DNA from: Pontibacter sp. HSC-36F09
GTDB taxonomy: Bacteria > Bacteroidota > Bacteroidia > Cytophagales > Hymenobacteraceae
Length of the DNA stretch: 64,000 nucleotides
Direction of reading: 5' to 3'
Assembly: GCF_024171605.1 (NCBI RefSeq)
Contig: NZ_JALKAA010000001.1
Span: forward strand, 620,001 to 684,000
The position numbers and the translations under genes are program-made. This document shows, piece after piece, positions 1 to 64,000 of this stretch (positions within the stretch are counted from its first letter, which is position 1; each line of letters opens with the position of its first letter). The notes beneath the pieces are model-generated. The model searched no databases. It saw nothing but the letters and a program-made list of their open reading frames with translations, and had not been told where the DNA came from.

Positions 1-1004
1 GGTTTTGTGGCTGGTTCTTTGGCTATACTTGCTTTGGTATCTCGGTCACGGAGATAGGCAGGTTGATCGTTTATACCTTCTATACCTCTCACCTGCAGTG
101 CATAGGTTGAATCACGGCTGATGTCGTACACAAATGACTCGAAGGTTGCCTGTGCATCGCCTACCTTGGTGCGGGTGTTGATATCCTCTGTGTAGCCCGT
201 CGAGGTAACGAAGTCTGGCACAATGGCTACTTTCGCGTTTTTAGGACGCGTTACCATCCGGTAGCTGATGTAGCGCTCATCCGGACTAAGCACAATGTTA
301 TCCACGGACTTGTCGCCAATGAAAATCTCTTTCGGCCTTTTTGGGTTGTCAGCTTTCTGTTGTTGCTTGGCTGCTTTGCTGTCCGCTTCGCGTTCGCGCA
401 CGATCTGCAGGAGAGCCAGTTGCTGCTCTTTCAGCCAGTCACGCTGTGGGTTTTTGCTCTCTTCCGCTGGTTTGTTTCCCTTTTTGAAATCAGTTAACTG
501 TGCTAACTGGCCATTGGCAATCGTCCACAGGTATAGGTTACCATCTTTCACGAAGGCTACCTTTTTCTCGTCATGGCTAAACGAAGGGCTGTTCTCCCGC
601 TCTACCGTATTGGTAATCTGCCGGGACTTTCCACTCTTGATGTCGAGCAGGTATAGGTCGCCATTTTTCTCGTATACCTTCTGGGTTTTGGCTCTGTTGT
701 AACGGGCACCCCAGGTACCTGGCAAAGCGCGACGTTCCTGCGCGCTTACCTTTTGCAGATTACTGCCATTAGCCGATACACTGTAGAGCGAGTCTTTGCG
801 GTTGGCATCCGGGTTCCAGTTGAAGTAAATCTTCTTGCCGTCCTCTGACCAGAACACGTTGCTCGGAGAGGTGCCAATCCAGGTTGGGTCGCGCATGATC
901 TTCTCCACACTCAGCTTGCTGCTGTTTTCCTGCGCCTGTACAGCAGCACCGCCAGCCAGCACGAGCCAGGACATCAGGAGAAGGGCTTTCTTCTTAAGAA
1001 GCAT
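1..1004 (-). CDS. S9-family peptidase (DPP-IV-like), N-terminal part, truncated by window edge
   Basis: The reading frame opens at the ATG whose complement ends at 1004 and runs off the left edge of the window. The first about 22 residues form a signal peptide (KKKALLLMSWLVLAGGAAVQA, then Gln), so the protein is exported. What follows reads as a WD40-like or DPP-IV N-terminal beta-propeller, with blades such as PSNVFWSEDGKKIYFNW and SPSFSHDEKKVA. In S9 peptidases this propeller gates a C-terminal alpha/beta-hydrolase domain that cleaves peptides, often after proline. That catalytic domain would lie outside the window, so activity cannot be checked here. It shares its strand with the neighbouring amidase and SusC/SusD genes, which may suggest use of peptide or amide nutrients (inference). 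Confidence 0.8.
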   Translation of the reverse strand, partial: MLLKKKALLLMSWLVLAGGAAVQAQENSSKLSVEKIMRDPTWIGTSPSNVFWSEDGKKIYFNWNPDANRKDSLYSVSANGSNLQKVSAQERRALPGTWGARYNRAKTQKVYEKNGDLYLLDIKSGKSRQITNTVERENSPSFSHDEKKVAFVKDGNLYLWTIANGQLAQLTDFKKGNKPAEESKNPQRDWLKEQQLALLQIVREREADSKAAKQQQKADNPKRPKEIFIGDKSVDNIVLSPDERYISYRMVTRPKNAKVAIVPDFVTSTGYTEDINTRTKVGDAQATFESFVYDISRDSTYALQVRGIEGINDQPAYLRDRDTKASIAKEPATK

Positions 1005-1051
1005 AATAGATGATTAGATTGTTGTTTGAAATGAAATTAAGCTATAAAATC

Positions 1052-1059
1052 CAAACTTA
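1052..1059 (-). promoter_or_regulatory. Putative -7 box of the S9 peptidase gene
   Basis: On the minus strand the bases read TAAGTTTG, an exact match to the Bacteroidetes -7 consensus TAnnTTTG, about 48 nt before the start codon. No good TTTG -33 element sits at the usual 19-21 nt spacing, so this is a partial match only. Confidence 0.35.
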
Positions 1060-1100
1060 CCAAACGGAGACATTTACCTTTTTGCGCCTGGGGCTATACC

Positions 1101-2771
1101 TTACTTATTGCTACTTAGTGCCATTGGCGGACGCTGCTCGTCATGGTTCGTCAGTTCCTGGTATAGCTTGGCCAAGGCCAACACTTTTGCCTCCCCGTAG
1201 AGTTGCCCCATGAAGGTAATCGTCGTCGGCATACCGTTTTTCTGGAAGCCATTTGGCAGTACCACGCATGGATGGCCGCTTAGGTTTGTCATCACCAGGT
1301 TGCTGCCTGCAAAGGAGGGGCTTAGGTATACGTCTATCCCTTTGAGCTTCTCGTACATTTGCTGAATGATCAGGGAGCGTACCCGCTGTGTCTGCAGATA
1401 CTCCACGGCAGTAACAAAACGACCTGCCCGGAATATATTTGGCCAGGCATTCTTATGCTGCTGCACCATCAGGCTGTCGCGGCCACTGCGGGTCAGTTCG
1501 TCAAAGGCGGTGGCCCCTTCTACCGAAATGGTCATGATTAGGTCCCGGGCCGGCAGATTAGGCAGTTCAATCGGCACCAGCTCTATACCTGCGTTCCTGA
1601 GGGCTTCCAGTGTGGCTTTGTCATTTTCTTTAAAAGGATAGTCACGTTCAAAGTCTTTGTGCAGGTAGCCAACCCGCAGCTTTCGCACATCCACATTTTT
1701 ATTGTAATTAAACGGCGCATCTACGACGGTCAGGTCTTTTCCGTCCGGTCCATAAATAGCGTTAAACACGATGGCGCAGTCTTCGGCGGAACGCGCTATG
1801 GGCCCGATCTTATCCATCGACCAGCTCAGTGCCATGGCTCCATGCCTGCTCACCCGGCCGAACGTAGGGCGCAGTCCTGTAGTGCCGCAAGCTGTGGAAG
1901 GCGACACGATAGAGCCCAGCGTTTCGGTTCCGATAGCAAAGGGCAGCAAACCGGCTGCCACGGCAGCAGCTGATCCTGCTGAGGAACCACTGGAGCCTTT
2001 TGTTGTGTCCCAGGGCGAGCGGGTTTTGCCCCCATACCATACATCGCCCATCGCCAGCTCACCAAGAGTTAATTTAGCAACCAGCACAGCTCCAGCCTGC
2101 TCCAGTCGCTGAACAACTGTGGCATCCAGGTCAATTTGCTGGTCTTTGTAGGGTACGGAGCCCCAAGTTGTTTTGTATCGTTTGGTGGCCAGCAGGTCTT
2201 TCACGCCATACGGTATACCGTGCAGCATGCCTTTGTACTTCCCTGCTTTTATCTCCTGGTCTGCGCGTCGTGCTTGTTCCAGGGCTAGTTCTTCGGTCAG
2301 ACTGGTTACACATTGCAAGGTAGGTCCATGCTGTTTCAACCGGCCCAGGAAGAACTTGGTCAGTTCCTCGGAGCTAATCTGCTTTGTGCGTACCAGCTCT
2401 GCCAGTTGCGGGACAGAGTAGAAAGCGAGTTCTTCTCTGTTGGCAGGTAGCTTTATACCTTTCCTACGCTCCACCTCAAACTTTTCCCGTTTCTGCTCCA
2501 GCTCAAACCCGACAGGTATAGGATTAAACTGCAGAGCAGGTGCAACATCATTTGTTACCGGCTGCTTTCTGATGCGCTGATAACTTTCCCGAAACTCTGC
2601 AACGCTGGCTGTAGCTGAATCCAGCTGCGCATCCGTGAAGTTCAGGCCTATCATTTGCTGGGCGCTCCGCAGCACGTCCACGGTGATCTTGTCATCAGCC
2701 AGCTTCATCACAAAAGCACCTGACAGGAAGCATACTGCACCGAGTGCGGTATAAGTATAGGATTTCTTCAT
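1101..2771 (-). CDS. Exported amidase-signature family hydrolase
   Basis: A 556-aa protein with an N-terminal hydrophobic segment (residues 8-24) that exports or anchors it, a helical linker of about 90 residues, and then an amidase-signature domain. The Ser-cisSer-Lys triad is visible: Lys191 in GVKDLL, the Ser-rich loop GSSGSSAGSAAAVA (259-272, cis-Ser near 264) and the nucleophile Ser287 in GTETLGSI. Family members hydrolyse amides through an acyl-enzyme; GatA is one branch, but the signal sequence and solitary context argue against GatA. The substrate is not evident. The gene lies between the S9 peptidase and the SusD gene on the same strand, separated from SusD by a strong terminator, so it probably has its own promoter. 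Confidence 0.88.
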   Translation of the reverse strand: MKKSYTYTALGAVCFLSGAFVMKLADDKITVDVLRSAQQMIGLNFTDAQLDSATASVAEFRESYQRIRKQPVTNDVAPALQFNPIPVGFELEQKREKFEVERRKGIKLPANREELAFYSVPQLAELVRTKQISSEELTKFFLGRLKQHGPTLQCVTSLTEELALEQARRADQEIKAGKYKGMLHGIPYGVKDLLATKRYKTTWGSVPYKDQQIDLDATVVQRLEQAGAVLVAKLTLGELAMGDVWYGGKTRSPWDTTKGSSGSSAGSAAAVAAGLLPFAIGTETLGSIVSPSTACGTTGLRPTFGRVSRHGAMALSWSMDKIGPIARSAEDCAIVFNAIYGPDGKDLTVVDAPFNYNKNVDVRKLRVGYLHKDFERDYPFKENDKATLEALRNAGIELVPIELPNLPARDLIMTISVEGATAFDELTRSGRDSLMVQQHKNAWPNIFRAGRFVTAVEYLQTQRVRSLIIQQMYEKLKGIDVYLSPSFAGSNLVMTNLSGHPCVVLPNGFQKNGMPTTITFMGQLYGEAKVLALAKLYQELTNHDEQRPPMALSSNK

Positions 2772-2852
2772 AGAAACATTCAGCTATATTTGAGAGCTAT
2801 AAGTTAATAATTCTGATTCACTTTTAGCTTATGCCTCGGAAATACTGGGTAC

Positions 2853-2889
2853 AAAAAAACCGCCCCCTGCAGAGCAAGGGGCGGTTTGT
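2853..2889 (-). terminator. Rho-independent terminator of the susC-susD operon
   Basis: A 10-bp GC-rich stem (AAACCGCCCC / GGGGCGGTTT) is followed on the minus strand by a run of T. It lies 25 nt after the SusD stop codon. Confidence 0.85.
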
Positions 2890-2912
2890 AAATTCTAAGT
2901 GTTCAGAATCTA

Positions 2913-4391
2913 TTATGGGTTCTGATCAGATGCAGACAATTGATCGTTAGAGTCAATTTCTGTCTGAGGGATTCTCCACAAGAACGCATTATCTGTTATT
3001 GGTCGGTTAAGTACGATAGCAAGACCAGCGTTGTGATAACCTTCTTTCGGATCACCAGGAGTTCTGTTCAAGTCTCTGTTTAAGCGTTTCATATCCAGCA
3101 ACTGGAAGCCTTCGCCCCAAAGCTCGATTCTTCTCTGCATCAGGATCTCGTCGATCAGTGCCTGGCCAGATGTGGCTGGAGCAGTATAACCTGCATATCT
3201 AGCTTTAACAAGAGTTTCTAATAATGCTACAGCTTCCGCGTCTCTGCCAAGTCTTGCAAGTGCTTCAGCTTCGATCAGGTACATCTCAGAAGCTCTCATC
3301 AGCACATAGTCACCTTGCCATGAGCTTGTAAGTGGCTTACGGAACTTGAAGGATGTATAGTTCTCGTAGTCATTGTCTGTTGGATTCGCAAGCGGAGCCT
3401 GAACCAATGTCTTACGAACGTCTCCGTCTGCCATCGCATCATAAATTTCTCTTGCAACCAGCTTCGTACTTCCCAGACCTGCATAGCCACCTGCGGTGTT
3501 ATCCATGTGAGAGTAGAATGAGGCGTAGATTGTTGCCTGGTCGTTAGGAATCTGAAGACCCCAGATCCACTCAGTGTTATGCGTGCTGAAACCATTTACA
3601 TAAGTTGTAGCATTCATAAGTGTGCGACCCTGACGAGCTGCATTTGCCTTAACGGCTGCAGTGGCATAGTCTTCCATCTGCAATGCTACGCGGGCATGCA
3701 ATCCTCTAGCAACATTCACATTGATATGCGAAGGAGTTACTTTTCTGGCTTTACCATCTAGAAGTGCTTCAGCAGCAGAAAGGTCAGCAACAATCTGGTT
3801 GTAAACTTCTTGTACAGTGCCTCTGGCTTTTCCTTCGGCAGCGTTTGGCTCAGTGTACAATGGAACACCTGGAGCATTTTCATGACCTTTGTAGGTATGC
3901 TGATACAGATTAACCAGGTAGAAGTAAGCGTATGCTCTAAGAGTCAGTGCATTACCCTTGATGTAATCTTTATCTGCCTGAGGGCCGGTTGCATTATCAA
4001 TGTTCGCTATCAGGTTGTTTGCATTGAAGATTACACGATAGTAGTGTCTCCAGGCATAACCAGATCTGGAAGTAGCTGTAGTTGACGTAATAGATGACAG
4101 GTTATAGTCTGCCACATACCAGCCATAGCCTCTTACAGGAGTGAACATGTCCGTGCCCATGTAGTCCATGGCGATATCGAGTGCCTTCTGGCCGAACTTG
4201 TCATGGTCTTCACTGTCCCACATGAATCTGTAGATACCATTCAGTCCTACTAAGGCTCCATCTGTAGTAGCAAATACCAGTTCATTTGGAACCTCTGAGT
4301 TAGGACTAGTCTCCAGGTACTCCTTCTCGCAGCCCACCAGCATTAGCGCTGCTAGCGCTAATGGGGCAACCTTTTTGAATATATTCTTCAT
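2913..4391 (-). CDS. SusD/RagB-family nutrient-binding outer-membrane lipoprotein
   Basis: A 492-aa protein with a lipoprotein signal ending LMLVGC (Cys21), followed by the YLETSPNSEVP start typical of SusD/RagB proteins. The rest has the helical TPR-like pattern of this family (YAYFYLVNLYQHTY; RRIELWGEGFQLLDMKRL near the C-terminus). SusD proteins sit on the cell surface as a lid over the SusC barrel and capture oligomeric nutrients. It lies 17 nt downstream of the SusC gene and ends at a strong terminator, so the two form one operon. The substrate cannot be read from sequence; the nearby peptidase and amidase make peptides or amides possible (inference). Its codon use lacks the AGGTATA motif common elsewhere in the window. 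Confidence 0.93.
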   Translation of the reverse strand: MKNIFKKVAPLALAALMLVGCEKEYLETSPNSEVPNELVFATTDGALVGLNGIYRFMWDSEDHDKFGQKALDIAMDYMGTDMFTPVRGYGWYVADYNLSSITSTTATSRSGYAWRHYYRVIFNANNLIANIDNATGPQADKDYIKGNALTLRAYAYFYLVNLYQHTYKGHENAPGVPLYTEPNAAEGKARGTVQEVYNQIVADLSAAEALLDGKARKVTPSHINVNVARGLHARVALQMEDYATAAVKANAARQGRTLMNATTYVNGFSTHNTEWIWGLQIPNDQATIYASFYSHMDNTAGGYAGLGSTKLVAREIYDAMADGDVRKTLVQAPLANPTDNDYENYTSFKFRKPLTSSWQGDYVLMRASEMYLIEAEALARLGRDAEAVALLETLVKARYAGYTAPATSGQALIDEILMQRRIELWGEGFQLLDMKRLNRDLNRTPGDPKEGYHNAGLAIVLNRPITDNAFLWRIPQTEIDSNDQLSASDQNP

Positions 4392-4408
4392 AAAATTTAT
4401 AATCCTAA

Positions 4409-7400
4409 TTAAAAGTTAGCATTTAAGCCTACCGTGTAAGTACGCATTACAGGATAAGAGAAATCAGCTGTTCCGTTGAAGCTACGCTGAGGGTCCATAC
4501 CTGGGTTCTTAGTAAGAATAAATGCGTTCTCAACTGAAGCAAAAGCTCTTACACTGCTCACACCTACTTTAGAGATAAGAGAAGCTGGAAGGGTATAACC
4601 GAAGTTGATGTTCTTAATGTTCAGGTAAGATGCATCAAACAACCATCTTGATGAATAACCATCCTGATTTGTAATCGCGTTTTGCAATCTAGGCACATCT
4701 GTGTTAGTGTTCTCTGGAGTCCAACGGTTCAGAAGGTCCTTGTGCATGTGCGTTCCATAAGCACCTCTGTGCATCAAAGTCAGGTAGTTAGAGTCGTAGA
4801 ATGTACCACCAACCTGGAATGTAGCAAGAACGGCTAAGTCAAACGCTTTGTATCTGAACGAGTTAGAAATACCACCTGTCCAGTCTGGGATTGCAGTACC
4901 ATGGTAGCCAAATACACCATTGTTGATGTTATTCGTTACTGTGTCAGAACCAATGATCTGGTAGGCAGCGCTTGAAGGATTGTACAGCTTGGAGTCCGCA
5001 CGGTAAAGGGCATCACCATTCTTCGGATCTACGCCCATGTACTCACGTGCCCAGAATGCATATACATCTTTGCCTTCTGCCATTCTCTTAGTACCACTAA
5101 TGATTGGATCACCGTTTGGAAGTTTAGTAATCTCATTCTTGAAAGTAGTTGCGTTGAGATCAATTCTCCAATCGAAATCAGATGTAGAGATTGCGTTATA
5201 GCCTATTTGGAACTCCCATCCTTTGTTCGTCATGGTACCAATGTTAGCCCACTGTCTTAAGTCACCAGCTGATGAGTAAGGAAGCTGCACCTGGAACAAC
5301 AGGTTATCAGAAGTTCTCTGGAAGTATTCTACAGTACCGTCAACTTTGTTGAAGAGTCTGAAGTCAGCGCCAATGTTAAAGTTTGCGTTGGTTTCCCACT
5401 GCAGATCTTTCGCAGCGAGGTTTTCTACAAGGGCTCCTGGATTCGAAGCGTTGTTCCAGCCCAGGCCGTAAAGACCCTGCCACTGGTAAACACTGCTAGT
5501 CACCTCGTTACCTTGCTCACCATAGCTACCTCTAAGTTTCAGTTCGTCAATCCAGTCAGCTGAAAGGAAATCTTCTTCAGAAATTCTCCAGCCAGCGCCA
5601 ATTGAGTAGAAGTTACCCCAACGTACATCTTCGAAGAATCTTGATGTACCGTCACGTCTAAAGCTGGCAGAAGCTAAGTACTTATCTTTTAAGCTATAGC
5701 TAAGTTGAGAGAAGTAACCTTCGATTCTGTGCTCGCTAAAGGAAGAAGTACCGCCTGTGATGTTTGCTGCAGAAGCCAGTTCAGTTGTACCTGGGAAAGG
5801 GAAGCCTGTTTTAGTAGAAGAAACGCTTCTAGACTCCCAAGAGTAGTTCTCGTGCCCAGCTAATGCAGTAATGCTATGCTCGCCGAACTTCTTGTTCCAG
5901 GTCAACACCTGGTTGAAAGTGTAAGAAAGTGTTCTTGTATCGGCTTTAGTAGATCTACCTTTGTCAGCTTGAGCATCACCGAACTGAGAGTTCTGGTAAG
6001 TTGTCGCAAAACCGTTGTAGTAGTTACCACCGAAAGTAGTCTTAAAAGTAAAGTCCTTCAGGAATTTAATCTCTGCGTATGTGTTTGCAGTAGCCTCACT
6101 TCTTCTCATGGATCTCTCATCAAGAGCCAATGTACCTAATAGGTTAGAGTTTGGCGCGTATGGTCTGATGCCCATAGGAGCATTTGTGCCACCACCCCAG
6201 TCAAGGGCATTACCACCACGAACTGGATCTGGGATAAAGTTACCTTCTCCGTCACGCTGCCACACCGGATAGATAGGGCCCATGTTACGAGAATAGTAGA
6301 ATGGGTTAGAAGTAGCAGTACCTGTAGCATAGTTACCTTGGTTCTCAGACAGGTTACCAGTTAAGTTAATGCCAGTTTTCAACCAGTCATTCACTTGGGT
6401 ATTGATGCTAGCACGAGCGTTTACACGGTCGTAACCAGAGAACTTAGCGATACCTTCTTCATCGATATAACCAACAGAAAGATAATAGTCGCTCTTATCG
6501 CCGGCACCTGAAACGTTTACGTTCAGGTCTGTTCTGTTAGCCTGCTGGAACAGCACATCAGACCAGTTATCCTGATAAAGCAGTGATGCGTTAGGGTTCA
6601 GTTTACCTGTTGCAGGGTCGATGATCTCAGTTCTGCCTACGTTGAAAGGATTGTAAACCAAGCCAATACCAGATCCGATGTTATCAGAAGCATATTTATT
6701 AGCAGATTCAGGAGAAAGGCCTGCAGCAAGACGGTTGTTACGCATTGCTTCCCAGTTCAACTCATAATACTGCTGTGAGTTCACACGCTCGTATTCTGGA
6801 ATAGCACGCTCAGAGACACCTTTTCTCAGGTTAACTGTAACACCTGCTCTAGCTTTGCTACCTCTCTTTGTTGTGATCATTACCACACCGTTTGCAGCAC
6901 GTGAACCGTAAAGAGCAGAAGCAGCAGCATCTTTCAATACAGTTACAGTTGCGATGTCGTCAGTAGAGATAGACTGCAGTGTTCCATCGTAAGGGATACC
7001 ATCCACTACATACAGTGGTGCGCTGCTAGCGTTGATCGAACCGATACCACGAACACGGATATCAGCGTTTGAACCTGGGCCACCACCACCGTTAGTAGTC
7101 TGAACACCAGCCACAAGACCTTCCAGCACCTTAGTAACCGAAGTCACCTGCTGTCTTTCAATTGACTTTGTAGAGATAGTAGACTCAGCACCAGTAAAAG
7201 CTGTTTTTGCCACAGTGCCGTAAGGCACCTGAATCACAACCTCTGACAGCTGCTTGCTATCCATTTCCAATGCCACATTGATAGAAGTATTTGCGCCAAT
7301 CGCCACCTCTTGTGCCACGTATCCAATGTAACGGAACACCAGGGTGTTCGCATTTTCTGGTACGTTTACGCTGAATGAACCGTCTGCATTAGTTGCTGTA

Positions 7401-7555
7401 CCAGTAGTGGTACCTTTCACAACTACAGATACCCCAGGAAGAGGTACTCCGTCCCCTGCCCCCGTAACTTTACCTGTTATTGTCCTGCTCTGTGCCGCTA
7501 CCTGGCCCAAAAGCGCAAACAAAAACAAGAAGTTAAGTAGTAATACTTTCTTCAT
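4409..7555 (-). CDS. SusC/RagA-family TonB-dependent outer-membrane transporter
   Basis: A 1048-aa protein with a signal peptide (residues 1-21, cut after AAA-type VAA), a carboxypeptidase-regulatory-like domain (about 23-110, GKVTGAGDGVPLPGVSVVVKG), a plug domain with the SusC signature (DIRVRGIGSINASSAPLYVVDG, then VLKDAAASALYGSRAANGVVMITTKRG, about 165-230) and a long beta-barrel ending in an aromatic-rich strand (TYTVGLNANF). It imports the ligand captured by its SusD partner using TonB energy. It is first gene of a two-gene operon. A clear Bacteroidetes promoter lies 63-93 nt upstream. No copy of the AGGTATA heptamer was seen in the whole operon, unlike nearly all neighbouring genes. Confidence 0.95.
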   Translation of the reverse strand: MKKVLLLNFLFLFALLGQVAAQSRTITGKVTGAGDGVPLPGVSVVVKGTTTGTATNADGSFSVNVPENANTLVFRYIGYVAQEVAIGANTSINVALEMDSKQLSEVVIQVPYGTVAKTAFTGAESTISTKSIERQQVTSVTKVLEGLVAGVQTTNGGGGPGSNADIRVRGIGSINASSAPLYVVDGIPYDGTLQSISTDDIATVTVLKDAAASALYGSRAANGVVMITTKRGSKARAGVTVNLRKGVSERAIPEYERVNSQQYYELNWEAMRNNRLAAGLSPESANKYASDNIGSGIGLVYNPFNVGRTEIIDPATGKLNPNASLLYQDNWSDVLFQQANRTDLNVNVSGAGDKSDYYLSVGYIDEEGIAKFSGYDRVNARASINTQVNDWLKTGINLTGNLSENQGNYATGTATSNPFYYSRNMGPIYPVWQRDGEGNFIPDPVRGGNALDWGGGTNAPMGIRPYAPNSNLLGTLALDERSMRRSEATANTYAEIKFLKDFTFKTTFGGNYYNGFATTYQNSQFGDAQADKGRSTKADTRTLSYTFNQVLTWNKKFGEHSITALAGHENYSWESRSVSSTKTGFPFPGTTELASAANITGGTSSFSEHRIEGYFSQLSYSLKDKYLASASFRRDGTSRFFEDVRWGNFYSIGAGWRISEEDFLSADWIDELKLRGSYGEQGNEVTSSVYQWQGLYGLGWNNASNPGALVENLAAKDLQWETNANFNIGADFRLFNKVDGTVEYFQRTSDNLLFQVQLPYSSAGDLRQWANIGTMTNKGWEFQIGYNAISTSDFDWRIDLNATTFKNEITKLPNGDPIISGTKRMAEGKDVYAFWAREYMGVDPKNGDALYRADSKLYNPSSAAYQIIGSDTVTNNINNGVFGYHGTAIPDWTGGISNSFRYKAFDLAVLATFQVGGTFYDSNYLTLMHRGAYGTHMHKDLLNRWTPENTNTDVPRLQNAITNQDGYSSRWLFDASYLNIKNINFGYTLPASLISKVGVSSVRAFASVENAFILTKNPGMDPQRSFNGTADFSYPVMRTYTVGLNANF

Positions 7556-7617
7556 AAACTACACTTGTTTTGTTAGGTTGATAATAAATAGATTAGATAA
7601 TAGAATAGTTTTATCAC

Positions 7618-7648
7618 CAAATATAGGCATTAAAAACATTTAACAAAA
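7618..7648 (-). promoter_or_regulatory. Promoter of the susC-susD operon
   Basis: On the minus strand TTTTG (7644-7648) and TATATTTG (7618-7625) are separated by 18 nt, close to the Bacteroidetes sigma-A pattern TTTG-N19-TAnnTTTG. The element overlaps a pair of TTTGTTAA-like repeats 11 bp apart just upstream (about 7645-7665), which could be a regulator site. The rest of the 7556-7881 spacer shows nothing recognisable. Confidence 0.6.
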
Positions 7649-7881
7649 CCTTAACAAAGATTCTGCGTAATATTTTTCTTGCCATTTGAAATCCCTCTGA
7701 CAGCGTCTAAAGGCACAAAGTAGCCTTTGCAACACATTGAAGGCCACATCATTCGATAAAACATATATTTTTTTGGAGAATATCCAAGGCACACCTCTAC
7801 CTGCTACTTCCTTTATTCAGAAGTTTTTTTCGTTCTGTACACGAGGTGTTATAACAGAGAAGAGGCCTTCCGTAACAAAAG

Positions 7882-8268
7882 CTAAACGCCGTAGTCCCCG
7901 GAGCCACCGTAAGCACCTGACTGGGCCATGACGATCGCATGTGCCTGCTGCGCTTCTTTGGTGTTATACTCGAACGCCAGGCGCTTATGATTAATCACAT
8001 CGATGATGGTGCCTATAAAACACAGCCCGCCCGTAAAGATGTACAGCAGCCCCATGCCTATATGTCCCAGCACAAAACGGTGCACACCGGCTACCCCGAA
8101 GAAACCGATGGCGGCCGTTATCAGCACCAGCAATGGCTCCCGGCGCCGCGCTCTGTAAACAGAAACAAACTGCTGCGCCTCGTGGTCCGACATGGAGTTC
8201 AGCAAACCTTGCACATAAGCCATCTCGTCGGGCTCAAGTTCAGGCATTAAATTAAATACATTAGCCAT
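7882..8268 (-). CDS. TM2 domain-containing membrane protein
   Basis: A 128-aa protein. Residues about 45-100 carry a TM2 domain: two membrane helices joined by a short turn with the conserved pattern GFFGVAGVHRFVLGHIGMGLLYIFTGG...GTIIDVI. The N-terminal 40 residues are soluble and helical, and the tail is Gly/Ser/Tyr-rich. TM2 proteins are widespread in bacteria and have no agreed biochemical role. The gene starts 3 nt after the stop of the DUF2752-like gene, so both are likely cotranscribed; in Bacteroidetes these two small families are often neighbours (recalled). Confidence 0.85.
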   Translation of the reverse strand: MANVFNLMPELEPDEMAYVQGLLNSMSDHEAQQFVSVYRARRREPLLVLITAAIGFFGVAGVHRFVLGHIGMGLLYIFTGGLCFIGTIIDVINHKRLAFEYNTKEAQQAHAIVMAQSGAYGGSGDYGV

Positions 8269-8271
8269 AGT

Positions 8272-8601
8272 TTATAGTTTAGAGTGATGCAGGTATAATT
8301 TGCGGGACTGTGCTAACAGCTCCGTCACACGCCAGCTCAGCAGCAACAACGCGGGTACCCCCAGCGGGTGGGCTTGCCAGGAAGGCCCCAGTTCTCCCCT
8401 GAACAGGTAAGCGATGCTATGCCCAAGGCCGCAGCCCGGGCAGCCACCCTCCCATACCCAGCTCACCGGGCACAGACTGAACAGATGGTCGTTCATGGGC
8501 TCCAGACCAGCCAGCAGCAACAGGCCTAGGATCCAGGCACCGGCCTCCGGCACGACGCTGCGTACCGCATAGAGGGCGCTATTTCTGTTTATTACTTGCA
8601 T
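8272..8601 (-). CDS. DUF2752-family small membrane protein
   Basis: A 109-aa protein with three hydrophobic segments and the hallmark CPGCGLGHSIAYLFRGE (about residues 54-71), the conserved Cys-Pro-x-Cys-Gly motif of DUF2752. An upstream Cys (LCPVSW) is typical too. The function of this family is unknown. It is the first gene of a pair with the TM2 protein on the minus strand, divergent from the DUF2892-like gene at 8715. Confidence 0.82.
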   Translation of the reverse strand: MQVINRNSALYAVRSVVPEAGAWILGLLLLAGLEPMNDHLFSLCPVSWVWEGGCPGCGLGHSIAYLFRGELGPSWQAHPLGVPALLLLSWRVTELLAQSRKLYLHHSKL

Positions 8602-8714
8602 TGCCCCTATAAGGTATAGTTAATATCATGATTGTCCAAATTATAGCACGATCATTTCAGAACAACTTCCTGCAGGTGTCTCGTATGACTGTTAAAGGTA
8701 TAAATGAAATTAAA

Positions 8715-8930
8715 ATGGAATGTAACGTAGGATTGACTGAGCAGAAAGTTCGTGTGCTGGCAGGTCTTGCCATGATCGGGGTAGGAGCTTACTATAAAAT
8801 AAAGGCCTTGTCGGCTATTGGCGTTATACCTATCCTGACAGGTATGCTGCGCTATTGTCCCGTAAACCAGGCGCTCGGCTATAACGGCTGCGCAAGCGAG
8901 GAGCATCGGGTAAAAAGCGCGATACTCTAA
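8715..8930 (+). CDS. DUF2892 / YgaP-like inner-membrane protein
   Basis: Starting at the ATG at 8715 the product is 71 aa, beginning MECNVGLTEQKVRVLAGLAMIG. This matches the DUF2892 family, which opens with N-G-x-x-E/D-R-x-x-R and continues with two short membrane helices; here the helices are about residues 14-26 and 29-43, followed by YCPVNQALGYNGC. An upstream in-frame ATG at 8628 would add 29 residues that do not fit the family, so the later start is preferred. In E. coli YgaP the same membrane domain is fused to a rhodanese; here it stands alone. Confidence 0.78.
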   Translation: MECNVGLTEQKVRVLAGLAMIGVGAYYKIKALSAIGVIPILTGMLRYCPVNQALGYNGCASEEHRVKSAIL

Positions 8931-8985
8931 TTTATAGTACCTCACCTGCTATACCTGCACGCCGGCTTTACGTACTTATAGCGCT

Positions 8986-9519
8986 ATGAGAAAGATCATC
9001 CTATACATTGCGGCCAGCACCGACGGGTATATAGCCCGACCTGATGGAAACATTGACTGGCTGCACGACAAGAAGTATAATATCCCGGACGAGGACTTCG
9101 GCTACAGTGCTTTTCTGCAAACCATCGACACTACCCTGATGGGGCACAATACTTACCGTGAAATTCTGGGCTTCGACATGCCGTTCCCTTACCCTGAGCT
9201 AAAAAATCACGTCTTCAGCCGATCAGAGCAACAGGATACGGAGTATGTCGCGTTTGTGAGAGATGGAGCAGTAGACTTTATCGAAAAACTAAAGGAGCAG
9301 CCGGGCAAGGACATCTGGCTGATAGGGGGCGGTCAGTTGAACGCCACAGTGCTGAATGCAGGCCTGCTGGACGAGATCATCCTGACGTATATTCCAATCG
9401 TGCTGGGGAAAGGCATCCCGCTGTTTTCTGCGGAAACTGAAGAGCATAAACTGAAATTGATCCCGACCGAAAACAAGCTGTACCGCAATGGTTTCCTGCA
9501 GGTTAGGTATAGTTGTTAA
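8986..9519 (+). CDS. Dihydrofolate-reductase-fold protein (RibD C-terminal/YyaP type)
   Basis: A 177-aa protein with the DHFR/RibD-C fold. It has the opening strand RKIILYIAASTDGYIARPDGNIDWL, the NADPH-binding TTLMGHNTYREI (about 48-59), the glycine turn DIWLIGGGQLNATVLNAGLLDEIILTYIPIVLGKGIPLF (about 109-147) and a C-terminal strand. Such stand-alone proteins are predicted NAD(P)H-dependent reductases; they are unlikely to be the cell's true DHFR because the folate-site pattern of FolA is missing. The gene stands alone and ends at a strong two-way terminator shared with the helicase gene. Confidence 0.85.
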   Translation: MRKIILYIAASTDGYIARPDGNIDWLHDKKYNIPDEDFGYSAFLQTIDTTLMGHNTYREILGFDMPFPYPELKNHVFSRSEQQDTEYVAFVRDGAVDFIEKLKEQPGKDIWLIGGGQLNATVLNAGLLDEIILTYIPIVLGKGIPLFSAETEEHKLKLIPTENKLYRNGFLQVRYSC

Positions 9520-9578
9520 AGCGCGTACGTCCGCCCTGCTATGTAGCTACTCTTATGTATTTATACCTACCAATTACT

Positions 9579-9630
9579 TATATAAAAGAAGCCTGCCTGA
9601 CAAATCCGACAGGCAGGCTTCTTTTATATA
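9579..9630. terminator. Two-way terminator between the reductase and helicase genes
   Basis: Perfect 21-bp inverted arms (9579-9599 and 9610-9630) flank a 10-nt loop. The stem core is GCCTGCCTG with A- and T-rich ends in both directions, so it can stop transcription from both convergent genes. Confidence 0.88.
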
Positions 9631-9646
9631 AGCGGTATACCTAACG

Positions 9647-10912
9647 CTATTTTTTCTTTTTCGCCTTTGCTTTGGCTTTCTTAGCTTTGGCGGCTTTCAC
9701 TTTCGACTCTGTCTCTTCGGCTTCCTTCATCAGGGCTTTCCAGTCAAATTTGGCCTCCGGGCTGAAGTCGATGGTGGCTTCGCGGTCTTCCGGGTCGAGT
9801 TGCAGTACTTTAATGTCTTTGGTAAGGTAGGTTTGTATTTCATCCAGGATCGGCTTCTCTTCGGAGCTGCAGAACGACACGGCTATACCTTTGGCAGTGC
9901 CACGACCGGTACGGCCCACGCGGTGCACGTAGTTCTCAGGCTGATCGGGCAGGTCGTAGTTTACCACATAGTCCACGTTGGGTATGTCAATACCGCGGGC
10001 GCTCACGTCGGTGGCGATGAGCAGCTTCACATCACCATTCTTGAAACGCTTCATCACGTCGGTGCGGTCTTTCTGCTCTTTGCCACCGTGCATGCTCACC
10101 GACTCAATACCTACCCGCTCCATGGCCGCCACCACGCGCTCGGCCCGTACCTGCGTGCGCACGAAGGCGAGTATCTTCTTATCCGGGTTCTCCTTCACGA
10201 CACGCTCTAAAAAGAAGCGCTTTTCGTCCATCTCTACATACATCACCGAGTGGTCTACGTTTTTGGACACAGGGTCTTTCGGCGAGATCTGGATACGCAC
10301 GGGCTTGTTCACCAGCGAATAGGCCAGTTCTTTGATCTTTTCGTTGATGGTGGCCGAGAAGAACAGCGTCTGACGCTTGCGGGGCAGTTTGGTAATCAAC
10401 TGACGGATGTCGTGAATGAAACCAAGGTCGAGCATGTGGTCGGCCTCATCGAGCACCAGCACCTCGACGCGCTCCAGGCGGATGTAGCCCTGGCTCACGA
10501 GGTCAAAGAGACGGCCCGGTGTGGCCACCAAGATGTCTATACCTGCCTCCAGTTTAGCAATCTGTGGCCCCTGCTCCACGCCACCGAACACGCAAAAAGT
10601 TTTCACGCGGGTATGGCGACCCAATTCTTCGAACACTTCTGTAATCTGTAAGGCCAGCTCGCGGGTCGGCACCATCACCACACACTTAATACCGTCGGAG
10701 CGACGGCGGTTAATGGCGTACTGCAGTTTGTCGAGGATAGGTATAGCGAAGGCTGCGGTCTTTCCCGTACCGGTCTGGGCGATGGCCAGCACGTCCTCCC
10801 CTTTCATAATAGGCGGTATGGCTTTGAACTGGATATCGGTTGGTTTGCGGAAACCAAGCTTGTCCAGGCTTTTTTTGATCTCGTCGGATATGCGGTAATC
10901 TTCGAACTTCAT
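9647..10912 (-). CDS. DEAD-box ATP-dependent RNA helicase (RhlE-like)
   Basis: A 421-aa protein with all helicase motifs in order: Q motif FRKPTDIQ (21-28), Walker A AQTGTGKT (45-52), PTRELA, TPGRL, DEAD box LVLDEADHMLDLGF (about 152-165), SAT in FFSATI, and HRVGRTGRG near residue 330. A basic Lys/Ala-rich tail (KVKAAKAKKAKAKAKKKK) can bind RNA. Such enzymes unwind RNA duplexes in ribosome assembly and mRNA decay, often at low temperature. The first residues MKFEDYRISDEIKKSLDKLGF and the length are typical of short RhlE-type helicases. It is monocistronic and convergent with the reductase gene. Confidence 0.93.
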   Translation of the reverse strand: MKFEDYRISDEIKKSLDKLGFRKPTDIQFKAIPPIMKGEDVLAIAQTGTGKTAAFAIPILDKLQYAINRRRSDGIKCVVMVPTRELALQITEVFEELGRHTRVKTFCVFGGVEQGPQIAKLEAGIDILVATPGRLFDLVSQGYIRLERVEVLVLDEADHMLDLGFIHDIRQLITKLPRKRQTLFFSATINEKIKELAYSLVNKPVRIQISPKDPVSKNVDHSVMYVEMDEKRFFLERVVKENPDKKILAFVRTQVRAERVVAAMERVGIESVSMHGGKEQKDRTDVMKRFKNGDVKLLIATDVSARGIDIPNVDYVVNYDLPDQPENYVHRVGRTGRGTAKGIAVSFCSSEEKPILDEIQTYLTKDIKVLQLDPEDREATIDFSPEAKFDWKALMKEAEETESKVKAAKAKKAKAKAKKKK

Positions 10913-10965
10913 GGTGTTGCGTTACTGGTTAGCTACTGACCATTACGCAGGGCCGCAGCGAAATG

Positions 10966-10973
10966 CAAAGGTA
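10966..10973 (-). promoter_or_regulatory. Putative -7 box of the DEAD-box helicase gene
   Basis: TACCTTTG on the minus strand is an exact TAnnTTTG match 54 nt before the start codon. No convincing -33 TTTG was found at the right distance. Confidence 0.4.
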
Positions 10974-11164
10974 CGGCTTCTTTTTCTGATTTAATTCTAC
11001 TGCCTGAAATCAGGTGCCCGCTTCTAAGGTATAGAAAGCGTAGTAGCAGGATAAAAACCCACAAGTCTCTGCGGCGGGCCAAATGGAATCTAACTAAGTC
11101 ATAATTTTGCCGGCCTAAGCGCTACCTTACAGCATTATAATAACAGCAAATCAAGGGTAGAGAG

Positions 11165-11488
11165 ATGCACTTGTGGAATGAAGGTAATCAGCCGCAGGAG
11201 TTTGCTGCTAATTTTATCCCTACGGCAGCCGGCATCGAACCGGATCCACCCTATTCCGAAGACCTCCAAGAACTCGTGGCCTTGGCCAAGGTGAATTACC
11301 CTGACATTGTTAAACTCGACCTGAAAGGACAGCAATTGGAAGTAGAGCGCCAATATGCCGCCTATAAGCTCAAGCCGAAGCTGAACATAGAGTACAACCT
11401 GCCACCAAGCGATTTATTTCTGAACGGAGAGGCTTCTCAGGCTCCCTACAGACGAATGCCCACAACCAGCAGGAGGGGAAGTCATTAA
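11165..11488 (+). pseudogene. Relic of a TolC-family outer-membrane efflux gene
   Basis: An open frame of 107 codons. Residues 2-85 read like the middle of a Bacteroidetes TolC-family protein: HLWNEGNQPQEF...IP, then EDLQELVALAKVNYPDI, KLDLKGQQLEVERQYAAYKLKPKLNIEYNL. Intact members are about 450-500 aa; here the signal peptide and N-terminal coiled coil are missing upstream (stop at 11141 in frame) and the barrel and C-terminal coil are missing downstream, where the last about 22 codons no longer resemble the family. I read it as a decayed gene fragment beside a repeat-rich region. A short expressed peptide is not excluded. The 11489-11833 stretch after it is AT-rich and shows nothing recognisable. 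Confidence 0.5.
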
Positions 11489-11833
11489 ATTCTGGAGTGG
11501 CGCAAGCTCAATTTTCCCGATCAATTCCCATAAGTAGCAGCTTCTGGAATCACAGGTCAAGTTGTTTGGCCCGTGCAGTAAATACGGCAAAGCCAATTCT
11601 CTACTTTACTGGACGGCTGAAAGTATGTAGCAGAAATAAATGCATATTCTAAAAAAAATAGCAAGTGCTTGTGGATAAGTGTGAGTTATCAACATGGTTG
11701 CTAACATATTTAGTCACTTTCTAAAGAAGTTAGTTTATGAAGTTTATATATGACTTTAAGGGGTGAGTTTTAAGGTTATATCTTTTGAGGTTAAATTGTT
11801 TATGGTTGCATCGTTTAGTACATGATTAACCTA

Positions 11834-12001
11834 CCCCTCCGAGGAGCAGGGCCGTTTCATTCTAAGAAAACGATCCTAAAATCTATTGTCATTCCGTTAA
11901 GAATCTTGGCAGAAGGGAGGTAAAGCCTATGCTACTGGCAACTAAGATCATTTCTGGATGACAATAAGAGCAGAATGAAACGGCCCTGCTCCTCGGAGGG
12001 G
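11834..12001. repeat. 168-bp element with perfect 30-bp inverted ends
   Basis: The left arm 11834-11863 and the right arm 11972-12001 are exact reverse complements over 30 bp. They begin CCCCTCCGAGGAGCAGGG and continue into GCCGTTTCATTCT. The 108-bp interior has a second, imperfect inverted pair (TATTGTCATTCC near 11884 and GGATGACAATA near 11957). There is no reading frame of note. This is the form of a MITE-like or REP-like unit; the interior phrase TGTCATTCC...AGAATCTTGG resembles repeats that I recall from other Hymenobacteraceae. It could also fold as a long hairpin in RNA. No target-site duplication was established. Confidence 0.7.
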
Positions 12002-12059
12002 ATTCCCCTGCGCTATTCAGTCAGGTGTGTTAGATGTGCGATTCAGAAAGGTATACCGG

Positions 12060-12368
12060 TGCACGATTCGGACAGGTCACGACCTGTCCCTACAAATGAA
12101 ACAATTGCTCTTTCGGATCTCCAGATCCGAAAACAGACTGTTGGGGATGTCCACATCCCCGTGCGAAGGTATAGCAGGTATACAGGGATTAGGAAGTCCC
12201 CTCCCGCTCGCTTTCGGATTGATAAATCCGAGAGAGCCTGTTGCCTATGTGCCTGCTTTACAGGTATACGGGGACAAGGATGTCCCCAGCAGAAAAGCTT
12301 CCGGACAAAGAAGTCCGGAAGAGCCGGTCTAAAGCCGCTGCACGTGAATGACGTAAAGGTGTAACGTC
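12060..12368 (+). repeat. Stem-loop chain, copy A
   Basis: About eight short inverted repeats follow one another: 12070-12089 (GGACAGGT/ACCTGTCC), 12111-12132 (TTTCGGATC/GATCCGAAA, loop TCCA), 12143-12160 (GGGGATG/CATCCCC, loop TCCA), 12185-12200 (GGGATT/AGTCCC, loop AGGA, one G-U pair), 12214-12231 (TCGGATT/AATCCGA, loop GATA), 12270-12287 (GGGGACA/TGTCCCC, loop AGGA), 12298-12321 (CTTCCGGAC/GTCCGGAAG) and a weaker one at 12350-12368. The first 35 bp (12060-12094) are also a separate dispersed repeat found at 23871 and, reversed, at 15411. Linkers such as GCCTGCTTTACAGGTATAC are shared with copy B (24.8-25.2 kb). The 128-codon open frame across it is explained by the repeat and not called as a gene. 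Confidence 0.75.
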
Positions 12369-12382
12369 GCTACAATTCATTT

Positions 12383-12444
12383 TTCTAACCTTCTTCCTCA
12401 ATTCTCAAACTTCCCAACTCTTAACCTCTCAAACTCCCAAACTT
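12383..12444. repeat. CT-rich low-complexity tract
   Basis: A pyrimidine-rich tract of loosely repeated units like CTCAAACTTCCCAACTC lies immediately before the stop of the lamin-tail gene (which comes from the other strand). Similar tracts follow stem-loop copy B (25205-25280) and sit inside the ccm operon (51473-51548). Confidence 0.5.
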
Positions 12445-15183
12445 CTACAGCCTGCCGCCTACTACAACCCGCTCTTTGTGCTCACGCTTCTGCCCATCCA
12501 GGTCGAAGAGCTCAATATAGAACAGATAATAGCCGATAGCTGCTTTGGAGCCGTCCTGTCGGGTGCCGTCCCAGCGGAAGAAACCGTTAGCGGCCAGCAG
12601 CTCGTTTCGCACCAGTTTGCGGACTTCACGTCCTTGTGCGTCAAAAACGGTGATGTTGGCGACGAGCCCGCTTTGATCAGCGGTGAAATTGATGGTGGTA
12701 AAATCTTCGTAGCCGTCACCATCGGGAGAGAAAACCCTGGGCTCGATGGTGAACATGCGCTGGGCTGCTATACCTGGCTGCGACTGCGAATTAAGGTAGC
12801 CGGGCGTGGCGAAAACTGAGGTAGATGCCGAATGGAAATTGTCTGGCGTAGTCGGTCCGTCCAGCCGGATGCGCTCCAGTGAGATACCATTGCGGTCGTC
12901 GATCAGGCTGAAGTGCATGCGCTCGGTATAGTCGAAGCGGTCGGCAAGGCGGCTGTCAGCCTGCAACACCACCACTGATCCACCCGCATCCGTGTAGGAA
13001 GGCAGTGAAGTCATTTGCAGAAAAGTCTCCCCCCGTGCTGCTGGATAGTTGCTTTTAATATTCTCGGGATTGGTGGTGAGTACCACATACTGGCCGGGTT
13101 CCAGCACATAAGGCCCTGTCGTGATCACCCTCCGGTTGGCGATGCTGTCGTTGCTGGTGTTGGCCAGTTGCCAGTTCTGCAGGCTGATGTACTTATCGCT
13201 GCGGTTCACAAGCTCCACAAAATCCACGCCGCCGGGCCTGGGGTTGAAGAGCACCTCGTTGATGATTACATCGCCGGGCTCTGGAGGAGACAGCAAAGCA
13301 AAAGTCGCAGTAAGCGGTTGCGAGCTCAGATTTCCTGCACAGTCGCGGATGCCGGTGGCAGTCAAGGTATAGCGCTGCCGTTCCTGCAAGGGACTGGCCA
13401 GTTGCAAGACCACCTCCTCAAACAATGGCGAGACAACCTGCACCGCCGCTATACCTATACCTGCCGGACTCAAGGTATAGCGGCTCACATCCACAACCTG
13501 CGCACTATCCAGCCGCTCGTTAAAACGCAGCGACAGCCGATCATGGGCAAGTGTCGTGACTTGCAGCAAAACAGGTGGCGTGTTGTCAGGTATAGAGGCT
13601 GCCACGGAGTTAGGTTGGGCAGGCGTCCCACCACGTGGGTCGTTGGAGGCAGTCCAGTTTTCAACACCGGCGCAGGGGTTGGTCACGTCGATCATCTCCA
13701 GGCTCCAGCCGCCGTTGCGCTTGGCCGTGTCGCGGTACCAGGTGTCAGTGTAGTTCACGGCGTAGATCAATCGGCCATTGGGGTGGCGCAGCTGCAGGAG
13801 CTCGCCCGCATTGTTCAGACTTGGAAAATTGCTGATGCCAATCACGCGGCCGTACTCGGTAAAATTGGCCACCTGCACGTTGGGCACCACCACGGCATAC
13901 TCGCCCGGCTGCAATAGCACGTTCGGCAAGACCGTAGTAGAAGTAACATGAGAGTATCGTATACCTTGCAGCGTCAGCACCTTCTCGGTTGGGTTGTACA
14001 GTTCGATGTACTCCGCCGCCGGCAAGCCTATAGCCGGAGTTTCGCGGGCCATGATCTCGGTGATGAGCAATTCGTTATACCCTGGCAGCATAGGCGGCAG
14101 CGCATACTGGAAAGTCAACTCAACCGGGTTCGGCAAGGAATTGTCATACAAGTCGGCTATACCTGACACGGCAATTATATTAGCCCCGTTCCGAAGCGAT
14201 TGGCCAAAAGTGAGCAGCACTGTACCGCTTTCGGTGAGTTCGGCGGAAGCGGGTTTAATGTCCCCTTTCAAGGTATAGCTGTCAGTTGCTTGGGCTTTTT
14301 CCCGTGCCAGCGGCTCGTTAAAGCGCAGCTCCAGGGTATAGGGACTCAGCGGCTGGGCGCTCTCCAGCACTGGCGGGTTCGTGTCCGTTATCCGGAAATC
14401 ATCAAAGAAAAACCGTTGGCTATTGGCTGAGCTATACCTGACCAGCACGCCAAAATAGGCGGAGTGTTTGTGAGTAGCATCTGTTACAGTCCCCTGGCTC
14501 ACATAACTTTGCCCCGTTCCGGTCACATCAATCTCGAGCCGCCAGGTATAATCGAGGCCCCGCGTCACCCGCACCCGCACGATGTTGTTGGAAGTTGCCA
14601 CCGTTTTGTCCACGCCGTTGATGATTAGTACAGAGGGCTTGCCGGTATCTTTTCTATGGAGACTCACCTCGTCGGCCGTGTTGCCAATCCGGACAAAGTA
14701 GCCATTCACATCTGCGGCTTTCAAATCCCCTTTGTCTGCGATCAGGAAAATATCGGCGTAGTTGCTCGATGAGGTAGCCAGGCGCAGATTGGCCCAGAAC
14801 TCCCATACTGTGCCCACCGCTGCCTGCGAAGGCGTGGACAGGTATAGCACCGTGCCAGTGACGGCGGGCCCGCTACTCTGCAACTGGTTTTGAGGATTTA
14901 CCATAAAGCCGCTCACATCGCCCGCCCAGGTAGGATTTTGGGTGAAGTTTCCGTCAGAGAAATCGTCCTGGAGTTGAGCGCTAGTCAGGTATGGGAGAAA
15001 GAGAAGAAGCCCTGTCGCCAGCACCTTTTGCGTGAAACCTGCTCTGAGGAGATCAGGGATAAAGTAGTTTATACCTAACACGAGCCCCTGCACCCATGTC
15101 GTCATTCTGAAAGAATATTGAGGGCCAGCATGATATGTAATGATTTGAGAATCTATTATAGCTTGGCGTAAAGTTTGTTTCAT
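12445..15183 (-). CDS. Large exported lamin-tail-domain protein with gliding/T9SS-type C-terminus
   Basis: From the ATG at 15183 the product is 912 aa. The hydrophobic run VLATGLLLFLPYLTSA followed by Gln is a signal peptide; an ATG at 15105 would give a more usual length before it, and one at 15270 is also in frame. After a beta-rich N-terminal domain (concanavalin-like, about 75-260), an Ig-like segment leads to a lamin-tail domain (LLITEIMARET...AAEYIELYNPTEKVLTLQG), a second Ig-like segment (LSLRFNERLDSAQV) and a second lamin-tail domain (DVIINEVLFNPRPGGVDFVELVNRSDKYISL). The end (RVFSPDGDGYEDFTTINF...RWDGTRQDGSKAAIGYYLFYIELFD) resembles gliding-associated/FlgD-like C-termini that accompany type IX secretion. 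Probably cell-surface or secreted; role unknown. Rich in AGGTATA/TATACCT motifs. Confidence 0.8.
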   Translation of the reverse strand: MKQTLRQAIIDSQIITYHAGPQYSFRMTTWVQGLVLGINYFIPDLLRAGFTQKVLATGLLLFLPYLTSAQLQDDFSDGNFTQNPTWAGDVSGFMVNPQNQLQSSGPAVTGTVLYLSTPSQAAVGTVWEFWANLRLATSSSNYADIFLIADKGDLKAADVNGYFVRIGNTADEVSLHRKDTGKPSVLIINGVDKTVATSNNIVRVRVTRGLDYTWRLEIDVTGTGQSYVSQGTVTDATHKHSAYFGVLVRYSSANSQRFFFDDFRITDTNPPVLESAQPLSPYTLELRFNEPLAREKAQATDSYTLKGDIKPASAELTESGTVLLTFGQSLRNGANIIAVSGIADLYDNSLPNPVELTFQYALPPMLPGYNELLITEIMARETPAIGLPAAEYIELYNPTEKVLTLQGIRYSHVTSTTVLPNVLLQPGEYAVVVPNVQVANFTEYGRVIGISNFPSLNNAGELLQLRHPNGRLIYAVNYTDTWYRDTAKRNGGWSLEMIDVTNPCAGVENWTASNDPRGGTPAQPNSVAASIPDNTPPVLLQVTTLAHDRLSLRFNERLDSAQVVDVSRYTLSPAGIGIAAVQVVSPLFEEVVLQLASPLQERQRYTLTATGIRDCAGNLSSQPLTATFALLSPPEPGDVIINEVLFNPRPGGVDFVELVNRSDKYISLQNWQLANTSNDSIANRRVITTGPYVLEPGQYVVLTTNPENIKSNYPAARGETFLQMTSLPSYTDAGGSVVVLQADSRLADRFDYTERMHFSLIDDRNGISLERIRLDGPTTPDNFHSASTSVFATPGYLNSQSQPGIAAQRMFTIEPRVFSPDGDGYEDFTTINFTADQSGLVANITVFDAQGREVRKLVRNELLAANGFFRWDGTRQDGSKAAIGYYLFYIELFDLDGQKREHKERVVVGGRL

Positions 15184-15410
15184 GCGCAGATGTTTCGGTG
15201 AAAACTTACGAACTTCGCAGCCGCAAAAAGGGAAAGGCGGAACGAGAGTCCAAAGAACGATGACACGCACAGATCTTCGAAGACACTGTGAAGTCGGGTA
15301 TACGAACCTCTTTTGAAAATTTAGAACTTTTACGCGGCCCAGATAAGTTAGTTAGAGGAAGCTGGAGAGTTTAGGAATGCTGTGTCACGGGTCTTGTGTT
15401 GGAAGGCTCT

Positions 15411-15498
15411 TGTAGAAACAGGCCGCGACTCGTTCAAATCGTGCACAGGTATAATTGTCTGAATCAGGATTTGCAGGATTCAAAAATTCACAGGACTC
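15411..15498 (-). repeat. Dispersed 35-bp repeat (reversed) plus CAGGATT-type repeat
   Basis: Bases 15411-15445 match, in reverse orientation and with changes, the 35-bp repeats at 12060-12094 and 23871-23905 (TGTAG...AGGxCGCGA...AATCGTGCA). Directly after, 15454-15498 holds TCTGAATCAGGATTTGCAGGATTC followed by a further CAGGACT unit; repeats of this AATCAGGATTTxCAGGATT type are recalled from many Bacteroidetes and cyanobacterial genomes. The remainder of the 15184-15616 spacer shows no gene. Confidence 0.55.
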
Positions 15499-15616
15499 AG
15501 ACTAGAGTATCTCGAATTGTCTGTTATTTGGAATAGCCATCGCACTGTGATAGGCTATACTCGGATCAACAATTCAACCATCAACCATTAAACAATTAAT
15601 TAATATACCCTAAACA

Positions 15617-16606
15617 ATGAAAGTAGCAGTAGTAGGCGCCACTGGACTAGTGGGCGGCGAGATTTTGAAAGTACTGGCGGAGCGCGACTTCCCGGTAACG
15701 GAACTGTTGTTGGTTGCTTCTGAGAGATCTGTTGGTAAACAGATGGAGTTTAAGGGTAAACAGATAAAGGTAATCGGGATGCAAGACGCGATTGCGGCTG
15801 CCCCGCAAATTGCCATTTTCTCAGCCGGCGGTAGCACCTCTACCGAGTGGGCGCCAAAGTTTGCCGAAGCAGGCATCGTAGTAGTAGACAATTCCTCAGC
15901 CTGGCGCATGGACCCGACCAAAAAGCTGGTGGTACCGGAGATCAACGCCAAAGAGCTGACTAAAGAAGATAAGATCATTGCTAACCCAAACTGCTCGACC
16001 ATCCAGATGGTAGTAGCCCTAAACAAGCTGCACGAAGAGCTGCAGGCGAAGCGCATTGTCGTGAGCACTTACCAATCGGTAACAGGCACCGGCGTGAAAG
16101 CAGTGGAGCAACTCATGAACGAGCGTGCAGGCAAAGAAGGCGAGAAAGCCTACCCTTACCCGATTGATTTGAACGTGCTGCCACACATCGACGTGTTCCA
16201 GGACAACGGCTATACCAAAGAGGAAATGAAGATGATCCTCGAAACCAGGAAGATCATGGGTGACGACTCCATTCGTGTAACGGCCACAGCGGTGCGTATA
16301 CCTGTCATGGGTGGCCACTCGGAGTCGGTGAACGTGGAGTTTGAGAAAGACTTTACGCTGGAAGAGGTATACCGCATCCTCAACGAAACGGAAGGTGTCA
16401 AGGTAGTAGATGACGTAAAAAACCTGCAATACCCGATGCCGAAAGACGCACACGGCAAAGATGAGGTACTGGTTGGCCGTGTCCGCTTAGATGAAACCCA
16501 GCCAAGAACGCTGAACATGTGGATCGTGGCCGACAACCTGCGCAAAGGTGCTGCCACCAATGCTGTGCAGATTGCAGAGTATTTGGTGAAGCAGGGGTTG
16601 GTGTAG
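15617..16606 (+). CDS. asd: Aspartate-semialdehyde dehydrogenase
   Basis: A 329-aa enzyme that reduces L-4-aspartyl phosphate to L-aspartate 4-semialdehyde with NADPH, the branch point to lysine/diaminopimelate, threonine and methionine. Visible are the NADP-binding GATGLVGG (7-14), the active-site Cys126 in NPNCST, SAGGSTS for cofactor/phosphate contacts (about 69-75), and the acid-base His234 in GGHSESVNVEF. Length is normal. It lies alone between a repeat-bearing spacer and an unrelated Mrr gene and ends at a hairpin followed by T residues, so it is probably monocistronic. Confidence 0.96.
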   Translation: MKVAVVGATGLVGGEILKVLAERDFPVTELLLVASERSVGKQMEFKGKQIKVIGMQDAIAAAPQIAIFSAGGSTSTEWAPKFAEAGIVVVDNSSAWRMDPTKKLVVPEINAKELTKEDKIIANPNCSTIQMVVALNKLHEELQAKRIVVSTYQSVTGTGVKAVEQLMNERAGKEGEKAYPYPIDLNVLPHIDVFQDNGYTKEEMKMILETRKIMGDDSIRVTATAVRIPVMGGHSESVNVEFEKDFTLEEVYRILNETEGVKVVDDVKNLQYPMPKDAHGKDEVLVGRVRLDETQPRTLNMWIVADNLRKGAATNAVQIAEYLVKQGLV

Positions 16607-16636
16607 GTATATTCTAAGTTAACATACTTTTATATG

Positions 16637-16671
16637 AAAAATGGGAGCTCAAATGGGCTTCCTTTTTTTAT
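16637..16671 (+). terminator. Terminator of asd
   Basis: A short stem (GGGAGC/GCTTCC with one G-U pair) is followed by a run of seven T residues, 30 nt after the asd stop. Confidence 0.6.
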
Positions 16672-16779
16672 TCTCTCCTGTTACCACCAAAGGTGTATAA
16701 ACCGGAAGCCGACTATATTTTCCATATAAATTGTCATATATTTAAAGCAATAGTAAGTAGCCTCTTTATCAGGACTCCG

Positions 16780-17637
16780 ATGAGCGAAATCTTTAAATAC
16801 AAGTATGATGACCTGTTTACGCCAACCCTACAAGCATTAAAAAGGCTTGGAGGATCCGGCTCTGTTAGAGAGATAGAGGAACAGGTAAGTGAGTTATTGA
16901 AGCTTTCTGAAGAAGAGATAAACGACATACATCGCGAAAGTACAACCAAACTTACCTATCGCTTAGCTTGGTCAAGAAATTACTTGAAGCGGTATGGGCT
17001 GCTTGAAAACTCAAGCAGAGGAGTTTGGGCCTTAACGGAGAAAGGGAAAGAAACGAAATCCATAGATAAAGGGGCTGTTAAGAAAGCTGTGCTAGAACTT
17101 GATAAAAAAGAACGCAATACTGACAAAAGACCTTTATTAACAGATATTGAAAATAGCAGCGAGGAGTTAATTGAGTTTTCCTGGCAGGAAGAACTCTTAG
17201 AATCTGTTAAGAAAATATCACCTGAAAACTTCGAGAGGTTATGCCAGAGGGTTCTTCGTGAATTAGGCTTCCTGAATGTAGAAGTGACGCAGCGCTCCAA
17301 TGACGGAGGTATAGACGGACAAGGACTCATCAGACTAGGAGGCGTTCTTTCCTTTCATGTTGTCTTTCAGGCCAAACGTTATCAAGGGAGCGTAGGCTCC
17401 AGCATTGTAAGAGACTTTAGGGGCGCGATGATTGGCAGAGCAGACAAAGGCCTTATCATTACGACAGGTAGCTTTACAAGAGAGGCAAGAAGAGAAGCTA
17501 ACAGAGATGGCGCCCCTCCTATCGATCTGATAGATGGAAATGAATTTGCTGAAAAGCTGAAAGAACTGAAGCTTGGCGTAGAGATAGAGTTCATAGAAAA
17601 AGTCAAGGTCAAAAAAGAGTGGTTCGCTAATTTCTAG
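16780..17637 (+). CDS. mrr: Mrr-type type IV restriction endonuclease
   Basis: From the ATG at 16780 the protein has 285 aa; an in-frame ATG at 16693 would add 29 residues that do not look like the family. Residues 1-95 form the Mrr N-terminal winged-helix domain (GGSGSVREIEEQV...WSRNYLKRYGLLENSSRGVWALTEKG). Residues 148-270 form the Mrr/PD-(D/E)xK nuclease: FERLCQRVLRELGF, Asp179 in NDGGIDG, and the core Gln197-Ala-Lys199 in VVFQAKRYQG, then LIITTGSFTREARREA. Mrr enzymes cut DNA carrying foreign methylation. No methyltransferase is adjacent, as expected for type IV. The gene is more AT-rich and uses more AGA/AGG codons than its neighbours, a sign of transfer. Confidence 0.92.
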   Translation: MSEIFKYKYDDLFTPTLQALKRLGGSGSVREIEEQVSELLKLSEEEINDIHRESTTKLTYRLAWSRNYLKRYGLLENSSRGVWALTEKGKETKSIDKGAVKKAVLELDKKERNTDKRPLLTDIENSSEELIEFSWQEELLESVKKISPENFERLCQRVLRELGFLNVEVTQRSNDGGIDGQGLIRLGGVLSFHVVFQAKRYQGSVGSSIVRDFRGAMIGRADKGLIITTGSFTREARREANRDGAPPIDLIDGNEFAEKLKELKLGVEIEFIEKVKVKKEWFANF

Positions 17638-17718
17638 CAGCCAAGCGTAGCAATTTCAGCGTAACTTCACAGATTATCCATCTATACTGTTGATTCCTAA
17701 TCACAGAAATTCCAAATA

Positions 17719-18231
17719 ATGCCCATCCAACCCATCCATACCCAGCGACTAGCCCTAGTCCCTTTCACGCTTCCGGTAGCACAGGCACTTTATGCCTTCA
17801 ACACAGGTATACTGGCCGAAATCGGCCTGCAACCCACCCGCTACTGGCCCGATCAGGAGAGTATGGATACCCTTCCCCGAATCATTAAAAGACTGGAGCA
17901 ACTACCGGAGCCAACCGGCTTTGAATCGTGGATGATCGTGCTGAAACACAATGCCACGGTGATTGGCGATGCCGGTTTTAAGGGCGGTCCCAATCAGGAA
18001 GGAATTGTAGACATTGGCTATTCTATCATCGAGCAGGAGCAACAGAAGGGCTATGGGCTGGAAACGGCTAGGGCATTGGTGGACTGGGCCTTTTGGCACC
18101 AGCAGGTGAAAGCAGTGACAGCGAATTGCCTTGTTGAAAACCCCGCCTCCATTCGGCTATTGGAAAAGCTGGGCATGCGGGAAATCGTGCGGGATGATGA
18201 AATGATTTACTGGAAGCTACTTCGCTCTTAA
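17719..18231 (+). CDS. GNAT-family N-acetyltransferase (RimJ/RimL-like)
   Basis: A 170-aa single-domain protein. It opens with TQRLALVPFTLPVAQALY, and the acetyl-CoA loop is visible as EQQKGYGLETARALVDWAF (about 112-130, the Q/R-x-x-G-x-G/A motif A), followed by VTANCLVENPASIRLLEKLGMREI, the usual last strands of the RimJ/RimL/Acetyltransf_3 group. Such enzymes move an acetyl group from acetyl-CoA to an amine such as a protein N-terminus or a small molecule. The acceptor is unknown. The gene stands alone, convergent with the FAD monooxygenase 25 nt downstream. Confidence 0.88.
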   Translation: MPIQPIHTQRLALVPFTLPVAQALYAFNTGILAEIGLQPTRYWPDQESMDTLPRIIKRLEQLPEPTGFESWMIVLKHNATVIGDAGFKGGPNQEGIVDIGYSIIEQEQQKGYGLETARALVDWAFWHQQVKAVTANCLVENPASIRLLEKLGMREIVRDDEMIYWKLLRS

Positions 18232-18256
18232 ATCGACAGGCACAACGAAGCTATAC

Positions 18257-19399
18257 CTAAAAATCTACCCGATATAAATCTTCCATTTGTCGTTGCGTAA
18301 TAAACCGCGGCATGGCACGGAAAAGCGTGTTCCGGAGTTTGCCCAGCAATGGATTGCGCCAGTGCGCCACCTCCCCCAGTGTTCTTGACAGATAAATCAC
18401 TTTGGCAGTACGGGCCCTGCGGCGCTTTTCGTAGCGTTTCAAAGCGTTGGCAAGCACAGGCTCCTGCTGCAGGCACTGGGCCAGCACTACGGCATCTTCT
18501 ATGGCCTGGCAGGCCCCCTGCCCCATGTTCGGCGTTGTGGCATGGGCGGCATCACCGAGCAGTACAACACGGCCATACACAAAATGCCTGAGTGGTTTCA
18601 GGTCAGCAATATCGTTCCAGATGAGTTGGTCCTGCGAAGTGGAGGCCAGTACGGCTTCTACAGGCGAGTGCACTGACTCGAAGTGGCGGGCCAGTTTTTC
18701 GGGCGTCATGCGGCGCATTTTCTCGTCGTGCTGCGGGGCGTTGATGCAGGCATACCAGTAAATTTTGTCGCCCTGCAGCGGCGCTATACCTACACGGCCC
18801 TGCGGTGCCCAGGTTTCTGCCGAAATCATTTTGTTGATGTCTACTCCCGGATTGTCGATCACGGCCCGCCAGCAGGTATAGCCGGCGTAGCGAGGCACGC
18901 TGTCGGGCACCAATTGCTGGCGCACCACCGAACTGATGCCATCGGCGGCGATGAGCAGATCGGCGGTGGCGTGGCTGCCATCGGCAAACAGAACCTGCAC
19001 CTGGTCGCCGTGCTGCGTTATTTCCTCGCAGCGCTTGCCCAGTACCACCGTTTCCGGCTTGAGGTGGCTCAGGAGTACTTCATGCAGGTCGGCGCGGTGA
19101 ATCACAAAATTGTTAATGCCATACCTGCTGCTCAAGGGACGGGTATCCATGTTGCTGATTTCGCGGCCGTGCTCGTCAAAAATAACCAGCGCATCGAGTT
19201 GCTTCCCTCTGGCCACCACGTCGTCCATCACACCTAAACGCTGAAGTCCTTGCATGGCATTGGCCGCCAGTCCTACGCCCGCTCCCAGCCCTTTGAACTT
19301 AGGAGCCGCTTCGTATACCGTGGTGTCTATACCTGTCTGCTGTAGTGCAAGCGCCGCGCACAGACCGCAGATTCCACCTCCTACAATAATGGCTTTCAT
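18257..19399 (-). CDS. FAD-dependent group A monooxygenase
   Basis: A 380-aa flavoprotein of the PHBH fold. It has the dinucleotide-binding GGGICGLCAALALQQTG (7-23), the middle motif LLIAADGISSVVR (about 147-159), and the second FAD contact VVLLGDAAHATTPNMGQGACQAIEDA (about 283-308). Family members use NAD(P)H and O2 to hydroxylate or epoxidise aromatic or isoprenoid substrates; resemblance is closest to zeaxanthin-epoxidase/salicylate-hydroxylase-like proteins, but the substrate cannot be inferred. It lies 12 nt downstream of the UPF0104 membrane protein on the same strand, so the two may be cotranscribed. Confidence 0.9.
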   Translation of the reverse strand: MKAIIVGGGICGLCAALALQQTGIDTTVYEAAPKFKGLGAGVGLAANAMQGLQRLGVMDDVVARGKQLDALVIFDEHGREISNMDTRPLSSRYGINNFVIHRADLHEVLLSHLKPETVVLGKRCEEITQHGDQVQVLFADGSHATADLLIAADGISSVVRQQLVPDSVPRYAGYTCWRAVIDNPGVDINKMISAETWAPQGRVGIAPLQGDKIYWYACINAPQHDEKMRRMTPEKLARHFESVHSPVEAVLASTSQDQLIWNDIADLKPLRHFVYGRVVLLGDAAHATTPNMGQGACQAIEDAVVLAQCLQQEPVLANALKRYEKRRRARTAKVIYLSRTLGEVAHWRNPLLGKLRNTLFRAMPRFITQRQMEDLYRVDF

Positions 19400-19411
19400 A
19401 CCTATACCTGC

Positions 19412-20473
19412 TTATACCTTGACTTCATCTTCTACAGAAGATCTGCCAAACACTTTTGCCACCCATCTTGGTAGGAAAACAGAACCCAGTACCAGGTATG
19501 GATAGTACGTAATCAGGCGGTAGAGCACCACCACAATATTGCTGAAGCCACCCAGGAATAAGCCAAAGAAGCTCGGGAAAGCCATTTCCACAATACCGGC
19601 CCCGCCTGGGGTTATGGCCACCAGCATCACGATCCAGAAAATAAGGTTGCGCGAGATGATGAGCATATGCTCGGAAAGGGTGACATCGGTAAAGGCCGCG
19701 ATCAGGCAATTGAGCAGGAAGTAACGGGCGCTCCACACGAAAATAGTCGAGATGATGGCCCGGGCCCAGTAGTTAAAGTCTTTGCCGCGCAGCTGCTGCG
19801 AAGCCCATATAATTTCGTTGCCATGCTGGTGCGCGTTGATGCGCCACTTGCGCAGTAGTTTCCAGCCGGTTAGCTTCAGCAAAATCCACTTGAAGGCACG
19901 CGGTCGCACAAACAGCGCGTAGATCATAACGAAGGTATAGGTGGCAATGAGCGAGTAGCTGATATAAAAGGCCATTTTGAGCGCACCCACATCAGAATCC
20001 GAAAGTCCTAGACTGGGGAACACCTCGCCCTGGATGAATAGCAACGCAAGGGGTGCCGCAATGATAAAGAACATATTGTCGAGCACGGCCGTGACCATAA
20101 CGTAGGCCAGTGACTTGCCCAGCGGTATACCTTCTTTGTTGAGCAAAATAGTAGCGATGGTGGAGCCGCCCACTACCGAGGGCGTAATGGCCGAAGCGAA
20201 TTCCCAGAGCATGATCACGTCGAGGCTGCTGCGCCAGCTCAAAAACTTATCGGTCAGGTTACGGATGCGGTACATGTAGCCAAAATCGCGGATCACGAGC
20301 ACGAGCAGCGCCGCGACCAGCCACCACCAGTTAGCCTGAGCTATACCTTTCAGGTCGCCGAGCTTATCATCTTTGATAAACAGCCAGGCCGTGGCGCCCA
20401 AACCCAGCAGAACCGGAATCAGGATCTTGATCGGACTGAAACTCTTTAATATGGTTTTTTTATTTTGATCCAT
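19412..20473 (-). CDS. UPF0104 / LPG-synthase transmembrane-domain protein (flippase-like)
   Basis: A 353-aa polytopic membrane protein with about eight hydrophobic segments. The family signature is present: FASAITPSVVGGSTIATILLNKEG (about 92-115) and VAITPGGAGIVEMAFPSFFG (about 297-316), matching the lysylphosphatidylglycerol-synthetase transmembrane region (PF03706) without the soluble transferase domain of MprF. Related stand-alone proteins are thought to move lipids or glycolipids across the membrane. It is the upstream member of a likely two-gene unit with the FAD monooxygenase; the functional link, if any, is unclear. Confidence 0.86.
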   Translation of the reverse strand: MDQNKKTILKSFSPIKILIPVLLGLGATAWLFIKDDKLGDLKGIAQANWWWLVAALLVLVIRDFGYMYRIRNLTDKFLSWRSSLDVIMLWEFASAITPSVVGGSTIATILLNKEGIPLGKSLAYVMVTAVLDNMFFIIAAPLALLFIQGEVFPSLGLSDSDVGALKMAFYISYSLIATYTFVMIYALFVRPRAFKWILLKLTGWKLLRKWRINAHQHGNEIIWASQQLRGKDFNYWARAIISTIFVWSARYFLLNCLIAAFTDVTLSEHMLIISRNLIFWIVMLVAITPGGAGIVEMAFPSFFGLFLGGFSNIVVVLYRLITYYPYLVLGSVFLPRWVAKVFGRSSVEDEVKV

Positions 20474-20591
20474 GTAGGCTATTCTAACCCAGTTCTTCGG
20501 CGCTTGCTCTTACATAGCTGACGTGCAAAACTACTTAACTATTCGGCAACTAGGGAAGTCAGGTTGGCTTTTTAAGGATTTTCTGGCATTG

Positions 20592-21362
20592 CTATTCCAG
20601 AATGAGCTGCATTACCTGGGCCGCCTGCCCTTCGGCTCTGGTAATTATAAAGTCGTTGAACCCGTCGCCTACTTCGATGCCGATCAGGTTGAGTTGCAGC
20701 ATGTCGAGTATCGCCAGGAAGTTGAAGATCATGCCTATCTTGTCCGGGAAGGCCGAAATGATCTCCGAGAAGGCTATCTTTTCTTTTTCCTCCATCACAC
20801 GAATTATGTAATCCCGCTGCTCCTCTATGGTATAAGGATAGGTGAGAACGGTATGCTTTGGGCGGCTCTGCTCCTCTTCAAAACGCAGCATTACTTTGTC
20901 GAACACGCGCATGAGTTTGTAGAGGCTCAGGTCCTGCAGCTCATATTCAAAGTGGTTGGCGTTGGCGATCTGCTGCAGCTCTTCGTGCACGTTGCCCCGG
21001 TTTTCCTGTGCCAGACGCATGTCTTCCATCTGCCCGAGGTCGCCTAGCACGGCCTTGTACTTCTTGTACTCCAACAGGTGCTGCACCAGCTCCTGGCGCG
21101 GGTCTATCTCGTTGCCTTCCTCGTCTTTTTCGGTGCGGGGCAGCAGCATTTTGGCCTTGATGCGCATCAGTGTGGCGGCCGTCAGAATAAAGTCGCTGGC
21201 AACCTCAATATTGAGCTGCTCCATTTGCCGAATGTAGCCCATAAACTCGTTCGTGATCTGAAAAATCGGAATGTCGTGGATGTCCAGCTCGTCACGCTCG
21301 ATAAAGAAGAGCAGCAGGTCAAATGGCCCCTCAAACAACGGTAATTTAATTTCGAAACTCAC
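20592..21362 (-). CDS. scpA: Segregation and condensation protein A
   Basis: A 256-aa kleisin. The N-terminal helix bundle that binds the SMC neck is clear (FEIKLPLFEGPFDLLLFFIERDELDIHDIPIFQITNEFMGYI, residues 3-44), followed by DFILTAATLMRIKAKMLLPR. A long variable middle leads to the C-terminal winged helix that contacts the SMC head (IAFSEIISAFPDKIGMIFNFLAILDMLQLNLIGI). It forms the SMC-ScpA-ScpB condensin that organises the chromosome. ScpB is not next to it. A TATTTTTG -7 box lies at 21404-21411 on the minus strand. Confidence 0.93.
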   Translation of the reverse strand: MSFEIKLPLFEGPFDLLLFFIERDELDIHDIPIFQITNEFMGYIRQMEQLNIEVASDFILTAATLMRIKAKMLLPRTEKDEEGNEIDPRQELVQHLLEYKKYKAVLGDLGQMEDMRLAQENRGNVHEELQQIANANHFEYELQDLSLYKLMRVFDKVMLRFEEEQSRPKHTVLTYPYTIEEQRDYIIRVMEEKEKIAFSEIISAFPDKIGMIFNFLAILDMLQLNLIGIEVGDGFNDFIITRAEGQAAQVMQLILE

Positions 21363-21748
21363 TTCTCTCGCCTTTGGTTAATGCGCTGATCGCAACTGAT
21401 GTACAAAAATACTAATTTATTTGGATGAAGTAGCAGCTTAATGGCTACGCTATAGAGGCCGTACCGCCACGTTATCCGAACAAATTAAGCTCACACCTGT
21501 ATAAGTGTAGCATTATCAAGGGGAGTCTTTGTCATTAAGTTCCGCAGGACCACCTCTTATTGACAATCACCCACTTACCACGCTTACCCCATACGCCACC
21601 GTCGGCTGCCCTGACAGGATAGGGAGGAGAAGTTGCAGCTTGTGTTCTGATTTTTACTAACTTTACGTTTTGTCCGGCAGTCTGTATTTTGCACAATGCA
21701 AACTTTTGCCTGAAAAATTTGTTGGAAGTCTATAATAAAGACATTTCT
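21363..21748. promoter_or_regulatory. Divergent promoter region of scpA and dxs
   Basis: This spacer serves both genes. On the minus strand TATTTTTG (21404-21411) fits the -7 consensus for scpA. On the plus strand TAACTTTA (21658-21665) with TTG about 22 nt upstream (21633-21635) is a likely dxs promoter, giving a leader of roughly 75 nt. No other structure was recognised. Confidence 0.45.
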
Positions 21749-23665
21749 ATGATCATCAAACCAGGAGATCTCCTAGCCTCCATCGACACACCCGCCGACC
21801 TCCGCGCCCTCAAGCCAGAGCAACTCCTGCAGGTATGCCAGGAGCTAAGGCAATACATAATCGATGTGGTATCGATCCACGGCGGCCACTTTGGGGCCAG
21901 CCTTGGGGTAGTGGAACTGACCACGGCGCTGCACTATGTGTTTCAAACCCCTTACGATCAGCTGGTATGGGATGTGGGGCACCAGGCCTACGGACACAAG
22001 ATCCTGACCGGCCGCCGCGACAACTTCCACACTAACCGCAAGTATGGCGGAATCTCTGGTTTTCCGAAGCGTAAAGAAAGCGAATACGACACCTTTGGCG
22101 TAGGTCACTCAAGCACCTCCATTTCAGCGGCGCTGGGTATGGCAGTTGCCTCGCAATACAAAAACGAAGAAGACCGCCAGCACATTGCCGTGATCGGTGA
22201 TGGCGCTCTGACCGGTGGAATGGCCTTCGAAGCCCTGAACCACGGTGGCGCCACCAACGCCAACCTGCTGGTAGTGCTCAACGACAATTGCATGAGCATC
22301 GACCCGAATGTGGGTGCTCTGAAAGAATATTTAACTGACATTACCACTTCCCGCACTTACAACAAACTGCGCGATGAACTGTGGAATGTACTCGGCAAGA
22401 TCAGCAAATTCGGCCCGAACGCACAGCACATTGCCTCTAAGGTAGAAAGCGGCATCAAAGCCACGCTATCGAAGCAGAGCAATCTGTTTGAAGGTCTCAA
22501 CTTCCGCTATTTCGGTCCGATCGATGGGCACGACATCAACCACCTCGTATCGGTGATGGAAGACCTGAAGCGTATACCTGGTCCGAAAATCCTGCATGTG
22601 CTAACGACTAAAGGCAAAGGATTTGCACTGGCTGAAAAAGACCAGACCAAATGGCACGCGCCGGGCCTATTCGACAAGATAACAGGCGAAATTTACAAAA
22701 CGCATCACGACACGCCACAACCGCCTAAGTACCAAGATGTGTTTGGCCACACGATTGTGGAGCTTGCTGAGCAGAACGACAAGATCATGGGCGTCACGCC
22801 TGCGATGCCATCCGGATGCTCACTCAACATCATGATGAAGGCCATGCCCGATCGTGCTTTTGACGTAGGTATAGCCGAGCAGCATGCCGTGACTTTCTCC
22901 GCTGGCCTGGCTACGCAGGGTATGGTACCGTTCTGCAACATTTACAGCACGTTCATGCAGCGTGGCTACGACCAGGTGGTGCACGATGTGTGCCTCCAGA
23001 ATCTGCACGTAGTGTTCTGCCTCGACCGTGCCGGATTTGCCGGTGCCGATGGACCGACGCACCACGGTGCTTACGACATTGCCTACATGCGCTGCATCCC
23101 GAACATGGTGGTAGCCGCCCCGATGAACGAGCAGGAACTGCGTAACATGATGTATACCGCTTCGCAGGAAGGTGCTGGTCCGTTTACGATCCGCTACCCA
23201 CGTGGCGAAGGTGTGATACCAAACTGGCGTACCCCGCTGGAACTGCAGCAGGTAGGTAAAGGACGCACCGTGCAGGAAGGCAAAGAAGTAGCGATCCTGA
23301 CATTCGGACATATCGGTAACTACGCCGTGGATGTTTGCCAGAAACTGAGCTACGACGGCATCAACCCGGGCCACTACGACATGCGCTACTGCAAGCCACT
23401 GGATGAGGAGCTGTTGCACCACATTTTCAGCAAGTATAGCAAAGTGATCACTGTAGAAGACGGCTGCCTGCAAGGCGGTTTCGGAAGCGCGGTGCTGGAG
23501 TTTATGGTCGACAACGGTTATACCTCGCAGGTGAAGCGCCTCGGCATGCCTGACCAGGTGTTCGAGCACGGCTCACAACTGGAACTACACCGCGACGCTG
23601 GCTTCGACCCGGCTGCTATCGAGAACACCGTGAGAGAGATGATCGGTGTGGCAGTGAAGGTATAG
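21749..23665 (+). CDS. dxs: 1-deoxy-D-xylulose-5-phosphate synthase
   Basis: From the ATG at 21749 (after MSL-like upstream codons that precede the family start) the enzyme has 638 aa. It condenses pyruvate with glyceraldehyde 3-phosphate, using thiamine diphosphate, as the first step of the MEP isoprenoid pathway. Visible are His45 in VSIHGGHFGASLGVVELT, DVGHQAYGHKILTGR, the ThDP/Mg motif GDGALTGGMAFEALNHGG (150-167) with NDNCMSI downstream, and the transketolase-like second half with VGIAEQHAVTFSAGLA and DRAGFAGADGPTHHG. Length is typical. An upstream TTG in the same frame at 21689 is possible but overlaps the promoter region. A strong terminator follows. Confidence 0.96.
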   Translation: MIIKPGDLLASIDTPADLRALKPEQLLQVCQELRQYIIDVVSIHGGHFGASLGVVELTTALHYVFQTPYDQLVWDVGHQAYGHKILTGRRDNFHTNRKYGGISGFPKRKESEYDTFGVGHSSTSISAALGMAVASQYKNEEDRQHIAVIGDGALTGGMAFEALNHGGATNANLLVVLNDNCMSIDPNVGALKEYLTDITTSRTYNKLRDELWNVLGKISKFGPNAQHIASKVESGIKATLSKQSNLFEGLNFRYFGPIDGHDINHLVSVMEDLKRIPGPKILHVLTTKGKGFALAEKDQTKWHAPGLFDKITGEIYKTHHDTPQPPKYQDVFGHTIVELAEQNDKIMGVTPAMPSGCSLNIMMKAMPDRAFDVGIAEQHAVTFSAGLATQGMVPFCNIYSTFMQRGYDQVVHDVCLQNLHVVFCLDRAGFAGADGPTHHGAYDIAYMRCIPNMVVAAPMNEQELRNMMYTASQEGAGPFTIRYPRGEGVIPNWRTPLELQQVGKGRTVQEGKEVAILTFGHIGNYAVDVCQKLSYDGINPGHYDMRYCKPLDEELLHHIFSKYSKVITVEDGCLQGGFGSAVLEFMVDNGYTSQVKRLGMPDQVFEHGSQLELHRDAGFDPAAIENTVREMIGVAVKV

Positions 23666-23703
23666 TTTCCTGACAAAGGACCTTTTGAAAAAAGACATAA
23701 GAC

Positions 23704-23738
23704 AAACCCCGCAGTTCTTTAGGAGCCGCGGGGTTTTT
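23704..23738 (+). terminator. Terminator of dxs
   Basis: A 9-bp stem AAACCCCGC/GCGGGGTTT (23704-23712 and 23728-23736) is followed by T residues, about 40 nt after the dxs stop. Confidence 0.85.
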
Positions 23739-23760
23739 GTTTGGAATATGGGTAAGTAAC

Positions 23761-23905
23761 TGTAGGGGCAGGTCGCGACCTGGCCGAGGTATAGCCACTG
23801 CGATGAAACAAGAAATTATCCTTTGCGATACACATTCCAACACATACTTTTATAACGACACAATTATTTATGCACGATTCGGACAGATCGCGCCCTATAC
23901 CTACA
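23761..23905. repeat. MITE-like 145-bp unit with imperfect inverted ends
   Basis: The left end (TGTAGGGGCAGGTCGCGACC...) and the right end (23871-23905, reading TGTAGGTATAGGGCGCGATC on the other strand) are imperfect inverted copies of the 35-bp repeat also found at 12060-12094 and 15411-15445. The left end contains the self-complementary CAGGTCGCGACCTG (23769-23782). The interior is AT-rich with no gene. The unit ends 17 nt before the start codon of the alpha/beta hydrolase, so it supplies that gene's leader and maybe its promoter (inference). Confidence 0.55.
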
Positions 23906-23922
23906 AAGAAATACCTAAAACT

Positions 23923-24702
23923 ATGACAAAACACACGACCTATACCTCTGCCGGCTCCGGCGACACAATCGTTTTCTTGCACGGCTTCTGCGAAAGCACA
24001 GAAGTTTGGGATGAGTTCACCAAACCGCTGCAAAAGCAATTCCGGGTAGTGGCGCTGAACCTGCCCGGCTTTGGCAACAATACCTCAGGTATAGCCGATT
24101 ACAGCATGGAAGGTATGGCCGACTATGTGAAGGAAAAGCTGGAAGAACTCGGCATTAAAAAATGCATTCTGGTAGGTCACTCCATGGGCGGCTATGTGGG
24201 TATGGCTTTCGCTGAGAAGTATAGCAGCATGCTCAGTGGCCTTTGCCTATTCCACTCCTCCGCCCTCCCCGACACCGACGAGAAGAAAGATAACCGCAAC
24301 AAGACCATCGAGTTTGTAGAGAAACACGGCGTAGAGAAGTTCATGCAGTCCTTCATTGAGCCACTCTTCTATAGTGAGAACCGTGAGCGACTGAAGAAAG
24401 AAATCGCGTTAATGAAAAAGATCGGCACTAACACGCCGAAAGAGAGCGTAACCGGAGGCCTTGCCGCCATGCGCGACCGAAAAGACCGAACTGATGTGCT
24501 GGCTGCTGCAAAGTATCCGTTTTTGTTCATCTTTGGGAAAGACGATGGTGCCGTGCCACTCGACAAAGCCCTGGAGCAATGCCACCTCCCTGACAACAGC
24601 ATGGTCTATTTCCTGGGGCAGACCGGCCACATGGGCATGTTCGAGCGCACCTACGAAACACGCAAAGCACTGGAGAAATTTGCTGAGACGATTTATGGGT
24701 GA
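23923..24702 (+). CDS. Alpha/beta-fold hydrolase
   Basis: From the ATG at 23923 the protein has 259 aa. A longer frame back to 23737 would translate the repeat unit and is not credible. The fold is clear: oxyanion motif FLHGFCEST (18-26), nucleophile elbow GHSMGG with Ser87, the acid Asp207/208 in FGKDDGAVP and His236 in GQTGHMGMFE. This is a BioH/MhpC-like small hydrolase or esterase; the substrate is unknown. It is cytoplasmic as no signal peptide is seen. The gene is flanked by repeats on both sides (23761-23905 and 24750-25192) and appears to stand alone. Confidence 0.9.
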   Translation: MTKHTTYTSAGSGDTIVFLHGFCESTEVWDEFTKPLQKQFRVVALNLPGFGNNTSGIADYSMEGMADYVKEKLEELGIKKCILVGHSMGGYVGMAFAEKYSSMLSGLCLFHSSALPDTDEKKDNRNKTIEFVEKHGVEKFMQSFIEPLFYSENRERLKKEIALMKKIGTNTPKESVTGGLAAMRDRKDRTDVLAAAKYPFLFIFGKDDGAVPLDKALEQCHLPDNSMVYFLGQTGHMGMFERTYETRKALEKFAETIYG

Positions 24703-24749
24703 GGTGATGGATTGAGTGATGGAGTGGATGAGTGAATTGTTGATTGCTG

Positions 24750-25192
24750 GGTGCATAATTAACCTGCCTCTCCTTTGTATATGGCTCCAGTCTCAGTGAG
24801 GTTTCATCACGATTCGGACAGGTATAATGATGCAAGATTCAGCAGGGTTGATTGGCCTTTACAGGCATTCATAATTTTATAAAAGGCTCTTCGGGACATC
24901 CATGTCCCGAAGCAAACTGTTGGGGATGTCCACATCCCCGTGCGCCAAGTTTGGTTTTGCAGGTATACGGGGATTAGGAAATCCCCTACCGTTTGCCTTC
25001 GGATTGATAAATCCGAAAGAGCCCGTTGCCTATTTGCTTGCTTTGCAGGTATACGGGGACAAGAATGTCCCCGGCAGAAATTCTTCCGGACACGGATGTC
25101 CGGAAGAGCAGTTTTAGAAATACTTCCGGACGTAGACGTCCGAAAGAGCGTCTGGATTGCTCTAAACACGAAAGACGTTACAGTGTAACGTC
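24750..25192 (+). repeat. Stem-loop chain, copy B
   Basis: A longer and better preserved copy of the chain at 12.06-12.37 kb. Stems: 24889-24912 (CTTCGGGACA/TGTCCCGAAG, loop TCCA), 24922-24939 (GGGGATG/CATCCCC, loop TCCA), 24969-24986 (GGGGATT/AATCCCC, loop AGGA), 24998-25017 (TTCGGATT/AATCCGAA, loop GATA), 25055-25072 (GGGGACA/TGTCCCC, loop AGAA), 25083-25106 (CTTCCGGACA/TGTCCGGAAG, loop CGGA), 25123-25146 (CTTCCGGACG/CGTCCGAAAG, loop TAGA) and 25174-25192 (GACGTTAC/GTAACGTC). Linkers match copy A, including GCAGGTATAC. At the left, GATTCGGACAGGTATA (24810-24825) is a shortened form of the 35-bp repeat. An 82-codon open frame across it resembles one in copy A only because the DNA is repeated. 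Confidence 0.75.
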
Positions 25193-25204
25193 GCCGCATT
25201 TTAA

Positions 25205-25280
25205 CTTTTTAGCTTTTAAATTTTCTAACTTCCCGATTCCCTAACTCTCAGACCCCTCAACTCTCAAACTCTCAAACTTC
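25205..25280. repeat. CT-rich low-complexity tract
   Basis: Loosely repeated units such as CTCAACTCTCAAACTCTC fill the leader of the MFS gene right after stem-loop copy B. Copy A is followed by the same kind of tract, so the tract seems to be part of, or a companion to, the repeat. Confidence 0.5.
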
Positions 25281-25281
25281 C

Positions 25282-26457
25282 TTGCTCCAACAAACCTTAG
25301 CTCCGCCCGCCCGAATCTTGCCTACGCTTGTGTTTTCGCAATTTGCGGGTACTTCGCTTTGGTTTGCCGGCAATGCGGTCCTACCGGAGCTGCAGGAATC
25401 GTTGCAATTGCAGGACGGTGCGTTGGCTTTGCTAACCTCAGCGGTGCAGCTGGGTTTTATAGCAGGTACGCTGGTATTTGCTTTTCTTTCGCTGGCCGAT
25501 CAGGTGTCGCCGCGTCTGCTGTTCTTGCTTTGTGCTTTGCTTGGTGCTGTGGCCAATGCTGTGGTGATATTCGCGGCCAAAGATCTTTATGCTGTATTGT
25601 TACTCCGGGCGCTGACGGGCTTTTTACTGGCGGGCATTTATCCGGTAGGTATGAAAATAGCAGCCAGCTGGTATAGCGCCGGACTCGGGAAAGCCATTGG
25701 CTACCTGGTAGGTGCGCTGGTGCTGGGCACTGCTTTTCCCCACTTGATCCGGGCATTGGGTGCTTCGTTGCCCTGGCAGCAGGTGCTGGGAACGATAAGC
25801 GCATTGGCAGCAGTAGGCGGCTTGCTCCTATACCTGCTTGTGCCCGACGGACCATACCTGAAAAAAGGCGCTACTTTCAGGATCGGAAACATGTTGCAGG
25901 CTTTTCGTGATCGTGGTTTCAGGTCTGCTGCTTTTGGTTACTTTGGCCACATGTGGGAGCTCTATACCTTGTGGGCATTTACACCGCTTATCCTAACCCT
26001 GTCACTCCCTCAACTTTCTAGCAGCGAGGTTTCGGCTTATAGCTTTGCTGTGATCGCGGCCGGCGCGGTTGGCTGTATAGGCGGTGGTTATCTGTCGCAG
26101 GTATGGGGAAGCGCACGGGTGGCCTTTGTGCAATTATTACTTTCAGGCTTGTGCTGTCTGCTTTCGCTGCTCGTGCTGCAGATAGGTGTTTCACAACTTA
26201 TTATACCATTTCTGCTCTTCTGGGGCATTGTGGTGGCCGGCGATTCACCGCAGTTTTCGGCCCTGACAGCCCAGACAGCCCCGCCGCAACTGGTTGGCAC
26301 TGCACTCACCATTGTGGTGGCCATTGGCTTTGCCATTACGGTGGTCAGCATCCAGCTCACAGGTTTTTTGCTCACCCAGTTGCCGCTAAACTATACCCTG
26401 GCGCTACTGGCTATCGGCCCGATGCTGGGTTTGTTGGGTCTGCGCCGCCTGGTATAG
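25282..26457 (+). CDS. MFS transporter (CynX/NimT-like)
   Basis: A 391-aa protein with about twelve hydrophobic segments and MFS hallmarks: an N-terminal QFAGTSLWFAGNAVLPEL, the loop after TM2 (FLSLADQVSPRLLF) and LRALTGFLLAGIYPVGMKIAASWY in TM4-5. Transporters of this type move small organic anions or drugs by proton exchange; substrate unknown. The only reasonable start is TTG at 25282, because no ATG occurs in frame until codon 122; the CT-rich repeat directly upstream may have displaced the original start or leader. Convergent with a small lipoprotein gene across a shared terminator. Confidence 0.85.
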   Translation: MLQQTLAPPARILPTLVFSQFAGTSLWFAGNAVLPELQESLQLQDGALALLTSAVQLGFIAGTLVFAFLSLADQVSPRLLFLLCALLGAVANAVVIFAAKDLYAVLLLRALTGFLLAGIYPVGMKIAASWYSAGLGKAIGYLVGALVLGTAFPHLIRALGASLPWQQVLGTISALAAVGGLLLYLLVPDGPYLKKGATFRIGNMLQAFRDRGFRSAAFGYFGHMWELYTLWAFTPLILTLSLPQLSSSEVSAYSFAVIAAGAVGCIGGGYLSQVWGSARVAFVQLLLSGLCCLLSLLVLQIGVSQLIIPFLLFWGIVVAGDSPQFSALTAQTAPPQLVGTALTIVVAIGFAITVVSIQLTGFLLTQLPLNYTLALLAIGPMLGLLGLRRLV

Positions 26458-26516
26458 TGCGCCCCGCGGCCCGTCCGGCTATACCTTAAGTACTGGCCTA
26501 TACCTATCTGGCCAAT

Positions 26517-26550
26517 AAAAAAAGCCGACCCAATATTGGGCCGGCTTTTC
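26517..26550. terminator. Two-way terminator between MFS and lipoprotein genes
   Basis: A stem of about 14 bp (AAAGCCGACCCAAT / ATTGGGCCGGCTTT, one mismatch) with A-run and T-run flanks ends both convergent genes. Confidence 0.8.
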
Positions 26551-26577
26551 TGCTCAAAATATACTTTCTTTTATACC

Positions 26578-27009
26578 TTATTCGGCTTTCATCTCCATCT
26601 TGGAGCCATCACCTGCCACAAGGTCCATCTCTTTGTCCGTCAGTTTCTCTACAGTAAAGTTCTGCGATTCGTTAGCACCCTCAAACGTAAGAGACAGACG
26701 TCTGCCTGCCTGGTCGTAGGTCCAGGTGCCGGTTTGGAGAGAGCCACCGCCCCCCATGGCAAAACGACCGTCCGAGTAGAACTGCATGGTTTCGTCCTTT
26801 TCGTCCGAGGTCAGTTTGTCTTTGTCGCCGGAGGCTGTTGTTTCTTTGGCGGCTTTCCAGGTCTTGCTGCTGCCACCTGATATCATGTTGGCGTTGCCGG
26901 CATTGTCTTTGTCACCGCCGCAGCTCGTCATAAAAGCCATCAGCACGAAGGCCATTACAAATGTAAAGTAGGCTTTCACCTGTTTCAGATTCCTGTTCAT
27001 TTTATTCAT
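26578..27009 (-). CDS. Small lipoprotein, lipocalin-like/DUF type
   Basis: A 143-aa protein with a lipoprotein signal ending LMAFMTSC (Cys30 with this start; Met4 is an alternative). After a Gly/Asn linker comes a compact beta-rich domain: KTWKAAKE, MQFYSDGRFAMGGGGSLQTGTWTYDQAGRRLSLTF, NFTVEKLTDKEMDLV. This is the pattern of Bacteroidetes lipocalin-like lipoproteins (PF13648-type), which often read as unknown. Probably on the periplasmic or outer leaflet of the outer membrane. Role unknown. Monocistronic. Confidence 0.72.
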   Translation of the reverse strand: MNKMNRNLKQVKAYFTFVMAFVLMAFMTSCGGDKDNAGNANMISGGSSKTWKAAKETTASGDKDKLTSDEKDETMQFYSDGRFAMGGGGSLQTGTWTYDQAGRRLSLTFEGANESQNFTVEKLTDKEMDLVAGDGSKMEMKAE

Positions 27010-27219
27010 AGTTTATTGGTTATACTTTCCTGCGCCTGTTTACTTAAGCGGCGTGCATAGAGTACGGTTAAAACTTTTTTAAAGTTGATGAAAGCTATAT
27101 AATCTGGCAGGAATACAATGAGATACAACCATGCAAACCATTTGGCGTATCTATTTAAGCAGTGCGCTTTTACAGCTGCACCATAAAAACTGTTTACTGA
27201 CATTATAAGAATTTGAAAT

Positions 27220-27525
27220 ATGGGATTGCGTGATTTTTTTAAGAAAGGGGACAAGGAACCCGTTAAGGCTCCAAACCCAACCAACCGCCAGCCAGGCGAT
27301 GGCTCATTTTTTAACCAGCAGTCGCCTCAGCAACCAGGGGCACAGCCAGCAACAGGCCAGGACACCTATACCGTAAAGAGTGGTGACTCGCTTTCTAAAA
27401 TTGCTAAGCACTACTACGGCGACGCCAACGCCTGGAAGAAGATCTACGAGGCAAACAAGGCAACCATCGGCAGCAACCCTGACCTGATCAAACCAGGCCA
27501 GCAGTTTGTAATTCCGAAGCAGTAG
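27220..27525 (+). CDS. LysM-domain protein
   Basis: A 101-aa protein. Residues 1-45 are basic then Gln/Pro-rich and probably disordered. Residues 48-101 are a single LysM domain (TYTVKSGDSLSKIAKHYYGDANAWKKIYEANKATI...LIKPGQQFVIP), which binds the glycan of peptidoglycan or acts as a general fold. There is no signal peptide, and the start MGLRDFFKKGDKEP resembles the YgaU/LysM-BON proteins of Gram-negative bacteria but without the BON domain. A 20-bp stem terminator lies just after it. Confidence 0.85.
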   Translation: MGLRDFFKKGDKEPVKAPNPTNRQPGDGSFFNQQSPQQPGAQPATGQDTYTVKSGDSLSKIAKHYYGDANAWKKIYEANKATIGSNPDLIKPGQQFVIPKQ

Positions 27526-27538
27526 GTTTGCTCAAGTT

Positions 27539-27582
27539 AAAACAGAAAGGGCCGGCTTTATTAAGCTGGCCCTTTCTGTTTT
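27539..27582. terminator. Two-way terminator after the LysM gene
   Basis: Arms of 20 bp (27539-27558 and 27563-27582, one G-U pair) flank the 4-nt loop TATT; A- and T-runs on either side suit both convergent genes. Confidence 0.88.
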
Positions 27583-27593
27583 AACTAAAAAAC

Positions 27594-28862
27594 TCACCAT
27601 CTGTAAATGTTAGAGAACGGGTCCGGCATGCGGGGAGATGGAGGTTGTACATGTTGTGTACGCACACTAAATCTAATTGGAAGGATCATTTCAGACGCTA
27701 TTGGTTTTCCTAGCCTCGTAGCCGGGTTCCAGGCTGGCATGCTGTTTACAAACCGCAGCCCTTCTTCATCAACCTTAGGATGTACGCTTTTCTTAACCGT
27801 GGCATCCTTCACCTGCCCGTCTTCCATCACAGTAAAACTTATCATTAGTAAACCTTCTATTTTATTCCTCCCCATATAGGTACTTGATGGTCCCTTGAAG
27901 TTTTTCTTTGTGTACTCAAACAAGTCACCTTTGAAACTAGCTTCTATAACTGGTACCCCATATTGCAACGTGTCGACTTCACCATTACTTCTACGCTGCA
28001 CAACCTGGAAATAATAATCTGCAGGCGCAACATCCGACTGCGGCAGATCCACTTTTGTAATCTGACATCCCAACAAATCAGCTGCAACCGGATATTTGGC
28101 CGCATAATACTTCGGATCAGTTCTCCATTGCTCTATATAAAAAAGATAGTCTGGCAAACTCACTAAATGCATTAAATCATCTTTACTGATAGTCGGCACC
28201 CCATTTACATAAATTGTACCACTCAGAATTTTGCCTTTGCTATCATATATCTGCTCAAGCTCCATTTTTCCGCTAGCATCTGTAAGTCGCCACCAACCTG
28301 TCTTATAGCCGTCAACGAACATACCTTCCAGTATGGAGGTACCCTTTCCATTTGCCGCCGCAAAAGGTGCTTTATACTCTCCTTGACCGTCTTTTACGAG
28401 CTGATTCCCGGTTTCGCTCCAAAGATTATTCACCCGCATCTCTTCTCCGTTCAGCGTTACATCTGCCAAAGGCGTTCCCGAAGCACTCCAAAACTTCCAA
28501 TTCCCGGTTGGAACATTTTCAGAAAAATTGCCCTCACAATCCACCTGACCATTAGGATGGTAGAAAACCCACTTACCCCACTTCTTGCCCTGCGCATTAT
28601 AATAGCCTTTGGCCATAACTGTGTTATCTGCATAGTAATCGGTAACGACATGCTGAAACAAAGGAGCGCTCAGGTGCTGCATTTCCCTAACATCAGTAGA
28701 GAAGTAGGTCAGCCGCTTCGCCACAGCTTCCTCTGGTGAGGTAATTTGCCAATCGGCATTGTAATGAAGTATCACGCCTTTGTACTCAGGTTCTTCGTTC
28801 TGTTGAGCGAAAGCCGGCACCATTAAAAAAAGAAGCAGAACAGCGAGTAAAGTTTGTTTCAT
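27594..28862 (-). CDS. Exported MORN-repeat protein with TonB-type C-terminal domain
   Basis: A 422-aa protein with a signal peptide (1-19, VPAFA|Q). The middle has toxin-antitoxin/MORN-like repeats (AKGYYNAQGKKWGKWVFYHPNGQVDCEGNFSENVPTGNWKFW, about 98-140; LEGMFVDGYKTGWWRLTDASGK). The last about 90 residues resemble a TonB C-terminal domain (IEGLLMISFTVMEDGQVKDATVKKSVHPKVDEEGLRFVNSMPAWNPATRLGKPI). True TonB proteins are anchored in the inner membrane; this one seems periplasmic, as is common for Bacteroidetes proteins that reuse this fold. Function unknown. It lies downstream of ndk, separated by a terminator. Confidence 0.8.
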   Translation of the reverse strand: MKQTLLAVLLLFLMVPAFAQQNEEPEYKGVILHYNADWQITSPEEAVAKRLTYFSTDVREMQHLSAPLFQHVVTDYYADNTVMAKGYYNAQGKKWGKWVFYHPNGQVDCEGNFSENVPTGNWKFWSASGTPLADVTLNGEEMRVNNLWSETGNQLVKDGQGEYKAPFAAANGKGTSILEGMFVDGYKTGWWRLTDASGKMELEQIYDSKGKILSGTIYVNGVPTISKDDLMHLVSLPDYLFYIEQWRTDPKYYAAKYPVAADLLGCQITKVDLPQSDVAPADYYFQVVQRRSNGEVDTLQYGVPVIEASFKGDLFEYTKKNFKGPSSTYMGRNKIEGLLMISFTVMEDGQVKDATVKKSVHPKVDEEGLRFVNSMPAWNPATRLGKPIASEMILPIRFSVRTQHVQPPSPRMPDPFSNIYRW

Positions 28863-28895
28863 AATGAAGGTGGGGTTGCTGATTCAAACATAATC

Positions 28896-28933
28896 AAAAA
28901 AGCCCGCGAGGGCATATAGTCCTGCGGGCTTTT
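28896..28933 (-). terminator. Terminator of ndk
   Basis: A stem AAAGCCCGC/GCGGGCTTT is followed by T residues on the minus strand, 30 nt after the ndk stop. Confidence 0.82.
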
Positions 28934-28962
28934 GAGAAATCAATAAGTACTCTTTAAATAGC

Positions 28963-29382
28963 TTAGAAACGCTCGTCGGCCGAGAAGTAGAAGTCGCCTT
29001 CGATCTGTGCGTTCTCGTCAGAGTCAGAGCCGTGTACGGCGTTGGCTTCGATAGACTTGGCGTATACCTTACGGATGGTGCCTTCTTCAGCCTGGGCCGG
29101 GTTAGTAGCACCGATCAGCTTACGGAAATCTTCTACTGCGTTGTCTTTCTCCAGGATCATAGCTACGATTGGGCCGGATGACATGTATTTTACCAGGTCA
29201 CCGTAGAAAGGACGCTCCTTGTGCACTTCGTAAAACTTGCCGGCACGCTCCTCAGTCAGTCTTGTCTTCTTCATCGCCACGATGCGGAAGCCGCCTTCCT
29301 CGATCATTTTAGTAATGCCACCGATGTTGTTATCTGCAACCGCATCCGGCTTAATCATGGTAAATGTGATGTTTCCAGCCAT
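28963..29382 (-). CDS. ndk: Nucleoside-diphosphate kinase
   Basis: A 139-aa enzyme that moves the gamma-phosphate of ATP onto other (d)NDPs through a phospho-histidine. The catalytic His117 lies in the signature ANAVHGSDS; Lys11 (TMIKPDAV) and the [19 protein letters not shown] helix are in place. Length is normal. On the minus strand a TAATTTTG -7 box is seen at 29423-29430, 41 nt before the start. Divergent from nrnA across a 259-bp spacer that shows nothing else. Confidence 0.97.
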
Positions 29383-29641
29383 GTCTATTGTGTTAATGTG
29401 TGTATGTTTCGTTTAGAAGGTGCAAAATTAGCGCATTTAGCTTAATTATAGCAGCACTTGGCCCATACTTTCTGCAAATATTTATGCCGGTGCTCCTACT
29501 GCTATACCTACAGGTATACCTTAGCCATACGCTGCAAGCGTCCTGTAGCGTCTTAAAACGCTATTTTATTGCATTAGAAGTTATTTCTTCAGAAATTCGC
29601 GCCTTATATCCCTATTAATCAGCGGATTTATAACAAGCTTT

Positions 29642-30658
29642 ATGCATGACATTAATGCTCTCAAAGAGCTCCTGAGAGAACCTAAAGAGGTGATGATCAC
29701 CACACACCACAAACCAGACGCCGATGCGTTGGGTTCGTCGCTGGGTCTGGCCGGCTACCTCAAAAAGCTCGGGCACCGGGTTACAGTTATCACCCCTTCT
29801 GACTATCCGAGCTTTCTTACCTGGATGGAGGGCAATGATGATGTACTCGCTTACTCAGAGAAAAACGACGCCCTGGTGCAGCGCATCATCGCAGAGTCGC
29901 AGGTGATCTTTTGCCTCGACTTCTCTAACCTGTCGCGCATCCACGAAATGGGTGATTACATCCGCAATGCCAAAGGCACTAAAGTGCTGATAGACCACCA
30001 CCTGCAGCCGGAGGATTTCGCTGACCTGGATTTCTCTAACCCACAGGCCGCCGCTACCGCCGAACTGGTTTACGACCTGATCAAGGCGCTGGGCGATGGC
30101 GACAAGATTGACACAGGTATAGGTGAGTGCCTGTATGCCGGCATCATGACCGATACTGGCTCTTTCCGACACCCGAGCACCTCTAAAAACGTGCACCTGA
30201 TCATTGCCGACCTGCTGCACATCGGGGTGAACACCTCCAACATCCACCGTCTTATCTACGACAGCTCCACAGAAATGCGCTTGCGTTTTCTGGGTTATGC
30301 CCTTAAAGATAAGTTAGTGGTGCACCACGAGTACAGAACAGCTTATATTACCATTACGGCCGAAGAACTGAAGGCTTACGACTCCAAAACCGGCGATACG
30401 GAAGGCCTCGTGAACTTTGCACTCTCCATTGAGGGCATTGTTTTTGCTGCCGTGATCATCGACCGTGTGCAGGCCGTGAAGATGTCTTTCCGCTCTGTGG
30501 GCAATTTTTCAGTAAATGAGTTTGCCCGCGCCAACTTCAACGGCGGCGGACACAAAAATGCAGCCGGCGGCATGTCGCTCGACACCCTCGAGAACACCGT
30601 GGCCAAATTCGAAAGCCTGTTGCCACAGTACAAAGAGCAGTTGCAGGCTTCCTGTTAA
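29642..30658 (+). CDS. nrnA: DHH-family nanoRNase / pAp phosphatase
   Basis: A 338-aa enzyme of the DHH-DHHA1 phosphoesterase family that degrades 2-5 nt RNAs and removes 3'-phosphoadenosine phosphate. Metal-binding motifs are present: THHKPDADALGSSLG (21-35), FCLDFSNLSR (about 90-99), VLIDHHLQP (about 115-123), GIMTDTGSFRHPST (about 166-179), and the DHHA1 glycine loop FNGGGHKNAAGG (about 295-306). Such enzymes act in the cytosol. The gene is followed by two FKBP lipoprotein genes on the same strand with short spacers (30 and 27 nt) and may lead that operon. Confidence 0.93.
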   Translation: MHDINALKELLREPKEVMITTHHKPDADALGSSLGLAGYLKKLGHRVTVITPSDYPSFLTWMEGNDDVLAYSEKNDALVQRIIAESQVIFCLDFSNLSRIHEMGDYIRNAKGTKVLIDHHLQPEDFADLDFSNPQAAATAELVYDLIKALGDGDKIDTGIGECLYAGIMTDTGSFRHPSTSKNVHLIIADLLHIGVNTSNIHRLIYDSSTEMRLRFLGYALKDKLVVHHEYRTAYITITAEELKAYDSKTGDTEGLVNFALSIEGIVFAAVIIDRVQAVKMSFRSVGNFSVNEFARANFNGGGHKNAAGGMSLDTLENTVAKFESLLPQYKEQLQASC

Positions 30659-30688
30659 GTAACAAACAATTTATCCAACCTATAACCG

Positions 30689-31651
30689 ATGCTATTTAAA
30701 TCAAAGTTCTTATTGCCGGTACTAGCCGGTGCCATGTTGCTGCAATCTTGTGGCGACAAAAACAAAAGCGACGAATTTCGCACTACGGCTGACGGCCTGG
30801 CTTATAAAGTATATGAGCAGAAAGACGGTGAGTATGTGAACCGTGGCGAGATTGCTGCCAACGACACCTCAGGTGCCCGTCTGGGTCAGGTGATAACGAT
30901 GCATATGTCGTACCGCACCGCCGATGACTCTGTGCTGTTCGATTCCCGCAAGCAGGGCCAGCCAGTGATGCTCCCGGTAATGGAGCCAACCTTTAAAGGC
31001 AGCCTGGAAAACGCCCTGACCATGATGCGTGCTGGTGACAGCGGCGTGTTCAAGATCAGTGTAGACTCACTTTTCGCCAACACTTTCAACCAGCCGATGC
31101 CTCCGTTTGTGAAGCCGGGCACACACTTCACTTTCTTCCTGAAAGCTGACAAAATTCAGTCTGAGCAGGAAGCTGTAGCCGACCAGCAGAAAATGTTCGA
31201 AGAGCAGATGCTGGCTCAGCAGGAGCGTGCTAAGGAGCAGATCAAAGTTGACGACGCTAAAATTCAGGAGTACATCAAAGAAAAAGGCCTGAAGAACGTA
31301 CAGAAAACCGACGCTGGTGTGTACTACGTTATAACAGAGCAAGGCAAAGGCCCGAAAGCCAAAGCCGGCGACAACGTATCGGTGCATTACAAACTGTCTT
31401 TCCTGGACGGCAAGGAGCTTGAGTCTTCTTACGACAACCCGATGAGCGGTGGTCAACCGTTCACTTTCCCGCTTGGCCAGGGCCAGGTGATACCAGGTTG
31501 GGACGATGGCATTGCGCAGCTGAACAAAGGCAGCAAAGCCATTCTGCTAATTCCTTCTCCGCTGGCTTACGGCGAGCAGGCACGCGGCGAGCAAATGCCA
31601 GCCAACTCAATCCTGCGTTTCGACGTGGAACTTGTGGACATCAAAAACTAA
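30689..31651 (+). CDS. FKBP-type peptidyl-prolyl isomerase lipoprotein with two FKBP-like domains
   Basis: A 320-aa lipoprotein (signal ends MLLQSC, Cys21). Residues about 25-155 form a degenerate FKBP-like domain (LGQVITMHMSYRTADDSVLFDSRK). A Gln/Glu-rich helical linker follows (about 156-200), then a canonical FKBP domain (about 205-320): GDNVSVHYKLSFLDGKELESSYDNP, FPLGQGQVIPGWDDGIAQLNKGSKAILLIPSPLAYGEQ, and ILRFDVELVDI. It probably speeds proline isomerisation during folding of envelope proteins. Next to a second FKBP lipoprotein, probably in one operon. Confidence 0.92.
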   Translation: MLFKSKFLLPVLAGAMLLQSCGDKNKSDEFRTTADGLAYKVYEQKDGEYVNRGEIAANDTSGARLGQVITMHMSYRTADDSVLFDSRKQGQPVMLPVMEPTFKGSLENALTMMRAGDSGVFKISVDSLFANTFNQPMPPFVKPGTHFTFFLKADKIQSEQEAVADQQKMFEEQMLAQQERAKEQIKVDDAKIQEYIKEKGLKNVQKTDAGVYYVITEQGKGPKAKAGDNVSVHYKLSFLDGKELESSYDNPMSGGQPFTFPLGQGQVIPGWDDGIAQLNKGSKAILLIPSPLAYGEQARGEQMPANSILRFDVELVDIKN

Positions 31652-31678
31652 TTTCAGAATACCTTTAACCCGATTACC

Positions 31679-32221
31679 ATGCACCTGACACATCCAAAGC
31701 AGAAACTGAGCACTTGGTTTGCAAAAGCTCTCTTCTTGTTCGTAGTGGTGGTTTCGTTTTCATCCTGCAAGGAAGAAAATGAAAACCCTTATTATATAAC
31801 GCCTGAGCAGATCGAAGCCCAGAAAAAGGTAGACGAGGAGACGATCAGAAAGTACTTCCGAGCGAACAATGTAGACACGACCAAAGTGGTACGCTTGAAC
31901 AGTGGCATTTACATCCTGACCAAAAAAGAAGGTGAAGGTGACTTGATTAAGCCTGGCAAGTATGCTGAGGTGCACTACATCGGACGACACATTAATAACG
32001 TAGCGTTTGACAACTCTTATACTAGAGGTAACTCATTGTCAGTACTTGTAGGCGCAGGTCAGGTAATCAAGGGCTGGGACGAAGGTCTACAACACATGCG
32101 CAAAGGTGAGCAAGCGAACCTGTATATCCCATCTTACATGGGGTATGGTATGTATGGCAGCAACAGTATTCCACCAAACTCCGTGCTGATCTTCGAAATA
32201 GACGTGCTGAATGTACGCTAA
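31679..32221 (+). CDS. FKBP-type peptidyl-prolyl isomerase lipoprotein (GldI-like)
   Basis: A 180-aa lipoprotein (signal ends FSSC, Cys30) with one FKBP domain (about 85-180): GKYAEVHYIGRHINNVAFDNSYTRGNSL, VGAGQVIKGWDEGLQHMRKGEQANLYIPSYMGYG, SVLIFEIDVLNV. It resembles the single-domain envelope isomerases of Bacteroidetes such as GldI of gliding motility, but no gld genes are near, so the symbol is not assigned. It lies 27 nt after the two-domain FKBP gene and ends at a strong hairpin. Confidence 0.9.
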   Translation: MHLTHPKQKLSTWFAKALFLFVVVVSFSSCKEENENPYYITPEQIEAQKKVDEETIRKYFRANNVDTTKVVRLNSGIYILTKKEGEGDLIKPGKYAEVHYIGRHINNVAFDNSYTRGNSLSVLVGAGQVIKGWDEGLQHMRKGEQANLYIPSYMGYGMYGSNSIPPNSVLIFEIDVLNVR

Positions 32222-32235
32222 CAACTATTTTGACA

Positions 32236-32278
32236 TAAACAGAAAAGGCGGTGCATTTGCATCGCCTTTTCTGTTTAT
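32236..32278. terminator. Two-way terminator between FKBP and recO genes
   Basis: A near-perfect 19-bp stem (TAAACAGAAAAGGCGGTGC / GCATCGCCTTTTCTGTTTA, one G-U) around a 4-nt loop. Its right end overlaps the recO stop codon. Confidence 0.85.
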
Positions 32279-32988
32279 CAGCTCAGCACTTCCGAGAGTA
32301 TAGCCAGCGATTTGATTTCGCCCAGCCGCTCCACGTGGAGCTGGTAATAACGGATCAGGATAGAGAGCATTTCGCGGCGCACCTTACCATTAGGTATAGC
32401 AGCCTGCGCAGGCGTGCGCAACAATTGGTCGAAGAGCTGCTCGTATGCCTGCAAGGCCAGAACCGGTGGGGCATCGGTCAGCGATTGTGCATTCGGAGAG
32501 AAGGCCACTTGCTCTACAATTTCCGTCCCGCTGCTCGGCCCGAAGCCCAAATGGTGGCTCAGGTGCAGCAGAAAGACCAGGTGAAAATTCTCGAAATGGT
32601 CCTGCAGCTCATCAAACTCGATGATGGCGTTGAACAGGAAATGAAAGAGCGCCGGGTTTTCCTCCTCCTCTTTGATAGTGCGCGACACCATCTCGGACAG
32701 AAACAGCAAAATGCTGCTTTTGCGGATGTCGAAAGGTATGGTAGCGTATGGATAGGCACTTTTGTACTCTGAAATGCGGGTGATGCCGCCCCTTTGCGAG
32801 GTATAGACCACCATATCGAGCAGCGTGAAAGGCTGAAACAGGGCAATGCGGGAGCCCGGGCCTTTTTTACGCACGCTGTTCACGATGTACGACTGCACGC
32901 CCAGTTGCTCGGTGTATACCTTGGCAATGATCGACGACTCGCGAAACTTGATATAGTTGAGTACGATGCCTCTTGTCTTGACTAACAT
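32278..32988 (-). CDS. recO: DNA repair protein RecO
   Basis: A 236-aa protein that loads RecA onto SSB-coated single-stranded DNA with RecR. The N-terminal OB-fold start is typical: MLVKTRGIVLNYIKFRESSIIAKVYTEQLGVQSYIVNSVR, followed by ALFQPFTLLDMVVY. The C-terminal half is helical and lacks the four-cysteine zinc site of many RecO proteins, which is usual for Bacteroidetes (known of the family). The gene is monocistronic and convergent with the FKBP operon. The 32989-33224 spacer behind it has several AGGTATA copies and no gene. Confidence 0.9.
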   Translation of the reverse strand: MLVKTRGIVLNYIKFRESSIIAKVYTEQLGVQSYIVNSVRKKGPGSRIALFQPFTLLDMVVYTSQRGGITRISEYKSAYPYATIPFDIRKSSILLFLSEMVSRTIKEEEENPALFHFLFNAIIEFDELQDHFENFHLVFLLHLSHHLGFGPSSGTEIVEQVAFSPNAQSLTDAPPVLALQAYEQLFDQLLRTPAQAAIPNGKVRREMLSILIRYYQLHVERLGEIKSLAILSEVLS

Positions 32989-33224
32989 TTAATCCAGTAC
33001 GGCTATTTTAGTAATACAGGTTTGGCGTGCTTCGCGGCCATCAGAAAAGCCAGGTATACGCCAGCTTTTATACGCTTGCGTTATACTTGCGGGCATCTCA
33101 GGCGAGTGTACCTCCGGTGTCTTCGGCACAGGTAAAAAGATTCAGGTATAGATCAGGCTTATAGGAAACTGCGTCAAAATCACTAGAGACATTAGGGCCT
33201 GGGCCACAGGTATAGCACCCGCTT

Positions 33225-33818
33225 TTACCTCTTCTGTTTCATGCCTTCCTGAAAGCAGTGCCGGCAACGGGCTTCGTAAGATTCGGTCTCGCCCAGGAGC
33301 ACCTGCTGCTCAGAGGGGGAGTTTCTAAAAGAGTAAGTTGCAATATCGCCGCACTGCACGCAAATAGCATGCACCTTGGTCACGTACTCGGCCACGGCCA
33401 TCAAGGCCGGCATCGGCCCGAAAGGCTTGCCCAAGTAATCCATGTCCAGACCGGCGGCAATCACGCGCACGCCGCTATTGGCCAGCTTCACGCATACCTC
33501 GGCCAGGCCGTCGTCAAAGAACTGCGCTTCGTCTATACCTACCACATCGCAGCTGCCGCCCAGCAACAGCATATCCTGTGCAAAATCTATCGGCGTAGAG
33601 CGTATGGTGTTGGCGTTGTGCGACACCACATCCTCCTCGTGGTAGCGTTTGTCGATGGTCGGCTTAAAGATCTCCACCTTCTGCTTAGCAATCTTGGCCC
33701 TGTTCAGTCGTCGGATCAGCTCTTCGGTCTTCCCCGAAAACATCGATCCGCAGATCACCTCTATCCACCCTCTTCTGATTGCGTGGTTATCATTCCCAAC
33801 GCGCGGTTCTATAAACAT
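33225..33818 (-). CDS. tdk: Thymidine kinase
   Basis: A 197-aa type II thymidine kinase that makes dTMP from salvaged thymidine and ATP. It has the P-loop GSMFSGKT (24-31), the Walker B/catalytic [10 protein letters not shown] (92-101, Glu97), the lasso residues and a structural zinc site made by Cys153-Cys156 and Cys185-Cys188. A further signature is the [15 protein letters not shown] loop. Length and domain order are normal. It is downstream of a ferredoxin gene on the same strand (26 nt gap) and may be cotranscribed with it. Confidence 0.96.
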
Positions 33819-33844
33819 CTACTAATATGTAATGGCTAAATTGG

Positions 33845-34168
33845 CTAGTTGCTATACTTTATGTGCGGGAGCATGGTCTGCCGGGGCACACGTCCCTGGG
33901 CGTCTCCGCTCACTAATGTACACTGGCAGGTTAGTCTTTCGTTATCCTGCAGGCGGCCTTTGCTACGGTAGCGCTCTTCGCTGTCGGTGAGTGGCCCGAA
34001 ATGCTCCAAACCCTCCTGCACCACAATACGGCAGGTGGTGCAGCGGCCTTTGGCGCCACAGGCGTGCATCCAATCTATGCCGTCGGCTTGCAGGGCCTGT
34101 AGCAGCGTTTGACCGGGTGCCACCTCTACCTGCCGATTGAACAGGTTTTGCACCGTTAAATTTGGCAT
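33845..34168 (-). CDS. Small [2Fe-2S] ferredoxin
   Basis: From the ATG at 34168 the protein has 107 aa; an upstream frame start would add 40 unlikely residues. The 2Fe-2S ligands are Cys37, Cys43 and Cys46 (HACGAKGRCTTC, the C-x5-C-x2-C pattern) and Cys81 or Cys83 (LTCQC). The fold is that of plant/adrenodoxin-type ferredoxins, electron carriers in the cytosol. Its partner is not evident. Divergent from the gene at 34204, only 35 nt away, so both promoters overlap here. Confidence 0.9.
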   Translation of the reverse strand: MPNLTVQNLFNRQVEVAPGQTLLQALQADGIDWMHACGAKGRCTTCRIVVQEGLEHFGPLTDSEERYRSKGRLQDNERLTCQCTLVSGDAQGRVPRQTMLPHIKYSN

Positions 34169-34203
34169 ATTATTTATTAACTTTACGAAAGAAAGGTATA
34201 CCA

Positions 34204-35346
34204 ATGGAAGACAAATATAATCAATTAAGGCTTGAACGTTACAGCAAAGAACTGGCAAATATGCTTTGCGACCGCCACTTTGCTGCACACGACACCATCA
34301 ACGGACCCCAACTGATTGGCTTTACGCCCATTAAACAGGTCAATTTGTTTGTGATAAAAGAGCTTCTGCTTAAGTGGCACCACGAGATGGCCAACCTGCG
34401 CAGTCCATATTTTGACTATGAACATGAGGAGGTGAAAGAGGCGCTGCTCAACTTTATGAACGTGCTCTCGCGCAAAATCCTCATCAAACGCGACGCCTTT
34501 GAGCCCCTGCTTCAGAAAGCGATCCTCGACACGTTCCTGCTCAAACTATCCCCTGCAACCATGTTCGAAGAGAAGTTCCTGCGCATCCAGGAGGACATCA
34601 CCCTGTCCAAACTGCAGGAAAACCTCAAGTACATCGACCTGGACAAGTCCCTGTTCGCGGGCTTTGTAGGCACGCTCTCACCCTCTAACCGCGACCGCGA
34701 CTACATCCTGAGTCGCTTCAGGTTATACCTGAACGCCAACCGCGACAGCATTGCGCCACTGGCTGAGGTGCTGCAGGCATTCAATAGCCTGTTGCCGATT
34801 ACGGAGGAAGAGATCAGGCAACAACAGATTTCACCTCTGGCCGCTTATGCCGCTTCTGTAGCCAAGCCTACGCCAGCCGCTCCAATCGAAGAGAAAGACG
34901 TGGTAGCGCCCATTCATATGGCGCAGCGTGAGGCTTCTATACCTGTAGCAGCGCCTGCCCCAGCACCAGCCATGGCAGCAGCGCCCCGGCCTGCCGCCAT
35001 GTCCGACAACAACCTGAACGAGCGCTTCAAAGCGGCGGAGCGGCCTACCATGAATGAAAGGTTCAGCAAACCGGCCACTGCTTCTATTGGTGACTCGCTG
35101 GGCAACAGCAAGATAGAGTCGCTCAAAAACTCCATCTCGATCAACCAGCGCTTCAGCTTTATAAACGAGCTGTTTGATGGCGACAACATGACCTACTACA
35201 ACACGATTCAGCAGTTGGACCAGTTCAGGAGCCCGGACGAGGCGACGCACTTTATCACCAACGACCTGGCCCGCCGGTATGACTGGAGCAAAAAGCAGGA
35301 CAGCGTGAACAAGCTGCTCCGTCTGATCGAGCGCAAGTTCGCCTAG
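34204..35346 (+). CDS. Conserved hypothetical protein with NERF/NQRF motifs (Cytophagales-like)
   Basis: A 380-aa soluble protein without signal peptide, starting MEDKYNQLRLERYSKELANML. Residues 1-210 are helical and charged. Residues about 215-265 are Ala/Pro-rich and probably disordered. The C-terminal part has a threefold short motif (NLNERF, TMNERF, SINQRF) and a block FSFINELFDGDNMTYYNTIQQLDQF...DLARRYDWSKKQDSVNKLLRLIERKF, which I recall as strongly conserved in Bacteroidetes proteins of unknown role. I do not recognise a known domain. Neighbours (ferredoxin, tdk, recO) give no clear clue. It starts a single-gene unit that ends at a clear terminator. Confidence 0.8.
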   Translation: MEDKYNQLRLERYSKELANMLCDRHFAAHDTINGPQLIGFTPIKQVNLFVIKELLLKWHHEMANLRSPYFDYEHEEVKEALLNFMNVLSRKILIKRDAFEPLLQKAILDTFLLKLSPATMFEEKFLRIQEDITLSKLQENLKYIDLDKSLFAGFVGTLSPSNRDRDYILSRFRLYLNANRDSIAPLAEVLQAFNSLLPITEEEIRQQQISPLAAYAASVAKPTPAAPIEEKDVVAPIHMAQREASIPVAAPAPAPAMAAAPRPAAMSDNNLNERFKAAERPTMNERFSKPATASIGDSLGNSKIESLKNSISINQRFSFINELFDGDNMTYYNTIQQLDQFRSPDEATHFITNDLARRYDWSKKQDSVNKLLRLIERKFA

Positions 35347-35368
35347 GCGCAGGCCATACATATCACAT

Positions 35369-35403
35369 AAAAGACCTGTCCTTCGGGAGCAGGTCTTTTT
35401 TTT
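35369..35403 (+). terminator. Terminator of the gene at 34204
   Basis: A stem AAAAGACCTG/CAGGTCTTTT is followed by eight or more T residues. Confidence 0.85.
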
Positions 35404-35652
35404 ATACCTATCCGCTTTAGCCTCAATCCGCTACCCCGTCCCATTTTTTACCAAAGCAAAATAATTCAATCCAGGTATACCTCAGGCGTTGCAAATACGG
35501 ATTCGAAACATTATTTATGCATTTTCTTTGGGGGCTGGAGCAGAGGCCACGGCGTTTTTATGTATCTGTTCGGAAAGAAAACAGTATACTTTATGCAACA
35601 CCCAAAGATTAACCGCTCGTACTAACAATTCAAAATAACCTTATTATCAGCC

Positions 35653-36039
35653 ATGAGAGACGATTTCGATTACGATGACGACTTAGATTACAGCTTCGAT
35701 GATGAAGAGGAGGAGGATGACTTCGGGATGACCTTCGAAGAGGATTTATACCTGATGATACGGGAGAAACTCCGCGACACCATTCAAGAGTTCAAGGGCG
35801 AATACCCTGCCCTGAAAAAGCTGGAGACGCACGTGAGTAGTTTTAAGGTGAATGCCAAGAACACAGACGACTCTAAATTCTACCCACTGGCAGCCAAACT
35901 GCTGCTGGAGCACATAAAGCCATTAACCCAAGACTCAGAAGAGATTTTGGAAATTTACGAGAATATGCAAACCGACATTGGCCGCTTCAAAAACCAGCGC
36001 GCCCATGGCCATGAAGGAGAATTTTACCTGACTGCTTAG
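35653..36039 (+). CDS. Hypothetical acidic protein
   Basis: A 128-aa protein. The first 32 residues are almost entirely Asp, Glu, Tyr, Phe and Ser (DDFDYDDDLDYSFDDEEEEDDFG), and the rest is a charged helical domain (MIREKLRDTIQEFKGEYPALKKLETHVSSF, LAAKLLLEHIKPLTQDSEEILEIYENMQTDIGRF). No signal peptide. I do not recognise the family. A good reading frame, a normal codon pattern and a terminator right behind it support a real gene. The acidic start could mimic nucleic acid or bind basic proteins (speculation). It is monocistronic. Confidence 0.7.
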   Translation: MRDDFDYDDDLDYSFDDEEEEDDFGMTFEEDLYLMIREKLRDTIQEFKGEYPALKKLETHVSSFKVNAKNTDDSKFYPLAAKLLLEHIKPLTQDSEEILEIYENMQTDIGRFKNQRAHGHEGEFYLTA

Positions 36040-36060
36040 AATAGAACCCGAAAGCACTTA

Positions 36061-36100
36061 TAGAAAAAGCCGCCCTATACCTAAAGGGCGGCTTTTTCTA
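36061..36100 (+). terminator. Terminator of the acidic-protein gene
   Basis: A 15-bp stem (AGAAAAAGCCGCCCT / AGGGCGGCTTTTTCT) flanks a loop that contains TATACCT. The 36101-36353 spacer is AT-rich; TACCTTTG at 36277-36284 is a possible -7 box for the next gene. Confidence 0.85.
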
Positions 36101-36410
36101 TATATGAATATAATTTATTTCTAATATTTATACCTGTTTCATTAAACGGGCAAAGTTTTTGCTACCTAATTTACAATCCTATAAATCTAATTACCGTAGG
36201 TATAGTACCAATTGCCCCGATTTATAATAAAACCGATACAAGGCAGGTTGGCTTCGTATAAGAATTAATATTTATTTACCTTTGTACCGGACTTACATGC
36301 AACCTTTTGGTGCCTCCGGGAATCCTGGATATAGTTAACACCAATTATCAGCTGTGATACACTCGCTACGACTCAACACGAAAATAAACAAACTTAATAC
36401 TCCATCAGGA

Positions 36411-36875
36411 ATGGCAGTAACACGACTTCTTGGTGGTGAAAGGCACCTTATCCAGACGGTGGATAAGAAGCTGATACTTACGACGCATCGCGTGATGATG
36501 CGGCAGAACAACTGGCTTTTTAAAAGCTACCAGTCTGTGATGCTCGAAGACATTACTTCCTGGCAGATCAAAGCCACAGGCAAGCCCCTATACCTGGCGC
36601 TAAGCGTCGTTTCGGCCTTTTTCGTTTACTTCAACGATGTATTTGCCCTCCTCAGCGGCTTCTTCCTGATGCTATACCTGATGACCCGGCAGCATCGCAT
36701 TCATATCGAAGCACCCTATACCACCATGATCCTGCCGATTGAAGATGTAGAGGAAAACAGGCTCAACAGCATGATAGAGCTAGTGCGGCAAGCCAAGCGG
36801 GAGCGCATGGAAACGCTGAAGCAACAGGCAGAAAACCCCATTGCATTTGAGACAAATCATAAAAAGAGCGCCTAG
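36411..36875 (+). CDS. Membrane protein with bacterial PH-like domain
   Basis: From the ATG at 36411 the protein has 154 aa; a GTG at 36354 would add 19 residues of no clear worth. It starts with a PH-like strand pattern (LLGGERHLIQTVDKKLILTTHRVMMRQ...YQSVMLEDITSWQIK), then two membrane helices as a hairpin (about 63-96), then the last PH strands and a charged helix. This matches the bacterial PH/YdbS-like membrane proteins of unknown role. The stop codon TAG lies in the loop of the terminator hairpin that follows. Confidence 0.7.
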   Translation: MAVTRLLGGERHLIQTVDKKLILTTHRVMMRQNNWLFKSYQSVMLEDITSWQIKATGKPLYLALSVVSAFFVYFNDVFALLSGFFLMLYLMTRQHRIHIEAPYTTMILPIEDVEENRLNSMIELVRQAKRERMETLKQQAENPIAFETNHKKSA

Positions 36876-36890
36876 GGCGCTCTTTTCTTT
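36862..36890 (+). terminator. Terminator overlapping the stop codon of the PH-like gene
   Basis: An 11-bp stem (AAAAGAGCGCC/GGCGCTCTTTT) has the 3-nt loop TAG, which is the stop codon itself (36873-36875). A T-rich run follows. Confidence 0.75.
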
Positions 36891-36935
36891 TTAGCCCTTT
36901 TTTTATACTTCACCCGCACAGCCAGAGGCATTTAA

Positions 36936-36966
36936 TTGCGACCGTCCCTTAGAGTTGCTATATTTA
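36936..36966 (+). promoter_or_regulatory. Promoter of the MoxR ATPase gene
   Basis: TTG (36936-36938) and TATATTTA (36959-36966) are 20 nt apart, a good match to the Bacteroidetes pattern; the start codon lies 23 nt after the -7 box. Confidence 0.55.
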
Positions 36967-36989
36967 GGGCCTTTAAATGCCATTGAGCT

Positions 36990-37982
36990 ATGCCAGCAGA
37001 AGAATTAGTATACCCGGACCAGGTGAAAGACCACCAGCAAAAGATAAAGCAAGTGGTTCAGGAAGTGGGGAAAGTGGTGGTCGGACAGTCCTATATGGTG
37101 AGTCGGCTGCTCATTGGTTTGTTTACCGGCGGGCACATATTGCTGGAAGGCGTACCCGGACTGGCCAAAACGCTCACCATTAACTCACTGGCCCGCGCCC
37201 TGCGCCTTGATTTTCAGCGCATCCAGTTCACCCCCGATCTGCTGCCCTCCGACCTGATCGGTACCATGATCTATAACCAGAACGCCTCGCAGTTTGAGGT
37301 AAAGAAGGGACCCATTTTCGCTAACCTGATCCTGGCTGACGAAGTGAACCGCTCCCCGGCCAAGGTACAGTCAGCCTTGCTGGAGGCCATGCAGGAAAAG
37401 CAGGTGACCATCGGTGAGACCACTTACAAACTGGACCTCCCCTTTCTGGTGCTGGCCACCCAAAACCCGGTGGAGCACGAAGGTACCTACCCGCTGCCCG
37501 AGGCGCAGGTCGACCGTTTCATGATGAAGGTATACATCGACTACCCCAAGAAATCGGATGAGCTGGAGATTATGCGCCGCATGGCCAACATGGCCTTTAA
37601 CGACACCGTGAACAAGGTGCTCTCCAAGGAGGATATCTTTGCCATCCGCAGCGAGATCAACCAGGTGCAGATTTCGGAGACGCTGGAAAAGTACATCATT
37701 GAACTCGTGTTTGCGACCCGCCGCCCTGCCGAGTACGATCTCAGCGAGTTTGCCGACTACATTCAGTTTGGTGTTTCGCCGCGTGCCAGCATTGCCATGA
37801 ACCGAGCCGCCAAAGCCATCGCCTACTTCGACGACCGCGACTATGTGTTGCCCGAAGACATTAAGGAAGTAGCCCACGACGTAATGAACCACCGCATCAT
37901 CCTCAACTACGAAGCGGAGGCCGACGGCATCAAAACCAAAGACTTTATTGAGGCGATCCTGCGTAAAGTTCCAATCAGCTAA
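36990..37982 (+). CDS. MoxR-family AAA+ ATPase
   Basis: A 330-aa protein of the MoxR/RavA class of AAA+ chaperones. Visible are the Walker A ILLEGVPGLAKT (about 51-62), Walker B ANLILADEVNRSPAKVQSALLEAMQEKQVT (about 110-139), sensor 1 VLATQNPVEHEGTYPLPEAQVDRFMMK (about 151-177) and sensor 2 GVSPRASIAMNRAAKA (about 257-272). MoxR proteins help assemble or activate protein complexes, usually together with a DUF58 and VWA-domain partner, and in Bacteroidetes with Bat proteins. None of those partners follows here, which is unusual; only a 62-aa Gly-rich protein is downstream. Confidence 0.93.
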   Translation: MPAEELVYPDQVKDHQQKIKQVVQEVGKVVVGQSYMVSRLLIGLFTGGHILLEGVPGLAKTLTINSLARALRLDFQRIQFTPDLLPSDLIGTMIYNQNASQFEVKKGPIFANLILADEVNRSPAKVQSALLEAMQEKQVTIGETTYKLDLPFLVLATQNPVEHEGTYPLPEAQVDRFMMKVYIDYPKKSDELEIMRRMANMAFNDTVNKVLSKEDIFAIRSEINQVQISETLEKYIIELVFATRRPAEYDLSEFADYIQFGVSPRASIAMNRAAKAIAYFDDRDYVLPEDIKEVAHDVMNHRIILNYEAEADGIKTKDFIEAILRKVPIS

Positions 37983-38111
37983 GGTATACCTTACTATAGC
38001 ATCTCCTTTCATAACTGGCTTCTATACCTTTCCGTAAGTTTTAACCCCAGCTGTTTTGTGCATCTGTACAGTACAGCCGGGGTTATGTATTTACTAACTA
38101 AGGTATAAACT

Positions 38112-38300
38112 ATGTTAAGAGGCTTATTCAGGTTCTGGCTGCTAAGTAAATTGTTTGGCGGCCGGGGCGGTGCAGGTTGCGGAAGAGGACGTGGCGGTTG
38201 CGGCGGTATTGGGTGCCTGGGCATTATCGTACTCGCCATACTAGCCTATTTCCTGTTTCAATATCTGGGCGGAGGTGCAGGCACAACAGCAGACTTTTAA
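38112..38300 (+). CDS. Small Gly-rich membrane protein
   Basis: A 62-aa protein with a hydrophobic N-terminus (LRGLFRFWLLSKLFGG), a Gly/Arg/Cys-rich middle (GGRGGAGCGRGRGGCGGIGC) and one membrane helix (LGIIVLAILAYFLFQYL). It is too short for family assignment; similar Gly-rich one-helix proteins are common and unstudied. A terminator about 65 nt downstream and codon pattern support a real gene, but coding is not certain. Confidence 0.55.
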   Translation: MLRGLFRFWLLSKLFGGRGGAGCGRGRGGCGGIGCLGIIVLAILAYFLFQYLGGGAGTTADF

Positions 38301-38363
38301 GGTATAGCTATGGATTAGAAGGTATACCTCATTTGCCTGACCCCGCAGGTATAGGCAACAAAA

Positions 38364-38391
38364 AAGGCCCGCTCTTTCGAGGCGGGCCTTG
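38364..38391 (+). terminator. Terminator after the small Gly-rich gene
   Basis: A 9-bp stem AAGGCCCGC/GCGGGCCTT; the T-run is short. The stretch 38392-38672 shows no gene or clear motif. Confidence 0.65.
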
Positions 38392-38672
38392 TGCGTAGTG
38401 TGGGAGACTAAGCCACACCACTATTGATTGTCGCAATTGATCTCACCCATAATGCGCAATCATTTTCTTATAAAGACAGGATTGATGCAGCAAAACTATA
38501 CCTGCAATATTAGCTGTAGATTATTGTAAGGTTACTATATTGTTAAAATCTATCCTGGCTACCATCCGGCTGCCTCCATAACAGCAGCTTTTCCTTACCG
38601 CAACTGACAAAACCAACCCAGCCAATCCAATATTACCTGTATGTCAACAGGTTATAAATAAATATTAGGTTT

Positions 38673-38730
38673 AATTAATAGAAACTTAACCCCTCAGTAA
38701 TATTGAGGTAATATAGCACCTCTACTTTTG
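38673..38730 (+). promoter_or_regulatory. Putative PHO box and promoter of the TonB receptor gene
   Basis: Four heptamers start at exact 11-bp intervals: AATTAAT (38673), ACTTAAC (38684), CAGTAAT (38695) and AGGTAAT (38706), matching nn(T/G)TAA(C/T). Exactly 10 nt after the last one comes the perfect -7 box TACTTTTG (38723-38730), 26 nt before the start codon. This repeats the arrangement upstream of the phosphate porin gene (43004-43061), including the identical last heptamer. Seven-base repeats every 11 bp, ending about 10 bp before the core promoter element, are the known form of PhoB binding sites. Confidence 0.7.
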
Positions 38731-38755
38731 TCGCATTAATCAGACTACAAATACA

Positions 38756-41479
38756 ATGCGACAGAATCTCACCACAGTTCTATTTTTCCTGCTATCCGCT
38801 TTCCTTTCTGTGCATGCGCAGACTGGCAGTATACAGGGAGCCATCAAAGACGCCACGAACGGCGAAGAGTTGATTGGCGCTATCATCAAAGTGCAGGGAA
38901 CGGGGCTGGGCGCTCCTTCGGATGCCTTCGGTAATTTCCGCATCGACAATATAAAAGAAGGTACCTATACCTTAGAAGTCAATAGCCTATCCTACGCGCC
39001 TAAAACGATTGCCGACGTGATCGTGACGGCAGGCAAAACCGCTACGGTTAATGTGGCGATGGAGCAGAACACATCGCAACTGGCGGAGGTGACCATAACA
39101 GCAAAAGGGAACAGGGAAACCGAGCATATTCTGCTATTAGATCAAAAGAAAGCCGTAATAGCGACACAGGCCATCGGCGCACAGGAACTCTCCCGAAAAG
39201 GGGTTAGTGACGCCGAAGGCGCGGTTGCCAAGATCTCAGGCATTTCAAAAAGCGACGGTTTAAAGAATGTATTCGTTCGAGGCCTGGGTGACCGCTACAC
39301 CACCACCACCCTGAACGGCTTTGCCATACCTTCTGAAGACCCTGAGTTTAAGAACATCTCACTCGATTTTTTCACGAGCGATATGATTAAGTCGGTTGAT
39401 GTGAACAAGGTATTCTCGGCATCTATGAATGGCGATGTGGGCGGCGCTCTGATCAATATCAATTCCAAAGAACTTGTTGATGACAAAGCCTTTCAAATCG
39501 GGTTCTCAACCGGTATAAACAGCCAGGTGCCAGGCAGCAACTTCTCGCTTCCAAGTGGCATGAACAAATTTGGTTACGCTACTGCATCTGGCATACCGGC
39601 AAGCCAGAACGGCGAGGAGTATGTAACAAATCACTCTTTTAACAACTCGCTTGACCCGGCACAGAAAAGCCCACTCCTCAATGGTGGCGTTTCCTTTTCG
39701 GGAGGCAGCAGATTCCTGAACAAACACCGCTTTTCTATAATGGGCTCCATGGATAACAAGTACCATTACCAGGAAGGAGTCGCCCGATTGATTACAGCAA
39801 CCAACCCAGAGAACCCTTTCCGCGATTTTGACTACCAGCAATCCATGCGCAGCGCCTCCCACATGCTGGCGGGCAACCTGGAGTTTAACCTCAACAACAG
39901 CCAACTGAATTTCAATTCCCTGTACCTGCACACCGCCACGGCTGCCGCCTACGACTTCTATGGCAAGGAAACAGAAATATTCCAGAAGGCAGAGGATTAT
40001 AATTCCGAAGGCCACCAAAGGCGCTTGCAAGTCAACGATAACTCGGTTTTTATAAACCAGCTCATCTGGAACGGAGACCTCTCGGACAGGATAAAATATA
40101 ATGTAGGTGCTGCGGTAAACCACGTGATCGGCCAGGAACCTGACCGCAGAATCTTCATGCTGCCTTCTATCGGAAACGGCATGGTGGAACTGGGTATGGG
40201 GGAAGGAAGAAACCAACGCTTCAACAGCAAATTAACAGAAACTGCTTTTATCCCTAAAGTTAACCTGCAGTACGCGCTTTCGGCAGACCCGGAAAAACTT
40301 TCTTACGTCGAAGTCGGCTATAACGGCAGGGTAAGCTTCAAAGACTTCTCGGCCCCTACTTACAACCTTATCTGGTCTGGCGGACAAGGCACGCTCCCCA
40401 CTTTCAGATTAGATGACATCCGCCTCGACCCATACTTTAACCAGGAGAGTCTGGCTAACGGCAATTTCCGGATGGAACACTTCAACGATACCTACGATGT
40501 TGAGTGGAATAACCATGGTGCCTATGTTGACATGGTACACAAGGTTGGAAACAAGCTTACTTTAAATGCAGGGGTAAGGGCAGATGATGTTAACATGAAG
40601 ATCAACTATAATGTTAACCGCGGCGCTGACCAAGGATCTAATACGATAGATGAACTCTTCCTATCGCCCAGCTTTAATGCCAAGTACGAGCTCGACGATA
40701 AAAACCATATCAGAACAGGCATCAGCCGCACCTATACCTTGCCGCAGGATAGAGAGGTATCGCCCTTCATTTACCAGGGAATCTTTGGCCCGGAGAATGG
40801 CAACCCGAATCTGGAACCTTCCACCAATTACAACTTCGACTTGAAGTGGGACTTTTATCCATCAGCAGGCGAGCAGATGTCAGTGAATGCTTTTTACAAA
40901 CACATTCTCAACCCAATTGCGCGGGTTGACCAGGGCAACTCAGCAGGCCTGAGAACCTACGACAACGTGTCGGATAACGCAGTGGCAGCCGGTCTTGAGG
41001 TAGAAGTGCGGAAATCGCTGATGAACCTTGCCGAGAAGCATCGTTTGAATGCCGGCCTGAATGCGTCCTACATCCACACGAACGTAAATCTTCCAAGCTT
41101 TTTTACTGAAACCTCCTCTACTCTGGAAGGTGCCGCACCTTACATTCTTAATGCGGACCTGACTTACAATCTGGTAACCGACAAAAATGTAGACGTAACG
41201 TCTGCGCTGGTGCTGAACTACCTGAGCGACAAAGTTCACACCTTAGGTACACGTGGCTTTAACAACCTGATCGAGAAGAGCATCACGACCTTAGACTTTG
41301 TAACCGCAGTGGGCCTTAACGAGCATCTCAAGCTCAATCTGAAAGCCAAAAACCTCTTAAACCCTGCCTATAAGCTCACCAGAGAAGGTGCCGGCTCAGA
41401 TACAAATGCGCAGAGTGTTACGATCGGCAGCTATAAGAGAGGCGTTCAATTCGATTTCGGAGTGACCTACCAGTTTTAA
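38756..41479 (+). CDS. TonB-dependent receptor, probably of the phosphate-starvation regulon
   Basis: A 907-aa outer-membrane protein. Signal peptide (1-22, LSVHA|Q), carboxypeptidase-like beta-sandwich (about 24-105, GSIQGAIKDATNGEELIGAIIKVQG), plug (about 110-245, AVAKISGISKSDGLKNVFVRGLGDRYTTTTLNGFAIPSEDPEFKNISLDFF, SASMNGDVGGALININSKEL) and a barrel ending QFDFGVTYQF. It has no SusD partner; its neighbour is a beta-helix lipoprotein. It moves a ligand across the outer membrane with TonB energy. The four-heptamer PHO-box-like site in front of it, shared with the phosphate porin, suggests that the ligand is phosphate or a phosphorus compound (inference). Confidence 0.93.
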   Translation: MRQNLTTVLFFLLSAFLSVHAQTGSIQGAIKDATNGEELIGAIIKVQGTGLGAPSDAFGNFRIDNIKEGTYTLEVNSLSYAPKTIADVIVTAGKTATVNVAMEQNTSQLAEVTITAKGNRETEHILLLDQKKAVIATQAIGAQELSRKGVSDAEGAVAKISGISKSDGLKNVFVRGLGDRYTTTTLNGFAIPSEDPEFKNISLDFFTSDMIKSVDVNKVFSASMNGDVGGALININSKELVDDKAFQIGFSTGINSQVPGSNFSLPSGMNKFGYATASGIPASQNGEEYVTNHSFNNSLDPAQKSPLLNGGVSFSGGSRFLNKHRFSIMGSMDNKYHYQEGVARLITATNPENPFRDFDYQQSMRSASHMLAGNLEFNLNNSQLNFNSLYLHTATAAAYDFYGKETEIFQKAEDYNSEGHQRRLQVNDNSVFINQLIWNGDLSDRIKYNVGAAVNHVIGQEPDRRIFMLPSIGNGMVELGMGEGRNQRFNSKLTETAFIPKVNLQYALSADPEKLSYVEVGYNGRVSFKDFSAPTYNLIWSGGQGTLPTFRLDDIRLDPYFNQESLANGNFRMEHFNDTYDVEWNNHGAYVDMVHKVGNKLTLNAGVRADDVNMKINYNVNRGADQGSNTIDELFLSPSFNAKYELDDKNHIRTGISRTYTLPQDREVSPFIYQGIFGPENGNPNLEPSTNYNFDLKWDFYPSAGEQMSVNAFYKHILNPIARVDQGNSAGLRTYDNVSDNAVAAGLEVEVRKSLMNLAEKHRLNAGLNASYIHTNVNLPSFFTETSSTLEGAAPYILNADLTYNLVTDKNVDVTSALVLNYLSDKVHTLGTRGFNNLIEKSITTLDFVTAVGLNEHLKLNLKAKNLLNPAYKLTREGAGSDTNAQSVTIGSYKRGVQFDFGVTYQF

Positions 41480-41548
41480 CAATTCAATAACGTTCCGGTC
41501 ACATTCAGTTGATCTACCGATTTTAAATTTGTATAAACAATAAGAAAA

Positions 41549-42682
41549 ATGAAAAAGACATTCCTTTACCTGTTACTGCTTCCGCTGGGTCTGTTCTCAT
41601 GCAAAGACGATGACGACACTACAAACCCGGAACCAGGGCCTGCGGCCACAAAAGAGCTAAGCGGTGATATTTCGACCGATGTAACGCTTGACCCAAGCAC
41701 CGAATACAAACTGACAGGGTCGCTGCTTGTTGTTAATGGAGGAAAACTCAGAATACCTGCGGGTACAGTTATCAAAGCCGATAAGGGCTTTAACAAGTAC
41801 ATTCTTGTAGAGCAAGGCGGCCAGATCTTTGTGAACGGCACAGCCGACAAACCGGTAAAAATAACCTCTGGAGCAGCTGATCCGAAGCAGGGCGATTGGG
41901 GTGGTTTGATCATCAACGGCAAAGCAAGACTTTCCGGCCCGGCCGGCAAGGTTACTACCAGCACCACAGAAGTTAACCCGGCCGTTATTTACGGCGGCGA
42001 CAATAACAACGACAACTCGGGCTCAATCGAATACCTTATCCTGGAGTATACTGGTGCAAAGTCTTCAGCCGATATTGAGCACAACGGCCTGACGCTTAAT
42101 GGCGTGGGAAGCGGCACTAAGATCGAGAACGTTTACATACCTTACGGTGCTGATGACGCGGTTGAGTTCTTTGGCGGTTCAGTAAATGTGAAGAACCTGT
42201 TAGTGGTAGATTCTGACGACGATATGTTTGACGTAACGCAGGGCTGGTCAGGCACACTAGATAACGCCTATGGTGTATGGAAGGCCGGCTATACCAGCAC
42301 AGAATCTGACCCACGTGGCGCTGAGCTGGATGGCAACCTAGATGGCAACACTCCTGGCGACGTGAACCAGTCTGACTTTATCTTCAAGAACATCACAATC
42401 GTGAACGAGTCTACTTTCGAGATGCAGGATGCTGTTAAAGTTCGCAGAGGAGCCAAGGCAACTATTACCAACCTGCTTGTTAAAGGTACCATTGCTACAG
42501 ACCTGATCGACTTGACAGATGGCAAGGGCAACGGAAATGCAGGAACTGTAATCGAATACAAAAACGACGGTATGACAGTTAAGCAGGAAGTTAAAAACCC
42601 TGAAAACGCTGACATCAAAGTTAACAGCGCTATTACAGGTGCCAATACAACAGCATTCGGCTGGACTGGCTACAAGTTCTAA
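41549..42682 (+). CDS. Surface lipoprotein with right-handed beta-helix fold
   Basis: A 377-aa lipoprotein (signal ends LGLFSC, Cys18, followed by the acidic KDDDD). The rest is a right-handed parallel beta-helix of short strands: STEYKLTGSLLVVNGGKLRIPAGTVIKADKG, PVKITSGAADPKQGDWGGLIINGKARLSG, IEYLILEYTGAKSSADIEHNGLTLNGVG, VNVKNLLVVDSDDDMFDVTQGW. The acidic run after the lipid Cys can act as a signal for surface exposure in Bacteroidetes. It lies 69 nt after the TonB receptor gene and probably works with it as the surface binding partner (inference); TAAATTTG at 41524-41531 could be an internal promoter. A strong terminator closes the pair. Confidence 0.82.
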   Translation: MKKTFLYLLLLPLGLFSCKDDDDTTNPEPGPAATKELSGDISTDVTLDPSTEYKLTGSLLVVNGGKLRIPAGTVIKADKGFNKYILVEQGGQIFVNGTADKPVKITSGAADPKQGDWGGLIINGKARLSGPAGKVTTSTTEVNPAVIYGGDNNNDNSGSIEYLILEYTGAKSSADIEHNGLTLNGVGSGTKIENVYIPYGADDAVEFFGGSVNVKNLLVVDSDDDMFDVTQGWSGTLDNAYGVWKAGYTSTESDPRGAELDGNLDGNTPGDVNQSDFIFKNITIVNESTFEMQDAVKVRRGAKATITNLLVKGTIATDLIDLTDGKGNGNAGTVIEYKNDGMTVKQEVKNPENADIKVNSAITGANTTAFGWTGYKF

Positions 42683-42698
42683 GTAAGAGTTAAAATAT

Positions 42699-42740
42699 AA
42701 ATCGGGCTGTCACAGAGTAAATCTGTGGCAGCCCGATTTG
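42699..42740 (+). terminator. Terminator of the receptor-lipoprotein pair
   Basis: An 11-bp stem AAATCGGGCTG/CAGCCCGATTT, extended by CACAG/CTGTG, starts 17 nt after the stop. Confidence 0.88.
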
Positions 42741-42859
42741 TTTGTGGGTTACTGACAGGCGATGTCTTTCGTGCTAAAGCTCGCACTGTGGACTGGGCAG
42801 AATGGAATGCCACCAACCTACAAAATCTCCCATAAGTTTTAATTAAAGGCGTTGCATCA

Positions 42860-42884
42860 AGAGTCAGAGGTCTCCTCTGACTCT
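42860..42884. repeat. Isolated hairpin
   Basis: A perfect 11-bp inverted repeat (AGAGTCAGAGG/CCTCTGACTCT) with the 3-nt loop TCT. It resembles the single stems of the chains at 12.1 and 24.9 kb in size. No gene lies in 42741-43198 apart from this and the PHO-box promoter. Confidence 0.5.
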
Positions 42885-43003
42885 TTGTGTTAACAGGTAG
42901 TTTGGCCAAAGGTATAACAGGCAGAAAATAGTGGCTGATACAATGGAGATGACGGCCCGCTTATATCTATACCTAGAGCTGCCTTCTCTCACCGTATCTT
43001 CAT

Positions 43004-43061
43004 TCTTAACATAACCGTAACATGGCCGTAACCTTCAGGTAATACTGGAGTGGTTATTTTG
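43004..43061 (+). promoter_or_regulatory. Putative PHO box and promoter of the porin-pst-phoU cluster
   Basis: Four heptamers at exact 11-bp steps: TCTTAAC (43004), CCGTAAC (43015), CCGTAAC (43026) and AGGTAAT (43037), each separated by 4 nt. Exactly 10 nt after the last comes TTATTTTG (43054-43061), one base away from TAnnTTTG. The same layout, with the identical last heptamer and spacing, precedes the TonB receptor gene at 38756. The PhoB-type reading is supported by the gene content downstream. Confidence 0.8.
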
Positions 43062-43198
43062 TACCGTGATTCAGAACAAGCAAAACGGCCTGACTAACCA
43101 TTGCAAACTTTGAAACACGCAGGCTAGACTACTGCGACTTAAGTAATAACACTACAGCAAGACATTAGCTTAATTCTCACCCTTAACTAATACAGCGC

Positions 43199-44386
43199 GT
43201 GAACCACAACCTCAAAGGAGTCCTTTTGGTGCTCTTAATCAGTCTCTTCTATACCTCCAGCACACAAGCCCAGACCGTAAACGACACCAGGTTCGGCAAA
43301 GGCCTCCAGTTCGTGGCCGCCGATTCCTCTTTCAGCCTCAGGCTTGGCACCCGCTTTCAGCTGCTTTACCAGGGTGGCAACACGCCCGCCACCGGCAACT
43401 GGGACGACCGCTTCCTGATTCGCCGCGCCCGCCTGAAGTTCGACGGCTTTGCCTTTTCCCCCAGACTGGAATACAAAATTGAGGTCGGCCTGAGTAACAG
43501 CGACATTGGCAGCGACGTGCCTGACCTGACCAACAACGCCGACAACATGATACTCGACGCGGTGGCCAAGTGGCACCTCACCCCTAACCTGCAACTGTGG
43601 GTAGGCCAGACCAAACTGCCGGGTAACCGCGAGCGCGTGGTGTCGTCGCAGAAGATGCAGTTTGTGGACCGCAGTCTGCTCAACTCGCGCTTCAACCTCG
43701 ACCGCGACGCGGGCCTGCAACTGCACCACGAGCACCAGCTAGGTCAGGTTGTATTAAGAGAGATCGGCTCCATTTCGATGGGCGAAGGCCGCGACATTAC
43801 CGTCAACAACACCGGCGGCTACGACTACACAGGTCGTTTTGAGATCCTCCCTTTCGGGGCGTTTGAAGGCGGTGGCGATTACGTGGGCAGCGACATTGAG
43901 CGCGAGCAAACACCCAAACTCGCACTGGCTACTTCGTTCGACTACAACAGCAACGCCGCACGTTCGCAAGGGCAACTCGGCGACTTCCTGAGCGACACGC
44001 GCAGCCTACGCACCTGGTTTGTGGATGCCATGTTCAAGTACCGAGGCTTTTCGGCCATGGGCGAGTACGCCAACCGCAAAGCCACCGATGGGCCTGTGGT
44101 GCTGCGCGACGACCTGGGCGACGTGGCGGAAACTTTCGTGACGGGCAAGGCCCTGAACCTGCAGGCGGGCTACCTGTTGCCGACCAACTGGGAAGTGGCG
44201 GCCCGCTATACCGACTTCAACCCGACAGCCGTGACAGGTATACGCCAACAGGACCAGTATACCCTGGGCATATCAAAATACATAGTGGGGCACTCGCTGA
44301 AGGTGCAGAGTGACGTAACGCTGATACAGGAAGCAAACCGCGAAGACCGTACCCAGTTCAGGTTACAAATGGAATTAGCCTTATAA
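43199..44386 (+). CDS. Phosphate-selective porin (OprO/OprP family)
   Basis: A 395-aa outer-membrane porin starting at GTG 43199. Signal peptide NHNLKGVLLVLLISLFYTSSTQAQ; the mature chain opens with FGKGLQFVAADSSFSLRLGTRFQLLYQGG and continues FLIRRARLKFDGFAFSPRLEYKIEVGLSNSDIG, the standard start of the porin O/P family. A typical C-terminal strand is QFRLQMELAL. Such trimeric porins let phosphate or polyphosphate pass the outer membrane. It is the first gene after a four-heptamer PHO-box-like promoter and is followed by pstSCAB-phoU, which strengthens the assignment. Confidence 0.93.
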   Translation: MNHNLKGVLLVLLISLFYTSSTQAQTVNDTRFGKGLQFVAADSSFSLRLGTRFQLLYQGGNTPATGNWDDRFLIRRARLKFDGFAFSPRLEYKIEVGLSNSDIGSDVPDLTNNADNMILDAVAKWHLTPNLQLWVGQTKLPGNRERVVSSQKMQFVDRSLLNSRFNLDRDAGLQLHHEHQLGQVVLREIGSISMGEGRDITVNNTGGYDYTGRFEILPFGAFEGGGDYVGSDIEREQTPKLALATSFDYNSNAARSQGQLGDFLSDTRSLRTWFVDAMFKYRGFSAMGEYANRKATDGPVVLRDDLGDVAETFVTGKALNLQAGYLLPTNWEVAARYTDFNPTAVTGIRQQDQYTLGISKYIVGHSLKVQSDVTLIQEANREDRTQFRLQMELAL

Positions 44387-44480
44387 TAAAACCAACTGAT
44401 TACCAAATAAGTACACCCGCTTAACAATTCAATAGAAAGAGACCAGACACTATAACTTATACATCCTAAAATCAAATTGT

Positions 44481-45458
44481 ATGCTAAACCTTAGCTTTTC
44501 CCGATTCAAACTTAGCGCAGCCATCCTGGTGGGTGCTTCGCTTGCTTTCACATCGTGCGGCGGCAACACCCAGGAAGGCGGCAGCGACATGTCGGGTTCT
44601 ATCTCGATTGACGGCTCTTCTACGGTATACCCTGTGACGGAAGCCGTGGCCGAAGAATACCGCGCCGAGGCTCCGGACGTGAAAGTAACCGTGGGCGTGT
44701 CGGGCACGGGCGGTGGTATGAAGAAATTCTCCCGCGGCGAAATCGACATCGTAAACGCCTCCCGCTCTATCAACGATTCAGAAGCGAAGACGGCAAAAGA
44801 AAACGGTATCTCCTATGTACAGCTTTCGGTAGCTTATGACGGCCTGACTGTGGTCGTGCACCCTTCCAACGACTGGGCAAAAGACATTACTGTGGCTGAG
44901 CTGAAGAAAATGTGGGAGCCTGAAGCGCAGGGCACCATCACGCGCTGGAACCAGATCCGCCCGGAATGGCCTGACAAAGAGATTCACCTGTACGGTGCAG
45001 GCGTGGAGTCTGGCACGTACGATTACTTCACCGAAGCCATTGTAGGCAAGAGCCACTCGAGCCGCGGCGACTATACCGCCAGTGAAGACGACAACGTGCT
45101 GGTGCAGGGCGTGTCGACTGACCCGCTGGCGCTGGGCTTTTTCGGATACGCTTACTATGAAGAAAACAAGAGCAAGCTGAAAGCTATACCTGTAGACAAC
45201 GGCGCAGGCCCTGTACTGCCGTCGCTGGAAACTGTGAAGGACGGTTCTTACGCCCCGCTTTCGCGCGCCCTGTTCTTGTATGTTAGCTCTAAGGCCGTGG
45301 TTAGACCAGAAGTGGTGGACTTCATCAACTTCTACCTCGAAAACGCAGGTGAGCTGGCTCAGGAGGTAGGTTACATTCCCCTGCCTGACAACGTGTACAA
45401 CGAGCAGAAACAGAAGTTCGAGCAATTTGCCACCGGTGCCGCTACGGCCAAACAATAA
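44481..45458 (+). CDS. pstS: Phosphate ABC transporter substrate-binding lipoprotein
   Basis: A 325-aa PstS. The signal ends SLAFTSC (Cys26), so this is a lipoprotein, unlike E. coli PstS. The phosphate-binding loops are visible: SIDGSSTVYPVTEAVAEEY (41-59), VGVSGTGGGMKKFSRGEIDIVNASRSI (about 71-97), and YGAGVESGTYDYFTEAIVGKSHSSRGDYTASEDDNVLVQGV (about 172-212). It delivers phosphate to the PstC-PstA-PstB transporter. It is 94 nt behind the porin gene, with no PHO-box-like heptamers of its own, so it may be read from the porin promoter. Confidence 0.96.
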   Translation: MLNLSFSRFKLSAAILVGASLAFTSCGGNTQEGGSDMSGSISIDGSSTVYPVTEAVAEEYRAEAPDVKVTVGVSGTGGGMKKFSRGEIDIVNASRSINDSEAKTAKENGISYVQLSVAYDGLTVVVHPSNDWAKDITVAELKKMWEPEAQGTITRWNQIRPEWPDKEIHLYGAGVESGTYDYFTEAIVGKSHSSRGDYTASEDDNVLVQGVSTDPLALGFFGYAYYEENKSKLKAIPVDNGAGPVLPSLETVKDGSYAPLSRALFLYVSSKAVVRPEVVDFINFYLENAGELAQEVGYIPLPDNVYNEQKQKFEQFATGAATAKQ

Positions 45459-45530
45459 TTTCCTGAAATAACCAGCGCAGGTATAGCCCACGGAGACAAA
45501 GGCTATACCTGCGCTTCAATTAAAAGCACC

Positions 45531-46406
45531 TTGAGAGTACAGGAGAAAATAATAGAAGGCTTGCTGTGGCTGTCGGCCGCCATCACGATACTGGTCACGG
45601 TCAGTATTATTTGGGTCTTACTGTCGGAGTCAATCCAGTTTTTCAGCGAAGTGTCCATTTTGCGCTTCCTGACGGAGAAGGAATGGACGCCCCTCTTTGC
45701 TGACAAGAAGTTTGGTATCATGCCGCTCGTGGCGGGCACCTTCCTGACCACAGCCATTGCCATTGCGGTGGCGTTGCCCATCGGGCTCACCATCGCCATC
45801 TACCTGAACGAGTATGCCCATGCCCGTTTCAAAACCATTATCAAACCTTTGCTGGAAGTGCTGGCCACTATACCTACGGTAGTCTACGGCTTCTTCGCCC
45901 TGACTGTGGTAACGCCTTTCCTGCAATCGTTTATACCTGGTCTGGCGGGCTTCAACGCGCTGTCGGCCGGCATCGTGATGGGTGTCATGATCATCCCAAT
46001 GATTTCCTCGCTGAGTGAAGACGCCATCAGCGCCGTGCCCCGCTCTTTGCGCGAGGCCGCCTACGGCATGGGCTCCACCCGCCTGCAGACCGCTTTCGGG
46101 GTGATGGTGCCCGCCGCTTCGTCAGGTATACTTGTGTCGGTGATTCTGGCTATTTCTAGAGCCGTGGGAGAGACCATGATTGTGGCCATTGCGGCCGGTC
46201 AGCAGCCGCGCCTTACGCTCAACCCGCTGGTGCCGATCGAAACAATTACCACCTACATTGTGCAGGTAAGTATGGGCGATGTGCCGCACGGCTCGCTGGA
46301 GTACCGCACTATTTTCGCGGCAGGCATGACACTGTTCGTATTCACGTTTTTGCTGAACAACCTCAGCTTCTGGATTAAAAAGAAATATCAGGAAAAGTAT
46401 GACTAA
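45531..46406 (+). CDS. pstC: Phosphate ABC transporter permease PstC
   Basis: A 291-aa inner-membrane protein with about six helices. It begins at TTG 45531 (MRVQEKIIEGLLWLSAAITILVTVSIIWVLL); no ATG fits the family start. The ABC permease contact loop is SLREAAYGMGSTRLQTAFGVMVPAASSGILVSVILAISRAVGETM (about 167-211). PLVAGTFLTTAIAIAVALPIGLTIAIYLNEYA is typical of PstC. It forms the channel together with PstA and overlaps the pstA start by 8 nt, so translation is coupled. Confidence 0.95.
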   Translation: MRVQEKIIEGLLWLSAAITILVTVSIIWVLLSESIQFFSEVSILRFLTEKEWTPLFADKKFGIMPLVAGTFLTTAIAIAVALPIGLTIAIYLNEYAHARFKTIIKPLLEVLATIPTVVYGFFALTVVTPFLQSFIPGLAGFNALSAGIVMGVMIIPMISSLSEDAISAVPRSLREAAYGMGSTRLQTAFGVMVPAASSGILVSVILAISRAVGETMIVAIAAGQQPRLTLNPLVPIETITTYIVQVSMGDVPHGSLEYRTIFAAGMTLFVFTFLLNNLSFWIKKKYQEKYD

Positions 46407-47256
46407 CTCCGAGAAAAACCGCCTCAAAGATAAGGCCTTTCAGGTGTTCGGTATTTTTTGTACCTTCATCGGACTGGTGGTACTGGCCATCTTCCTGATC
46501 GATATCGTAATAGAAGGTATAGGTCGCATCGACTGGGATTTTCTGACCAGTCTGCCCTCGCGCCGTGCCGCCCGCGCTGGTATACTTACTGCCTGGGCTG
46601 GTACACTCTGGATTCTGGTATTGTCCGCGCTAATTGCTTTCCCGCTAGGTATAGCCGCCGGCATCTACCTGGAGGAGTACGCCAAGAAGACGAAGCTCTC
46701 GGATTTCCTTGAGATTAACATTGCCAACCTGGCTGGCGTACCGTCTATTATCTATGGTTTGCTGGGTCTGGAACTGTTTGTACGTTTTATGCATTTAGGA
46801 CCGGTTTTGCTGGTAGGTGCGCTCACACTCTCGCTCCTTATCCTGCCCATCGTGATTGTAACAACACGTGAAGCGATCAAGGCCGTGCCCCGCACCATCC
46901 GCGACGGTTCTTTTGCACTGGGTGCCTCTAAATGGCAAACAGTGTGGAACCAGGTACTGCCCGCCTCGTTTGGCGGTATCCTGACGGGCGTGATTCTGGC
47001 GCTCTCACGGGCGGTGGGCGAAGCGGCCCCGCTTATTGTGATCGGAGCGTTGGCTTACGTGCCTTTCGTCCCTAAAACACCGATGGACGAGTTTACGGTG
47101 CTGCCGATCCAGATTTTCAACTGGACCTCGCGTCCGCAGGCGGCCTTCCTGACCAATGCGGCGGCCGCCATTATTGTCCTGTTATTGATTACCTTCTTGC
47201 TGAACGGCATTGCAGTATACCTGCGTCACCGTCAGCAAAAGAAAATAAAATGGTAA
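46399..47256 (+). CDS. pstA: Phosphate ABC transporter permease PstA
   Basis: A 285-aa inner-membrane protein. ABC permease features: [35 protein letters not shown] (about 55-88), [18 protein letters not shown] (about 109-126) and the ATPase contact loop [48 protein letters not shown] (about 166-213). The partner PstC overlaps its 5' end and pstB begins 10 nt downstream, so this is a tight operon. Confidence 0.95.
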
Positions 47257-47266
47257 GTTTTCACCC

Positions 47267-48031
47267 ATGACCAAGAAACACAACAAGTTAGAAGCCACAA
47301 ACCTCGATGCCTTTTACGGCGATTTTCATGCGCTCAAGAACATCAACGTAGCCATGGAAGAAAAGGCTGTCACGGCCTTCATCGGTCCGTCGGGCTGCGG
47401 CAAGTCCACGTTCCTGCGCACCCTTAACCGCATGAACGACTACATCGACGGCTTCCGCATTCAAGGGCAGATTTTGCTGGACGACCGCGATATTTACGCT
47501 AGTAATGTACGGGTAGACGAGCTCCGCAAAGAAGTAGGTATGGTGTTTCAGAAACCGAACCCCTTCCCGAAGACAATTTTCGAGAATGTAGTCTACGGCC
47601 TCAGAATACAAGGTATAAAAGACAAGAAAGTATTGCAGGAGGCCTGCGAGACGTCGCTACGCCAGACTGCACTTTGGGAAGAAGTGAAAGATAAGCTCGA
47701 TAAATCGGCGCTGGCACTTTCAGGTGGGCAGCAGCAGCGCCTCTGCATTGCCCGCGCGCTGGCCATTTCGCCGTCGGTTATTCTGATGGACGAGCCCACA
47801 TCGGCCCTTGACCCGATTTCAACGGCCAAAATCGAGGACTTGATTCATGAGCTGAAGCAGCACTACACCATCATTATTGTGACGCACAACATGCAGCAGG
47901 CAGGCCGCGTAAGTGACCACACTGCCTTCTTCTACATGGGTGAGCTGGTGGAGTATGCCAAAACGAAAACCATGTTTACGAGCCCAAAAAACGAGCGTAC
48001 GCAGAACTACATTACAGGCCGATTTGGTTAA
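47267..48031 (+). CDS. pstB: Phosphate ABC transporter ATPase PstB
   Basis: A 254-aa ABC ATPase that powers phosphate import. Walker [12 protein letters not shown] (about 38-48), Q-loop [16 protein letters not shown] (about 93-108), signature LSGGQQQR (about 147-154), Walker [14 protein letters not shown] (about 167-179), and the switch histidine in [31 protein letters not shown], typical of PstB. All motifs are intact. It follows pstA at 10 nt and precedes phoU at 60 nt. Confidence 0.97.
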
Positions 48032-48091
48032 TAGGTGCTCACCGCCGATTCACGTATAGGAATTTAGTCTCACGCAAATAAAGACATACGA

Positions 48092-48769
48092 ATGCTACAT
48101 ATTGATGAAGAACTTAACCGGCTGCGGGAAAAGCTGTTGGAAATGTGGGACCTGGTTGACTACCAGCTCACTAGTGGACGCGACGCCGTGATGAATGCCG
48201 ACCATGAACTGGCAGACCAGATTATCAAGCTTGAACGTAAGGTCAATAACTACGACATCAAAATCGACCGGATGTGCGAAAACTTTTTCGCCCTGTATAC
48301 CCCTGTGGCGGTGGACCTGCGCACGGTGCTGGCCATGCTGAAGATAAACACCAATCTGGAGCGCATCGGCGACACTGCCGAGGGGATGGCCCATTTCGTT
48401 AAAAAACTCGACCGTCCCTTCGACCCTGAGCTGGTAGAGCTAACGAACATGATGGTGATGTATGACCAGGCGCTTGCCATGTTCCGCGAATGCCGCGTCG
48501 CGCTCGTAAAAGACGATACAAAGCTTGCCAAGGATGTCATCAAGCTCGACAAGGCTCTCAACAAAATATACCGCAAGTCGGACGTGATTATCACCAAATA
48601 CCTGCAGGCTAATCCTGATCGCATACCTGAAGCACTGGCACTCCTTTCTATTATTAAGAAATTGGAACGCGTAGGCGACCAGGTGACCAACATGGCCGAG
48701 GAAATCATCTTCTACCGCGAAGCGAAAGTGGTGAAGCACAAAAGGAAGAAGAAAAAGAAGGAAGATTAA
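48092..48769 (+). CDS. phoU: Phosphate-transport regulatory protein PhoU
   Basis: A 225-aa helical protein with two three-helix repeats. Each carries a PhoU metal-site motif: LAMLKINTNLERIGDTAEGMAHFV (about 80-103) and LLSIIKKLERVGDQVTNMAEEIIF (about 186-209). It dampens signalling from PhoR and limits uptake through PstSCAB when phosphate is plentiful. The C-terminus is a run of Lys (HKRKKKKKED) not usual in E. coli PhoU. PhoB and PhoR themselves are not in this window. A terminator lies 60 nt downstream. Confidence 0.95.
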   Translation: MLHIDEELNRLREKLLEMWDLVDYQLTSGRDAVMNADHELADQIIKLERKVNNYDIKIDRMCENFFALYTPVAVDLRTVLAMLKINTNLERIGDTAEGMAHFVKKLDRPFDPELVELTNMMVMYDQALAMFRECRVALVKDDTKLAKDVIKLDKALNKIYRKSDVIITKYLQANPDRIPEALALLSIIKKLERVGDQVTNMAEEIIFYREAKVVKHKRKKKKKED

Positions 48770-48828
48770 ATCGCTGATGGCTTCGTAGTGGTTCGCGGGG
48801 AGTAAATCCGACATGATTAAAAATAAGT

Positions 48829-48858
48829 GGCGCAGGTTTTCGGACCCGCGCCTTTTTT
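48829..48858 (+). terminator. Terminator of the pst-phoU operon
   Basis: A stem GGCGCAGG/CCCGCGCC (one mismatch) with an 8-nt loop is followed by TTTTTT. The remaining spacer to 49138 has several TATACCT copies and a TACCTTTA -7-like box at 49116-49123. Confidence 0.75.
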
Positions 48859-49138
48859 ATGAACTCGGGTTTGTGATGGATGGGCGCAGATGCCTCTACC
48901 ATATCGGACTTGAAAGCCTCGCTATACCTAGCGCTCTCTCTCGTGGGACGCGAGCGAGGGCATCACTCTAATGCTCACCGGCTATACCTGCTATACCTGA
49001 GCTTTCCCCCTACGGCAACTAGCCGTTTATAACCTCGACCTTGTACACCTTGGGACTGGAATTATACCCTCGCCAGGTCATATGCTGCCCCTTAGTAATT
49101 ATACAATTTGTATCGTACCTTTACGCAAAATCACGAAG

Positions 49139-49807
49139 GTGCTGTTTAAAGAAGTCATATACTTAATGCAGAAGGATTTCCTGCTGGAGTGGCGGCAGAA
49201 GTATGCTTTCAATGGCATGCTGCTCTACGTCAGCAGTACGGTGTTCGTCTGCTACCTCAGCTTCGGGCTCCGCTCGAACGCCCTGCAGGTGCCCGTCTGG
49301 AATGCGCTGTTCTGGATTATCATGCTTTTTACGTCGGTCAATGCCATTGCCAAGAGCTTTATGCAGGAGAACCGCGGCCGGCTGCTCTACTTCTACTCCA
49401 TTGTAAGTCCGCAGGGCATCATTCTGGCCAAGATACTATACAACGCCTGCCTGATGCTGGTGCTGGCGCTGATCTGCTTTGTGTTCTACGCTTTTGTGCT
49501 GGGCAACCCTGTGGAAGACATTCCGATGTTTTTGCTCAGCATTCTGCTCGGCGCCATTGGTTTCGCGACCTCACTCACCATGATTTCAGGTATAGCCTCC
49601 AAGGCCGCCAACAGCAGCACACTCATGGCAGTGCTCAGCTTCCCAGTGATCGTGCCCATGCTGCTGATGCTGATTAAAATGTCCAAAAACGCCATGGATG
49701 GACTGGAGCGGGCTGCGAGTCTCGACGAACTACTTACTTTGCTTGCCATAAACATGATCGTTGTCACTGTTTCTTATATTTTGTTCCCTTACCTTTGGCG
49801 TTCGTAA
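49139..49807 (+). CDS. ccmB: Heme exporter membrane protein CcmB
   Basis: A 222-aa inner-membrane protein if translation starts at GTG 49139 (VLFKEVIYLMQKDFLLEWRQKYAFNGMLLYV), which fits the family; ATG 49082 is in frame but lies before the likely promoter box at 49116-49123, and ATG 49166 is a shorter choice. About six membrane helices, with NRGRLLYFYSIVSPQGIILAKILYNACLMLVLALICF typical of CcmB. Together with CcmA and CcmC it releases heme-loaded CcmE. No ccmA gene is adjacent or elsewhere in this window. Confidence 0.9.
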   Translation: MLFKEVIYLMQKDFLLEWRQKYAFNGMLLYVSSTVFVCYLSFGLRSNALQVPVWNALFWIIMLFTSVNAIAKSFMQENRGRLLYFYSIVSPQGIILAKILYNACLMLVLALICFVFYAFVLGNPVEDIPMFLLSILLGAIGFATSLTMISGIASKAANSSTLMAVLSFPVIVPMLLMLIKMSKNAMDGLERAASLDELLTLLAINMIVVTVSYILFPYLWRS

Positions 49808-49853
49808 GGTATAGCCTATTAAGTAAGGTATAGCCGGCGCTAACCAAGGTATA
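49806..49853 (+). repeat. Three direct copies of AAGGTATA
   Basis: AAGGTATA occurs at 49806, 49825 and 49846, the first two within the longer match TAAGGTATAGCC. They lie just behind ccmB and are a dense local cluster of the motif that is spread over the window. Confidence 0.5.
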
Positions 49854-49990
49854 AGTAGCTAAGTTACCTAAAATTAAAACACAGTTTCAGCGCAGGTTTG
49901 CGACAATTTGGGCGTCAGAACTGTTAGAAATAAAAAGTAGAATGGAAGCCGGCCCCCATTGGCTTTCGTCAAAATAAGAGAAGAAGGAAC

Positions 49991-50656
49991 ATGAAGAAGA
50001 ACTGGTGGAAAATACTGACCGTGCTGCTGCTGGTGTTTACCGTGGCAGTAGGTATGCTGTCGGAAGTCCCCCGACTGGCCATCCTGAACGAGACGATCCG
50101 CAACCTGTACTTCCACGTGCCGATGTGGTTCGGAATGATTCTCATTCTGTTGGTTTCGGTGGTCTATTCTATTAAGTACCTGCGCAAGCCAAGCTTCAGG
50201 AACGACATTATCGCGCACGAAGCTGCCAAGGTGGGCATCCTTTTCGGCGTTCTGGGCATCGTGACAGGTATGGAGTGGGCCAAGTTTACGTGGGGCGAGT
50301 ACTGGAGCAACGACCCGAAACAGAACGGTGCGGCAATTGGCCTGCTGATTTATTTTGCCTACCTCGTGCTGCGCAGCTCTTTTGCCGAGCAGCAGCAACG
50401 CGCCCGCATCAGCGCGGTATACAACATCTTCGCTTTCGCAGCCCTTATCCCATTGCTTTTCATCCTGCCACGCCTGACGGACTCGCTTCACCCGGGCAAC
50501 GGCGGCAACCCCGGTTTTAACGCATACGACCTTGACAGTAGCCTGCGAATGGTGTTTTACCCGGCCGTGCTGGGCTGGACGCTACTGGGCGTCTGGATTA
50601 TAAACGTGAAATCAAGACTTGAATTACTGAGACAACGCATATATGAAAATGTTTAG
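49991..50656 (+). CDS. ccmC: Heme-handling protein CcmC (CcsA-like)
   Basis: A 221-aa protein with six membrane helices. Heme-ligand histidines are visible at NLYFHVPMWFGMIL (about 35-48) and LTDSLHPGNGGN (about 162-173). Between them lies the tryptophan-rich heme motif MEWAKFTWGEYWSNDPKQNGAAI (about 94-116). CcmC attaches heme covalently to CcmE. The gene overlaps the ccmD-like gene by 14 nt, so translation is coupled; both follow ccmB after a 183-nt spacer. Confidence 0.94.
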   Translation: MKKNWWKILTVLLLVFTVAVGMLSEVPRLAILNETIRNLYFHVPMWFGMILILLVSVVYSIKYLRKPSFRNDIIAHEAAKVGILFGVLGIVTGMEWAKFTWGEYWSNDPKQNGAAIGLLIYFAYLVLRSSFAEQQQRARISAVYNIFAFAALIPLLFILPRLTDSLHPGNGGNPGFNAYDLDSSLRMVFYPAVLGWTLLGVWIINVKSRLELLRQRIYENV

Positions 50657-50924
50657 AATACTGGCCATCTGCTGCCTTATGCTGGGCGTCCTGTTCGCCT
50701 TTGAGCCTACCATGGCAATGGCTCAAGACCAGATGGTGGAGTTCTCGTCAGCGCCGCAGCAAAACATCGAAATGGCCGATACCCTGCGCCAGGACGGCAA
50801 GATATACGTGGTGGTAGCCGTGCTGCTTACTGTGCTGGCAGGCGTGCTGTTCTACCTGATTGCCCTCGACCGCAAGGTGGGCCGACTGGAGAAACAGCTG
50901 AAAGACGAGTACGTGAACCGCTAA
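50643..50924 (+). CDS. CcmD-like small membrane protein
   Basis: A 93-aa protein with an N-terminal signal or membrane segment (MFRILAICCLMLGVLFAFEP...AMAQ), a short periplasmic part, and a second helix KIYVVVAVLLTVLAGVLFYLIALDRKVGRLEKQL. The pattern of one helix followed by a charged R-x-x-x-L-E tail is that of CcmD, which helps release heme-loaded CcmE from CcmABC. Bacteroidetes versions are longer than the about 70 aa of E. coli. It overlaps ccmC and precedes ccmE. Confidence 0.78.
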   Translation: MKMFRILAICCLMLGVLFAFEPTMAMAQDQMVEFSSAPQQNIEMADTLRQDGKIYVVVAVLLTVLAGVLFYLIALDRKVGRLEKQLKDEYVNR

Positions 50925-51038
50925 AACTTTTTTGCCCGACTGGGGCGAAAAATGACAAATATCCCTATCTGCGATGGATTTAAAACATTCTATCGTGTGT
51001 TAGGCTAACAGAAATGGAGTATCTATAATCAGGTAAAG

Positions 51039-51464
51039 ATGAAAAAATCACACATCATCGGCATTATCGTTATCGCCATGGCCATTGGTATTATCATGAC
51101 CACGGCTGGTGACGCAAGTACCTATGTTTCATTTGGCGAGGCCATTGAACTGGCAGAAGACGGGAAATCCACGAAAGTGCACGTGGTAGGACGCCTCAAG
51201 AAGGATGACAAAGGGCACATCGTAGGTATGCAGTACGACCCGCTAATGGACCCGAACTACTTCGCCTTTACACTGGTGGACACCAACCGCTTTGAACAGC
51301 GTGTGGTCTACTTCAACCCAAAACCGCAGGACTTTGAGCGCTCTGAGCAGGTTGTGATTACGGGCAACATGCAAAACGATGTGTTCGTGGCCGACAAGAT
51401 ACTCCTCAAGTGCCCGTCTAAGTACACGGAGAACGAAATTCAAACCAACACCGCAGGTATATAA
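51039..51464 (+). CDS. ccmE: Heme chaperone CcmE, Cys-type (CxxxY)
   Basis: A 141-aa protein with one N-terminal membrane helix (residues 5-22) and a periplasmic OB-fold domain (about 28-125): TKVHVVGRLKKD, YFAFTLVD, VVYFNPKPQDFERSEQVVITGNM, FVADKILLKCPSKY. In E. coli CcmE the heme is held by His130 in HDENY; here the equivalent place has Cys125 and Tyr129 in CPSKY, the CxxxY variant known from Desulfovibrio and archaea. It ferries heme from CcmC to CcmF. It lies between the ccmD-like gene and ccmF, separated from ccmF by a repeat. Confidence 0.92.
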   Translation: MKKSHIIGIIVIAMAIGIIMTTAGDASTYVSFGEAIELAEDGKSTKVHVVGRLKKDDKGHIVGMQYDPLMDPNYFAFTLVDTNRFEQRVVYFNPKPQDFERSEQVVITGNMQNDVFVADKILLKCPSKYTENEIQTNTAGI

Positions 51465-51472
51465 ATTAGTTA

Positions 51473-51548
51473 AAAGTTAAGAGTGAAGAGTTAAAAGTCT
51501 TTTTATACCTCTTCAACTCTTAACTCATAACTCTCAACTCTTAACTTT
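51473..51548. repeat. Inverted repeat of AACTCTTAACT type between ccmE and ccmF
   Basis: Arms 51473-51492 and 51529-51548 are reverse complements at about 18 of 20 positions (AAAGTTAAGAG...). The middle contains further TTCAACTCTTAACTC units and a TATACCT. It resembles the CT-rich tracts at 12383-12444 and 25205-25280. It could form a hairpin in the operon mRNA. Confidence 0.6.
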
Positions 51549-51553
51549 ATAAG

Positions 51554-54151
51554 ATGATTAATACGCTAATCGGAGACTTTGGCCACGCGAGTGTGATTGT
51601 GGCTTTTGTAGCGGCCATTGTAGCCTCCTATGCTTATTTTATGGCCGCGCGCCAGAAAACGGAAGAGAGCGGCGATACCAGCTGGCGCAAACTGGCACGT
51701 GTTGCCTTCTATGTGCACAGTTTAGCGGTAGTAGCCATTATTTTCAGCCTTTTCAACATTATTTACGAGCACCGCTACGAGTACTATTACGCCTGGAGCC
51801 ACTCGTCTAACCACCTGCCTGTTCACTACATGATCTCCTGTTTCTGGGAAGGTCAGGAAGGTTCGTTCCTGCTTTGGATGTTCTGGCATGTGGCCCTGGG
51901 CGTGGTGCTGATGAACGCCGGCAAGAAGAACAAGCAGTGGGAAGCGCCTGTGATGGCCATTTTCTCTTTCGTGCAGATCTTCATCTCGTCCATGATTCTG
52001 GGTGTGGTAATCGGTGATTTCAAGCTGGGCTCCTCTCCTTTTATCCTGATGCGTGATTTTATGGCCGACGCCCCGGTGTTTGCCATGGACCCGAACTTTA
52101 GACCAGCTGACGGTACCGGCCTGAACCCACTGTTGCAGAACTATTGGATGGTCATTCACCCGCCGACCCTATTCCTGGGTTATGCTGCCTCACTTGTTCC
52201 GTTTGCATTCGCCATTGCCGGTCTATGGAAAGGAAAGTTCAGCGAGTGGATTCGTCCTGCAATGCCATGGTCACATTTCGCAGCCGTGACACTGGGAATC
52301 GGTATCATGATGGGTGCTTACTGGGCTTACGAAACCCTGAACTTCGGTGGTTACTGGAACTGGGACCCGGTGGAGAACGCGGTATATATCCCGTGGCTCG
52401 TGCTGGTGGGTGGTATCCACACCATGATCGCCTACCGCCGCAGCAGGCAAGGCCTGCGTGCTTCTTTCATCTTGGTGATCACCTCATTTGTTCTGATTCT
52501 GTACGCTACTTTCCTGACGCGAAGTGGTATTCTGGGCAATGCTTCGGTACACTCCTTCACCGACTTAGGTTTGTCCGGGCAGTTGTTTACCTACATGATG
52601 GTCTTCACGGTGCTTGCCATCGGACTGCTGATCTATAACTGGAAGAAAATTCCGACGACAGAGAAAGAGCTTTCGACCTATAGTGCTGAGTTCTGGGTAT
52701 TTATTGGTGCAGCCGTGCTTTGCCTGGCCGCCTTCCAGGTGCTCGTAACGACTTCTATACCTGTATACAATTCCTTCCTTGGCTTCATCGGAATAGAATC
52801 TAACGCCGCCTTGCCTGCCGACCAGATTGAGCACTACACCAAGTTCCAGTTATGGGCGGGTGTAGCCATTGCCATCCTGACGGGAGTAGGTCAGCTGCTG
52901 TGGTGGAAAAAAGCGAACAAGAAGAGCTTTAAGGACGCCATCACCATGCCGTTGATGCTCACGTTGCTGTTTGCCAGTTTGGTGATCATCCTGTCCAATA
53001 AGTTTGATGTTTTCACTTTCAAACTCGACAACCCGGTATACATCCTGCTGTTTGTGGTATCACTATTTGCAGTGTTCGCTAACTTCAGCATTATACTTGG
53101 CCTGCTGCAGAAAAAGATTACATTGTCAGGCGGTGCCGTGGCCCACATAGGTATAGCGCTGATGCTGATCGGCATCCTGTTCTCTTCGGGTTACTCGCAG
53201 ATCATTTCACAAAACAACTCGGGCCTGCTTTATTCACGTGAGTTCCCTGACGAAATCAACCGTGACAACGTGCTTCTGTGGCGCAACACTCCTGTGCAGA
53301 TGGACCGCTTTAAGGTAAGTTACCACGGTCAGTTCCAGGAAGTGGAAGGCGTACCGGGCTATGTGACCAAAGAGTTGCTCTACCAAACGGACGATATGTA
53401 CAAAGCCATTGCCCGTGGTAGAATAGAAGCGAAAGGCAAGGTATACTTCGAAACAGGCGACACGCTGGACCTGATTTCTCCGGAGAACACCTACTACGAA
53501 GTGAGTTACGAAAGCGACAAAGAAAACTTTGTGCTATACCCTAGAGCGCAGGTTAACCCGAACATGGGCCTATTGGCTTCTCCTGACATCAAGCGCTTCG
53601 CTAGCAAGGATTTGTACACGCACGTTTCCACTGTTCCGGACCCGAATGAGGAGAAAGACTGGGGCGAACTGCAGGAGTACGTACTCTCTGCCGGCGACAC
53701 GATCGTAATCAATGACTACATCGCGATATTCAACGGGATTGAGCAGATTGAGCAAGTACCGGGAGTAAAGTTGGCTGAGGGCGACGTGGCAGTGCAGGCT
53801 GCCATGAAGATTATGGGCGAGCGCAAAACCTACCACGCCCACCCTGTGCTGATGATCAAAGACCAGATGATGGGCCGCGTACCTGAAGTCATAGAAGACC
53901 TGGGTATACGCATCACCTTCCTGAATATCGACACCGAGAACGACCGCTTCACGATCGGGGTGAACGTGACACAGAAAGATTATATCATCCTGAAAGCGAT
54001 GGAGAAGCCATTCGTAAACATCCTCTGGATCGGTACCATCATCATGTCCATCGGCTTTGTAATGGCAATATTGCGCCGTAATAAAGAAGGAAATACAGGT
54101 GAGGGCAAAGCTCCCAAGGTTAAGGAGAAACGTAAGGCACAGGCGGCGTAA
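51554..54151 (+). CDS. ccmF: Cytochrome c heme lyase subunit CcmF
   Basis: An 865-aa membrane protein with at least 14 hydrophobic segments. The WWD heme domain reads GAYWAYETLNFGGYWNWDPVENAVYIPWLVLVGGIHTM (about 255-292), preceded by MVIHPPTLFLGYAASLVPF (about 198-216), and followed by FLTRSGILGNASVHSFTDLG. It takes heme from CcmE and joins it to the CxxCH motif of apocytochrome c. It is longer than E. coli CcmF (647 aa) because of a periplasmic section of about 250 residues before the last helix, the usual Bacteroidetes form. CcmG/CcmH are not in the window. A terminator follows. Confidence 0.94.
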   Translation: MINTLIGDFGHASVIVAFVAAIVASYAYFMAARQKTEESGDTSWRKLARVAFYVHSLAVVAIIFSLFNIIYEHRYEYYYAWSHSSNHLPVHYMISCFWEGQEGSFLLWMFWHVALGVVLMNAGKKNKQWEAPVMAIFSFVQIFISSMILGVVIGDFKLGSSPFILMRDFMADAPVFAMDPNFRPADGTGLNPLLQNYWMVIHPPTLFLGYAASLVPFAFAIAGLWKGKFSEWIRPAMPWSHFAAVTLGIGIMMGAYWAYETLNFGGYWNWDPVENAVYIPWLVLVGGIHTMIAYRRSRQGLRASFILVITSFVLILYATFLTRSGILGNASVHSFTDLGLSGQLFTYMMVFTVLAIGLLIYNWKKIPTTEKELSTYSAEFWVFIGAAVLCLAAFQVLVTTSIPVYNSFLGFIGIESNAALPADQIEHYTKFQLWAGVAIAILTGVGQLLWWKKANKKSFKDAITMPLMLTLLFASLVIILSNKFDVFTFKLDNPVYILLFVVSLFAVFANFSIILGLLQKKITLSGGAVAHIGIALMLIGILFSSGYSQIISQNNSGLLYSREFPDEINRDNVLLWRNTPVQMDRFKVSYHGQFQEVEGVPGYVTKELLYQTDDMYKAIARGRIEAKGKVYFETGDTLDLISPENTYYEVSYESDKENFVLYPRAQVNPNMGLLASPDIKRFASKDLYTHVSTVPDPNEEKDWGELQEYVLSAGDTIVINDYIAIFNGIEQIEQVPGVKLAEGDVAVQAAMKIMGERKTYHAHPVLMIKDQMMGRVPEVIEDLGIRITFLNIDTENDRFTIGVNVTQKDYIILKAMEKPFVNILWIGTIIMSIGFVMAILRRNKEGNTGEGKAPKVKEKRKAQAA

Positions 54152-54176
54152 AACTGTTTAATTGTATTAGATTTGT

Positions 54177-54206
54177 AAGGCAGGCTTGTAAAGGCCTGCC
54201 TTTTTT
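54177..54206 (+). terminator. Terminator of the ccm operon
   Basis: A 9-bp stem AAGGCAGGC/GCCTGCCTT is followed by T residues, 25 nt after the ccmF stop. Confidence 0.85.
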
Positions 54207-54255
54207 GTTTACTTAGGTAAAACTAGAAAGGTGCTCAGCTTGAACAATCTCACCT

Positions 54256-55470
54256 ATGAATGTATTTATCATCCCATCTTGGTACCCCAGTAAAGACAAT
54301 CCACACACAGGAATCTTTAACAAGGAGCAGTCTGTTGCTATGGCTGAATTTAACCCTGATTCTAATTTTGCTATCAGTACATGGGGTACGCATGAAAATG
54401 ATTTACTAATACTAGGGGAGGACAATTTTAAGAACATTCTAAAATTTTTGAAATACCCATCGAAGAAGGCTACTGCACGGAAGCTGGGGGGAAATATTAC
54501 AGAATATTATACTCCTGCTTTTACTTGGACCAGAAAATTTTTGCAAGGCAATATGGAGAACATCATTAAGTCGAATGAGAAACATCTCATGGCTTTTCAA
54601 AATGAGGTGGGGAAAGCTGATATCATACATGCGCATAGCGCACACCCTGGAGGCTGGGTAGCGATGTTGTTAGCAAAAAAGCACGCTATACCTTATGTTA
54701 TTACAGAGCATATGGCGCCATTTCCATTTCGATCTTTTTTAGGCAAAGGCAATACTTTAGACAAATACCTTGCACGACCCTTTCAGTGTGCAGCTGCTAA
54801 TGTAGTGGTGAGCCCCCAGCAGAAGCAAAATCTAATGAAGTGGGGCATTCCAAACCTAAGATATATCCCAAACCTGACAGATGAGAGTTTCTTCTATCCC
54901 AAACCCAAAGGAAGTAGTAACTTTGTATTCCTCACTTTAGCGGTGCTTGAAGATAGAAAAGGGATTATTTACCTATTGAAAGCATTCAAAAGTATTTTAA
55001 CAGGATATCCAAGTGCTCGTTTGGTAATAGGAGGTGATGGGCCCCAGCGGGAGATTTACCAAGCACTTGCTTCAGATTTAGAAATTGCAGCAAATGTACA
55101 ATGGCTGGGTACATTAAGCCGACAACAGGCTGCAAATGAAATGCAAAACTGTGACGCTTTTGTGCTTCCCAGTTTCCATGAAAACCTACCACTTGTCTTA
55201 CTAGAAGCTTCCGCTTGCGGTAAGCCGCTAATTGGCACTTATTGCGGTGGCTCTGAGAGTATTATTAACGAGAAAAATGGATTAGTAGTAGAGCCGGGTA
55301 ATGTAGATGCGTTATATGGCGCTATGGAAGATATGTATTTAAATCACCAGCGATATAATGCTGAAGAAATAAGAGCCGATTTTATAAGCAAATATTCAAG
55401 GCCTGTAGTCTGTAAACAAATCATGGACTTATACAAACAAGTCATCGCCCAACACAAGTACACCCTATGA
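54256..55470 (+). CDS. Glycosyltransferase family 4 protein
   Basis: A 404-aa GT-B-fold transferase. N-terminal part NVFIIPSWYPSKDNPHTGIFNKEQ and IIHAHSAHPGGWVAMLLAKKHAIPYVITEH (about 117-147); C-terminal GT4 domain with AVLEDRKGIIYLLKAFKSI (about 230-248), ARLVIGGDGPQREIYQAL and the E-x7-E motif in LPSFHENLPLVLLEASACGKPLIGTYCGGSESII (about 304-337). It adds a sugar from a nucleotide donor to an acceptor for polysaccharide or glycolipid. It is clearly more AT-rich than its neighbours, with few AGGTATA motifs (one seen), which points to transfer. It overlaps the DUF2520 gene by 4 nt (ATGA). Confidence 0.92.
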   Translation: MNVFIIPSWYPSKDNPHTGIFNKEQSVAMAEFNPDSNFAISTWGTHENDLLILGEDNFKNILKFLKYPSKKATARKLGGNITEYYTPAFTWTRKFLQGNMENIIKSNEKHLMAFQNEVGKADIIHAHSAHPGGWVAMLLAKKHAIPYVITEHMAPFPFRSFLGKGNTLDKYLARPFQCAAANVVVSPQQKQNLMKWGIPNLRYIPNLTDESFFYPKPKGSSNFVFLTLAVLEDRKGIIYLLKAFKSILTGYPSARLVIGGDGPQREIYQALASDLEIAANVQWLGTLSRQQAANEMQNCDAFVLPSFHENLPLVLLEASACGKPLIGTYCGGSESIINEKNGLVVEPGNVDALYGAMEDMYLNHQRYNAEEIRADFISKYSRPVVCKQIMDLYKQVIAQHKYTL

Positions 55471-56246
55471 AAATCACTCTCATTGGCTCCGGCAATGTTG
55501 CTTGGCACCTGGGTCAAGTCCTACAGCAGGCAGGGCATGAGATTGCGGCGGTGTACAGCCCAACTGCGGCGCATCGGGAGGAACTGGCAGAGGCGCTGGC
55601 TCCAGCAGAGGCGGTCAACTCTCTGGACCTGCGTGCCACTGATGTCGAGCTGGTAGTAATTGCCGTGCCGGATGCAGCCATTGCCTCAGTAGCGGAAACA
55701 ATACAAGTTCCGAAGAACGCTATAATCGTGCATACCTCCGGCTCACAGCCACTGGCAGCGCTGCAAGGTATAACAGGTGCGCGCGCCGGCGTATTTTATC
55801 CTTTGCAAACCTTCTCGAAATCAAAGTCTGTAGATTTCAATGCAATACATATACTGATAGAGGCTGAAGATGAAAGGACCTTGCAGATCTTGCAAGCCGT
55901 AGCCAGCACGATCTCAAAGGAGGTGCATCATGTCGACTCTCTTAAGAGAAAGCAGCTGCACTTGGCCGCTGTGTTTGCCTGTAACTTCACGAACCACCTG
56001 CTGGGCATAAGCCGTCAGCTGCTCCAACAGGCAGCGTTGCCCGACACGCTGCTGCAACCGCTTATTCAGGAGACAATTGCCAAGGTAATGCAAAGCCACC
56101 CCTTTCAGGTACAGACGGGCCCTGCGGTACGCCACGACCAAAATGTGATTGATGAGCATCTGATTCTGCTGCAAGACCAGCCACTTTACCAGCAGGTATA
56201 CCAACTGCTTACGCAAAGTATACAGGATCATTCCCCAAAGCGATAG
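55467..56246 (+). CDS. Rossmann-fold DUF2520 protein
   Basis: A 259-aa protein. Residues 1-125 form a Rossmann NAD(P)-binding domain (MKITLIGSGNVAWHLGQVLQQAGHEIAAVYSPT, VELVVIAVPDAAI, VHTSGSQPLAAL). The rest is the helical DUF2520 domain (GVFYPLQTFSKSKSVDF, KQLHLAAVFACNFTNHLLGISRQLL, TGPAVRHDQNVIDEHL). It resembles F420-dependent NADP reductases and pyrroline-5-carboxylate reductase, but its reaction is unknown. Its start overlaps the stop of the glycosyltransferase gene, but base composition differs sharply, so the pairing may be recent. Confidence 0.87.
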   Translation: MKITLIGSGNVAWHLGQVLQQAGHEIAAVYSPTAAHREELAEALAPAEAVNSLDLRATDVELVVIAVPDAAIASVAETIQVPKNAIIVHTSGSQPLAALQGITGARAGVFYPLQTFSKSKSVDFNAIHILIEAEDERTLQILQAVASTISKEVHHVDSLKRKQLHLAAVFACNFTNHLLGISRQLLQQAALPDTLLQPLIQETIAKVMQSHPFQVQTGPAVRHDQNVIDEHLILLQDQPLYQQVYQLLTQSIQDHSPKR

Positions 56247-56311
56247 GTATCCCCAGCGTAACCTATTGATCCCCCTACAGTTATATTCGAGGGAGGTATA
56301 AAGCGCCCGGC

Positions 56312-56342
56312 TTTGAATCGGGGGGCATGTTTACTAACTTTG
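56312..56342 (+). promoter_or_regulatory. Promoter of the ferredoxin-iscX genes
   Basis: TTTG (56312-56315) and TAACTTTG (56335-56342) are exactly 19 nt apart, a full match to the Bacteroidetes sigma-A consensus. The start codon is 21 nt further on. Confidence 0.8.
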
Positions 56343-56362
56343 CACCGTAAATAGCAAGACTC

Positions 56363-56692
56363 ATGAAAATTGTAAATATAACTTTCAAATTCGCTGACGG
56401 GTCACCGGATCAGGTCCTCCCGGCTGTGGAGGGCGAATCGGTGCTGGACGTGGCGCTTAACAACGACATCAAGCTACAACATAACTGTGGCGGCGTGTGC
56501 GGTTGCAGTACCTGCCATGTATACATCGAATCGGGAATGGACGACCTGCCGGAGATCTCCGATAAAGAAGAAGACTACATTGACCGCGCCGTAGACCCGC
56601 GCATCAACTCCCGCCTGGGCTGCCAGTGCGTCATGCAGGGCAACGAGGACATTGTAGTAACCATTCCACCGCAGGACTTCCTGGGTCACTAA
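56363..56692 (+). CDS. fdx: [2Fe-2S] ferredoxin of the Fe-S assembly type
   Basis: A 109-aa adrenodoxin-type ferredoxin. Ligands Cys42, Cys48 and Cys51 lie in HNCGGVCGCSTCHVY (C-x5-C-x2-C) and the fourth is Cys87 or Cys89 in RLGCQCV. It supplies electrons for iron-sulphur cluster assembly. The iscX gene directly downstream (44 nt) supports this role, as the same order (fdx-iscX) is found at the end of the isc operon in E. coli. The promoter in front is one of the clearest in the window. Confidence 0.92.
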   Translation: MKIVNITFKFADGSPDQVLPAVEGESVLDVALNNDIKLQHNCGGVCGCSTCHVYIESGMDDLPEISDKEEDYIDRAVDPRINSRLGCQCVMQGNEDIVVTIPPQDFLGH

Positions 56693-56736
56693 GAGGAAGC
56701 GATTAAACTTAAGTAACATAGATAACTTGAAAAGAC

Positions 56737-56979
56737 ATGGATAAGAATTATGAGCCGCCAATTCACTGGAGCGACCACGAAGATATAGCGATGGCCCTGT
56801 ACGAGAAATTCGGCGATGACTTCAACGAGTCAAAAATTTACCGCGTGCGCTTTACCGAGCTGCTGGAGTGGATCCTGACGCTGCCAAACTTTGCCGGAAA
56901 ACGCGAAGAATCGAACGAGGGGCACCTGGAGCAAATTCAGGCGGCCTGGGTATACGAGTGGCGCGATAATCAGGACTAA
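56737..56979 (+). CDS. iscX: Fe-S assembly protein IscX
   Basis: An 80-aa acidic protein with the whole IscX pattern: IHWSDHEDIAMALYEKFGDDF, YRVRFTELLEWILTLPNFAG, EGHLEQIQAAWVYEWRD. IscX binds iron and the desulphurase IscS and tunes the speed of cluster formation. It follows fdx and ends at a hairpin; the rest of isc/suf is not in this window. Confidence 0.95.
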   Translation: MDKNYEPPIHWSDHEDIAMALYEKFGDDFNESKIYRVRFTELLEWILTLPNFAGKREESNEGHLEQIQAAWVYEWRDNQD

Positions 56980-57031
56980 GCTGATATTCAGCCCTGAAAA
57001 ATTCGTAATATTAAATTAAATATATATTTTT

Positions 57032-57062
57032 AAAGGTCCTTTCACTAGAAAGGACCTTTTTC
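57032..57062 (+). terminator. Terminator after iscX
   Basis: A 12-bp stem AAAGGTCCTTTC/GAAAGGACCTTT with a 4-nt loop is followed by T residues. It ends 10 nt before the start of the KdsC-like gene, so that gene's promoter is likely inside or before the hairpin. Confidence 0.82.
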
Positions 57063-57071
57063 ATTTAGCTT

Positions 57072-57569
57072 ATGTCTATCACACAACCTGACCTGACGCG
57101 CATCAACACCTTTGTTTTTGATGTGGACGGCGTATTAACAGATGGCTCCCTCTACGTATTTGCCGACGGCGAAAAAGTGCGTGCCTTTAATATCAAAGAC
57201 GGCTTTGCCATTAAACATGCCATACGCCAGGGATACAACGTGGCCATTATCTCCGCCAAAAACGAACCGGGCGTACGCGTGCGCCTAGAGGAGCTTGAAA
57301 TTGAGCACCTCTTCCTGGGTGCGGAAGACAAGGTGGAAGAACTTGAAAATTACCTATACATGCAGGGAGTGCACCCGGCTACAGTGGCCTACATGGGCGA
57401 CGACATGCCAGATCTGGAAGCCATGCAACGCTGCGGCCTCAGGGCCTGCCCTGCCGATGCGGCCGATGACATTCGTGAGATCTGCACCTTTATCTCAACC
57501 AAAGACGGAGGTAAGGGCGCTGTGCGTGAGTTGATTGAAAAAATCATGAAGGTGCAGGATACCTGGTAA
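57072..57569 (+). CDS. HAD-family phosphatase, KdsC-like
   Basis: A 165-aa HAD phosphatase without cap, as in KDO-8-phosphate phosphatase. The nucleophile pair Asp17 and Asp19 lies in FDVDGVLTDGSLYVF (16-30), with FNIKDGFAIKHAIRQGYNVAIISAKN (motif II about 54-59 region) and YMGDDMPDLEAMQRCGL (motif IV, about 112-128). KdsC frees KDO from KDO-8-P for lipopolysaccharide. The gene length fits. No other kds gene is adjacent, so a different sugar phosphate is possible. Confidence 0.9.
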   Translation: MSITQPDLTRINTFVFDVDGVLTDGSLYVFADGEKVRAFNIKDGFAIKHAIRQGYNVAIISAKNEPGVRVRLEELEIEHLFLGAEDKVEELENYLYMQGVHPATVAYMGDDMPDLEAMQRCGLRACPADAADDIREICTFISTKDGGKGAVRELIEKIMKVQDTW

Positions 57570-57686
57570 ACGCATTATACTTTTCTCAAATCAAATAGCA
57601 AATTTCTTTTACATAAATATTTGCATATATATAATTATTTTTTAATCTTACAGTCAGTTTATTCAAAATTATTTATTTTCATTTTT

Positions 57687-57881
57687 ATGAAGACAGGAAA
57701 AGTAAAGTTCTTTATTGAATCAAAAGGCTTCGGCTTCATCACCGAAGACGAAACGAATGAGGATTTCTTCGTGCATGTAACGGGTTTGAACGGCCTGCAA
57801 ATTCAGCAGCATGACAGAGTAGCTTTCGATACGCAGGAAGGCAAAAAAGGAATCAACGCGGTGAACGTACAGCGCCTCTAA
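57687..57881 (+). CDS. Cold-shock domain protein
   Basis: A 64-aa single cold-shock domain starting at ATG 57687. RNA-binding motifs RNP1 (SKGFGFIT) and RNP2 (EDFFVHV) are intact. Such proteins bind single-stranded RNA and DNA and melt mRNA structure. A leader of 117 nt between the previous stop and this start is very AT-rich, as often seen for cold-induced cspA-like mRNAs (recalled). It ends at a clear terminator. Confidence 0.93.
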   Translation: MKTGKVKFFIESKGFGFITEDETNEDFFVHVTGLNGLQIQQHDRVAFDTQEGKKGINAVNVQRL

Positions 57882-57898
57882 CAGCTCTACACCGACAA

Positions 57899-57928
57899 GA
57901 AAACCCCTTCCAGCAAGGGGTTTTTTTA
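57899..57928 (+). terminator. Terminator of the cold-shock gene
   Basis: A stem AAACCCCTT/AAGGGGTTT with the loop CCAGC is followed by seven T residues. Confidence 0.85.
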
Positions 57929-57937
57929 TGTCCTTTG

Positions 57938-57968
57938 TTTGAGGTGCCACCTTCTGGCCTTAACTTTA
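57938..57968 (+). promoter_or_regulatory. Promoter of the UbiA-family gene
   Basis: TTTG (57938-57941) and TAACTTTA (57961-57968) are exactly 19 nt apart. Transcription would start near 57975, before the TTG start codon at 57994, which supports that start. Confidence 0.7.
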
Positions 57969-57993
57969 CAAGGGCTATACCTGTTATCCTGTC

Positions 57994-58839
57994 TTGAAAG
58001 AATTCCTATACCTTATCCGTTTCCCTAATTTACTACTCATACTCTTGAGCCAGGCGCTGGTGCAGGCTAGTTTGCTCAGCGCAGGTATAAATTTAGCAGG
58101 TATAGCCACGCCCGGATTTCTGGTGCTCACGCTTTCCACCGTGTGCATTGCGGCGGCAGGCTACATCATCAACGATTATTACGATATCAAGATCGACGCC
58201 ATCAACAAACCTGACCGGGTGGTGGTTGGCAAGAGCATACGGCGCCGTCCGGCTATGTTTACGCACATGATGCTTTCGTTTGTAGGTATAGCGCTGGGTT
58301 TTTACCTTTCAATACCAGTCGGGCTTATCAATATAGGTGCGGTTTTACTGCTGTGGGGCTACTCTGACCAGTTAAAGAAATTACCATTAATTGGCAACTT
58401 GGTTATTGCACTTTTGTCGGCTTCCATGCTGCTGGTCGTAGCTGTTTACGCGGGCAAGCTCAACAAAATCACCATTAGCTATGCGGTTTTCGCCTTTCTG
58501 ATTTCGCTTATCCGGGAGATCATCAAAGACATGGAGGATGTACGCGGCGACGCCTCTTTCGATTGCCGCACGCTCCCGATCGTGCTAGGTATACGACGCG
58601 CCAAGTACGTGCTATACCCTATTATTGCGCTTTTCCAGGCCTTCCTGCTGGTGGTCATTTTTCACCCCGTCACAGGTATAGGCTTTGATATTTACATGCT
58701 GTTACTGGTGCTGATCCCGAGCATCTGGATGACAGTAAAACTAGTACGGGCCGACCGCAAGCGTGACTTCACTTACCTAAGTAACCTCGGCAAGTTCATT
58801 ATGCTGACCGGCATTTTGTCGATGCTCTTGATCAATTAA
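57994..58839 (+). CDS. UbiA-family prenyltransferase
   Basis: A 281-aa membrane protein starting at TTG 57994. About eight helices. The first Asp-rich motif is IINDYYDIKIDAINKPDR (58-75, Asn60-Asp61-Asp64-Asp68), and the second is KDMEDVRGDASFDCRTLPIVLG (about 174-195). These bind Mg and the prenyl diphosphate. It transfers an isoprenoid chain onto an acceptor. The NDYYDIKIDAINKPDR form resembles geranylgeranylglycerol-phosphate transferase and digeranyl types in Bacteroidetes, which are annotated for ether lipid or quinone synthesis; the acceptor is not certain. It stands alone. Confidence 0.9.
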   Translation: MKEFLYLIRFPNLLLILLSQALVQASLLSAGINLAGIATPGFLVLTLSTVCIAAAGYIINDYYDIKIDAINKPDRVVVGKSIRRRPAMFTHMMLSFVGIALGFYLSIPVGLINIGAVLLLWGYSDQLKKLPLIGNLVIALLSASMLLVVAVYAGKLNKITISYAVFAFLISLIREIIKDMEDVRGDASFDCRTLPIVLGIRRAKYVLYPIIALFQAFLLVVIFHPVTGIGFDIYMLLLVLIPSIWMTVKLVRADRKRDFTYLSNLGKFIMLTGILSMLLIN

Positions 58840-59208
58840 GACTAGGTTGACCAGGTATACCAATCAGCCCCTTCCCTTTCAATTCATACTTCCGGAAGGT
58901 GAGAGTAAGATGAAGCTTTTGCCTGCTACTTTATCTCCGCTTATCTCTTTTGAAGAAACGAGCACTGTGCTATACCTAACCTGATGCACGAGGGAGACTC
59001 ACTTTAAACCTCCATCGCCATCATCATTTGAGCGGTGGAAACCGGTACTTATACCTATACCTGCGCACAAATTGCCTGACAACAGCACTGCACAGTCGTT
59101 GGCAGCGGGGCAGGAGGCATAGGACTTGCATTTTAGCAGCGCATTTTGTTATTTACATAGTCTGTTTGCTTTCGCAACGGATAGCCGTACCCGGACCTAC
59201 CTTACCTT
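58840..59208. other. Intergenic region with no recognised gene
   Basis: This 369-bp stretch has four or more GGTATA/TATACC copies (for example around 58855, 58973 and 59050) and no good reading frame. A weak TTTTG...TGTTTG pair near 59135-59175 could be part of the Fur-family gene's promoter. No palindromic Fur/Zur box was recognised. Confidence 0.4.
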
Positions 59209-59652
59209 ATGAACAAACTTCACCCGTTACTCGAGGCCTACGGGCTTCGGAAAACGAAGTGCCGTATAGAGGTGCTTCGTTTATTTCTTGAGCACCGCCA
59301 TGCCTTGGCGCACGCTGCCATAGAACAGCAGCTCGGCCAACAGTTTGACCGGGTCACGCTGTACCGCACCCTGCATGCCTTTGAGGAGCATGGTCTGCTG
59401 CACAGCATCCCCAGCACTGATGGCATTACACGCTATGCCCTCTGCCAGCAGGCCTGCAACAAACACCGGCACCAGCATGACCACATTCACTTCAGCTGCA
59501 CTGCCTGCGGACACACCTACTGCCTGAACGAGGTATACGTACCGACGCTGCGCATGCCAGAAGGCTACCAGGTAAAGGAGTTTAGGTTTTGCGTGCAGGG
59601 GGTGTGCGATAGGTGTGTTATGCAACCGGTAGCACAACTGGCACACGCATAG
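59209..59652 (+). CDS. Fur-family metal-dependent repressor (Zur/PerR-like)
   Basis: A 147-aa regulator. Winged helix HPLLEAYGLRKTKCRIEVLRLFLEHRHALAHAAIEQQLGQQFDRVTLYRTLHAFEEHGLLH (5-65). A His-rich hinge NKHRHQHDHIHFSC (84-97) for the regulatory metal. A structural zinc site from Cys97, Cys100, Cys133 and Cys136. Such proteins repress metal uptake or stress genes when they bind Fe or Zn. The short His-rich segment is like Zur, but the target metal cannot be decided from sequence. No target gene is recognised nearby. Confidence 0.9.
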   Translation: MNKLHPLLEAYGLRKTKCRIEVLRLFLEHRHALAHAAIEQQLGQQFDRVTLYRTLHAFEEHGLLHSIPSTDGITRYALCQQACNKHRHQHDHIHFSCTACGHTYCLNEVYVPTLRMPEGYQVKEFRFCVQGVCDRCVMQPVAQLAHA

Positions 59653-59712
59653 ACCTTTACTATACCTGCTGACACTTAATCCGTAAGCAAAACCTGTATA
59701 CAACCCATTGTT

Positions 59713-60216
59713 ATGCCCGCAACCACTTTAACCGCTGCCGATCAGTTCCGCCAGCTTGCCGCCTCGCCCAGCAAACTGCGGCTCTTTATGTTGTCCAGGC
59801 TGCCGATGGCCTATATGGCTGGCCTGCGGGTTGGGTCTATTTCAGAAGAGCGGGCCGAGGTTACGATCCCATATAAGTACCTCAACAAGAACCCGTTCAA
59901 CTCAATTTATTTCGCCAGTCTGAGCATGGCGGCCGAGCTTTCGACGGGCTTGCTTTGCATGGCCCAGACCTATAAGTCAGTTCCGGCTGTGTCGATGTTG
60001 GTGGTGCACCTGGAAGCGGATTTTATGAAGAAAGCAGTAGGCAAAATCACCTTCACCTGCGAAGACGGACAGAAGATTAAAGCTGTAGCAGATCAGACCA
60101 AAGCCACAGGCGAAGGCGTGACGGTAGTAGCCACCAGCAAAGGTATAGACGAGGCCGGCGACAAAGTAGCGGAGTTTCGGTTTACCTGGTCGTTGAAGGC
60201 GAAGCTCAGAAAATAA
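59713..60216 (+). CDS. DUF4442 hotdog-fold protein (thioesterase-like)
   Basis: A 167-aa protein. The hotdog core is visible: VGSISEERAEVTIPYKYLNKNPFNSIYFASLSMAAELSTGLLCMA (about 40-85), then SMLVVHLEADFMKKAVGKITFTCEDG and VTVVATSKGIDEAGDKVAEFRFTWSLKAK. DUF4442 is a branch of the PaaI-like thioesterases acting on acyl-CoA or acyl-ACP. The catalytic residues are not clear, so enzyme activity is an inference. Monocistronic as far as can be seen. Confidence 0.8.
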   Translation: MPATTLTAADQFRQLAASPSKLRLFMLSRLPMAYMAGLRVGSISEERAEVTIPYKYLNKNPFNSIYFASLSMAAELSTGLLCMAQTYKSVPAVSMLVVHLEADFMKKAVGKITFTCEDGQKIKAVADQTKATGEGVTVVATSKGIDEAGDKVAEFRFTWSLKAKLRK

Positions 60217-60302
60217 GTCAGGCACCTGGCAGCACCCAACTGGTTTATAAAAGATTTTCTATATTTAAACGATACAGTTGCTACATCAGAATATACGCTA
60301 CG

Positions 60303-60719
60303 ATGGAAAAATCATTACCCTTGGAAAAAGGCACCGTGCAATTGCTTGAGGACAAAATCCGGATTCAGGACAATGCCAAGAGGGAGTACATCATCCGGAT
60401 GATTTCATCAGCACTCTGGACGTTCTATGGGACCATATCTGTTCTCCGCTACCTAAAAACAGGCGATGAGTTTCTCCTCTGGACAGGTTTACTGATTGGC
60501 ATTGGGCACTTAGTGGTTTTTGTATTGTCGTTGTTTAGAACAACCAAATCAGAAGTACACTTAAATGAGGTGGAGCAGGTCACTTTCAAATCGAGGTTCG
60601 GAAACAAGTTCATGGATTTGAAGCTAAGAAATGGTTTAAAAAGACGTGTCATCAGGATAGCACCGGCTGCCGAAGAGCTGCGCGTCTTCTTTTCGGAAAA
60701 GAAGATTCAGGTAAAATAA
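60303..60719 (+). CDS. Hypothetical two-helix membrane protein
   Basis: A 138-aa protein with a charged N-terminus, two membrane helices (about 36-50 and 58-78, SALWTFYGTISVLRYL and FLLWTGLLIGIGHLVVFVLSLF) and a C-terminal beta-rich cytosolic part (KSEVHLNEVEQVTFKSRFGNKFMDLKLRNGLKRRVIRI) like a PH-type strand pattern. I do not recognise a named family. Similar proteins with a membrane hairpin before a PH-like domain are common in Bacteroidetes. Role unknown. Confidence 0.68.
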   Translation: MEKSLPLEKGTVQLLEDKIRIQDNAKREYIIRMISSALWTFYGTISVLRYLKTGDEFLLWTGLLIGIGHLVVFVLSLFRTTKSEVHLNEVEQVTFKSRFGNKFMDLKLRNGLKRRVIRIAPAAEELRVFFSEKKIQVK

Positions 60720-60779
60720 CGGTTCCTGAATTGTCATAAAATAAGGTTCTGCCCTAATTCTATACCTTACCCTGCCATC

Positions 60780-61319
60780 ATGAAGACATATATTGTGCTG
60801 CTACGAGGTGTGATGCCTACCGGGAAAAACAGGGTGCCGATGGCGCAGCTGCGGCAGGTGCTAATTGATGCCGGCTTTCAGCAGGTACGCACCTGGATTC
60901 AGAGTGGGAATGTTGTGCTCCGAAGCGATTTGTCAGCTAAGGAACTGGAGTCGCGGGTGCACCAACTGATAAAAGAGCACATCGGTCCGGAGTTGGCCAT
61001 TGTGGTAAGGACCGGCAACGAACTTAGGCAAATGATTGACAATAACCCGTTTCAGGGAGAAGAGCACCCCATAGCGCGGGTATTTTTTGTATCTTTCCAG
61101 GAGAGGCCGCCCGATGAAAAGGTAGAAACATTGCTCGCTCAGGACTTTTTTCCGGAAAAACTCCGTATCGACGGCATGTCAGCCTACATGTTCATACCCC
61201 AGGCCTACAGCGACAGCAAGCTCAGTAATAATTTCCTGGAACGGAAACTGGGGGTAGCAGCTACCACACGAAATTTTAACACTATTACCAAAATGATTGC
61301 CTGGGCTGAGGAAGAATAA
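60780..61319 (+). CDS. DUF1697 family protein
   Basis: A 179-aa soluble protein with the DUF1697 start KTYIVLLRGVMPTGKNRVPMAQLRQVLIDAGFQQVRTWIQSGNVVLRSD (2-50), and the end FLERKLGVAATTRNFNTITKMIAWA. This family is frequent in bacteria and of unknown function; its ferredoxin-like fold is shared with DNA- or nucleotide-binding proteins. It is followed by the unrelated DUF1801 gene 131 nt downstream. Confidence 0.88.
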   Translation: MKTYIVLLRGVMPTGKNRVPMAQLRQVLIDAGFQQVRTWIQSGNVVLRSDLSAKELESRVHQLIKEHIGPELAIVVRTGNELRQMIDNNPFQGEEHPIARVFFVSFQERPPDEKVETLLAQDFFPEKLRIDGMSAYMFIPQAYSDSKLSNNFLERKLGVAATTRNFNTITKMIAWAEEE

Positions 61320-61450
61320 GCAGTAGGTAGCCTCTTGAAAAGTGCTTAAATCTGCTATTTGTTTAGCGCCAGCACTTATCTATGTAATGCACTGGTAGTA
61401 CAAGTACAAGCAACAGAAAGTAACAAGTATAAAAAGCCACAACAACCAAT

Positions 61451-61906
61451 ATGCAATCAACCGCCCCAAACCCCGAGCTATACCTGGCCGAGCTGCCCGA
61501 AGCGCGCCAGCAAGTCATGAACGACCTGAGAGAGGTGATTCTCAATAACATACCCGATGGCTTTGAGGAAGCAATGGGCTATGGCATGCTTGGCTACGTA
61601 GTGCCCCATACGCTATACCCGGCCGGCTACCACTGCGATCCGAAATTGCCGCTGCCTTTTATGGGAATTGCCTCACAGAAGAACCACATCACCGTCTACC
61701 ACATGGGCATCTACGCAAATGAAAATTTGCTGAATTGGTTTAAAGAGGAGTATCCCAAACACAGCAAAACCAAGCTGGACATGGGCAAAAGCTGTATCCG
61801 CTTCCGGAAACCGGAGCATGTACCGCTCGCGCTGATTGGCGAACTGGCTTCCAAAATGACGCCGCAGGAGTGGATCGATATCTATACCTGCACCTTCAAA
61901 AGATAA
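61451..61906 (+). CDS. DUF1801 family protein (YdhG-like)
   Basis: A 151-aa soluble protein with the DUF1801 features LAELPEARQQVMNDLREVILNNIPDGFEEAMGYGMLGYVVP (13-52), LPLPFMGIASQKNHITVYHMGIYANENLLNWFKEEY (68-103) and TKLDMGKSCIRFRKPEHVPLALIGELA (107-135). The structure is a YdhG/frataxin-like fold; function unknown. It appears to stand alone. Confidence 0.87.
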   Translation: MQSTAPNPELYLAELPEARQQVMNDLREVILNNIPDGFEEAMGYGMLGYVVPHTLYPAGYHCDPKLPLPFMGIASQKNHITVYHMGIYANENLLNWFKEEYPKHSKTKLDMGKSCIRFRKPEHVPLALIGELASKMTPQEWIDIYTCTFKR

Positions 61907-61988
61907 AAGCCATACCTTTTCTGCCGGTTTTTGCTGACTCCTATACCTAAACCAGCTATATTTGCGGTTTCAATCCATAGCTATACCT

Positions 61989-62576
61989 TTGGCACCAGCA
62001 GATAAAAAGAATATAGTCATTTTCGCTTCGGGATCGGGCAGCAACGCACAGCGCCTGATGGAGTACTTCGAGCACCACCCAGCCATTCGTGTGGCCGCCC
62101 TGTTTGCCAATAACCCAAAAGCGTATGCCCTAAAACGAGCCGAGACCTTCCACGTCCCGGCTTTTTTATTTTCCCGTGATGCGTTTTACAATTCCGAAAG
62201 CGTATTAGAACAGGTGCAGTCTTTCAAGCCTGACCTGATTGTGCTGGCCGGTTTCCTCTGGCTCGTGCCGCAGAACTTCCTGCAGGCTTTCCCGGACCGC
62301 ATCATCAACATCCACCCTGCCCTGCTGCCCCAATACGGCGGCAAAGGTATGCACGGCCTCAACGTGCACACGGCCGTAGTGTCGGCTGGCGACAAGGAGT
62401 CAGGTATAACAATACACCGCGTAAACGAGGAGTACGACAAAGGCGAATTTGTGCTGCAGGAGCGCTGCCCGGTGCACCCCGATGACACACCTGAGGCCTT
62501 AGCTGCCCGCGTCCTTGCACTCGAGCACAAGTACTTGCCGGAAGTAGTTGAAAAACTGCTCCTGGAGAAACTGTAA
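61989..62576 (+). CDS. purN: Phosphoribosylglycinamide formyltransferase
   Basis: This enzyme forms N-formyl-GAR from GAR and 10-formyl-tetrahydrofolate, step 3 of purine synthesis. No ATG occurs at the start; TTG 61989 gives MAPADKKNIVIFASGSGSNAQRLMEYF (195 aa) and lies after the probable -7 box TATATTTG at 61957-61964, so it is preferred over a TTG at 61962. Substrate loop SGSGSNAQ (about 13-20), catalytic Asn-His in INIHPALLPQYGGKGMHG (about 101-118) and Asp in HRVNEEYDKGEFVLQ. Followed 50 nt later by purH. Confidence 0.93.
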   Translation: MAPADKKNIVIFASGSGSNAQRLMEYFEHHPAIRVAALFANNPKAYALKRAETFHVPAFLFSRDAFYNSESVLEQVQSFKPDLIVLAGFLWLVPQNFLQAFPDRIINIHPALLPQYGGKGMHGLNVHTAVVSAGDKESGITIHRVNEEYDKGEFVLQERCPVHPDDTPEALAARVLALEHKYLPEVVEKLLLEKL

Positions 62577-62626
62577 ATCAAGCACTAGCACATTTAAAAA
62601 ATCAGCACATTATATAGCCCATACCT

Positions 62627-64000
62627 ATGCAATCTGTCAAAATCAAATCCGCACTAATTTCGGTTTACTACAAAGACCGTCTCGAACCACTGGTTGAGCT
62701 CCTGAAGCAAAACAACGTAACCATCTACTCTACCGGTGGCACACAGGCTTTTCTGGAAGAGCAGGGCGCTGACGTAGTAGCCGTAGAAGACCTGACGGCC
62801 TATCCATCTATCTTTGGTGGTCGTGTGAAGACCCTGCACCCGAAAGTATTTGGAGGCATTCTGCACCGCCGTGCCAACGAAAGCGACCTGGCCGAGCGTG
62901 CGCAGTACGAGATTCCTCCGATTGACCTCGTAGTAGTGGACCTATACCCTTTTGAAGAAACCGTAGCATCAGGTGCATCGGAAGCGGATGTGATCGAGAA
63001 GATTGACATTGGTGGCATTTCCCTGATCAGAGCGGCAGCCAAAAACTTCCAGGATGTGCTGATCGTGTCGTCGCGTGAGCAGTACGACGAAGTAGTGGAC
63101 CTGCTGAAAGAAAAAGACGGTGCTACGGAGCTGGCTGACCGCAAACGCTTCGCATCCAAGGCTTTTGATATCTCTTCTAACTACGACACACACATTTTCA
63201 ATTACCTGAGCAAAGAGCAGGACATCAATGTGTTCAAGCAGAGCGTGCGTGAGGCGACCCCGCTGCGCTACGGTGAGAACCCGCACCAGCAGGGCACTTT
63301 CTACGGCAAGCTGGAGGACCTGTTTGAGCAGCTAAATGGCAAGCAGCTTTCTTACAATAACCTCGTGGACGTGGACGCTGCCGTGGCACTGGGCGCTGAA
63401 TTCGAAGAACCGGCTGTGGCCATCCTGAAGCATACCAATGCCTGCGGTTGCGCTACCGGCGAAAATATCAAAGAAGCCTACCTGTCCGCCTTGTCAACCG
63501 ATCCGGTTTCAGCATTTGGTGGTGTGATCATCGCGAATCGTACCATCGATATGGGTGCTGCCGAAGAGTTGAACAAGTTGTTCTTCGAAGTACTGATCGC
63601 TCCTGATTTCGACACAGACGCGCTTGACTTGCTGCGCACCAAGAAAAATCGTATTCTCTTAAAGCAGAAGCCAGTGGAGCTACCAGCAAAGCAATTTAAG
63701 ACATTGCTGAACGGCGTGATTGAGCAGGACAAAGACCTGAAAACCGAGACAGAAGCTGATTTTAAAACTGCTACCAAGCGCGAGCCTTCAGCTGAGGAGA
63801 AAAAAGCACTTGTGTTTGCCGCCAAGGTATGCAAGCACACCAAGTCCAACACCATTGTGCTGGCCACCGACAAAATGATGATCTCCAGCGGTGTGGGCCA
63901 GACCTCGCGTGTGGATGCCCTTCGCCAGGCCATCGAAAAAGCCAAAAGCTTCGGCTTCGACATCAGCAACACGGTAATGGCTTCCGACGCTTTCTTCCCT
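62627..64000 (+). CDS. purH: Bifunctional AICAR formyltransferase / IMP cyclohydrolase, 3' end outside window
   Basis: An ATG at 62627 opens a frame of 458 codons that runs off the right edge; full PurH is about 505-530 aa. Residues 1-150 are the MGS-like IMP cyclohydrolase domain (KSALISVYYKDRLEPLV, YSTGGTQAFLEEQG, GGRVKTLHPKVFGGIL), and the rest is AICAR transformylase (LRYGENPHQQGTFYG, LSYNNLVDVDAA, AILKHTNACGCATG with the conserved Lys-His, DPVSAFGGVI, SSGVGQTSRVDA). It catalyses the last two steps of IMP synthesis. Together with purN it forms a purine pair. Confidence 0.96.
   Translation, partial: MQSVKIKSALISVYYKDRLEPLVELLKQNNVTIYSTGGTQAFLEEQGADVVAVEDLTAYPSIFGGRVKTLHPKVFGGILHRRANESDLAERAQYEIPPIDLVVVDLYPFEETVASGASEADVIEKIDIGGISLIRAAAKNFQDVLIVSSREQYDEVVDLLKEKDGATELADRKRFASKAFDISSNYDTHIFNYLSKEQDINVFKQSVREATPLRYGENPHQQGTFYGKLEDLFEQLNGKQLSYNNLVDVDAAVALGAEFEEPAVAILKHTNACGCATGENIKEAYLSALSTDPVSAFGGVIIANRTIDMGAAEELNKLFFEVLIAPDFDTDALDLLRTKKNRILLKQKPVELPAKQFKTLLNGVIEQDKDLKTETEADFKTATKREPSAEEKKALVFAAKVCKHTKSNTIVLATDKMMISSGVGQTSRVDALRQAIEKAKSFGFDISNTVMASDAFFP

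Follow-up and report, generated by a model that had tools for sequence, protein, structure and literature searches.

Introduction

In E. coli, PHO boxes consist of direct repeats of the 7-mer CTGTCAT with a spacing of 11 bp, and about 10 bp separate them from the core promoter. The core promoter of Bacteroidetes is of the TAnnTTTG type. The closest systems described in this phylum are cited here from parts of the respective articles. DAP-seq of Riemerella anatipestifer PhoP yielded 583 peaks and the motif TTTAACA, likened to ArcA, and the EMSA set includes the promoter of a TonB receptor (PMC9603813). This motif, from the same phylum, is near the upstream heptamers of the locus studied here, but the cited parts of that article describe neither a four-fold 11-bp array nor a promoter phasing. 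In Flavobacterium johnsoniae, a receptor and a lipoprotein in a phoBR context are induced in low phosphate (fold change 8.02 and 9.91 in Table 1 of that study, log2 according to its text), and OprP (Fjoh_0542) shows no response (-1.3, not significant) (PMC8115612). The low-phosphate regulon reported there comprises this receptor and lipoprotein, PlcP, a glycosyltransferase, a MauG-like partner and the phoBR context, kinds of genes that match the boxed ones found below; in the main text of the study, the words "Pho box" and "motif" occur 0 times, and the cited parts describe no comparable RNA (PMC8115612). F. psychrophilum Rfp18 is a structured Bacteroidetes sRNA, one loop of which is predicted to serve several functionally related mRNAs, those of metalloproteases (PMC9723704). 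The RNA described here differs from Rfp18, as presented in the cited parts, by its PHO-box promoters, its pair of seed loops and its predicted targets, which are phosphate-related. Among the articles listed by a literature search, with most subscription journals outside it, none was seen on a Bacteroidetes PHO box of the form described below or on a phosphate sRNA in the phylum.

We analysed a stretch of 64,000 nucleotides from Pontibacter sp. HSC-36F09, called the window hereafter. Its arrays resemble the E. coli PHO box bound by PhoB in having 7-mer repeats with 11-bp spacing and a gap of about 10 bp, ahead of pst genes. They differ from it by the repeat, nnKTAAY instead of CTGTCAT, and by the core promoter, which is the TAnnTTTG of Bacteroidetes.

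Phased arrays at the porin-pst locus

The first-pass annotation had described two arrays of four heptamers, one before a TonB receptor gene and one before a porin gene, as identical sites with an exact 11-bp period, placed 10 nt before a -7 box. Every heptamer was found at the bases assigned to it, and period, gap and both -7 boxes (Table 1) are as claimed. The word identical does not hold, since only the last heptamer, AGGTAAT, and the architecture are common to both arrays. The proposed consensus nn(T/G)TAA(C/T) is roughly right as nnKTAAY, upstream heptamers often carrying TAAC. We also observed that the porin gene is the first of a porin-pstS-pstC-pstA-pstB-phoU operon, which had not been mentioned.

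The window was searched with the pattern KTAAY(N6KTAAY)x3-N14-TTTG, allowing at most 2 mismatches. Three matches were obtained: both reported sites fit exactly (0 mismatches), and the third, at positions 38491-38546 of the minus strand, has 2. In 100 dinucleotide shuffles of the window, there were 0 matches. The phased minus-strand box to which the third match corresponds (38548-38509) was absent from the first-pass annotation. When TTTG was omitted, the four-heptamer pattern had 3 exact matches in the whole 4.43-Mb genome, the two reported arrays and C4:149226; the latter precedes a SulP gene. With up to 3 mismatches, the plain consensus scan was mostly noise (60 matches versus 39 for the reversed pattern), and a box model was therefore built instead.

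Phasing was measured at 26 pst loci, from 24 genus relatives, one genome of another family and the window. For boxes scoring at least 17 of 20, an offset of exactly 14 nt from box to TTTG, which leaves 10 nt before the -7 box, was counted 66 times. No other offset was seen more than 3 times, except +3 (15) and +25 (10), which correspond to one repeat either side. Two features of PHO boxes are found here, namely tandem 7-mers with an 11-bp period and a constant phase of about 10 nt to the core promoter. The E. coli-like repeat CTGTCAT is replaced by nnKTAAY, hence the term PHO-type box, a variant. Judged by their sequence, the arrays of the window are PHO-type boxes.

Table 1. Features of the locus (positions in the window; R1, box model)
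Feature	Position	Strand	Evidence
Terminator of small RNA (intrinsic), T run on minus strand	38360..38391	-	sequence, structure
Small RNA (start estimated from -7 box; end in terminator T run)	38362..38486	-	z -3.86, covariation
RNA hairpin 2; conserved loop TTAGTCTCCC at 38411-38402	38395..38421	-	structure, conservation
RNA hairpin 1; conserved loop GGGTGAGA at 38448-38441	38425..38462	-	structure, conservation
-7 box TAGTTTTG, small-RNA promoter	38491..38498	-	phasing
Third PHO-type box, divergent: TTTTAAC/TAGTAAC/CAATAAT/AGCTAAT, 11-bp period	38509..38548	-	R1 37.0 bits
PHO-type box, TonB-receptor promoter: AATTAAT/ACTTAAC/CAGTAAT/AGGTAAT, 11-bp period	38673..38712	+	R1 46.5 bits
-7 box TACTTTTG, receptor promoter, 10 nt past last heptamer	38723..38730	+	sequence, phasing
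AGACTA, receptor 5'UTR, complementary to RNA loop 2	38742..38747	+	complementarity
TonB-dependent receptor, 907 aa	38756..41479	+	PF13715, PF07715, PF00593
ATCTCACC, receptor codons 4-6, complementary to RNA loop 1	38766..38773	+	complementarity
Weaker phased box over receptor stop codon; TAAATTTG at 41524-41531	41474..41513	+	17 of 20
Lipoprotein-like protein, 377 aa	41549..42682	+	no Pfam/NCBIfam match
PHO-type box, porin-pst promoter: TCTTAAC/CCGTAAC/CCGTAAC/AGGTAAT	43004..43043	+	R1 50.9 bits
-7 box TTATTTTG, porin-pst promoter	43054..43061	+	sequence
CTGACTAA = element E2, porin 5'UTR, complementary to RNA loop 2	43090..43097	+	complementarity
TCTCACCC = element E1, before porin start, complementary to RNA loop 1	43175..43182	+	complementarity
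Porin, Porin_O_P, 395 aa, GTG start	43199..44386	+	PF07396
pstS	44481..45458	+	TIGR02136
pstC	45531..46406	+	TIGR02138
pstA	46399..47256	+	TIGR00974
pstB	47267..48031	+	TIGR00972
phoU	48092..48769	+	TIGR02135

Genome scans with the box model

The sequence-only model, R1, was made from 53 boxes of relatives with the window's genome held out; divergent boxes were not part of the training alignment, and the orthologs of the third box are outside the training set. The scan of the held-out genome, in which 150 of 1214 candidates were fully scored, lists 12 matches. The porin-pst, receptor and divergent boxes rank first, second and third among them, with the next match at 18.9 bits. The strong matches of this genome are three promoters of a single locus. 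No phosphatase was found among the genes read beside most of these 12 matches.

In 25 genomes of the genus, R1 gave 113 matches at E <= 0.01. Of these, 69 are no more than 12 kb from pstS, where chance would place about 0.6; this group includes many training sites. The 44 matches elsewhere are independent of training. Six of the 7 best of these 44 (5 when the receptor paralog is left out) precede phosphorus-acquisition genes: the receptor paralog, a GDPD, an S1/P1 nuclease and three PlcP-like genes. The remaining one precedes a gene for MarC, for which we know of no phosphate role; MarC genes lie downstream of 9 of the 36 outside matches read. In three Flavobacterium genomes (F. defluvii, F. 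johnsoniae CI04 and F. sp. SLB02; F. johnsoniae UW101 is not among the 80 loci listed), 6 of 9 matches at E <= 0.05 precede phosphate-related genes, which encode a PiT transporter, a TonB receptor divergent from phoB-phoR, a phosphate porin (Porin_O_P) and a lipoprotein. The 377-aa lipoprotein-like protein of the window is 41% identical, over 345 aligned columns, to the boxed lipoprotein of Flavobacterium sp. SLB02. OprP of F. johnsoniae is reported as unresponsive in the cited part of that study (PMC8115612), yet the porin beside phoBR in a relative carries a box. The array is enriched before phosphate genes, and the outcome that the first-pass annotation had named as speaking against its proposal, an array no more frequent there than elsewhere, did not occur.

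Two other candidates were set aside. SulP promoters are not taken as PHO boxes, their arrays being of the TTTTAAT type and, in the window's genome, located beside a CusR-like pair. A 491-493-aa protein beside MauG could not be established as PhoX and is without Pfam family.

A conserved small RNA behind the third box

Downstream of the third box lies not a protein gene but an RNA gene of about 125 nt, with three hairpins and a terminator. The RNA is present in all 50 genomes of the genus (51 copies), 8 of which supplied the model, and in 24/24 genomes of two sister genera. Covariation in its structure is strong: over 50 copies, 96.3% of the cells are paired and two-sided changes occur at 18 of 27 pairs, compared with at most 52.9% of cells and 11 pairs in slid controls. 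Two conserved loops, GGUGAG (loop 1) and CUUAGUC (loop 2), are unpaired in the consensus. No Rfam 15 family reaches its gathering threshold in the window, the best partial hit having 21.9 bits of 50. The gene of the window is a discrete one with its own promoter and terminator, and the structure is conserved in the absence of a conserved ORF. A peptide product was considered and rejected, since 11 of 50 copies lack ATGGGTGAG, the candidate micro-ORF start, and the frame is anywhere between 4 and 36 codons long.

Complementarity of the two loops to leaders

Every 6-mer of the RNA (122-column alignment) was compared with the porin leader of its own genome. This seed scan peaks only at loop 1 (20 of 24 leaders) and loop 2 (15 of 24), shuffles reaching at most 7 and control regions 7 and 4. 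In second porin leaders, loop 1 is matched in 9/9 and loop 2 in 5/9; window-type receptor leaders match loop 1 in 6/7 and loop 2 in 5/7, and receptor-paralog leaders match loop 2 in 12/15 (shuffles at most 4 in each case). Among the operon 5' ends shown for sister genera, 10 of 11 contain GAGACTAA. The motif CTCACC within 40 nt before the start is found in only 1 of 59 other ORFs of the window and 1 of 243 non-PlcP ORFs elsewhere. E1 is present in three of four PlcP leaders, a count within the reach of shuffles (up to 4), and PlcP mRNAs probably belong to the loop-complementary messages. The complementarity of the unpaired loops to the leaders of predicted targets is conserved.

Exceptions were also recorded. 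E1 is changed or absent in 4 of 24 porins, E2 is absent from the L083, L085 and L087 receptors, and the G097 porin has GACTAC in place of GACTAA. The start codons of the L072, L073 and L076 porins were misplaced in the leader scan, the E1 of each being nonetheless present. The genomes are related and the counts are thus not independent; as the receptor E1 lies inside codons, protein constraint may contribute to its conservation.

The matches are short (6-13 nt), many of them singly no better than shuffles, and the duplex energies in the window are modest, from -6.3 to -15.5 kcal/mol, with 2-29 of 1000 shuffles equally low. This leaves some room for coincidence, E1 and E2 being then conserved for another reason such as contact with the ribosome or a protein, the more so as the second porin and the pst porin, being Porin_O_P proteins alike, might have a leader of common ancestry. 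However, only the two apical loops peak along the whole RNA alignment, and the same elements occur in receptors, which are unrelated to porins, E1 being also present in the PlcP leaders mentioned above. We regard coincidence as quite improbable.

The position of the elements bears on the outcome of pairing. E1 sits about 20-24 nt upstream of the start codon or a few codons downstream of it, and pairing near a start codon usually hinders initiation. The main alternative, which we think unlikely, is that the RNA pairs but activates, by opening an inhibitory structure or protecting the 5' end, in a coherent feed-forward, or that, where it is a 3'UTR, the mRNA that carries it offers its own 5' end for pairing. 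The RNA and its predicted targets have boxes alike, which would suit activation, and receptor-paralog mRNAs start with CGAGACUAA, which fits loop 2 of their own 3'-end RNA in the genus and sister-genus proportions given above. Against activation stand the location of E1 and the folding of the window's porin leader, which is no better than that of shuffles (z 0.59), so that no inhibitory structure to be opened is evident.

The RNA as an operon 3' end and as a free gene

The RNA has its own box with a phased promoter in 16 of the 51 copies of the genus. Among the 35 copies without, 34 begin 3-52 nt past the stop codon of a lipoprotein or receptor gene, and outside the genus a stop codon immediately precedes the RNA in 25 of 26 copies read. 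In all 25 genomes covered by both scans, a same-strand box lies upstream of the RNA, directly in 10 and about 4.2-4.5 kb away in 15. All 12 operons read in sister genera have a box 4.3-4.6 kb upstream, with receptor and lipoprotein in between. A PHO-box receptor-lipoprotein operon ends in this RNA, its 3' end, in other members of the genus and in the sister genera.

This location behind stop codons would also be expected if the PHO boxes were real and the RNA had no function in trans, serving as a structured 3' end that stabilises and terminates the receptor-lipoprotein mRNA, and persisting in the window's clade as a box-plus-terminator relic after loss of the protein genes. A relic should decay, yet compensatory change has preserved the stems, the two apical loops are conserved as well, and the phased promoter is retained in all 16 stand-alone copies. 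Neither loop is needed for termination, yet both match conserved leader elements. An RNA without function in trans appears improbable to us.

A candidate PhoB-type regulator

Four OmpR-type regulators are encoded in the window's genome, and PhoB is the best family for only one, a 252-aa protein (C1:495228) that adjoins a PhoR/PnpS-like kinase. Its scores are below the NCBIfam cut-offs of TIGR02154 (226.8 of 296.2 bits) and NF053854 (207 of 270 bits), and it is therefore called PhoB-like; the kinase is likewise below cut-offs (PnpS 266 of 400, PhoR 245 of 334 bits). The candidate is 54% identical to the regulator beside the boxed receptor of F. defluvii. The closest PDB relatives of its DNA-binding domain are PhoB chains, the best match over its full length being MtrA rather than PhoB. 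No box was found at its own promoter among the R1 matches listed. We infer PhoB as the binder of the boxes, and the regulator at C1:495228 is most likely the predicted PhoB-type binder.

With four such regulators in the genome, the arrays could instead be bound by another one (RprY-, CusR- or RppA-like), the phosphate genes being part of its set. The SulP gene beside the CusR-like pair likewise follows an 11-bp array with a 10-nt gap, so the architecture alone is not PhoB-specific. The repeats of that array are, however, of TTTTAAT type, and the single regulator with PhoB as best family has its F. defluvii relative adjoining a boxed receptor. Binding by another OmpR-type regulator is very improbable in our estimation.

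Proposed mechanism

Phosphate-uptake genes are probably switched on through the repeated boxes, and since the same type of box precedes an RNA whose loops match the starts of uptake mRNAs, a second control at the RNA level may exist. We consider it quite likely that PhoB-type activation is combined with a base-pairing RNA under the same control. The PhoB-type response regulator would bind the four nnKTAAY heptamers on one helix face and, during phosphate scarcity, recruit RNA polymerase to the TAnnTTTG core promoter 10 nt downstream, leading to low-phosphate induction of the boxed promoters. The small RNA would be made in low phosphate through the third box, and its loops GGUGAG and CUUAGUC would pair in trans with the starts of PHO-box mRNAs, those of porin-pst, second porin and receptor. 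Such pairing would most likely damp the translation of co-induced messages, forming an incoherent feed-forward.

On the sequence comparisons made here, we lean towards a new RNA family of one Bacteroidetes family acting as a post-transcriptional arm of the Pho regulon. It may have begun as the 3' end of a receptor-lipoprotein operon and been freed as a PHO-box gene when a clade lost the coding part, its two kissing loops pairing bipartitely with the co-switched porin-pst, receptor and lipid-remodelling leaders. If true, a 3'UTR would here have turned into a free gene inside a single genus, a clear example of sRNA gene birth. A candidate RNA regulator with a defined promoter and structure, two short seeds and named targets makes RNA control of phosphate uptake testable. 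Published low-phosphate responses, in the parts cited here, come without such a site; an explicit and searchable Bacteroidetes PHO box makes phosphate regulons readable from genomes.

A weaker box over the receptor stop codon

A weaker phased box (41474-41513) was likewise not part of the first-pass annotation. It has no entry among the R1 matches listed for the genome, and L331 has a box at the equivalent place, between receptor and lipoprotein.

Phased boxes precede the receptor, the porin-pst operon and a third, divergent promoter

The first-pass annotation had described two PHO-type arrays of four heptamers, one before a TonB receptor gene and one before a porin gene, and the sequence bears this out exactly: eight heptamers with an 11-bp period, each array ending 10 nt short of its -7 box. 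A search with the array plus TTTG pattern, allowing up to two mismatches, gave three matches in the window and none in 100 shuffles. The third is a divergent box beyond those two arrays, and a -7 box, TAGTTTTG, lies exactly 10 nt past it. A weaker phased array overlaps the stop codon of the receptor gene. The operon order is porin-pstS-pstC-pstA-pstB-phoU, with the porin first.

Features of the window and of its genome (window coordinates, except contig C4)
Feature	Position	Strand	R1 score (bits)
Receptor box	38673-38712	+	46.5
TonB-dependent receptor gene	38756-41479	+	
Porin-pst box	43004-43043	+	50.9
Divergent box	38548-38509	-	37.0
RNA	38362-38486 (start estimated)	-	
Glycosyltransferase gene	54256-55470		
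SulP array	C4:149226-149263	+	

The pst regions of 24 other genus members and of one genome from another family were compared, and four-heptamer boxes scoring at least 17/20 were found without using promoter position. Counting these regions and the window, TTTG lies exactly 14 nt from the box in 66 cases, other offsets accounting for at most 3 cases each, except one repeat unit either side (15 and 10). The recurrent box sites are the porin, the receptor or a receptor paralog, and a second Porin_O_P gene, which only some members have. At six loci (L072, L074, L083, L085, L086, L087) 6-7 heptamers phased at 11 bp form a second, distal array upstream of the receptor-paralog box, on the minus strand in oriented coordinates.

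Genome scans with the box model

The sequence-only box model R1 was trained on 53 boxes of relatives, leaving out the window's genome and all divergent boxes. In the genome scan that the first-pass annotation had proposed, the best matches of this held-out genome were the porin-pst, receptor and divergent boxes, in that order, and the fourth, at 18.9 bits, lay before a MarC gene. Over 25 genus genomes, the window's included, R1 gave 113 matches at E <= 0.01; 69 lie within 12 kb of pstS, spread over all 25 genomes, many of them being training sites. The other 44 are outside training, and the genes beside 36 were read: MarC (9), SusC-like receptors (5), PlcP-like phosphoesterases with a glycosyltransferase next downstream (4), 491-493-aa proteins with a MauG-like protein next downstream (3), SulP (3), and a receptor paralog, a GDPD and an S1/P1 nuclease (one each), the last 9 being unassigned, small genes, or an extra box ahead of one of the PlcP genes. 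Pfam runs covered the GDPD, the nuclease, the receptor paralog, four PlcP and three MarC proteins, and one each of the glycosyltransferase, MauG-like and SusC-like proteins; the other boxed genes were named from sequence likeness. When these non-pst matches are ranked by score, phosphorus-acquisition genes, receptor paralog included, make up six of the top seven.

The MarC boxes, found in nine genus genomes (L095, L150, L152, L156, L167, L168, L169, L176, L178), are phased and PHO-like with a weak second repeat; we know of no phosphate role of MarC. The boxed 491-493-aa protein (L160, L170, L177) has no Pfam family, and the gene behind it is MauG-like where tested (L160). Since PhoX of F. johnsoniae is also accompanied by a MauG-like protein, the boxed protein may be an unrecognised phosphatase.

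The divergent box precedes a structured RNA

No protein gene follows the divergent box; instead there is a stretch of about 125 nt with three hairpins (fold z -3.86), the third being a terminator whose T run lies on the minus strand. A covariance model built from 8 genomes found this RNA in 50/50 genus genomes (51 copies), and a second model found it in 24/24 genomes of two sister genera and, more weakly, in 2/2 of a third, two further genera giving E ~0.01 or worse at best. Among 291 genomes sampled across the order, the RNA turned up only in the window organism's family, under stricter filters that also missed known carriers. Computed on 50 copies of the 51, pairing holds in 96.3% of the cells of the three stems, with 18/27 pairs changed on both sides, as against at most 52.9% pairing and 11 two-sided pairs in a slid-partner control. 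The apical loops read GGTGAG (loop 1, invariant) and CTTAGTC (loop 2, nearly invariant) in the genus, and sister-genus copies keep them in 24/24 and 23/24 cases, respectively. No Rfam family matched the RNA, and no conserved reading frame was found across its copies. The RNA family appears new, base-pairing sRNAs themselves being of a known kind.

The RNA occurs in two contexts. Sixteen of the 51 genus copies, the window's among them, have their own box at equal spacing, and 34 of the remaining 35 start 3-52 nt past a lipoprotein or receptor stop codon; no such frame was found ahead of the copy in genome G041. Comparison of positions in the 25 genomes covered by both scans placed a same-strand box upstream of the RNA in every one, directly adjoining in 10 and about 4.2-4.5 kb away in 15. 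In the sister genera, all 12 operons read have an R1 box (29.7-47.1 bits) ~4.3-4.6 kb upstream of the RNA, with receptor and lipoprotein genes in between, and in genome G018 the whole receptor-lipoprotein operon is duplicated with the RNA in both copies. The simplest history would be a loss, in the clade of the window's organism, of the protein genes that separated box and RNA.

The RNA loops are complementary to leaders of boxed genes

In each of 24 genomes, every 6-mer of the RNA was checked for complementarity to the 150 nt ahead of that genome's own porin start. The scan peaks at two places only, loop 1 (20/24 genomes) and loop 2 (15/24), while shuffled leaders reach at most 7 and two control regions 7 and 4. 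The loop-1 complement CTCACC precedes the porin in 20/24, the exceptions being CTTACC, CTCACA, CTCACT and one without. The second porin leader carries the loop-1 complement in 9/9 and the loop-2 complement in 5/9; window-type receptors have the former within their first codons at 6/7 promoters and the latter in 5/7 leaders, and 12/15 receptor-paralog mRNAs start with the loop-2 complement (shuffles exceed 4 in no set). Of four PlcP leaders, three contain the loop-1 complement, a count also within reach of shuffles of four leaders. In the sister genera, the operon mRNAs start with GAGACTAA in 10 of the 11 inspected, and the four porins nearest the window's have the loop-1 element in 4/4 and GACTAA in 3/4. 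All these counts cover related genomes, the independent units being gene families.

CTCACC within 40 nt before a start is found at 2/60 window ORFs, the porin being one, and at 4/247 ORFs of other loci, PlcP being three. The duplexes predicted in the window reach -15.5 and -10.3 kcal/mol for the porin (equalled by 2 and 29 of 1000 shuffled targets) and -13.6 and -6.3 kcal/mol for the receptor (15 and 25 of 1000). A glycosyltransferase gene in the window has TCTCACCT immediately before its ATG and could be a further target of the RNA, or the match could be due to chance.

Boxed genes in Flavobacterium and published low-phosphate data

Relatives of F. johnsoniae were found via a PDB SprA chain, which we take to be the F. 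johnsoniae protein, with the aim of reaching a group with published data. R1 gave 9 matches at E <= 0.05 in three Flavobacterium genomes. All three have a DUF47-PiT phosphate-transporter operon with a phased box (L327, L329, L330; Pfam run on one); F. defluvii has a boxed receptor in divergent orientation to phoB-phoR and, 2.2 kb away, a boxed Porin_O_P gene; and F. sp. SLB02 has a boxed lipoprotein gene immediately 3' of a receptor gene. Three of the 9 matches have no assignment. For the genes of these three genomes, orthology to F. johnsoniae loci was taken from context and similarity. On phosphate depletion of F. johnsoniae, the phoBR-context receptor is listed as induced with a change of 8.02 and the lipoprotein with 9.91 (fold change, log2 by the text; PMC8115612, Table 1), other FI-FIII-kind lipoproteins with 14.47 and 11.56, PlcP with 8.59 and phoB with 3.06 (PMC8115612). 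The same source gives OprP as not induced (-1.3, not significant; PMC8115612), which does not fit the simple reading.

A candidate regulator and a proposed circuit

The window's genome has four OmpR-type regulators. For one, adjoining a PnpS/PhoR-like kinase, the best family is PhoB, with a score below cut-off; the remaining three are RprY-, CusR- and RppA-like. The PhoB-like regulator shares 54% identity with the regulator that adjoins the boxed receptor of F. defluvii, and PhoB chains are the nearest PDB structures to its DNA-binding domain, MtrA having the top score over the whole length. Among the R1 matches listed for the window's genome, none lies at this regulator's own promoter. We infer that this regulator binds the boxes. 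The box represents a familiar type of site in variant form. A PhoP motif of R. anatipestifer, TTTAACA, is already published (PMC9603813), and PhoB of B. fragilis is known, the passage on it giving no binding site (PMC3547664). Our literature search turned up no record of arrays built like this, nor of any phosphate sRNA from the phylum.

In the mechanism that we propose, PhoB-P would activate porin-pst, receptor-lipoprotein and RNA at once under low phosphate, and the RNA would contact the leaders of these co-activated messages via its two loops. Because the loop-1 sites lie ~20-24 nt ahead of start codons or shortly past them, the RNA would more likely lower than raise translation, this being the weakest step.

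TTTTAAT-type 11-bp arrays also stand 10 nt before a -7 box ahead of SulP at four loci (L092, L159, L164, L179). L092 is in the window's own genome, where the array lies directly behind a CusR-like regulator-kinase pair and SulP is followed by a carbonic anhydrase. The array with its 10-nt layout may be general to OmpR-type activators of the phylum, the heptamer distinguishing them.
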